A stretch of DNA of 27,144 bases, from positions 1 through 27,144 of the IMG/VR virus record IMGVR_UViG_3300032323_000136. One strand, written 5' to 3'. The notes beneath the pieces were generated by a model, which did no database searches, was not told the origin of the DNA, and saw only the letters and a program-made list of their open reading frames with translations. This DNA comes from a virus. Below are positions 1 to 27,144 of the stretch, piece after piece. A program made the position numbers and the translations under genes. Positions within the stretch are counted from its first letter, which is position 1. Each line of letters starts with the position of its first letter.

Positions 1-926
1 GCATCAACTGAAGCAACACGAACTGGATGTCTACTAAACATTCCAGATCCTGTCATACCATAAGCTGTGTTTTTAGTAGTTCCACTCCATGGTGTTCCAC
101 GATAAGAACCACCATTAATACTGGCAAAATTAGTGCCATATCCCCAACTCATGTTTACAACAGTTGGACGTTTGCGACCCAATGTTGGATCGATAGGTTT
201 GTTTCTATGCCAAAGTTTAATTACATCAAAACAATCTGAAATGGAGATTCCAGTTCCAGAATCTCCTGGACCTTCTAGTCCAGCTACCTTAACAGCATAT
301 ACTTTTGAGTTTTTAGCCCAACCATAAAGTCTACCTGCCACAGTGCCACCAACATGAGTTCCATGTCCGTGATAGTCACGATAGTGATTTGGTGATTGTG
401 TTCCAGCTAACCCAGATTCGGTATACCAATTTATTTGTTGAACACGATTAACACCAAGTCTGTCTAAAAATTCTGGATGATTTGCTTGAATACCTGTATC
501 ATGAATAACAATATCTACACCAGAACCATCATTGGTATAAACATAATTTTCAGTGGTAGTTGTAGAAGTTCCGTAAATATTATTATCGAAACTATGACGT
601 ATTAAACCCCAGTTAATATAGTTACCAACTGCAGTTGTAACTTTTGTAAAGTTACCAGTTTGAGTTGTAGATCTTAAACCAATCTCAATGTCTGTTCTTT
701 GATCTGGTGGAATCTCAACACCATAAACACGAGGATCGTTTCTTAATACTTGTGCTTCTTCGTCTGTTAGAGCATAATGACAACTGCGCAATGAGCCATC
801 ACGATTGTTTACAATCTCTACTCTTCTCGATGGAACAAACCCATCGCTTTCGCTAACAGATTCAATTTCATTCCAAAATGAATCGTAGTCAACATCTTTT
901 TTAAGACTAACGACATACTCTTTCAT
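1..926 (-). CDS. Subtilisin-like serine protease (peptidase S8), 3' end outside window
   Basis: Translating from ATG at 926-924 gives an open frame of 308 complete residues that runs off the left edge. Subtilase signatures are clear: the catalytic Asp lies in 'DIVIHDTGIQANHPEF' (Asp143) and the catalytic His in 'HGHGTHVGGTVAG' (His188). 'VVNMSWGYG' (about 256-264) fits the substrate-binding strand of the family. The nucleophile Ser (GTSMA-type motif) must lie beyond base 1 and cannot be checked. Residues 1 to about 80 precede the catalytic domain and may be an inhibitor-like propeptide. No signal peptide is visible. The gene starts 9 nt after the preceding stop, behind an AAAGG Shine-Dalgarno, so it is co-transcribed with the neck genes. 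Known: S8 enzymes cleave peptide bonds, and subtilase-domain proteins occur in some marine T4-like phages. Inferred: a virion-associated or maturation protease. Its substrate is unknown. Confidence 0.92.
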   Translation of the reverse strand, partial: MKEYVVSLKKDVDYDSFWNEIESVSESDGFVPSRRVEIVNNRDGSLRSCHYALTDEEAQVLRNDPRVYGVEIPPDQRTDIEIGLRSTTQTGNFTKVTTAVGNYINWGLIRHSFDNNIYGTSTTTTENYVYTNDGSGVDIVIHDTGIQANHPEFLDRLGVNRVQQINWYTESGLAGTQSPNHYRDYHGHGTHVGGTVAGRLYGWAKNSKVYAVKVAGLEGPGDSGTGISISDCFDVIKLWHRNKPIDPTLGRKRPTVVNMSWGYGTNFASINGGSYRGTPWSGTTKNTAYGMTGSGMFSRHPVRVASVD

Positions 927-935
927 TATAAACCT

Positions 936-1772
936 TTAGTGTAGATCAACCCATGAACCATTAGCTCGACCTTGAAATTTATTGTCCGTTGTATTATAGA
1001 TAACATCACCATTCTCAACATTTGTAAGAGCATCACGTTGTGATGTAGTCATGTTAGCTAGTTTAAATGGAGATGGTGTAATAATTGCAACTTTACCTAC
1101 TGCAGATAAGAAAACGTCTGTTTCAGATTCTAATGTAGGAGTTCCAGAACCACCAAGAATATATTCATCTGCTGTGGTTGATACGAATTCTACTTGGTCA
1201 TTAGTATTAAGATCTTGGTCAAATGGATTTCCAGTTTGTCCTGCATCAGTACCGTTTACCCACTGTGAACCATTATACTTTAATACTTGTCCGTTAGATG
1301 GTGAACTAATTGTAACATCTGTTAAATCGTCCAAATCGATCGATGCAACTGGTAGAGAAGAATTTACCCAATCAGTGCCGTTATATTTTAAAATTTGATC
1401 AGCTGAAAGTGGAGTAGTTAGTTCAACGTCTTGCAAGTCATCAAGACCATTAATAGTCTGAGGTACTGAAGCATTGACCCATTGAGATCCGTTAAACTTA
1501 ACAACTTGATTGACTAGTGGGTTTTGAATCTGTACATCATTAAGATTATCAAGAACTGCGTTAATGTTAAGAAGTCCAGATGTGGAATTAATTTGCAGAG
1601 TATTACCTACTTTAACTCCACCTAAAGTGATGCTAGTGGCAATTGGTAAATTATACGGTGTTCTACTATACAACTCTGTAAAGTTACTGTTTATTTTATC
1701 ACCTGCTGTGCGTAATGGATCTCCATTACCAGCATTTGCCGATGTTCCTATGTTAATTAACTGTTGTGCCAT
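936..1772 (-). CDS. Fibre-like virion protein with three 'LDDLxDV...LKYNGxxWVN' repeats
   Basis: This 278-aa protein opens with 'INIGTSANAGNGDPLRTAGD' followed by 'KINSNFTELY' (6-35), an N-terminal motif common in fibre-like proteins of marine T4-like phages. Three copies of a roughly 30-residue repeat follow, at about 74-101, 109-138 and 146-173, each reading (L)DDLxDVxxxxPxxxQxLKYNGxxWVN. The C-terminus has 'RDALTNVENGDVIYNTTDNK' (246-265) and then 'GSWVDLH', a short cap seen in phage fibre proteins. The start follows the gp14 stop by one base (TAA-A-ATG), with GGAG upstream. Position beside gp13/gp14 could suggest a whisker (fibritin) role, but no long coiled coil is visible, so the role is only virion fibre or appendage. 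The same repeat occurs in the 82-aa protein at 8004-8252. Confidence 0.82.
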   Translation of the reverse strand: MAQQLINIGTSANAGNGDPLRTAGDKINSNFTELYSRTPYNLPIATSITLGGVKVGNTLQINSTSGLLNINAVLDNLNDVQIQNPLVNQVVKFNGSQWVNASVPQTINGLDDLQDVELTTPLSADQILKYNGTDWVNSSLPVASIDLDDLTDVTISSPSNGQVLKYNGSQWVNGTDAGQTGNPFDQDLNTNDQVEFVSTTADEYILGGSGTPTLESETDVFLSAVGKVAIITPSPFKLANMTTSQRDALTNVENGDVIYNTTDNKFQGRANGSWVDLH

Positions 1773-1773
1773 T

Positions 1774-2775
1774 TTATCTCCAGTTATCCATTGTTATACA
1801 GTCGTTATCTGATGTAACTAATGCGCTGTCATATCCAATAGATCTTGTAACGCTAGTGTTTAGAGCCTCTGTAATTTCTCCAAACGGATTATTTTCGTTA
1901 AACAAGACAGTGTCTGCTTCTTGTTTAAATTTGTTATTATCACCAAAAGAATCAGGTACGTCAATATCAATTTCTATAACTGCTTCTGCCAATGCCTGAA
2001 CACCACCTGATGGTGGAGGAGAAATAGTTACTGTTGGTGCTGTAATATAACGACCACCAGGATTCGTAATATTTATTGATGTAACTTTACCGTTAGTAAT
2101 GGTAGCAGTTGCAGTCGCAGAAACACCATCAGAGTTTGGATTAATAGTGACAGTTGGTGCGGACACATAATCACAACCTGGATTTAAAATATCAATTCGA
2201 AGTATTTTACCAGTAGTATTTCTAGTAGTATTAGTTGTGAATGTTTTAAGGGTTTCAAACGCATCAATTTCTTTAATGCCAGTATCAATTCTTTCAGAGC
2301 TATATTGGAAGAGTTCAATCTGAAGTTTGTAAACGTATAGTTTACCGAGTTGATAGAATGGATCCTGATGTTGAACAAACTTAATTTCAAACAAAGAATT
2401 AGTCAGTGGGAAATAAATTAAGTCACCTTCGCATGGGCGATCAGGAATAATAGTGACATCATATCTACCAATAAATTGTTCCCATCTACGTCTTGCAACT
2501 ACTAAAGTTGCAGACTGTTCCATCATTAAACCAAACTTTTGAATAAACGCACCTTGACCACCATATGAGTCTACGTTTTCAAAGTACATTTCAATAAGAA
2601 ATGAATTTTTAAATTCGCTTAATCTATCTTCACCAAGAATCTCATCTTTGGAAACAAGGTTTCTTGGAATGTAATACATCTGCTGACCATAAATCTTCAG
2701 CGATTCAATGATAAGATCTTCTACTAAGTACTGTTCAGACCTTGTACCATTTGTGAAGTAGACATTAGTTGTCAT
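1774..2775 (-). CDS. 14: Neck protein gp14 (T4-like) with inserted β-repeat domain
   Basis: The product, 333 aa, matches the gp14 neck protein of T4-like phages. The N-terminus 'TNVYFTNGTRSEQYLVEDLI' (3-22) with 'IESLKIYGQQMYYIPR', 'RWEQFIGRYDVTIIPDRPCE' (97-116) and 'KLYVYKLQIELFQYSSE' (145-161) are family-like blocks. In T4, gp13 and gp14 form the neck on the finished head, where the tail docks. T4 gp14 is about 256 aa. The excess is largely explained by residues about 189-270, which hold two copies of a 'G.Y..APTVTI....G..A.A.A.I.nGkV..I.I.NPG' module also present in the gp8 fragment at the right edge. The extreme C-terminus (about 271-333, 'NNPFGEITEALNTSVTRSIG') resumes gp14-like sequence. 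The start lies 3 nt after the gp13 stop (TAA-TTA-ATG). Confidence 0.88.
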   Translation of the reverse strand: MTTNVYFTNGTRSEQYLVEDLIIESLKIYGQQMYYIPRNLVSKDEILGEDRLSEFKNSFLIEMYFENVDSYGGQGAFIQKFGLMMEQSATLVVARRRWEQFIGRYDVTIIPDRPCEGDLIYFPLTNSLFEIKFVQHQDPFYQLGKLYVYKLQIELFQYSSERIDTGIKEIDAFETLKTFTTNTTRNTTGKILRIDILNPGCDYVSAPTVTINPNSDGVSATATATITNGKVTSINITNPGGRYITAPTVTISPPPSGGVQALAEAVIEIDIDVPDSFGDNNKFKQEADTVLFNENNPFGEITEALNTSVTRSIGYDSALVTSDNDCITMDNWR

Positions 2776-2778
2776 TAA

Positions 2779-3744
2779 TTATCCGATAAAAAAGTCAAGT
2801 GGTGCAGATTTAGTAGCCAAAGAGTCTTCTAATTCTTTTATTTCATTAATAGCTTCATCGTATAGTTTATCACCATCCAATGTAACTCCACCTGGAAGTT
2901 GAATACCAGAAAACTTTTTAATGTTGGTTGCCCACTGTTTCTTGAACAGTGCAGTAACGTAGTGCTTCAACCAAGATTCATTCCAAACTTTACTAAACTC
3001 AGCTGGATCTAATGCACGATATCCCTGTGCAATAATATAATCACCAAGAATAACATCTGTTTCCCAGTTAAGATCTAGGTATAGACGATTCATACGACGA
3101 TTAAATCTAAACAATTGGTGTCCATTTAACTCTAAGTCTAGTAGTGCCAACTGTCCCATGACAGTTTTATAATAGATGATAGAAGTAGAAGTTAAATCAT
3201 ATAAGTCATTTAAACGTAACTGATATTGCAAATCGAAAATGTTCTTTGAAGACGATGCCATACCAATAGAAAGAACTTTGGTTACACCATAAACGAGATC
3301 TGGGATTTGAATATACTTAAGATCGTATTCACGTAGAGTGATAGGGGTTGGTCCAAGAACTGCAGTCGCTCCAGAAGCAGATCCAGTAATAGTTTCACCT
3401 GCAACGAATGTTCCAACTACCTTTTTAACTAGTAAAAGAGTTCCTGTGGAAAATCTAGTTGTTTCACGAACAACTTCAGCAGTCGCACCAGATGTAGCAC
3501 CTGTAACAACTTCCGCAAGAGCAAAGTTCTCAGCCACAGAAGTTGTAAGAGTCATCTCAGAAGCACGAATTTGATGCTTCATGTAAATTTGTTCTGTACC
3601 ATCTGAATGGTATTGTCTCCAGTACTCTAACGCTTCATCAAGACGATCTTCTAACTGATCTTCATCTACGTTAATTTCAAGTACAGGTGCACCTAATGCT
3701 CTAAGTGCATATTGTTTTAATGTTTCTCTAGAATTGACTGCCAT
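2779..3744 (-). CDS. 13: Neck protein gp13 (T4-like) with internal GET(V/I)TG repeat insert
   Basis: A 321-aa product recognisable as T4-like gp13, the neck/head-completion protein (T4 gp13 is 309 aa). Diagnostic blocks are 'SRETLKQYALRALGAPVLEI' (5-24), 'DQLEDRLDEALEYWRQYHSD' (29-48), 'YMKHQI' (54-59) and, after the insert, 'YDLKYIQIPDLVYGVTKVLS' (140-159). Further family-like sequence follows in the 'GHQLFRFNRRMNRLYLDLNW' region and 'IIAQGYRALDP'. Residues about 71-134 interrupt the usual KHQ-to-IPDL path with two related segments, 'AEVVTGATSGATAEVV' (77-92) and 'GETITGSASGATAVLG' (116-131). This motif is common in marine phage baseplate proteins. The start is 3 nt downstream of the previous stop (TAA-TAT-ATG) and gp14 follows 3 nt after this gene, so translation is probably coupled through gp13-gp14. 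Confidence 0.9.
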   Translation of the reverse strand: MAVNSRETLKQYALRALGAPVLEINVDEDQLEDRLDEALEYWRQYHSDGTEQIYMKHQIRASEMTLTTSVAENFALAEVVTGATSGATAEVVRETTRFSTGTLLLVKKVVGTFVAGETITGSASGATAVLGPTPITLREYDLKYIQIPDLVYGVTKVLSIGMASSSKNIFDLQYQLRLNDLYDLTSTSIIYYKTVMGQLALLDLELNGHQLFRFNRRMNRLYLDLNWETDVILGDYIIAQGYRALDPAEFSKVWNESWLKHYVTALFKKQWATNIKKFSGIQLPGGVTLDGDKLYDEAINEIKELEDSLATKSAPLDFFIG

Positions 3745-3747
3745 ATA

Positions 3748-4344
3748 TTATGCCCTAATTAATAGTACTGCACCTTTAACGCTAATCTCTCCAGATGATG
3801 AAGCTGCTGAGAAAACTAAATTCCCAGAAGATATAGACCAGTTAAATGCGTGGTTAGTTGCACCAATTTGTATTTTACTCATAGCCAATGAATCTAAATA
3901 ATCGCCACTAAAATAACTGGAATTATCTCCAGAAGCATCTCCAGCATAACTGGAAGAATTATAAGGAAAAAAGACAGCAGTTCCATTGTGAGCTATTAGG
4001 AATTCGTAAATTCCATAATTAGATCCGTTAGTCACCTGTATTGTATATTTAGCAGCACGGTATGTTGTTGCAGATGCGCTGTAAATCGAAGTAGAAGTTG
4101 TTACTCCTGTAGAATTAAAAGAAACGTAATCTTCAAAACCGCCACCGCCACCACCTGATGGTGTTGCCCACTGAACACCAGTACCTGTAGATTGAAGAAC
4201 TTGTCCAGAACTTCCTACACCTCCAGAAGCAGTTACAGTTCCAGTTAGAACAACGGAAGAAAGGGTTTTGTTGGTTAGGGTTTCTGTGCCAGTTTTGGTG
4301 GCAAGAGAACTAGGAGTGATAATGTTGGATAGTAAGATAGGCAT
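3748..4344 (-). CDS. Small fibre protein with glycine linker and C-terminal β-rich domain
   Basis: This 198-aa protein starts 'MPILLSNIITPSSLATKTGT' followed by 'ETLTNKTL', the stem motif also found in the 784-aa and 409-aa fibres upstream. 'GSSGQVLQSTGTGVQWATPS' (45-64) is a widespread phage fibre element, followed by a six-glycine linker at about 65-70. The rest (about 71-198) is Ser/Thr/Tyr-rich with alternating hydrophobic residues and ends 'GEISVKGAVLLIRA', which suggests a compact β-sandwich tip; I cannot assign it to a named family. Its ATG overlaps the upstream stop by one base (TAATG), so it is translationally coupled to the C1q-like fibre. A partner or alternative tip for that fibre is a reasonable inference. 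Confidence 0.8.
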   Translation of the reverse strand: MPILLSNIITPSSLATKTGTETLTNKTLSSVVLTGTVTASGGVGSSGQVLQSTGTGVQWATPSGGGGGGFEDYVSFNSTGVTTSTSIYSASATTYRAAKYTIQVTNGSNYGIYEFLIAHNGTAVFFPYNSSSYAGDASGDNSSYFSGDYLDSLAMSKIQIGATNHAFNWSISSGNLVFSAASSSGEISVKGAVLLIRA

Positions 4345-5573
4345 TATGCACCCCTAATCATACAACCGCTGAAGTAAGAAATAGTTGTGCCAGCTGTTGT
4401 GTTTTTATTACTTCCACTGGTCTGTTGAATTCTAATATCAAAGTTATCTGTAGTTCCGTTAGCATAAGCTATATCAGATACTTGCATAGAATAAAAACTA
4501 GAACCCTGTTCAGTTCCTTGTTCGTTATTACCACGAGCATATTCTGTACCATTTTTATAAAGAATAATCATACATTCACCAGTGCTAGCTGGACCATCGA
4601 TGCGAACTGTAGCGTTGAGTTGATAGTAACCTTCTACGGTGGGTGTAAATGTACTATTTGCAAAACAGTTGTCAGTGTCAAATGTTTCAGTACCAAATGT
4701 TACTCTCTGTTGGCTTCCTGACGTAATGGCTTGCCCCGTAGCTACATGTGCTCTGAATGCTGGACCATTAACTGCTTTCTTACCGTTGACTTGATAATCT
4801 CCACTAATACTTAAATTACCAGCATTACTTAAAATTAATAGAGTTGATGTATAAGCACTATTGATAATCTCTACAGCACCTGTGCTACTCAAGCGGAATG
4901 TCTTGCTACCATTAGTAACACCGCTGGTAGTATTGGTGGCTTTGAAGAAGTCAAAGTATCCAGTACCACCCTGAGTATCTTTACCAGTAGTAGTTAAAGC
5001 GACACCAGTCGCAGATCCTGGATTATAAGTTATACTAGTTGTACCAGTAATAGTTGGTGTTGTTAATACTGGCTCAGTTAAAGTTTTATTTGTTAAGGTT
5101 TGAACATCAGTTAGCGTTAAAGCATCTCCACCATTTGCACCGAGTTGTGCGTAAACATTCCAAGTAGTGCCACTATATGTTAGTGTTACTTCGATACCGC
5201 TAAGGTTTAATGCTAAGTCATCAGCAGAACCTTCAATGGTAGAAGAATTACGAGCAACTGTTAAGTTGTTAGTGGCAAACTCTGCAGCGTCTGCGATAAC
5301 AACTGTATCGCCTGCAACTGGAGAAGCTGGGAGTGTTAAAGTGAAAGCACCACCAGAAGTATTGCAAAGGTATTTTCTACCTGCAACAGCAGTGGTATTT
5401 GAAGAGATGCTTGTGAATGCTGTTGAACCAAATGATTTAACAACATTTGAAGAATTTTTATAGTAAAGATTACCGTCAGTGTAGTTGAGTGCTAACTCAC
5501 CGTAATCTAAGTCACTCGTTGTCGGCACTTTTGCCGCAGTCGAGGACTTCTTAAGAAGAACCTTATTCGCCAT
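4344..5573 (-). CDS. Tail fibre protein with C-terminal C1q/TNF-like domain
   Basis: From ATG at 5573 the protein has 409 aa. An in-frame TTG at 5579 is possible, but the AAGG at 5584-5581 sits 7 nt from the ATG and only 1 nt from the TTG. The N-terminus 'MANKVLLKKSSTAAKVPTTS' followed by 'DLDYGELALNYTDGNLYYK' is the module that opens many phage fibres (Mtd N-terminal-like). Residues about 55-142 form a domain beginning 'SISSNTTAVAGRKYLCNTSG', containing 'TLTLPASPVAGDTVVIADA'. A stem with 'TLTNKTL' follows. From about residue 272, 'AFRAHVATGQ', 'RVTFGTETFDTDNCF', 'FTPTVEGYYQLNATVRI' and the closing 'ISYFSGCMIRGA' match the layout of the C1q/TNF-like jelly roll. Known: C1q domains are trimeric ligand-binding heads. 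Inferred: this is a trimeric receptor-binding tip. Confidence 0.86.
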   Translation of the reverse strand: MANKVLLKKSSTAAKVPTTSDLDYGELALNYTDGNLYYKNSSNVVKSFGSTAFTSISSNTTAVAGRKYLCNTSGGAFTLTLPASPVAGDTVVIADAAEFATNNLTVARNSSTIEGSADDLALNLSGIEVTLTYSGTTWNVYAQLGANGGDALTLTDVQTLTNKTLTEPVLTTPTITGTTSITYNPGSATGVALTTTGKDTQGGTGYFDFFKATNTTSGVTNGSKTFRLSSTGAVEIINSAYTSTLLILSNAGNLSISGDYQVNGKKAVNGPAFRAHVATGQAITSGSQQRVTFGTETFDTDNCFANSTFTPTVEGYYQLNATVRIDGPASTGECMIILYKNGTEYARGNNEQGTEQGSSFYSMQVSDIAYANGTTDNFDIRIQQTSGSNKNTTAGTTISYFSGCMIRGA

Positions 5574-5580
5574 GCCCAAA

Positions 5581-5584
5581 CCTT
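5581..5584 (-). promoter_or_regulatory. Ribosome binding site deciding the C1q-fibre start
   Basis: AAGG on the minus strand lies 7 nt upstream of the ATG at 5573-5571 and only 1 nt from the alternative TTG at 5579-5577. The spacing favours the ATG and the protein start MANKVLL. Confidence 0.6.
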
Positions 5585-5593
5585 AAAAAAGGA

Positions 5594-5621
5594 AACAAAG
5601 AAAGGGGAGTAAAAACTCCCC
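5594..5621 (-). terminator. Rho-independent terminator after the 784-aa fibre gene
   Basis: On the minus strand, AGGGGAGT-TTTT-ACTCCCCT forms a perfect 8-bp GC-rich stem with a four-base loop (about 5602-5621), followed by the T-rich tract TTCTTTGTTTCC. It lies between the stop of the 784-aa fibre (5636) and the start of the C1q fibre (5573). It would separate the downstream fibre and neck genes into their own transcript, or attenuate read-through into them. Confidence 0.85.
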
Positions 5622-5635
5622 TACTACTTATCTAA

Positions 5636-7990
5636 TTAGTATGTACCACCATCGATGTTAAATCCATCGAGAGTAGAAGTTGATGCACCAGCACCAGTAA
5701 TGTTAGTGCCAACATAGATTGCTTTAGCAACTGATAAACCACCAGACAATACAACTGCTGCAGTACCTAACGCAGAAGCATCAGTAGCACTAGTAAATGT
5801 TACTGCACCAGATGCAGCAAGAGTAGTACCGCTGAAAGATGAAGAAGTGATTGTCTTGTTGCTTAAAGACTCAGTACCAGCCAATGTCGCAAGAGTACCA
5901 GTTGTTGGTAGCGTTACGTTAGTGTTGCCAGTAGTGGTAAGTGTAGTGGTGTGAGCACCAGAAGTAGTAAGATTACCACCAAGTGTGATTGTCTTACCAG
6001 AGTTATTAACACCAGTGCCACCATATTCTCCAGCAATTACAGTACCCTGCCAAGTACCAGTACCAATAGTACCAAGAGTAGTAATAGAAGACTGACCAAC
6101 GTATGTTGATGCAATATCAACAGAATCAGTATTAACAGTAATACGATCTGCAGTACCAACTACATCTAAAGTATTACCAGACTTAGTTAAACCAGCACCA
6201 GCTGTAATTTGACCAGCACCAGAGAACTGACTGAATGTGATTGCAGTAGTACCGATAGTAATTGCACCATCGTTAGAAACTACGTAACCATTATCTGCTT
6301 GAGTCGTACCTTCTTCAACGAAGAAGAAAGTTCCTGGAGAAACTTCAATATCTGGATTGTTGTCGAAGTCTGTTGCACGAGTCCATGAACCAGAAGCAAC
6401 AACGTAAATACCGTTTTGTGAACCAGTTGTTTGATTCTTAACAAGAACACGATCGCCAACAGAAAGAGCAACTCCGTCAATAGTTTGAGTGTTGCTTAGA
6501 GTAATGTTTGCAGTAGTTGCAGCACGAACAGACGCTTTAACATCTAGACCATTTGATAGTGAGTCAACGTATGCTTTAGTGGCTAGATCGCTAGACTGAG
6601 TAGGATTTGCTGCATTGCCAACACGCTTACCACCAACGTCAACGATACCAGTACCTTGTGGAACTAGGTTTACGTTAGTGTTTGAACCACCAGCAGTAAA
6701 TGTTAATGCTCCAGTACCAGTAATAGAACCATTTGTAGTTCCAGTACCACCGTAGGCAACACCGATTGTTGTGCCCTGCCAAGTACCAGTGCCGATAGTT
6801 CCAACGCTAGTTAAACTAGAAGTAACAACGCTAGAATTTAAAGTAGTGCCAGTTAATGTTCCAGCTGCAGCAGTAACAGTAGCTGAACTGCCAAGTGAAA
6901 CAGATGTTCCGTTAATTGTAACAGAACTATTTGTAAGAGAACTGTTACCAATATTTGTAATAGTATTGCTTGCACCAGAGATAGTCTTATTAGTGAGAGT
7001 CTGTGCTAAGTCTACTAGAACTACAGTACCAGACGCATCTGGGAATGTAATTGTACGATCCGCTGTAGGATCTGTAACAGAAAGTGTTGTCTCAAACGCA
7101 TCAGCAGTTGAACCTTCGAATGTGATGCTACTGTCTGTTACGTTTAGGTTACTAATTGTAACACCAGTGATAACTGGGTTTGTTAATGTTTTATTAGTAA
7201 GAGTCTGAGTACCATCTAAAGTAACAACAGTGTTGTCGATGTCAAATGTTACGCTAGTTGCTGAACCAACTGCAGAAACTGAAGAAGTAATACCAGTGCC
7301 ACCAACAAATGTAATTGTATCTGTTCCAAGAGAAACAGAATCAGTACCAGTGTCGCCAGCGATAGAAAGAGTAGTGGAGATACTTGCTGTACCTGCAGCA
7401 GTCAAACGACCTTGAGCATCAACAGTAAATGTAGGAATTGCAGTAGCAGAACCGTAAGAACCAGCAGTCACTGATGTGTTTGCTAGTGCGATTGTAGAGG
7501 TATTTGCACCATCATTATTGGTAACAGTAATACCAGTACCACCAGTTACTGCACCACCGACTGTATCAAAAATAAACTCAGCAAGAGTAGTAGAGGTGTC
7601 ACCAATGTGAAGATTAGTAATTACTGTCTTACCAGTACCATTTGGGGTGATAAGAATATCACCATTACTGTTAGTTGAACTTAATGTATTGCCATTAAGA
7701 TCTAAGTTATCAACTTTTAAATTGTCAAGTTTGCTATCAGCGTCAACAACTAGGGCAGAACTTGCAGTTAATGTACCCCTTGTATGATCCAGCATATCGG
7801 TGAAATATTTACCACCAATGACAAAATGATTTGCTGCATTACCTGCAGTTTCTGAACCGATACCGATGTATAATCTATCACCACCATTTGATCCGTTATC
7901 TGTTAAGGCAGAATACGCTAGTTCACCAGCTGCAAGTGTACTAGGATTTCCACTTACTGAACTGCGTTTTATACGAATTATTGAAGCCAT
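5636..7990 (-). CDS. Long repetitive tail fibre protein
   Basis: This is a 784-aa fibre. Its N-terminus, 'MASIIRIKRSSVSGNPSTLA' followed by 'AGELAYSALTDNGSNGGDRLY', is the Mtd-N-like attachment module of many phage fibres. The shaft has 'TLTNKT' repeats, 'GSYGSATAIPTFTVDAQGRL', and two copies of 'GTIGTGTWQGT...YGGTG' (about residues 395-420 and 640-665). Between them lies a widespread fibre segment, 'SSDLATKAYVDSLSNGLDVK' and 'SVGDRVLVKNQTTGSQNGIY', ending 'TIGTTAITFSQFSGAGQ'. The C-terminus ('STLDGFNIDGGTY') has no obvious receptor-binding head, intramolecular chaperone or C-type-lectin variable region. It may be a shaft capped by another subunit, perhaps the C1q fibre or 198-aa protein downstream. 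It starts 13 nt after the 82-aa gene with GGAG upstream, and a terminator follows its stop. Confidence 0.86.
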   Translation of the reverse strand: MASIIRIKRSSVSGNPSTLAAGELAYSALTDNGSNGGDRLYIGIGSETAGNAANHFVIGGKYFTDMLDHTRGTLTASSALVVDADSKLDNLKVDNLDLNGNTLSSTNSNGDILITPNGTGKTVITNLHIGDTSTTLAEFIFDTVGGAVTGGTGITVTNNDGANTSTIALANTSVTAGSYGSATAIPTFTVDAQGRLTAAGTASISTTLSIAGDTGTDSVSLGTDTITFVGGTGITSSVSAVGSATSVTFDIDNTVVTLDGTQTLTNKTLTNPVITGVTISNLNVTDSSITFEGSTADAFETTLSVTDPTADRTITFPDASGTVVLVDLAQTLTNKTISGASNTITNIGNSSLTNSSVTINGTSVSLGSSATVTAAAGTLTGTTLNSSVVTSSLTSVGTIGTGTWQGTTIGVAYGGTGTTNGSITGTGALTFTAGGSNTNVNLVPQGTGIVDVGGKRVGNAANPTQSSDLATKAYVDSLSNGLDVKASVRAATTANITLSNTQTIDGVALSVGDRVLVKNQTTGSQNGIYVVASGSWTRATDFDNNPDIEVSPGTFFFVEEGTTQADNGYVVSNDGAITIGTTAITFSQFSGAGQITAGAGLTKSGNTLDVVGTADRITVNTDSVDIASTYVGQSSITTLGTIGTGTWQGTVIAGEYGGTGVNNSGKTITLGGNLTTSGAHTTTLTTTGNTNVTLPTTGTLATLAGTESLSNKTITSSSFSGTTLAASGAVTFTSATDASALGTAAVVLSGGLSVAKAIYVGTNITGAGASTSTLDGFNIDGGTY

Positions 7991-8003
7991 TTTTTAATCT
8001 CCG

Positions 8004-8252
8004 TTAAAATTCTCCACCTTCCATATTCTGCGCATCTAGCGTAGTGGTCGATGTCCATCTGTTTGTTGTTGTTCTATATACTAAAATAGACCCATTGTTC
8101 TTACCATTAGTCGTAGTATCAATATCAGCTATGGAATCTAAGGACTCCACTACTGTAGGGTTTGATGCATTAGTCGAAGAAATAGTTAATTGTTGTTGAT
8201 TTGAAACAACAAACAATTCATTCTCGTCAATTGTAGCTATAATATCTGCCAT
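8004..8252 (-). CDS. Small single-repeat virion protein (82 aa)
   Basis: An 82-aa protein beginning 'MADIIATIDENELFVVSNQQ'. Its second half, 'LDSIADIDTTTNGKNNGSIL' then 'VYRTTTNRWTSTTTLDAQ', looks like one copy of the LDDLxDV...LKYNGxxW repeat that occurs three times in the 278-aa protein at 936-1772. The ending 'MEGGEF' resembles short marine phage proteins of the same kind. The start follows the 111-aa gene stop by one base (TAA-T-ATG) and the 784-aa fibre starts 13 nt downstream. The context suggests an adaptor or joint for the fibre downstream; no specific function can be assigned. Confidence 0.78.
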   Translation of the reverse strand: MADIIATIDENELFVVSNQQQLTISSTNASNPTVVESLDSIADIDTTTNGKNNGSILVYRTTTNRWTSTTTLDAQNMEGGEF

Positions 8253-8253
8253 A

Positions 8254-8589
8254 TTAAATCTGTGTAATTTCTGGATTTACTGTTACAATACCTTCCACCA
8301 CTCTAGTTTTAGTTCCAGATGGCGAGGTAATTTCTACGTCGTATAGGTATCTTCCAGGAGGTATCGCTCCAGAAGAACTGGCAGATAACTGTAATCTAAC
8401 CTTACCTTCACTGGCACTAAAAATTGAAGCAGTGAAATTATAGGAAATTGAAGAACTAAAAGACTTTCTAATTTGAGAAGCCACAGAGTAACCTGTCAAA
8501 TTTAGAGGTGCACCGCTACTCGATCCGACAGTAATAATATTACTGTAATCAGCACCTTGATCAATAAAAATATTTGCTACTGTAGCCAT
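8254..8589 (-). CDS. Small β-sandwich virion protein (BppU N-terminal-like)
   Basis: A 111-aa protein, 'MATVANIFIDQGADYSNIIT', with 'GAPLNLTGYSVASQIRKSFS' (about 26-45), 'GKVRLQLSASSSGAIPPGRY' (64-83), 'LYDVEITSPSGTKTRVVEGI' (84-103) and 'VTVNPEITQI'. This pattern (F.QG.d....i.....G.p..L.G......ir, then iPpG.Y.YDv........R.veG...v.PeiT) is typical of small phage structural proteins that resemble the BppU N-terminal domain. No catalytic residues are visible. It is the first gene after the terminator at 8634-8660 and sits behind a late-promoter-like AATAAATA and a GGGAG ribosome binding site, so it probably heads a transcription unit with the 82-aa and 784-aa genes. An accessory fibre or baseplate protein is most likely. 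Confidence 0.8.
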   Translation of the reverse strand: MATVANIFIDQGADYSNIITVGSSSGAPLNLTGYSVASQIRKSFSSSISYNFTASIFSASEGKVRLQLSASSSGAIPPGRYLYDVEITSPSGTKTRVVEGIVTVNPEITQI

Positions 8590-8610
8590 CTATCACTCCC
8601 GTTACTTCTT

Positions 8611-8618
8611 TATTTATT
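8611..8618 (-). promoter_or_regulatory. Candidate T4-type late promoter (AATAAATA)
   Basis: AATAAATA on the minus strand matches the T4 late -10 motif TATAAATA at 7 of 8 positions. It sits 21 nt upstream of the 111-aa gene start and just downstream of the terminator at 8634-8660. The position is what a new transcription unit would need, but a single AT-rich match is weak evidence alone. Confidence 0.5.
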
Positions 8619-8633
8619 CGTTTTAAGATCTGC

Positions 8634-8660
8634 AAAAAATAAACCCCACAAACGTGGGGT
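8634..8660 (-). terminator. Rho-independent terminator after the second adhesin cassette
   Basis: On the minus strand ACCCCAC-GTTT-GTGGGGT is a perfect 7-bp stem with a four-base loop (8660-8643), followed by TTATTTTTT. It lies 23 nt beyond the stop of the 190-aa gene and separates the adhesin cassettes from the second fibre block. Confidence 0.88.
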
Positions 8661-8682
8661 CTACTTAGGAGGGAGTGCTACA

Positions 8683-9255
8683 TTAACCTGCGAAGTTGGC
8701 AGATTGAATAACAGTAATAAGTTCTTCCACAGTATCAACTGCAGAAATAGCAGTTTCGAGACGATTTGCTTCAGCCACTACATCAGCACGACTAGTCGCT
8801 GTTTCTGCTGGAATATCGATATTACGTTCAATTTTACGAACCAACATCCAATCACTTTGTGATAAAATTGAGTTGGCAGTTTGTTTAAATTGATTAATAT
8901 ACTGAGACTTTAATCCAAGAGCTTTTTTACCTTGAGCATCTGGCTCACCATCTTCTAAGTCTTTGGCAGTAGATGTAAAAGTAATCTTTACAATTTTTTC
9001 AACAGAATCAAATTCTGGAGCGTTTTCAACAACACTGTAAAAACGATCATCTGGACGTGCAGCAAACGCTACATCATAAATGCCTAGATCTTGTTTCTGG
9101 ACTGTAGTTAAAGACATTAATGAAGAAGGAGAGTATTGAGTGCCGTTTTTATCTTCCCAAATGTTATATGGAGAAAACAGTTTAATAACTTCAACTTCTG
9201 AAGACTCGTTGGTTAATGGATTTGTTACCATTTCATTTTTTACTAAAGCGAACAT
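8683..9255 (-). CDS. Tail-fibre-assembly-like protein, partner of the 1694-aa adhesin
   Basis: A 190-aa acidic protein, 'MFALVKNEMVTNPLTNESSE'. The first half has 'LFSPYNIWEDKNGTQYSPSS' and 'TTVQKQDLGIYDVAF', resembling N-terminal parts of phage tail-fibre-assembly proteins. The second half, 'SQYINQFKQTANSILSQSDW' followed by 'MLVRKIERNIDIP' and 'SRADVVAEANRLETAISAVD', ends 'TVEELITVIQSANFAG', a DUF4376/Tfa-like helical C-terminus. The 186-aa protein at 14403-14963 has the same C-terminal layout, so the two are paralogues. The gene lies directly after the giant adhesin behind AAAGGA. Known: such small proteins downstream of fibres often act as folding chaperones or tip caps. Inferred: it serves the 1694-aa adhesin. 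Confidence 0.83.
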   Translation of the reverse strand: MFALVKNEMVTNPLTNESSEVEVIKLFSPYNIWEDKNGTQYSPSSLMSLTTVQKQDLGIYDVAFAARPDDRFYSVVENAPEFDSVEKIVKITFTSTAKDLEDGEPDAQGKKALGLKSQYINQFKQTANSILSQSDWMLVRKIERNIDIPAETATSRADVVAEANRLETAISAVDTVEELITVIQSANFAG

Positions 9256-9281
9256 TTTTATTTCCTTTAAAGAATTTCTAT

Positions 9282-9289
9282 TATTTATC
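9282..9289 (-). promoter_or_regulatory. Candidate late promoter (GATAAATA) before the 190-aa gene
   Basis: GATAAATA matches TATAAATA at 7 of 8 positions and includes the stop codon of the 1694-aa gene. It is 26 nt upstream of the 190-aa start. It could give the partner protein its own late transcript, though a chance match is possible in AT-rich DNA. Confidence 0.35.
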
Positions 9290-12200
9290 TAGCGTTGGCA
9301 TACTTAAATGGAGCATCAGCAAAAGCAGCGTAAACATAATTACCACCACTGGCATTTTCAGACGCACCAGTTGACCTTATTTTAAAGCCATTACTTACAA
9401 AATCTTTTGCGTCTCCTGCAGCTTCTGCATTAGCAAGCTGGGCGAAAAGAGCTACTGATGATGGATTAATCGGATCTCTAGCTGCATCAACGATCATCCA
9501 ACTTGCAGTTGCATCTGTTCGTTTAATCATAATCCATTTAGGTCTAAATCCTGTGTAGATAAATGGACCATCTGTAGAACCATTACCTGTGTAAGAACCG
9601 AAACTACTAAATCCTGGAACTTCTGCCCAAAGATATGCAATAAAAGCATCACCAGTACCATTTAATCCAGCACCAGCACTATTACCTACTGAGAATGTAA
9701 AATTTCCTGGAGGAGCATTACCCCAAACTGCACCACTTGTATTTTGAACAGCAGATTCATTTAAACGAAGATAAGATTGCGCACCATTAGATAAGTTAGC
9801 GTGCCATACATTCCAAGAGTTCCAAGAAGCAGTTCCATTTGTTGTTGATTTAACAATCATCATTTTTGGTAAATTACCAAGATTGTGTGCTATTGTTTGA
9901 TTTGCTGCACCATTACCACCATAGCTGACAATATCGAATCCTGGTATTCTTCCACGATTCCATGCCCATGAAACATAAGATGTTCCAGTGTTATTATAGT
10001 CTTGACCATTAGCAAGTTGAAAGCCATTTGGTAAAAATGTTTGTACTCCACCAGTATCTGTAGTCTGAGCACCAGTGTCATGAGACAATAATTGTCTAGT
10101 TGGTCCACGAACAGTATCAGTCCAACGATGACCATAACTAGCAGTACTACGAGCCTTTAACCATACCAAATCTGGAGTGGTTACAAAGTTACCGAATGAG
10201 TCTGGTAGATTAAATGAACCAACGTCTTTTAAGTTCTTAGTATTAAGTGCTCTAAATCCAGATGGTGGAGCATATGTAAATCCGTTTTGTCCGAAGTTTA
10301 TATTAAATGAAGCAGTTGCAGATCCTTCACCTTCGCCTACTGCGAATCTATATTCTATGTTTCTTACAACACCAGAATATACTCCTTGAGAAACTCCATT
10401 CTTAAAGAATTGTAAAGTTCCATTGTCGGCATCAAATGCGCAACCGATAGTATCTCCAGTAGTCCAAGAAGCACCATATGATTGTGGTGACGATCCAGGC
10501 ATGTTTGTAAAGATACCTTGTCCGCTACCACCACCATAGTATCCATAACCTCTATTGGAACCTTCATACATGTTATGAGCAGAGGTATAGGTTGCAGCCT
10601 GAACTATACCAACAGCAGATCCTGTGGTTACGTTACCAGTACATGCAGCTTCAAAATACCACTTTCCTGTAGTCATTGAAAGTGTAGAGGATGCGCAACT
10701 TTCTCCTGATGAGGTAACAACACGCAAGCCACCATTAGTTATTGTAGCAGTGCTAGAAGTCATAGTAGCATAGTTACCACGAACACCAGTACCATCGTCA
10801 TAGTCTGTTGGTGTGTCAAATGGTGCACTATTAAATAAAGAAGTTTCTGCACCAGTGCCGATATAAGAAGATGCGTTAGTGTATGATAAAATTACAACAC
10901 CAGCACCACCGCTGGCACCTGGATTGTTTGCTCCGCCAGCACCATTACCACCGCCACCGCCAGTATTGTTTACACCTGCGAAACCTTGATTACCACCACC
11001 GCCAATACCACCAGTTACACCACCACCACCAGCATAGAAAGCTGATACTCCAGTAATTGATGATGCTAAACCAGCACCACCATTTGGATTATTGCTAGGA
11101 CCATCGCCAACACCGCCTGCTCCACCACCGCCACCACCTTGGTATTGATTGGCAGAACCACCATTATTACCTTGTCCAGCAGTTCCTGCACCACCTGCAA
11201 AAGATCCTGGGGTTGTTGGTCCAGAGGCTCCGCCACCAGATCCACCACTAAGTCCTGCTTTTTGGTTAGTAGCACCACCGCCACCACCAATAGAAGTTAA
11301 TGAAGCAAATACTGAATTGGTTCCGTTTGTTCCGTTTGTTCCTGCACCACCAGTACCACCTGCACCACCACTACCGACTGTTACGGTATATGAAGTTCCA
11401 GGTGTTACTGATAGAGTTCCAGTTAGCATACCACCTGCTCCACCACCGCCACCAGTGGCTACTGTGTGGTTATTTCCACCACCGCCACCACCGCCTGCAA
11501 CTACAAGGTAGTTTACTGATGTTACACCAGTTGGAGCGACCCAAGTATATGTTCCTGGAGTTCCGTAGTATAACACATTAGGTGCACTGTTTGGGATTGG
11601 AGGAGTAATATTAACGGCAGTCCAATTATTATTATTACCAGATGTATCGTAACCCAATGTGATTACGTTTCTATCATCACTAAATGGTAAATAGTAACCA
11701 TTAGTACCATATGTACCAATATAGCGTTTAGGCATCCAGTTGCTATTGGCATCGAATTCACCAAAAGGAGATGCTGTTAGTGATTGTCCGTCAACAAAGT
11801 TAACTTCTGCAATATAAAGATCGCAGTGATTACCGTTGTTAAGAGCGTGTCTTCCAATAGTATGTAAGACATTATTGTTAATTTGTAAATCTTGATTTTG
11901 CGTTGGAACAGCAGTATAAGATGAGAATGGATAGTAAACACCATTAACAAAAATTCTCATTCTGTTAAACGCAGAAACTTGTGTAGTATCACAAGAAATA
12001 ACTATGTTATACCAATCGGAAGTGCTAGTGAATAACTGATTAGTTTCGTTTCCAGCAACATTGTGTGCTGTCATTCGAATTGCGTTTGAAGTACCAAATG
12101 CGAAACTAAATGACCCGTTAGTTGAATCAGAATTACCAGCTGCAAAAAATCTTTGATCTGTTCCAAGTACGTTTCTTTTAACCCAAGCACTCCAAGTCCA

Positions 12201-14369
12201 AGTTCTACGATTGCTTGCAGAAGAAGGTGTTCTGGTAAAATGACTTTGTATAGAAGAATCAAATTCAACTGATTTACTAATTCTATGTGCAGATGTTTGT
12301 TTTACTGTTGTACCAATAGTGAGTGATGAACCATTTCCCACATATGTCTTAACATCAAAATGTTGTTCTGGACGTCTAATTACTGGATTTGGTAAATTAG
12401 TTGTGTTTAGTGATTTAAATCCAGCAGGTGGAGTGTATGCGAATGGACGTTGTCCAAAGTTTAAATTATTTGTTGCAGTAATTGAACCTGAATATTCAAC
12501 AATTCTAAATCTTAAAGCACCTCTTGGATTATATAAATTAAGCACGTTTGGTGTTAAAGAAGTAGTAATTGCACTATTTTTACGAATCCACAATCTACCT
12601 TCATCGGCATCGTAAGCAAAACAAACAGTTCCACCACCACCAGTTCTAATTGCCTCATTAACGTTTGCGTTACTAATTGCGCCATTATAAACGTTAATAC
12701 CTGTGCCTTGACAAGTGAATATAATAGCTGGTGTTGTTTCACTTCCGATTAGGTCGAATGACTCTGTTTCCATTAAAACCATGCCATTACGAGCATCTGA
12801 AGCATCGGAAATACTTACAGTATTTTCCCAATACCACTTACCAGTAGAAGGAAATGCCATAGAACAACCAATGTGTCTATCATTTCCTGGGTTTGTAGTT
12901 GTAACAGTTAATCCAGCATTACTTACAGTGGCAGAAGCAAAATTATCTGCAGGACTCATAATAGGATAGTTACCACGTTGAACACCACCAACATCTGGTA
13001 GTGAAGATACTGTTGCAATTCCTGGAACATCGACCAGTGAGTCGTAAGTAACAGCTGTTCGAGTATTAGATATATTATTTGAAGTCCAATAATTTCTATC
13101 TGTAGTTTGCATGTATGATTTAACACCACTACCTAAAGTTACCTGTCCACCCCATACATGAATAGTTTGTCCGTTGCCAATACTGTTACCGCCACCAAAC
13201 TGAATAGCCATTGAGCTAATATTGTCAACACCAGTAAAATCGAAATCAAATCTTTGCCAAGATGTCGTAACAGTTACTGTTTTAGTACCAGTGGCGACGA
13301 ATGGTGAAGGTTTATAAGCATAAAGATTTACGTTTAAGGAACCTGAAGGGACTTTTAACCAAACTGATGCGTTATATGTTTGACCAGCTAAACAATTTAT
13401 TTGCGCAGCAAATGCAAAATCAGTGGTGCTTGACGTATAGGATTCAGCAGTCGTTCCACCAAAAGGATCTGTAATATTTGTGGCTGAAGATGAAAAAGAA
13501 CCTTTAGCCCAAAAAGCATTATCGAACTGCTCAGAGAAAGACAATAAATTTGCAGTGCCTGTATAGACACCAGCATAGTTGGTACCAAAGCCAACCTGTC
13601 CGCTTGCGGCAACATTATGGTCTGTGAATGGTAAGTAAAAACCATTAGTACCATATGTACCAGTATACAGTTTTGGAACCCATGTTCCAGTTTCTGGATC
13701 AGTAAAACCAAATTCAGATGGAGTTAAGGCTTGGCCATCAATAAAATTAGTTTCAGCGATTAATCCATCATAGAAATATGAGGTTGCTCCATCAAATAGC
13801 CTACCTAAACCATGTTGTGTAGCAGAGTTGTAATAAGTTTGTAAATTTTGTGTCGGGTATGTTTCAGTTGTAAAGGAAGTTACTTGAACTCCATTGACAT
13901 ACAACTTTAATCTATTACGTTCAATTGCTTGTGTGGTATCCATAGCAACAACCACATGATACCAAGCGGAAGGGTCACGATAGGCTGCTGTAGAAACTAG
14001 CCTGTAAGTAATACCATTCTGTGTTTCAATAATTTGAAACGAACCAGCCATAAACTGGATAGAAGCCCACTGACTGGCTAAACTACCTGATGTGAATATA
14101 TGATTCTCATCAACAAGAAGACCTCTTTTAAACCATCCACTAAAAGTCCATGTTCTACGGTTTGATGCTGTTGCTGGAGTTCTATTTAAAAACCCACTAG
14201 CACTTCTTCTAAATCTTAGTGAACGAGATGGTGTCCAACGTCCAGTTGGAAACTCACCTAACGATGTTCTAACCTGTGCCTCTGCAAGAGTGAAGACACC
14301 ATTTGCTGAGTTAGCATCTGTAACTTGTTCAGTAGCGGAAATAAAACCACCAGTATAACGACGAGCCAT
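9285..14369 (-). CDS. Giant adhesin: two LamG and two SPRY-like domains, polyglycine domain, DUF7483-like C-terminus
   Basis: This 1694-aa protein is mosaic. Visible order: N-terminal 'NGVFTLAEAQ' motif (23-32); LamG-like domain 1 (about 50-250, 'RTWTFSGWFKRG' and 'DGLIAETNFIDGQALTPSEF'); CBM-like jelly roll (about 274-425, 'NLLSFSEQFDNAFWAKG'); SPRY-like domain 1 (about 470-645, 'GKWYWENTVSI', closing 'NFGQRPFAYTPPAGFKSLNT'); LamG-like domain 2 (about 697-897); glycine-rich domain (about 935-1165, starting 'GTYTWVAPTGVTSVNYLVVA'); SPRY-like domain 2 (about 1190-1365); C-terminal DUF7483-like region (about 1388-1686, 'PDLVWLKAR', 'EVPGFSSFGSYTGNGSTDGP', 'YVYAAFADAPF'). Known: LamG, SPRY and CBM folds often bind glycans or proteins. 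Inferred: the major host-recognition appendage, replacing a gp12/gp37-type fibre. ATG with AAAGG upstream supports the start. Its smaller paralogue lies upstream at 14975-18052. Confidence 0.88.
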   Translation of the reverse strand: MARRYTGGFISATEQVTDANSANGVFTLAEAQVRTSLGEFPTGRWTPSRSLRFRRSASGFLNRTPATASNRRTWTFSGWFKRGLLVDENHIFTSGSLASQWASIQFMAGSFQIIETQNGITYRLVSTAAYRDPSAWYHVVVAMDTTQAIERNRLKLYVNGVQVTSFTTETYPTQNLQTYYNSATQHGLGRLFDGATSYFYDGLIAETNFIDGQALTPSEFGFTDPETGTWVPKLYTGTYGTNGFYLPFTDHNVAASGQVGFGTNYAGVYTGTANLLSFSEQFDNAFWAKGSFSSSATNITDPFGGTTAESYTSSTTDFAFAAQINCLAGQTYNASVWLKVPSGSLNVNLYAYKPSPFVATGTKTVTVTTSWQRFDFDFTGVDNISSMAIQFGGGNSIGNGQTIHVWGGQVTLGSGVKSYMQTTDRNYWTSNNISNTRTAVTYDSLVDVPGIATVSSLPDVGGVQRGNYPIMSPADNFASATVSNAGLTVTTTNPGNDRHIGCSMAFPSTGKWYWENTVSISDASDARNGMVLMETESFDLIGSETTPAIIFTCQGTGINVYNGAISNANVNEAIRTGGGGTVCFAYDADEGRLWIRKNSAITTSLTPNVLNLYNPRGALRFRIVEYSGSITATNNLNFGQRPFAYTPPAGFKSLNTTNLPNPVIRRPEQHFDVKTYVGNGSSLTIGTTVKQTSAHRISKSVEFDSSIQSHFTRTPSSASNRRTWTWSAWVKRNVLGTDQRFFAAGNSDSTNGSFSFAFGTSNAIRMTAHNVAGNETNQLFTSTSDWYNIVISCDTTQVSAFNRMRIFVNGVYYPFSSYTAVPTQNQDLQINNNVLHTIGRHALNNGNHCDLYIAEVNFVDGQSLTASPFGEFDANSNWMPKRYIGTYGTNGYYLPFSDDRNVITLGYDTSGNNNNWTAVNITPPIPNSAPNVLYYGTPGTYTWVAPTGVTSVNYLVVAGGGGGGGNNHTVATGGGGGAGGMLTGTLSVTPGTSYTVTVGSGGAGGTGGAGTNGTNGTNSVFASLTSIGGGGGATNQKAGLSGGSGGGASGPTTPGSFAGGAGTAGQGNNGGSANQYQGGGGGGAGGVGDGPSNNPNGGAGLASSITGVSAFYAGGGGVTGGIGGGGNQGFAGVNNTGGGGGNGAGGANNPGASGGAGVVILSYTNASSYIGTGAETSLFNSAPFDTPTDYDDGTGVRGNYATMTSSTATITNGGLRVVTSSGESCASSTLSMTTGKWYFEAACTGNVTTGSAVGIVQAATYTSAHNMYEGSNRGYGYYGGGSGQGIFTNMPGSSPQSYGASWTTGDTIGCAFDADNGTLQFFKNGVSQGVYSGVVRNIEYRFAVGEGEGSATASFNINFGQNGFTYAPPSGFRALNTKNLKDVGSFNLPDSFGNFVTTPDLVWLKARSTASYGHRWTDTVRGPTRQLLSHDTGAQTTDTGGVQTFLPNGFQLANGQDYNNTGTSYVSWAWNRGRIPGFDIVSYGGNGAANQTIAHNLGNLPKMMIVKSTTNGTASWNSWNVWHANLSNGAQSYLRLNESAVQNTSGAVWGNAPPGNFTFSVGNSAGAGLNGTGDAFIAYLWAEVPGFSSFGSYTGNGSTDGPFIYTGFRPKWIMIKRTDATASWMIVDAARDPINPSSVALFAQLANAEAAGDAKDFVSNGFKIRSTGASENASGGNYVYAAFADAPFKYANAR
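10875..11567 (-). repeat. Polyglycine-rich domain coding segment inside the giant adhesin
   Basis: This stretch encodes about 230 residues rich in runs of Gly such as 'VVAGGGGGGGNN', 'GAGGTGGAGTNGTNGTNSV', 'YAGGGGVTGGIGGGGNQGF' and 'GGGGGNGAGGANN'. It is introduced by 'GTYTWVAPTGVTSVNYLVVA' and closes with 'GASGGAGVVILSYT'. That framing is typical of the phage and bacterial glycine-rich domain whose repeats can stack as polyglycine-II helices, as known for the Salmonella phage S16 gp38 adhesin. The segment is clearly more GC-rich than its surroundings because of GGN codons. The smaller adhesin lacks it. Confidence 0.85.
11321..11342 (-). repeat. 9-bp tandem repeat within the polyglycine segment
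   Basis: The plus strand reads ttccgtttg twice and then ttcc, encoding the GTNGTNGT part of the glycine-rich domain in frame. Its 9-bp period keeps the reading frame, so copy-number slippage would lengthen or shorten the domain without breaking it. Confidence 0.7.
12387..12461 (-). repeat. Homology tract shared with the 1025-aa adhesin gene (copy B)
   Basis: It encodes the closing block of SPRY-like domain 1, 'NFGQRPFAYTPPAGFKSLNT' and following residues. It is nearly identical in DNA to 16016-16090, with an unbroken 20-base match at 12436-12455 against 16065-16084. Conservation at the DNA level suggests recent duplication, conversion or exchange. Confidence 0.75.
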
Positions 14370-14402
14370 TTAATTACCTTTTATTGAGACTAACTCTTTT
14401 AT

Positions 14403-14963
14403 TTAGTTTGCTTTAGGAAAGTTGACTGAATCCATAACGGCAATCAATTCTTCCACAGTTGTTACTTCAGAAATAGCAGCAACAACTCTTTCTTGTTCAG
14501 CGATTACATCTGCACGATATTCAGAAACTTCTTCTGGAATTTCTAATCCTTCAACTTCTCCACGAATAACATAGTAGTCAGTTGGATGTAATAAACTATT
14601 TGTTGTGTATTTAATTTCTGCAGCGCATGTTGTCTTTAAACCTTTGGCAACTAGACGTTCATCTGTGTCTACCATTGCACCTAGACTAGAACTACCTTCA
14701 ACAACTGCTTCTGGATCGTAAACTTTAACATAAAGAGGATTTCCATCTTCGTCAGATTCTTCACGATCTTCTAAAATTTTTGGATTACCTACACTCCAGT
14801 AATATTTTGGATCATAGTTTACATCACCTCGTTTTTCAATGCCCAGTGATGCACGAATAGAAGGAGAAGTTCCTTCTAACCATGAATATGGATATGTAAA
14901 TCCGTTCAGAGTAATATCTGAATCTTCTGGGATTTGAGTTCCGTTTAAATAGTAAATTGTCAT
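14403..14963 (-). CDS. Tail-fibre-assembly-like protein, partner of the 1025-aa adhesin
   Basis: A 186-aa acidic protein. The N-terminal half has 'MTIYYLNGTQIPEDSDITLN' and 'SWLEGTSPSIRASLGIEKRG' followed by 'YDPKYYWSVGN', resembling the start of phage tail-fibre-assembly proteins. The C-terminal half has 'NSLLHPTDYYVIRGEVEGLE', 'YRADVIAEQERVVAAISEVT' and 'TVEELIAVMDSVNFPKAN', a DUF4376/Tfa-like helical region. The paralogue at 8683-9255 shares the layout (long N..L..(T/S)DwxxiRxxE....iP....RaDVxxE..R...AIS.V.TVEELI.V..S.NF). It starts 11 nt after the 1025-aa adhesin stop with a purine-rich AAAGAGAAAA leader. The pairing suggests a dedicated folding or assembly partner for that adhesin; this is inference from context. 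Confidence 0.82.
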   Translation of the reverse strand: MTIYYLNGTQIPEDSDITLNGFTYPYSWLEGTSPSIRASLGIEKRGDVNYDPKYYWSVGNPKILEDREESDEDGNPLYVKVYDPEAVVEGSSSLGAMVDTDERLVAKGLKTTCAAEIKYTTNSLLHPTDYYVIRGEVEGLEIPEEVSEYRADVIAEQERVVAAISEVTTVEELIAVMDSVNFPKAN

Positions 14964-14974
14964 TTGTTTTCTCT

Positions 14975-17900
14975 TTATCTTGCTCTGTTATTTAGGGCGA
15001 ATGGTGACTCTGCGAATGCTGCGTAAATATAAGTAAATCCAGAATGATTAACTAAGGTTGACGCATCTCGTATTCTTATACCGTTAGATACTACATCAAA
15101 ATATCCTGTTGGTCTTCTGTCAAATTCTGCTTGAGAATTATCTGACAGTAAAGTAAAACCAGTTAAGTTACCCCTATTGTCTCGTGTAGTATCAAATATT
15201 CCCCATGAGTCTTCACCAACTTTTTTAATCATAATCCATTTAGGTGCAAAACCAAGATTAATAAAAGGACTATCGGCTCCTGTTGAACTATTTCCTACGT
15301 ATGTTCCAAATTTGCTAAATCCTGGAACTTCAGCAAAACAATAAGCTATCATTCTGCTAGTGCTAGGATTACTCCACCAAGCAGAATTACCTGAAAACAC
15401 AGTAGAAGTTGGTGCAGTATTATTCCAAACTTGAGTTGTCGATGTTGGTCCAGCGGTAGAATTTAATTGAAATCTAACTCCAGCACCACTACCAGCGTGA
15501 TATACATCCCAGTTATTTGTGGTGTCTCTATTTTTTACAATAATCATTCTAGGAGCAACACCTAAACCATGACCAACTGTAAATGTTGAATTATTTAATG
15601 TGTAACTAACAACACTAAATCCAGCAGCGGGATTAGCATTTACTGTTGACGTGATAGAACCAGCAGTATTAGTCACAGTTGTATTTCCTGCTTTCCACTG
15701 CCAAGCAACAAATGCTTCTCCACTACCATTTTCATTTGCGTCTGTACCAAGAGAAAATCCATCTGAGTTAAAATTTGTCAAACTACTCCAGCTACCATCA
15801 GCAAAAGCTGTATTTGACATAAGATTAACAGTAGGACCACGAACAGAATCTACAAGAGTGTGGTTTCTATTGGCACCTCTAGATTTAATCCAAACTAGAT
15901 CTGGTTGAAAACCACTATTTTTAATATCTCTTGGTACACCAAGCCCACCATATAAGCTGACATCAAAATGTTTGGACGCTTGAACTGCAGCATTACCAAT
16001 AGTAGATGTTCCAAGTGCTCGGATATTAGTTGTATTTAAAGATCTAAATCCAGCAGGTGGGGTATATGCGAATGGACGTTGTCCGAAATTAGCAGTATAA
16101 ACTAAAGTTCCAGTACCAGAGGCAAAGGCTGGAGACATATTTTGATTGGCTGTAAAAGTTTGTGATGGGTTTGTATTAGCAGCTGGATTACCACTGGCTT
16201 GCCAAACTCCATTTATACCATACCAAATTCTACCAGCATCTAGATCTAATGCAAACATAAAAGTGTCGCCAACAGATCCATCTGTACCATAACTTGGAGC
16301 AGAACCATTATTATAAACACGTGGTGGGCTATTAATTTTGAGCCAACCATTTGCAGTTTCTCCAAAACTTTGTCCTACACCAGCCTCATTGGTTACACCA
16401 AATCTATAGTTTGCTCCACTAACCCAAAGAACTTCCCAATACCATTTACCAGTATTCTGGAATATAGTAGCTGGTTGAGCCGATGTACCAGTTACCGTAA
16501 CTGTTAAATTAGCATTAGAACATGTACCAAAATTGCTAAGTGGATTTATTGTGGCATAGTTACCAATAACTACACCACCAGTATCATTGGCAATTGTAGG
16601 TGCGTTGGTTGGTGAATCAACCATTGAGTCGTATGTTGCACCAGCAGTCACAGAGATATTGGCTGGAACCCAATCATTGACAGCTGCAGATCCTGAAGTT
16701 GCAATAAATCTATCTGGACCAACTCCAAGATTGACCTGTGGACCCCAAACTAAACAAGTTCCAGTACCAGCTAAACCAGCATGAGCAGATGATCCTGCTG
16801 GCCAAACAACTAAGTTAAAATTTGAGCCAGCATTATGACTAGTAGTTATAGATGCTCTATACCATCCGTTACCAACATGGGTCACAGTACCTTTAATTAA
16901 TCCAGAACCTGGAGATGTTGGCTGTAAAATATTAGGAGCATTATCACCATTCCAGACTAGAGTTATCATATCTCTATCAAAACCTGCAGGTACACCTAAT
17001 GCCAAAGTTGTTATTGCAGCAGTACCACGTTTTAAGTAAATGCTGGCGGTAACCTGAGTTCCGTCTATAGTAAATCCAAAATTATCTGATCGATTAAAAT
17101 ATTGATATATTGAAGTAGCACTAACTGTGGCTGCTGTCATAGTTCCATTCGGTGCTAGAGCATTGTTACTAGTTTTAGTGACAGTACCATCCCAGCTAGC
17201 ATTAGATAAATCTGTATTAGTAATATAGTTAGAGCCAGCAAAATTTTTACCTAAACCACGAAGACCAGAATTTTCAGTAAACGGTAAGTAGAAACCATTA
17301 ATACCAAATGTACCAGTATAACGCTTTGGTTGCCAGATATTTGTGTTTGGATCAAAGTATCCAAAATTACTTGGTTCTAATGCTTGTCCGTCAATCACAT
17401 AGTATTCAGATAACAAACCATCAAAAGATTCACTAGCAGACCAAGAACTATACGCTTCATGGCCAATAGCATGATAAGCAGCTTGGTTAAAGAAAACCAT
17501 CTGAAAATTTCGTGCTGGTGTTGTATAAGATTCAATAGCAGATCGAACACCATTAACATATACTCTAATTCTATCTGGAGCGATAGCGTTTGTAGTATCA
17601 ATAATAACAACAATATGATACCACGCAGAAGGATCTCTTAAAACTGCAGCAGTAACTGCACCACCTTCTTGTCCGCTACCACCAGAATTGGTAAACCCTA
17701 CACCTATTTTATTGTCACCACGTATATTAATACTATCAAACCAACCACTACCAAACCACCCTGCACTAAAGAAATTTTTCTGACTAGAGTCAATCAAACC
17801 TCTCTTCAACCAACAAGAAAGTGTAAATGTGGTTCTGCTACCAGCCACGGCATGCGTTTTAGTTAGTTCTGCCAGCGCAGAAGATCTGAATCTTAAAGAT

Positions 17901-18052
17901 CTGCCAATTTCATAGATGCCATCGGCTTCTTGCCACGTCCCTGCAGTCGTTGCATGATACTTATCTTTTAAATCCCATATACCATTATTTGATGTTAGTG
18001 ATAATGGTACTGGATTACCAGTGATAAAATTTCCTGGATAACTTTTAGACAT
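14975..18052 (-). CDS. LamG/SPRY/DUF7483-like adhesin (1025 aa)
   Basis: Visible order: N-terminal 'NNGIWDLKD' motif (22-30); LamG-like domain (about 50-258, 'RSLRFRSSAL', 'TTFTLSCWLKRG', 'AWYHIVVIIDTT', 'RIRVYVNGVRSAIESYTTPA', 'DGLLSEYYVIDGQALEPSNF'); CBM-like jelly roll (about 280-450, 'VGNGWYRASITT'); SPRY-like domain (about 500-660, 'NTGKWYWEVLWVSG', closing 'NFGQRPFAYTPPAGFRSLNT'); and a DUF7483-like C-terminus (about 694-1016, 'FQPDLVWIKSRGANRNHTLV', 'HGLGVAPRMIIVKNR', 'FAEVPGFSKFGTYVGNSSTG', 'FAPKWIMIKK', 'YIYAAFAESPF'). It is a compact version of the 1694-aa protein downstream, lacking its second LamG/SPRY pair and the polyglycine domain. AGGA upstream of the ATG supports the start. 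A role as host-binding tail appendage is inferred; no enzymatic motif is visible. Confidence 0.87.
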   Translation of the reverse strand: MSKSYPGNFITGNPVPLSLTSNNGIWDLKDKYHATTAGTWQEADGIYEIGRSLRFRSSALAELTKTHAVAGSRTTFTLSCWLKRGLIDSSQKNFFSAGWFGSGWFDSINIRGDNKIGVGFTNSGGSGQEGGAVTAAVLRDPSAWYHIVVIIDTTNAIAPDRIRVYVNGVRSAIESYTTPARNFQMVFFNQAAYHAIGHEAYSSWSASESFDGLLSEYYVIDGQALEPSNFGYFDPNTNIWQPKRYTGTFGINGFYLPFTENSGLRGLGKNFAGSNYITNTDLSNASWDGTVTKTSNNALAPNGTMTAATVSATSIYQYFNRSDNFGFTIDGTQVTASIYLKRGTAAITTLALGVPAGFDRDMITLVWNGDNAPNILQPTSPGSGLIKGTVTHVGNGWYRASITTSHNAGSNFNLVVWPAGSSAHAGLAGTGTCLVWGPQVNLGVGPDRFIATSGSAAVNDWVPANISVTAGATYDSMVDSPTNAPTIANDTGGVVIGNYATINPLSNFGTCSNANLTVTVTGTSAQPATIFQNTGKWYWEVLWVSGANYRFGVTNEAGVGQSFGETANGWLKINSPPRVYNNGSAPSYGTDGSVGDTFMFALDLDAGRIWYGINGVWQASGNPAANTNPSQTFTANQNMSPAFASGTGTLVYTANFGQRPFAYTPPAGFRSLNTTNIRALGTSTIGNAAVQASKHFDVSLYGGLGVPRDIKNSGFQPDLVWIKSRGANRNHTLVDSVRGPTVNLMSNTAFADGSWSSLTNFNSDGFSLGTDANENGSGEAFVAWQWKAGNTTVTNTAGSITSTVNANPAAGFSVVSYTLNNSTFTVGHGLGVAPRMIIVKNRDTTNNWDVYHAGSGAGVRFQLNSTAGPTSTTQVWNNTAPTSTVFSGNSAWWSNPSTSRMIAYCFAEVPGFSKFGTYVGNSSTGADSPFINLGFAPKWIMIKKVGEDSWGIFDTTRDNRGNLTGFTLLSDNSQAEFDRRPTGYFDVVSNGIRIRDASTLVNHSGFTYIYAAFAESPFALNNRAR
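16016..16090 (-). repeat. Homology tract shared with the 1694-aa adhesin gene (copy A)
   Basis: It encodes 'NFGQRPFAYTPPAGFRSLNT' and flanking residues at the end of the SPRY-like domain. The partner copy is 12387-12461, and the longest identical run is 20 bases at 16065-16084. It lies at a domain border, as expected for a module-exchange point. Confidence 0.75.
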
Positions 18053-18086
18053 GGTGTCCTATCTCGTTTTCAAAAACAACTAAAAT

Positions 18087-18491
18087 TTAAGCAATAGTTT
18101 CGAATGATGCCACAACTTCTAAGAAACCAGCAGTGCTTGCCTGAACTGATAATGATGCATTTTCTGGAACGTAGATAGAACCAGCTTTATCCAACAACAT
18201 TAAAGTTGTATTTGCAGGAACAGAAATCTGGAAAGCGATACGATATGGAGTACCACTAGAAGCTGTTGTGAGTGTACCATTAGTTACAGCATTTGCAGCT
18301 GAACGATATGATAGAGTAATAGTTGCTGCAGAAACACCATTCACGTTTGATACGAAAATGTTGTTTACTTTTAAAACAGTATTCGATGATGCTGCGTTAC
18401 TAATAAGAGCATTATCATTAGTGTTAGTCAGTGATTGAAAGGCAATATTACCTTTAATGTCTGCTACGTTTACAATATTTGGAGCTGCCAT
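18087..18491 (-). CDS. Small virion protein of unknown function (134 aa)
   Basis: A 134-aa protein starting 'MAAPNIVNVADIKGNIAFQS'. It is rich in Asn, Ser, Thr and Ala with alternating hydrophobic residues ('ATITLSYRSAANAVTNGTLT', 'YRIAFQISVPANTTLMLLDK', 'AGSIYVPENASLSVQASTAG'), then 'FLEVVASFETIA'. The pattern suggests one β-sandwich domain, like small decoration or fibre-associated proteins of marine myoviruses, with which its opening and ending look compatible. No catalytic motif, signal peptide or membrane segment is seen. It lies between the 319-aa fibre-like gene and the first adhesin, behind AAAGGA. I cannot assign a specific function. Confidence 0.78.
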   Translation of the reverse strand: MAAPNIVNVADIKGNIAFQSLTNTNDNALISNAASSNTVLKVNNIFVSNVNGVSAATITLSYRSAANAVTNGTLTTASSGTPYRIAFQISVPANTTLMLLDKAGSIYVPENASLSVQASTAGFLEVVASFETIA

Positions 18492-18516
18492 TTTAATTTA
18501 TCCTTTTTGTTAAAAA

Positions 18517-19476
18517 TTATCCGCCAAAGACGATCGCCATGGCAATTGCTTTACCTGTGTTAATACCTGCACTTGGTGTCTGCCAAGTAGGTGCACCAGT
18601 ACCACTTGATGTCAAAACTTGCCCTGATGATCCAGCCAAAGTAAATGCATAAGCACTACCAGTACCATAAGCCACAGCACCAGCAGTAGGTGTTGCTGTT
18701 GCGTTTGTACCACCACGAGCAACTGCCAATGTACCACTTGAAATATTACCAGCGTTAAGGGTAGTTAGTGAAGCACCAGATCCGCTAAAAATAGTGGCAG
18801 ATAGCTGTCCAGTAGATGGATTAAATGATAACTTAGTGCTAGAAACTTTAATTGCGTCGTTTCCAGAAGTCACATCACCCAGTAGCGGATAGTGTGTTGC
18901 ATTGGTAGTAGTATCATCAGTCAATGCTAGATTTGCAGCATTTGTTGAATTCGTCGCTGCAGTTGCAGTTGCTGCATTACCACCAATAGAAAGACCTGAC
19001 GCAGTTCCAGTTAAACCAGTTCCAGCACCAGTAAATGAACCAGCAGATAAAACACCAGTAGATGGATTATATGTTAAATCTGTGTCAGTTCTAACATTCT
19101 CGTCACCAGTAGCTGAGTCTGTAAAGTTGATAAAATGCGTAGCATTAGTGCTATTTGTCGCAACCAAAGTTACCTGAGTAGCAACAGACGCTGTACCTAT
19201 CAGATTACCGTTAATGGTTGAGACGTTAATATTACCAGAACCATCTCTACGAACAATAGTGTTATTCGTATTAGCAGTATCTTGATTATAACCGTCCAGA
19301 AGATCAGCGTCTAATCCAGAACCTGAGCCGTCTACAGTCAGAAGTTTAGTTAAAACGTCTGATGCGGTATACGCAGAAGTTTCTAATTTGTCATTGTTTA
19401 GATTAGTAAAGTTCTGATCCACTTCATTATTAGTGAGTGGACTTCCTTTGACCGATCTTAGGATAATGGTTGCCAT
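18517..19476 (-). CDS. Fibre-like virion protein (319 aa)
   Basis: It opens 'MATIILRSVKGSPLTNNEVD' then 'QNFTNLNNDK', a recurrent N-terminus of marine T4-like fibre and structural proteins. 'LLTVDGSGSGLDADLLDGYN' (about 45-64) is a widespread phage fibre repeat. A shaft follows with 'LTYNPSTGVLSAGSFTGAGT' and a second 'LSFNPSTGQLSATIFSGSGA', two copies of one repeat, with 'NATHFINFTDSATGDENV' and 'NATHYPLLGDVTSGNDAI' as a matching pair. The end is 'GSSGQVLTSSGTGAPTWQTP' followed by 'GINTGKAIAMAIVFGG', a hydrophobic tail shared by many cyanophage virion proteins. An exact TATAAATA lies 27 nt before the ATG, and AAGGAAAAACAATG gives the ribosome binding site. A short tail-fibre or appendage subunit is likely. 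Confidence 0.84.
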   Translation of the reverse strand: MATIILRSVKGSPLTNNEVDQNFTNLNNDKLETSAYTASDVLTKLLTVDGSGSGLDADLLDGYNQDTANTNNTIVRRDGSGNINVSTINGNLIGTASVATQVTLVATNSTNATHFINFTDSATGDENVRTDTDLTYNPSTGVLSAGSFTGAGTGLTGTASGLSIGGNAATATAATNSTNAANLALTDDTTTNATHYPLLGDVTSGNDAIKVSSTKLSFNPSTGQLSATIFSGSGASLTTLNAGNISSGTLAVARGGTNATATPTAGAVAYGTGSAYAFTLAGSSGQVLTSSGTGAPTWQTPSAGINTGKAIAMAIVFGG

Positions 19477-19495
19477 TGTTTTTCCTTATTTTCCT

Positions 19496-19723
19496 CTAAG
19501 ATTTATTTATAAGTGTTATCAGTAGTTCTTTAATTTCGCTGATGTCACTCTTAATGTTATTTATTTCTTCTGACTGTTTGTCCAGGTCTTTTCGTAACTG
19601 CTGTGCTGCATCACGCTTTTTAATGTAATTTTGATACTCAGAGGCATTATTATTTATAATAGCTCCAGATGAGAGGTCTCTCACAAGACCATCTTTATCC
19701 TTAACTTTAACAAAACCTTGCAT
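19496..19723 (-). CDS. Small coiled-coil protein following the DUF4815-type gene (75 aa)
   Basis: From ATG at 19723 the product is 75 aa, 'MQGFVKVKDKDGLVRDLSSG' followed by 'AIINNNASEYQNYIKKRDAA'. A TTG five codons upstream would overlap the DUF4815-type gene; the ATG gives a tight TAA-T-ATG junction and is preferred. The last half (about 35-75, 'QQLRKDLDKQSEEINNIKSD' then 'ISEIKELLITLINKS') is a charged heptad-like helix, probably a coiled coil. Similar small proteins beside this large baseplate gene occur in marine T4-like phages. The function is unknown; a trimerising adaptor for the neighbouring baseplate or fibre proteins is possible. The gene is very AT-rich and contains two TATAAATA motifs. 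Confidence 0.8.
   Translation of the reverse strand: MQGFVKVKDKDGLVRDLSSGAIINNNASEYQNYIKKRDAAQQLRKDLDKQSEEINNIKSDISEIKELLITLINKS
19504..19511 (-). promoter_or_regulatory. Late promoter TATAAATA upstream of the 319-aa gene
   Basis: An exact T4 late -10 box lies on the minus strand, overlapping the last codons of the 75-aa gene. By analogy to T4, initiation about 6 nt downstream falls near 19498, leaving a roughly 22-nt leader with an AAGG ribosome binding site before the ATG at 19476. This is the best promoter candidate in the window. Confidence 0.7.
19651..19658 (-). promoter_or_regulatory. Second exact TATAAATA, inside the 75-aa gene
   Basis: An exact late-promoter box occurs inside codons for 'AIINNN' of the 75-aa gene. 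It could be a tandem late promoter for the fibre genes or a chance result of AT-rich codons. There is no suitably placed start codon immediately after it. Confidence 0.35.
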
Positions 19724-19724
19724 A

Positions 19725-22700
19725 TTAAGCACACGCAATCACACGAAGATCTTTAACCTTAGGAACAGCAGAACTGTTTGTTGACTTCATAACCAGTTTA
19801 ACCTGAATAGACTCAAATGCAGGAATGTTACCAGTTGAGAAGGTCATATCAGTGAACTGCTCGCTACCCTGCTGTGCGTAAATAATCGGAGCATCTGAAT
19901 TCAATGGGATCCAATTTACAGTGTTAAATTCAGTGGTCGCTCCAACCGCACCAACCTTATAATAAACTTCCAATGCAGCGTCTGGAGGAATACTTGCAGC
20001 AAGACGAATTCTAGCAAACAAAGAAGGATTTGCCAGATTGACTTTCTTAGTCACATACTTGCTATATGAAGTGCTTCCAACTGGAGCAATCTCAGCCACG
20101 AAAATCTCACGAAGTTTTATAGTAACACCAGCACCTGCAGATTGAGTGGTTAAAGAGGCATCTAATCTAACTGTAGTTGTAGTTCCATCGTCTGAAACAC
20201 CTAGAACTAAGAATGTACCATCATTAGCTCCAGAAGTAGATCCAGAAATAGTCAAAAACTTACCAACAGTCACTGTTTGTAAAATCTGTCTAGCTGTTGA
20301 ATTTGTTGTAGTTATGGCATCTGTAGTTCCATTAAATGCAATACTAGTATTAGCAGACAATAACGTATTATCATCTAGGTTAGCCACGTTCACATTAGTT
20401 TCAGATGGACTATTTACTTTATTGTGAATAGCAACAAGACTGGTTCTTTGAGTGTCTAAGATTGGAGATAATGAGTCATTTGTAGTTTGCATAGTAACAT
20501 TAAATGTCACTGACTTATTACCACCTAAACTATTATTTTCATTAACTTCAGAAGCGACCATTCTTGGTGAGAAGAATACATTGTTTTCATTCGCCAACAC
20601 ATCAGTAAATGTAGAATCCAATGCATATGCGGTTTGTGTAGTACTATCAACAGATCTACCAGAAGCAGTTTTAATTCCAAAAGTGGTCATAGTCTCAGAG
20701 AAAGTCTGAACCTGAACTAATGGCTGAACTTCATCATACTGAATATTACGAGTGGCACGAATTGTAGTTCCGCCAGCATAACCAGTAATAGTAGCTGCAG
20801 TTGCAACAGTAATACAATAAGAATCTAAATCAACGTCACTAATAATATGAGTTGTATAAAATTCTGTTGTTGGGATTCCATTAATAGGTGCTGTGTGTTT
20901 AAATGCAGCACCAGTACCTGCTACCGCACCATTGGCAGCTAGAGTTAAGGAAGTATTGCTTGCTATTGAAGCAACTTTACCAACAAATGTACCAGCAGTA
21001 TTGTAAATGATAGAGCCAACACTTAATTGAGTTGTAAATGAAGTTCCAACACCAGTAACAGCAGTACTAGAAGTAGAAACGCTAATAGTTCCTGTTCCAG
21101 CAGCACCAGTTAAACGCTGAGGGTTTGAGTCAGTGATAACAACTCTAGAACCAACAGGCATTCCGTGGTCACGTTGATAAACACGAACCTTAGTCACACC
21201 AGTACGAGTTTCGATTGGATCAAAGTCTAGTGTTCTAAATGGTAACACATCGTTTACAAATTCAATATTACCTACAGTTTCTGTCGCAAATTTAGCACGA
21301 TAGATTGTAAATTTCAAATCTTGAGTTTGATCAGCTGTCCATGTAGAAGCATTCTGTGATTTAAAGAATACACCCATGTAAGGTTGTTCAGAAATTGTGC
21401 GTGAAGATCCTGGAATCTGGTCACCAATCTGAGAAATCCAAACTCTGTAATTATTTGAATCTGAAGAAAGAACGATAGCATACTCAGTATTGTTTTGAAC
21501 ATATACTGGACTTGGGAAGTTAAATGTAGTTGGTGTATCGTACTTTGGAACAGCTTCACCATCAACAGTAACTGTTGTTGAAGATAGATTAACTTCAGAT
21601 GGTTTGATAGAAACTTTAGAGAATGGCAGAACTAATTTTCCTGGATATCCATTAACAACTTCACGGATTTCTAGATTGACTGGAATACTAGAGTCTTTAG
21701 ATGCAAAGAATACATCAACTTTAGTTAAGAAAGCACCACCCTTTTGTTCAACCAAGAAGGTTTGTGCCAACGGATCCCACCAACCAGTATCTGCAACAAT
21801 TCTTTCAGACGCTTGTACAATAACACGATTGTCACGAATCTGTTCTTCAACAAGTTCAGCGTTACGAACTGCATTAACAGTTTGTTGACGAGTTTCTAAG
21901 ATACCTTGAGCACGATAAATTCCACGTCCACGAGAAGTAAATGCTCCATTAGATTGAGTATTATCAATAAGTTTAAACTCACGAGCACCAGTGCGGAAAC
22001 GTAGAGAATCTGTGTTTGGAATATTAAACAATAAGTTTAAGTCGCCACTAAAGTTAGAAACTAAATTTCCACCAATAGCATTTGTTGTTAAAGATGTAAA
22101 TGTTCCAGTGGCTCCTGAAAGAGAACCAAGGATTACTTCAGAAGCAGTAAAGGTTCCTCTAATATTAGCAACGAATAAAGAATACACATTAGTATCTGGA
22201 TTATATTCACGACCAACAACCACAGCTGTAGCGTTAGAAGTTTGTCCAGTGATAATATCTCCACGATTTAAACAAACTTGAGTATCACCATCAATACGAC
22301 GTGCTGCACCAGTAGATAAACCACCGACATTCGTTGAGTCGTCAAAAACTCCAGTTCCTGGTGTATAAACAATTTTAGAAGCTGGTGTGCAGAAAGCTGA
22401 TACATCTACATCATCGAAGAACGGATAAAAACGAGTGTTTGGTTTTAATGCTTTAACTTGAACTAGAACATTTCTAGAACGAATGAATGGAATAGCAGCA
22501 GTTGAAAGTACACGATCTGCAACTACTTGACGATCAATTTTAGTTATAATTGATGTTCTAACACCAGTTCTTCTTTGCCCAACAAGAGTGGCAGTAGATT
22601 CAACTGCAACTTGACGAGCATTGGTGTGTCCACCAGCAACTGCTCCAAATCTATTGTTAAATTCTGCAACACCAATGCGTACATCTCCCTGTCCAGCAGC

Positions 22701-25700
22701 CCAGTTAGTACCTGTAGTAAATACAGTTCTACCGATGCTGACTGGAGTGCCAGACCACTGAGACTGCCAAGCATTCCAAACTGTGCCTAAGACTCCAGCA
22801 CGTTCAGCAATATTTTTAATAGTATTAAAGTTACCTTCAACTTCATTAACTAAATCTGGACGACGATCTACTTCAAACCAGTCATCAGTTGCTGGTGTTA
22901 TAGAAACATTACCCAAGAATGTAAAGATAGCAAAAGGATTGATGTTCTCTAAACGAGAAGCATAATCTTGTTTAATTAATGGTAGATGTTCAAGAACTGG
23001 TAATGTGATAACATCACCATATAATTGATAATTGCTCGATGCACGTTGAGAATTAGTTGAGTTTTTCTCAATTAAATTGACGTTTTGCATAGAGTAGAAT
23101 GGACGAAGTTCACCTTTCTCCATATCAATCGAACACAAATAATCTTCAGATGTAACATCTCCAGTATTGTGTCCTGTGAATCCATCTACAATAAATCCGT
23201 TTTTAAATCTTGAATCACCATTAGAGTCAACGATATCTAAAGACTCAGTTTGTTGTTCAAGTAGTGATAGTGAAGTATAGTATTCTAGATTATCAATACG
23301 TTTTTCTAACTTGCCAATATCACGCATTGTGTATCGTTTATTGTCATAAGTTTCAATACTTACGCTATTACTTCCAGTACCAAATGTATACGGTTCTAGA
23401 GTTAAGTTATAAAGAATCATGCCAAGAGAAGGATCTAACGCATCTCCTGGATTTAAAGAAGGTACACCATCAATAGAAAAGAATTGTCCATTGAAGTCTA
23501 TTGCAATTTTAGTTTTGCGTGCTAGATGATATGAGTAATCAGCACGAATATCAATACCACGTTTTGGAACTAAGGAAGGTGAAGAACCACCACCAGAGAA
23601 ATTAGCACCATCATCAGAAATACGTGGACGGAAGTCGATAAAATCTCTTAATGAAACTCCTTGATATAAAGGAATCGCTGAATATGCCACGTTAGCTGGA
23701 TATGAATTTACAGTAAAGTAATCACCAGTAGAGTGTTCAAAATATTCATAAACTACTTGAATTGCACTTGTAGGTGCAGAGAATGATGACTTTAAAATTA
23801 ATCGAGCTAGATCATAATGTGTGCTTCTTTGACCAGAATCGAATTCATATCTGTCACCAACATCAAGAGTATAAGAACCAGATGGCGATGCAAAAGTACC
23901 AGAATCCATTTTGATACTAATAATTCTATAGGCATCTGCTTTACCCAACAACAACTCAGTTTTAGTCGCTGCAGCTTGGGTGCTAAATGTTACTGTATTA
24001 GTAGTTAAAGTTTTAGATTTTTCAGTTAGTGTCGCACCAGTTTTATTAACTGTACCAATAATGATAAAGTTAGTTGATGCGAAAGTGTCTGGTAAAACAA
24101 ACTGCACAGTAGCACCAGAAACACTAATGCTATTTGGAGCTACAATAGCACCACCTGAAGTAGAATCATTATTAACTAAAATGTAGTTATCAGTTTCTGC
24201 TGCAGAAGCAAATACACCACTTGATGTAGTTGCTGTTAGCGTACATGTTCCACCAGAACCACTAGAAGTTGTGCCAGTAAATCTTTCGTATACAGAATAT
24301 GCAGTATCGTTAGTTCCAAGCGATGTTCTTACAGATTTAATTGCATAATACGGAAATTTATATAATAGTGAATTATTTTCTGGTTCACGAATGTCGGTGC
24401 TCAGTCTATCAATAGTAACACCAGTTACGTTGACTGATGCATCAACAGTGATTTGAGTTTGACTGCCGATTGCAGTTACTCTACGAACATTTGTACCGAG
24501 ACGAACATAATCACCAACGATTAAATCGGTTTGGAATGATGTTCCTGCACCAGTCACTGTAGTAGAAGAAGACGCAGATGCGTTACCCACTAAACGTAGA
24601 TAGTCTGGTTCAATGTCTGCTGAGAAATTAAGATTTGCGTCTCCGTTGTCAAAGAAAACAGATTTCACATTACGTGATAAAGAACCTGTAAACATAACAA
24701 CATCAAATAAACCTAGTTTATATACTGCAGAGTTAGATCCAATGGTTCCGTTGTGCCATTCGATAAAACGAACACGTGCTCTACCAATAGCAGTACCAGC
24801 AGTTGCACCACGACCAGAAGAACCAGCTATTCGATCGTATAAAGTGACTGTGCCAAATGAATGTACTGGAGGTAAATTATTAACATTGGTTACAAACAAA
24901 TAGTTTCCAACAGTGGCTGGAATAATAGCATTATCTACTTGAACAAAAGTTCTTGATTTATTAACTGGTACATATTCAGTAGAAATCTTTTCGATTTCAT
25001 ATCCTTGAACATATGCTTTTCCAGGCTCCAAACCAACAGCTAATTTAGCTTCATCACCACCATCTTCTGGAGAATAAATTCCACGATTGTAGAAAGGTTG
25101 TTGATTGTATTCCCACTGAACACCAGTAGATCCTGGACCATCAAATGCTGCTCCAGATGTATGTGTTGGTGGAATATTAATTGATGTGCCAGAGTTTTTG
25201 GCAACATAGGTAATTGGTGTGCCATTAGAATTAGTTCCATTGGTTACAACATCACCAATTAAATAAACTAAATTTTCATCCCATGCCCCACGATTATTAT
25301 TTCTGTGTTCACGAATATCGATTGGAAAACTGCGAACGGTATAATCACCAGATTCGTCAGAAGTTCTACGAGCTAAAGTTTTTTCAATCTGTGAATATTC
25401 TGTTCGTGTAGTATGACGTTTAATTTGCCCTTGATCCACACGTAGTAATTCTACAAAACCTACATCATCTACAGAATTAATATCCTTTTTAGATAAAATT
25501 AAATCAATATAGTAACGATGCGCACCTGGAGCTGCAAAGTTAAAACTATTTTGAGCATTGTCCAAAAGCATCTCATATCCTGGATCTTCTGGAGTAATAA
25601 GTTTCTCTTCAACATTCAATCCAATTCTATATGTTGGAGTATTTGAATATTTGTCTAATGTAATTACTTGTGGGTCAACTAAAACGAAATGACCATTCAC

Positions 25701-26231
25701 ATAGTAAACACCACGTTCAATAGTAGCAGTAGAACCAGTTCCTGTTGCATCAGATGAAATCGCTTGAACTGTATATGCAGAAAGTAGTGGGTCTTGTGGT
25801 GTAATTACTTCATCATCAGCAAATGTTTTAGTTTCGCTATCATCACCAGAGTTTGTATAACGAACATATAAAGTCGCAAAATCTGCACCAGAAGCATTTT
25901 CAACTTTAATAACCTGAGCAGTTAGTCCACTTTGACCAACAACAACTAACCCTTCTAATTCATTGATGTAAGTTTCAACGATTGCACCAGCAAATACTGG
26001 TTGAATCTTAACATAGTCAACATTACTGTCTATAGAGATTTGTCCAGGGATAACCATAGCACCTTGTTTAAAGATGTGGTCTCCATGCTGTTTGATTTGA
26101 TTTTGCAGGATTGACTGCATCTGAGTGAGTTCACGTGCCTGAACCGCAAAACTTGGACGGAACAAAATTCTGTAGAATTTATTATTCTCGTCAAAGTCGT
26201 CATTATATGGTTCTGTATTAAAATCTATCAT
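19725..26231 (-). CDS. Giant DUF4815-type baseplate/virion structural protein (2168 aa)
   Basis: The N-terminus, 'MIDFNTEPYNDDFDENNKFY' then 'RILFRPSFAVQARELTQMQS', is the hallmark of DUF4815 proteins, large virion proteins of marine T4-like phages. The DUF4815-type region continues through 'RGVYYVNGHFVLVDPQVI', 'YQGVSLRDFIDFRPRISDDG' and 'TLEPYTFGTGSN' to about residue 1000. 'FYPFFDDVDVSAFCTPASKI' and 'GWWDPLAQTFLVEQKGGAFL' (from about 1480) mark later conserved parts. Two 'T.VTG.GTSF...L.VGD.(V/I)' modules lie at about 547-607 and 1711-1769, and GETxTGxxSGATA-like segments near 1330. No enzymatic motif or signal peptide is seen. It directly follows gp8, where T4 has genes 9 and 10, so a baseplate-periphery or fibre-connector role is inferred. 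Confidence 0.87.
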   Translation of the reverse strand: MIDFNTEPYNDDFDENNKFYRILFRPSFAVQARELTQMQSILQNQIKQHGDHIFKQGAMVIPGQISIDSNVDYVKIQPVFAGAIVETYINELEGLVVVGQSGLTAQVIKVENASGADFATLYVRYTNSGDDSETKTFADDEVITPQDPLLSAYTVQAISSDATGTGSTATIERGVYYVNGHFVLVDPQVITLDKYSNTPTYRIGLNVEEKLITPEDPGYEMLLDNAQNSFNFAAPGAHRYYIDLILSKKDINSVDDVGFVELLRVDQGQIKRHTTRTEYSQIEKTLARRTSDESGDYTVRSFPIDIREHRNNNRGAWDENLVYLIGDVVTNGTNSNGTPITYVAKNSGTSINIPPTHTSGAAFDGPGSTGVQWEYNQQPFYNRGIYSPEDGGDEAKLAVGLEPGKAYVQGYEIEKISTEYVPVNKSRTFVQVDNAIIPATVGNYLFVTNVNNLPPVHSFGTVTLYDRIAGSSGRGATAGTAIGRARVRFIEWHNGTIGSNSAVYKLGLFDVVMFTGSLSRNVKSVFFDNGDANLNFSADIEPDYLRLVGNASASSSTTVTGAGTSFQTDLIVGDYVRLGTNVRRVTAIGSQTQITVDASVNVTGVTIDRLSTDIREPENNSLLYKFPYYAIKSVRTSLGTNDTAYSVYERFTGTTSSGSGGTCTLTATTSSGVFASAAETDNYILVNNDSTSGGAIVAPNSISVSGATVQFVLPDTFASTNFIIIGTVNKTGATLTEKSKTLTTNTVTFSTQAAATKTELLLGKADAYRIISIKMDSGTFASPSGSYTLDVGDRYEFDSGQRSTHYDLARLILKSSFSAPTSAIQVVYEYFEHSTGDYFTVNSYPANVAYSAIPLYQGVSLRDFIDFRPRISDDGANFSGGGSSPSLVPKRGIDIRADYSYHLARKTKIAIDFNGQFFSIDGVPSLNPGDALDPSLGMILYNLTLEPYTFGTGSNSVSIETYDNKRYTMRDIGKLEKRIDNLEYYTSLSLLEQQTESLDIVDSNGDSRFKNGFIVDGFTGHNTGDVTSEDYLCSIDMEKGELRPFYSMQNVNLIEKNSTNSQRASSNYQLYGDVITLPVLEHLPLIKQDYASRLENINPFAIFTFLGNVSITPATDDWFEVDRRPDLVNEVEGNFNTIKNIAERAGVLGTVWNAWQSQWSGTPVSIGRTVFTTGTNWAAGQGDVRIGVAEFNNRFGAVAGGHTNARQVAVESTATLVGQRRTGVRTSIITKIDRQVVADRVLSTAAIPFIRSRNVLVQVKALKPNTRFYPFFDDVDVSAFCTPASKIVYTPGTGVFDDSTNVGGLSTGAARRIDGDTQVCLNRGDIITGQTSNATAVVVGREYNPDTNVYSLFVANIRGTFTASEVILGSLSGATGTFTSLTTNAIGGNLVSNFSGDLNLLFNIPNTDSLRFRTGAREFKLIDNTQSNGAFTSRGRGIYRAQGILETRQQTVNAVRNAELVEEQIRDNRVIVQASERIVADTGWWDPLAQTFLVEQKGGAFLTKVDVFFASKDSSIPVNLEIREVVNGYPGKLVLPFSKVSIKPSEVNLSSTTVTVDGEAVPKYDTPTTFNFPSPVYVQNNTEYAIVLSSDSNNYRVWISQIGDQIPGSSRTISEQPYMGVFFKSQNASTWTADQTQDLKFTIYRAKFATETVGNIEFVNDVLPFRTLDFDPIETRTGVTKVRVYQRDHGMPVGSRVVITDSNPQRLTGAAGTGTISVSTSSTAVTGVGTSFTTQLSVGSIIYNTAGTFVGKVASIASNTSLTLAANGAVAGTGAAFKHTAPINGIPTTEFYTTHIISDVDLDSYCITVATAATITGYAGGTTIRATRNIQYDEVQPLVQVQTFSETMTTFGIKTASGRSVDSTTQTAYALDSTFTDVLANENNVFFSPRMVASEVNENNSLGGNKSVTFNVTMQTTNDSLSPILDTQRTSLVAIHNKVNSPSETNVNVANLDDNTLLSANTSIAFNGTTDAITTTNSTARQILQTVTVGKFLTISGSTSGANDGTFLVLGVSDDGTTTTVRLDASLTTQSAGAGVTIKLREIFVAEIAPVGSTSYSKYVTKKVNLANPSLFARIRLAASIPPDAALEVYYKVGAVGATTEFNTVNWIPLNSDAPIIYAQQGSEQFTDMTFSTGNIPAFESIQVKLVMKSTNSSAVPKVKDLRVIACA

Positions 26232-26266
26232 TGTTTAACTCTTTATCCTAAAGGTTAGCGTCGTTC

Positions 26267-26274
26267 TATTTATT
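26267..26274 (-). promoter_or_regulatory. Candidate late promoter (AATAAATA) before the DUF4815-type gene
   Basis: AATAAATA matches TATAAATA at 7 of 8 positions and sits 35 nt upstream of the 2168-aa gene start, in the 45-nt gap after gp8. AGGA lies between it and the ATG. The placement is right for a late promoter, but the match is imperfect. Confidence 0.45.
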
Positions 26275-26276
26275 CT

Positions 26277-27144
26277 TTAGAAACGAAGAATCGTTCTTAA
26301 AGTAACTGATTGGTCTAATGTTGGGGTGAACCCTTGTCTATTGTCTATAAAGAGCAGGTCACCTGAATATTTATCAATGGTCGGTAGAGTCACTGCACTT
26401 GCGGTGAATGTGAAGCTACCTTCATTAACAAAGGTTGTTCCGATTTGAGGGACAAAATTGTCTAATGATTGTAACAATGCAGCAGTTCCTGTATTTGTAA
26501 CAATTCTAAATCGTTTTGATGATACAGAATCTTCAATTATAGAGTCCGCTGGGAAGAATGTAGTGCTAATAGTTCCTGAAACTACAAAGCACGCAGATCC
26601 TGAAATTGATACAGCAGCATTAGTTGAACCATAACGTCTTGGATTCTTTAAAATACCCAATTGACGATAGTCGTTATTTACATCAAAACCTTGATTTTTG
26701 TCACCAGAAATATTAGTGTAAAACATTAATGTTCTTGCAAATAAACCATTAATAGCAAACTTACCATGTCCACCATATGGAGTAATTACTGCTCTACCCT
26801 TTGCACCATATCCGTTACCAGAAATAGTAACTTTAGCATAACGATAATTTTCACCATATGATACCATTCTAATTTTCTTAACAGCACCATTTTCAATAAC
26901 AGCAACTGCTTCTGCTCCAGAACCATCTCCTTCAATAGTAACTGTAGCTGCAGCATAACCCCATCCACCAGAAACTACTGGGATAGACATAATACGTCCG
27001 TCAAGAGTCAATAATTCAATGTTGGCTTGAAGTGAGTCAACGTCACCTGGAGAAAGGTTAGCACTAATAGCAGCACCTGTTCCGTTACCTGCTACTGTTA
27101 AATTTACGTTAGTATAACCAACACCACCATCGTCAATTTGAACA
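26277..27144 (-). CDS. 8: Baseplate wedge protein gp8 (T4-like), 5' end outside window
   Basis: The frame is open from base 27143 to the stop at 26277, giving at least 288 residues, so the true start lies beyond the right edge. T4 gp8 is 334 aa and forms a dimer in the baseplate wedge. Signatures of the family are 'AVITPYGGHGKFAINGLFAR', 'YTNISGDKNQGFDVNNDYRQ' with 'LGILKNPRRYGS', and the C-terminus 'YSGDLLFIDNRQGFTPTLDQ' then 'SVTLRTILRF'. The visible 5' part holds three tandem G.GY..(a/n).v.(V/I).G.G.GA modules beginning 'VGYTNVNLTVAGNGTGA', 'WGYAAATVTIEGDGSGA' and 'ENYRYAKVTISGNGYGA'. The same module is inserted in gp14. The DUF4815-type gene follows after 45 nt, as the next late gene. Confidence 0.88.
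   Translation of the reverse strand, partial: VQIDDGGVGYTNVNLTVAGNGTGAAISANLSPGDVDSLQANIELLTLDGRIMSIPVVSGGWGYAAATVTIEGDGSGAEAVAVIENGAVKKIRMVSYGENYRYAKVTISGNGYGAKGRAVITPYGGHGKFAINGLFARTLMFYTNISGDKNQGFDVNNDYRQLGILKNPRRYGSTNAAVSISGSACFVVSGTISTTFFPADSIIEDSVSSKRFRIVTNTGTAALLQSLDNFVPQIGTTFVNEGSFTFTASAVTLPTIDKYSGDLLFIDNRQGFTPTLDQSVTLRTILRF

Follow-up and report, generated by a model that had tools for sequence, protein, structure and literature searches.

Two tandem adhesin cassettes, each with a putative Tfa-like tail fibre chaperone, in uncultured T4-like phages

Introduction

The viral record IMGVR_UViG_3300032323_000136, analysed here over a stretch of 27,144 nt (the window), carries two large adhesin genes in tandem, each followed at once by the gene of a small partner protein. 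The arrangement raises the question of what the partners do, and of whether the phage builds one kind of fibre or two. We consider it probable that a T4-like phage here encodes two tail-fibre adhesins and, behind each of them, an intermolecular Tfa-like assembly chaperone of its own.

Phage Mu has two fibre-plus-Tfa pairs, S-U and S'-U', in the invertible G segment. The orientation of G sets the host range (PMC2628397). In T4, the gp37 gene is directly followed by, and co-transcribed with, that of its specific chaperone gp38 (PMC3004832), and in Alteromonas phage V22 the chaperone gp27, encoded downstream of gp26, is needed for a functional receptor-binding fibre (PMC7289586, PMC10579305). In Pam3, gp25 binds the fibre with a variable N-terminal beta domain and trimerises through a conserved helical C-domain (PMC9608196).

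Results

The four open reading frames of 1025, 186, 1694 and 190 aa lie on the minus strand where the earlier note placed them, forming cassette 1 (adhesin A and partner p186) and cassette 2 (adhesin B and partner p190). The intergenic gaps are 11 nt from A to p186 and 29 nt from B to p190. Since both cassettes have the same orientation and reading order, both are presumably expressed. The neighbourhood is T4-like, with a neck/head-closure gene (PF11649, E=5.9e-34) at window positions 1774-2775. The features are as follows.

18087..18491, minus strand: 134-aa conserved gene, upstream flank of cassette 1 (synteny)
14975..18052, minus strand: adhesin A, 1025 aa (ORF; Pfam DUF7483; PHROG virion structural/tail fiber protein)
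17873..18052, minus strand: cassette-1 N-terminal tag of A, residues 1-60, putative virion docking motif (sequence matches)
15002..15979, minus strand: DUF7483 of A, residues 692-1017 (Pfam; AF2 model)
14978..15022, minus strand: cassette-1 C-terminal tail of A, ..ESPFALNNRAR (LNNRA ending)
14403..14963, minus strand: partner p186, 186 aa, putative Tfa-like chaperone of cassette 1 (ORF; phrog_4912 tail fiber assembly)
14430..14639, minus strand: conserved C-terminal helical domain of p186, residues 109-178 (three helices in AF2 model)
9285..14369, minus strand: adhesin B, 1694 aa (ORF; Pfam Laminin_G_3, Gly_rich_2, SPRY, DUF7483; internal match to A)
14190..14369, minus strand: cassette-2 N-terminal tag of B, residues 1-60 (sequence matches)
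9309..10181, minus strand: DUF7483 of B, residues 1397-1687 (Pfam)
9288..9332, minus strand: cassette-2 C-terminal tail of B, ..APFKYANAR (FKY[AG]NAR ending)
8683..9255, minus strand: partner p190, 190 aa, putative Tfa-like chaperone of cassette 2 (ORF; p186 paralogue)
8254..8589, minus strand: 111-aa conserved gene, directly after cassette 2 (PHROG L-shaped tail fiber protein assembly)

The adhesins are homologous over three blocks at ~35% identity (E down to 1e-61). DUF7483 (PF24299) is present in A (E=1.3e-103, 347 bits) and in B (E=8e-85, 285 bits), against a curated Pfam cut-off of 27. The AF2 model of this domain in A is beta-rich (pLDDT 91.8), with low confidence at the last ~10 residues. 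The common domain order claimed for the adhesins holds in outline but not in detail, as A has a single LamG-SPRY module (N-terminal tag, LamG-like region, SPRY-region, DUF7483) whereas B has two together with a glycine-rich domain (N-tag, LamG1, SPRY1-region, LamG2, Gly-rich, SPRY2, DUF7483). A and B share a single 66-bp stretch with 88% identity. The DUF7483 domains within a genome gave no average signal of gene conversion, which was rejected, identity being 0.381 in the same genome and 0.376 between different genomes.

The partners are paralogues with strongly diverged N-terminal halves, as had been proposed. Their last 77 aa are 45% identical (BLASTP E=6e-19), with a Smith-Waterman score of 160 against a shuffle maximum of 59 (n=2000), and both proteins have the common ending TVEELI-V--S-NF. 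The N-terminal halves alone, compared pairwise, score no higher than shuffles. However, an N-half profile of relatives built with the p190 group left out recovers all nine of the nine p190-type N-termini, at E 3e-5 to 3e-9 against a best shuffle of 0.06, implying that these halves are homologous as well, though highly diverged. A match of p190 to model A2 has E=6e-50.

From sequence profiles and the predicted fold, p186 and p190 are Tfa-like tail fibre chaperones, with presumed chaperone activity. The PHROG tail fiber assembly profile phrog_4912 matches 45 of 56 relatives at E<0.01 (best 9.4e-7), over the C-terminal helices, and a relative in S-CRES3 is annotated as tail fiber assembly protein. 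The window partners' own matches are weak: E=0.036 for p186, or 4e-4 in a single-genome search, and none for p190 in the PHROG profile search. The AF2 model of p186 (pLDDT 92.6) consists of a beta N-domain, a hairpin (78-83/96-103) and helices at 109-178, the helical domain being the part that aligns to p190. Together with the alignments, the model gives the Tfa-like layout of a diverged N-terminal beta domain and a conserved C-terminal helical domain.

The other half of the label "Tfa/DUF4376-like" did not stand. The DUF4376 profile (PF14301) matches 0/6 records, and kinship with the DUF4376 chaperones V22 gp27 and A5 gp9 was rejected, with no match to the partner HMM and an hhalign probability of 0.2%. 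Foldseek and VIA searches returned no PDB fold match to the partner, and no informative PDB relative for the models of the A DUF7483 domain and the partner. Against viral models, Foldseek matches phage proteins without names, those named DUF4376 appearing only at E 0.05-1. No Pfam chaperone family exceeds its cut-off for the partners; Phage_tail_APC appears weakly in 5/56 relatives (best E 0.045).

The search for the same two-gene order bore out the pairing: a DUF7483 adhesin directly precedes the partner in 106 of the 109 non-redundant partner homologs whose upstream DNA is readable, usually with a gap of 1-41 nt. The earlier note had held that independent occurrence of adhesin and partner would speak against it. 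Partners hardly ever occur in this way, but adhesins do, several Kyanoviridae, Pelagibacter and Vibrio phages having DUF7483 adhesins with no partner.

The window and seven other contigs of uncultured phages share the whole block in synteny: the 134-aa gene, A, p186, B, p190, the 111-aa gene and the neck genes. This suggests that these phages build two kinds of fibre rather than one. The 134-aa gene is 75-87% identical in L040, L041, L046 and L048, and the 111-aa gene 60-85% across all syntenic contigs. The best-placed contig, T4-like and 159.7 kb long, has exactly two DUF7483 adhesins, two partners and a T4-type gp23; in the syntenic contig G001 the gp23 match has E=7.5e-142.

The two cassettes are marked at both ends of the adhesins. 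The first adhesin of L040, L041, L045, L048 and L049 opens with the N-terminal tag of A (55-83% identity), which is mostly missing from single-cassette relatives, and the second adhesin of L040, L041, L045, L047, L048, L049 and L050 opens with that of B (67-75%). At the other end, LNNRA closes 8/8 cassette-1 adhesins and 0/91 others; FKY[AG]NAR closes 9/9 cassette-2 adhesins, with FKYANAR in five others too. Within a cassette, the last ~15 adhesin residues are 81-86% identical versus 42-48% for the DUF7483 body (86% versus 42% in cassette 1). As a general predictor of partner presence, a C-terminal motif is weak and is not claimed: 39/52 adhesins with PFxxxxAR endings have a partner, as do 7/15 with other endings.

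Discussion

Comparative sequence evidence points to two old, stable cassettes, and a recent duplication in this genome is rejected because both recur in seven other contigs and their partners are only 30% identical. The proposal that one ancestral pair duplicated stands as far as the cassettes are paralogous, while duplication in this lineage is neither supported nor rejected. It is quite possible, if somewhat doubtful, that the cassettes instead came from different phages in separate acquisitions. Each type forms a 100/100 clade in the partner tree and the two are not sisters, cassette 2 joining the single-partner relatives L101/L117 (99/89) rather than cassette 1, and the DUF7483 bodies of W_14403 and of L040 cassette 1 fall outside cassette 1. 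However, the AU test does not reject a tree with both types constrained to one clade (p=0.288), a quick DUF7483 tree groups most of both cassettes together (SH-aLRT 94), and the N-terminal tags of A and B are related (33-39% identical).

The claim that each partner is dedicated to its own adhesin is consistent with the eight contigs, which have cassette-specific tags and not one exchange of partners between positions, but a strict one-to-one rule fails: in one family (L101, L117 and L119) a single partner accompanies two DUF7483 adhesins, and other adhesins have none. Partner distances correlate with DUF7483 distances (r=0.62, 0/300 permutations), although shared ancestry and physical linkage alone could explain this. 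The single partner beside two adhesins, and T4 gp57A, which serves several fibres (PMC3004832), would suit partners that are interchangeable generalists, with the second copy kept for dosage or by hitch-hiking. We regard this as unlikely in view of the fixed positions, the two deep clades, the partner identity of 30% between types versus 63-66% within a cassette, and the cassette-specific C-terminal tails.

A single branched or composite fibre, in which one adhesin is docked via its neighbour, is likewise improbable. Such an arrangement has been proposed for LtfA/LtfB of DT57C, whose adjacent adhesins place two receptor specificities on one branched fibre (PMC4728585); A and B each keep a conserved N-terminal tag of related type, suggesting parallel docking. 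Least probable is that the partner is retained on the virion, either capping the fibre distally or contacting the receptor itself, in the manner of Mu Tfa or the T2-like gp38 adhesins: Mu and Ur-lambda Tfa do stay on the virion (PMC9608196; PMC10579305) and the partner N-domain has diverged between cassettes, but within a cassette the partner is conserved and the adhesin body variable, opposite to the pattern expected of a tip that touches the receptor, and the glycine-rich loop domain of gp38-type adhesins is not apparent in the partners.

Two separately docked, separately chaperoned fibres fit the evidence best. A and B would be receptor-binding proteins that form trimers, each docked to its own virion site by its cassette-specific N-terminal tag. 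The fast-evolving LamG/SPRY/DUF7483 body would contact the host, the short conserved C-terminal tail ending the adhesin. The variable N-terminal beta domain and hairpin of the partner may grip the nascent adhesin at its distal end, while the partner's conserved helical C-domain would trimerise and register the adhesin, like Pam3 gp25, Mu Tfa and T4 gp38. Both fibres are most likely present on the phage at the same time, and A and B may differ in receptor specificity.

The earlier note set paired cassettes outside the T4 plan. A fibre-plus-chaperone pair belongs to that plan (genes 37-38; PMC3004832), and what T4 lacks is two of them. As here, the T4 fibre gene directly precedes its chaperone gene (gp37-gp38), but T4 has its one pair in the long-tail-fibre locus whereas the two pairs here lie in the tail/baseplate-neck region beside gp13/gp14-like genes. 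Mu likewise has two pairs per genome, but expresses one at a time by inversion, whereas here both are presumably expressed. Pam3 gp24-gp25, from an aquatic myophage (myocyanophage; PMC9608196, PDB 7YPX), resembles our cassettes in its small protein downstream of a fibre, with a beta N-domain and a conserved helical C-domain; however, it is a single pair, its fibre is TNF-like/Gly-rich rather than LamG/SPRY/DUF7483, and the PDB profile search gave no sequence match. V22 gp26-gp27 and A5 gp8-gp9 share the downstream protein of ~195 aa, but these chaperones have no sequence relation to ours by profile or profile-profile comparison. Synechococcus phage S-B68 also has two DUF7483 adhesins, with a partner of the same family immediately downstream of each, but its pairs are ~34 kb apart and its two partners group together (on long branches), which implies a probably independent doubling.

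More tentatively, the T4-like lineage may permanently carry its two fibre systems as swap-in modules, with a hypervariable body between a docking tag and a C-terminal address tail read by its own chaperone; if so, bodies would be exchangeable between phages with no loss of attachment or folding. Fibre-chaperone pairs are already well known, and the present locus adds a two-pair module maintained in uncultured T4-like phages, in which sequence tags appear to distinguish the cassettes at both adhesin ends. A likely role can now be assigned to a partner family that is annotated in isolates as hypothetical, lysin or integrin-like, and the two-pair module is a natural system in which to test whether a fibre chaperone is dedicated or general.

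Organisation of the two cassettes

All four genes are at the very positions given in the earlier note: the DUF7483 adhesins A (1025 aa) and B (1694 aa), each followed by a partner, p186 or p190 (186 and 190 aa), read as a Tfa-like fibre chaperone. A and p186 form cassette 1, B and p190 cassette 2.

14975-18052, minus strand: ORF of A
14403-14963, minus strand: ORF of p186
9285-14369, minus strand: ORF of B
8683-9255, minus strand: ORF of p190

The adhesins have three blocks in common (~35% identity), and DUF7483 is C-terminal in both. Because the SPRY region of A matches two places in B (402-680 and 1182 onwards) and its LamG region matches the second LamG of B, B is not merely a longer A but comprises two LamG-SPRY modules and a glycine-rich domain. 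A 66-bp stretch at the end of the SPRY region (12396-12461 in B, 16025-16090 in A; FGQRPFAYTPPAGF) is 88% identical and possibly reflects recent recombination or a recombination point.

Judged from their sequences, p186 and p190 are clearly paralogues over the last 77 residues (45% identity, E=6e-19; Smith-Waterman score 160, at most 59 for shuffles). Their N-terminal halves could not be aligned pairwise. An N-half profile made from relatives, with the p190 group left out, found all nine p190-type N-termini (E 3e-5 to 3e-9; best of 1800 shuffles, E 0.06), which shows that these halves are homologous, though diverged.

The block order (134-aa gene, A, p186-type, B, p190-type, the 111-, 82- and 784-aa genes, neck genes) is common to the window and seven non-redundant contigs (L040, L041/L052, L045/L046, L047/L051, L048, L049, L050), as far as each extends; L011/L039, 100% identical to the window, were not counted. 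Flanking genes and partners are conserved; the adhesins are variable. A Subtilase-family gene (window 3-926; Peptidase_S8, E=4e-14) adjoins the neck genes, runs off the contig end and is 87% conserved in L040. The L048 contig (159,683 bp; T4-type gp23, E=7.5e-142) has exactly two DUF7483 genes and exactly two partners. Synechococcus phage S-B68 likewise has two of each, although its pairs are 34 kb apart; its adhesins (L005 2201-6538 and 38541-43331) each contain three to four tandem DUF7483 copies.

In the partner tree, cassettes 1 and 2 each form a clade (100/100 for both) and are not sisters, yet a forced joint clade was not rejected (AU p=0.288). Duplication of one ancestral pair, as the earlier note proposed, may thus lie behind the two cassettes, as may separate acquisition.

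Pairing of adhesin and partner

The pairing is real and widespread. The same gene order occurs in isolates of Synechococcus, Roseobacter and Methylophilales phages and in an uncultured spring-water phage. Every partner homolog in viral contigs was checked, giving 121 non-redundant copies, 109 with readable upstream DNA (one short open fragment included); the neighbour is a DUF7483 adhesin in 106 of these, usually 1-41 nt away. Of the twelve copies cut by the contig edge, three have DUF7483 fragments as well. Exceptions are L006 (HTVC202P), in which the partner precedes the adhesin, and L064, where a 239-aa ORF separates the two. The reverse association is looser: when loci were chosen by adhesin, 46/67 with enough downstream sequence had a partner, and none was found for several Kyanoviridae, Pelagibacter and Vibrio phage adhesins. 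Independent occurrence is thus seen for adhesins and is rare for partners. Unannotated ORFs directly after the adhesin in SS120-1 (L126 6359-6502, 47 aa, partner profile E=8e-13) and PSS2 (L130 8858-9037, 59 aa, E=2e-9) are apparent remnants of a lost partner, still in place. L101, L117 and L119 have two adhesins before a single partner; in the first two, one chaperone stands for two adhesins.

L101 85-5750: two DUF7483 adhesins with 1-nt overlap, then one partner
L117 3779-9450: the same arrangement

In about 20 loci the gap is 465-591 nt and holds an endonuclease gene (PF02945, E to 3.6e-25).

L013 1125-1664, L034 9503-9991, L083 9480-9992, L004 8316-8780 and about 16 more: HNH or endonuclease VII-type genes

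About one in five single-cassette phages has such a gene precisely at the adhesin-partner junction, as though a homing endonuclease targeted that site. Four two-cassette contigs carry an adhesin in two pieces, one ORF with the N-tag (first ~60 residues) plus LamG and one with SPRY plus DUF7483, separated by a ~115-aa gene that always follows, or lies near, a conserved ..IYTVTATSTTSETVTF stop; the window has no copy.

L040 7541-8133, L048 5605-6199, L050 4245-4892, L045 1735-2326: ~115-aa gene, phrog_7759 (E=2e-36), function not assigned

Public records label some partner homologs N-acetylmuramidase/lysin or na-ca exchanger/integrin-beta4; these are probably misannotated Tfa-like chaperones.

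L007 7370-7912, L008 8370-8912, L004 8782-9321: partner homologs so labelled

The DUF4376-like label given to the partners did not hold, since they did not prove to be DUF4376 members when tested.

Adhesin ends and proposed mechanism

Within a cassette, partners are 63-66% and DUF7483 bodies 42-48% identical. The last 15 DUF7483 columns reach 81-86% within and 63% between cassettes. Cassette-1 adhesins end in LNNRA[RIE] (8/8, against 0/91 others), and cassette-2 adhesins in FKY[AG]NAR (9/9, also five others). The first 60 residues are also cassette-specific: the A-type tag (55-83%) begins the first adhesin and the B-type (67-75%) the second; single-cassette relatives largely lack these tags and begin directly in the LamG region. 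For much of its length the DUF7483 body of window A is closer to single-cassette relatives, yet the tail is still that of cassette 1; the comparison suggests that adhesin bodies have been exchanged between fixed ends. Alternatively, tail and partner could match because the tail is physically linked to the gene of the partner.

In the partner model (pLDDT 92.6), a small beta domain accompanied by two short helices is followed by a hairpin and then by three C-terminal helices; the final tail is of low confidence in the AF2 model of A's DUF7483. A gene of this kind can be essential to a functional receptor-binding protein, as V22 gp27 exemplifies (PMC7289586). A chaperone mechanism would also account for partners diverging mainly in their N-halves. 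Given the model, this divergence and the V22 example, we favour two chaperoned fibres, each of which would dock separately through its own N-tag, both together on one phage. The identity of the receptors, the presence of both fibres on a virion and the strict pairing of each partner with its own adhesin are what we infer.

T4 itself has one fibre-chaperone pair, gp37-gp38 (PMC3004832), and the block two, so that the earlier note's placing of paired cassettes outside the T4 plan stands only for their number. In Mu, host range is set by the orientation of an invertible segment bearing tail-fibre genes (PMC2628397), and in DT57C a single phage carries two adhesins with two receptors (PMC4728585). 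The novelty lies in finding, in a T4-like lineage, two such pairs arranged in tandem and stably kept, their adhesins tagged at either end in a cassette-specific way.
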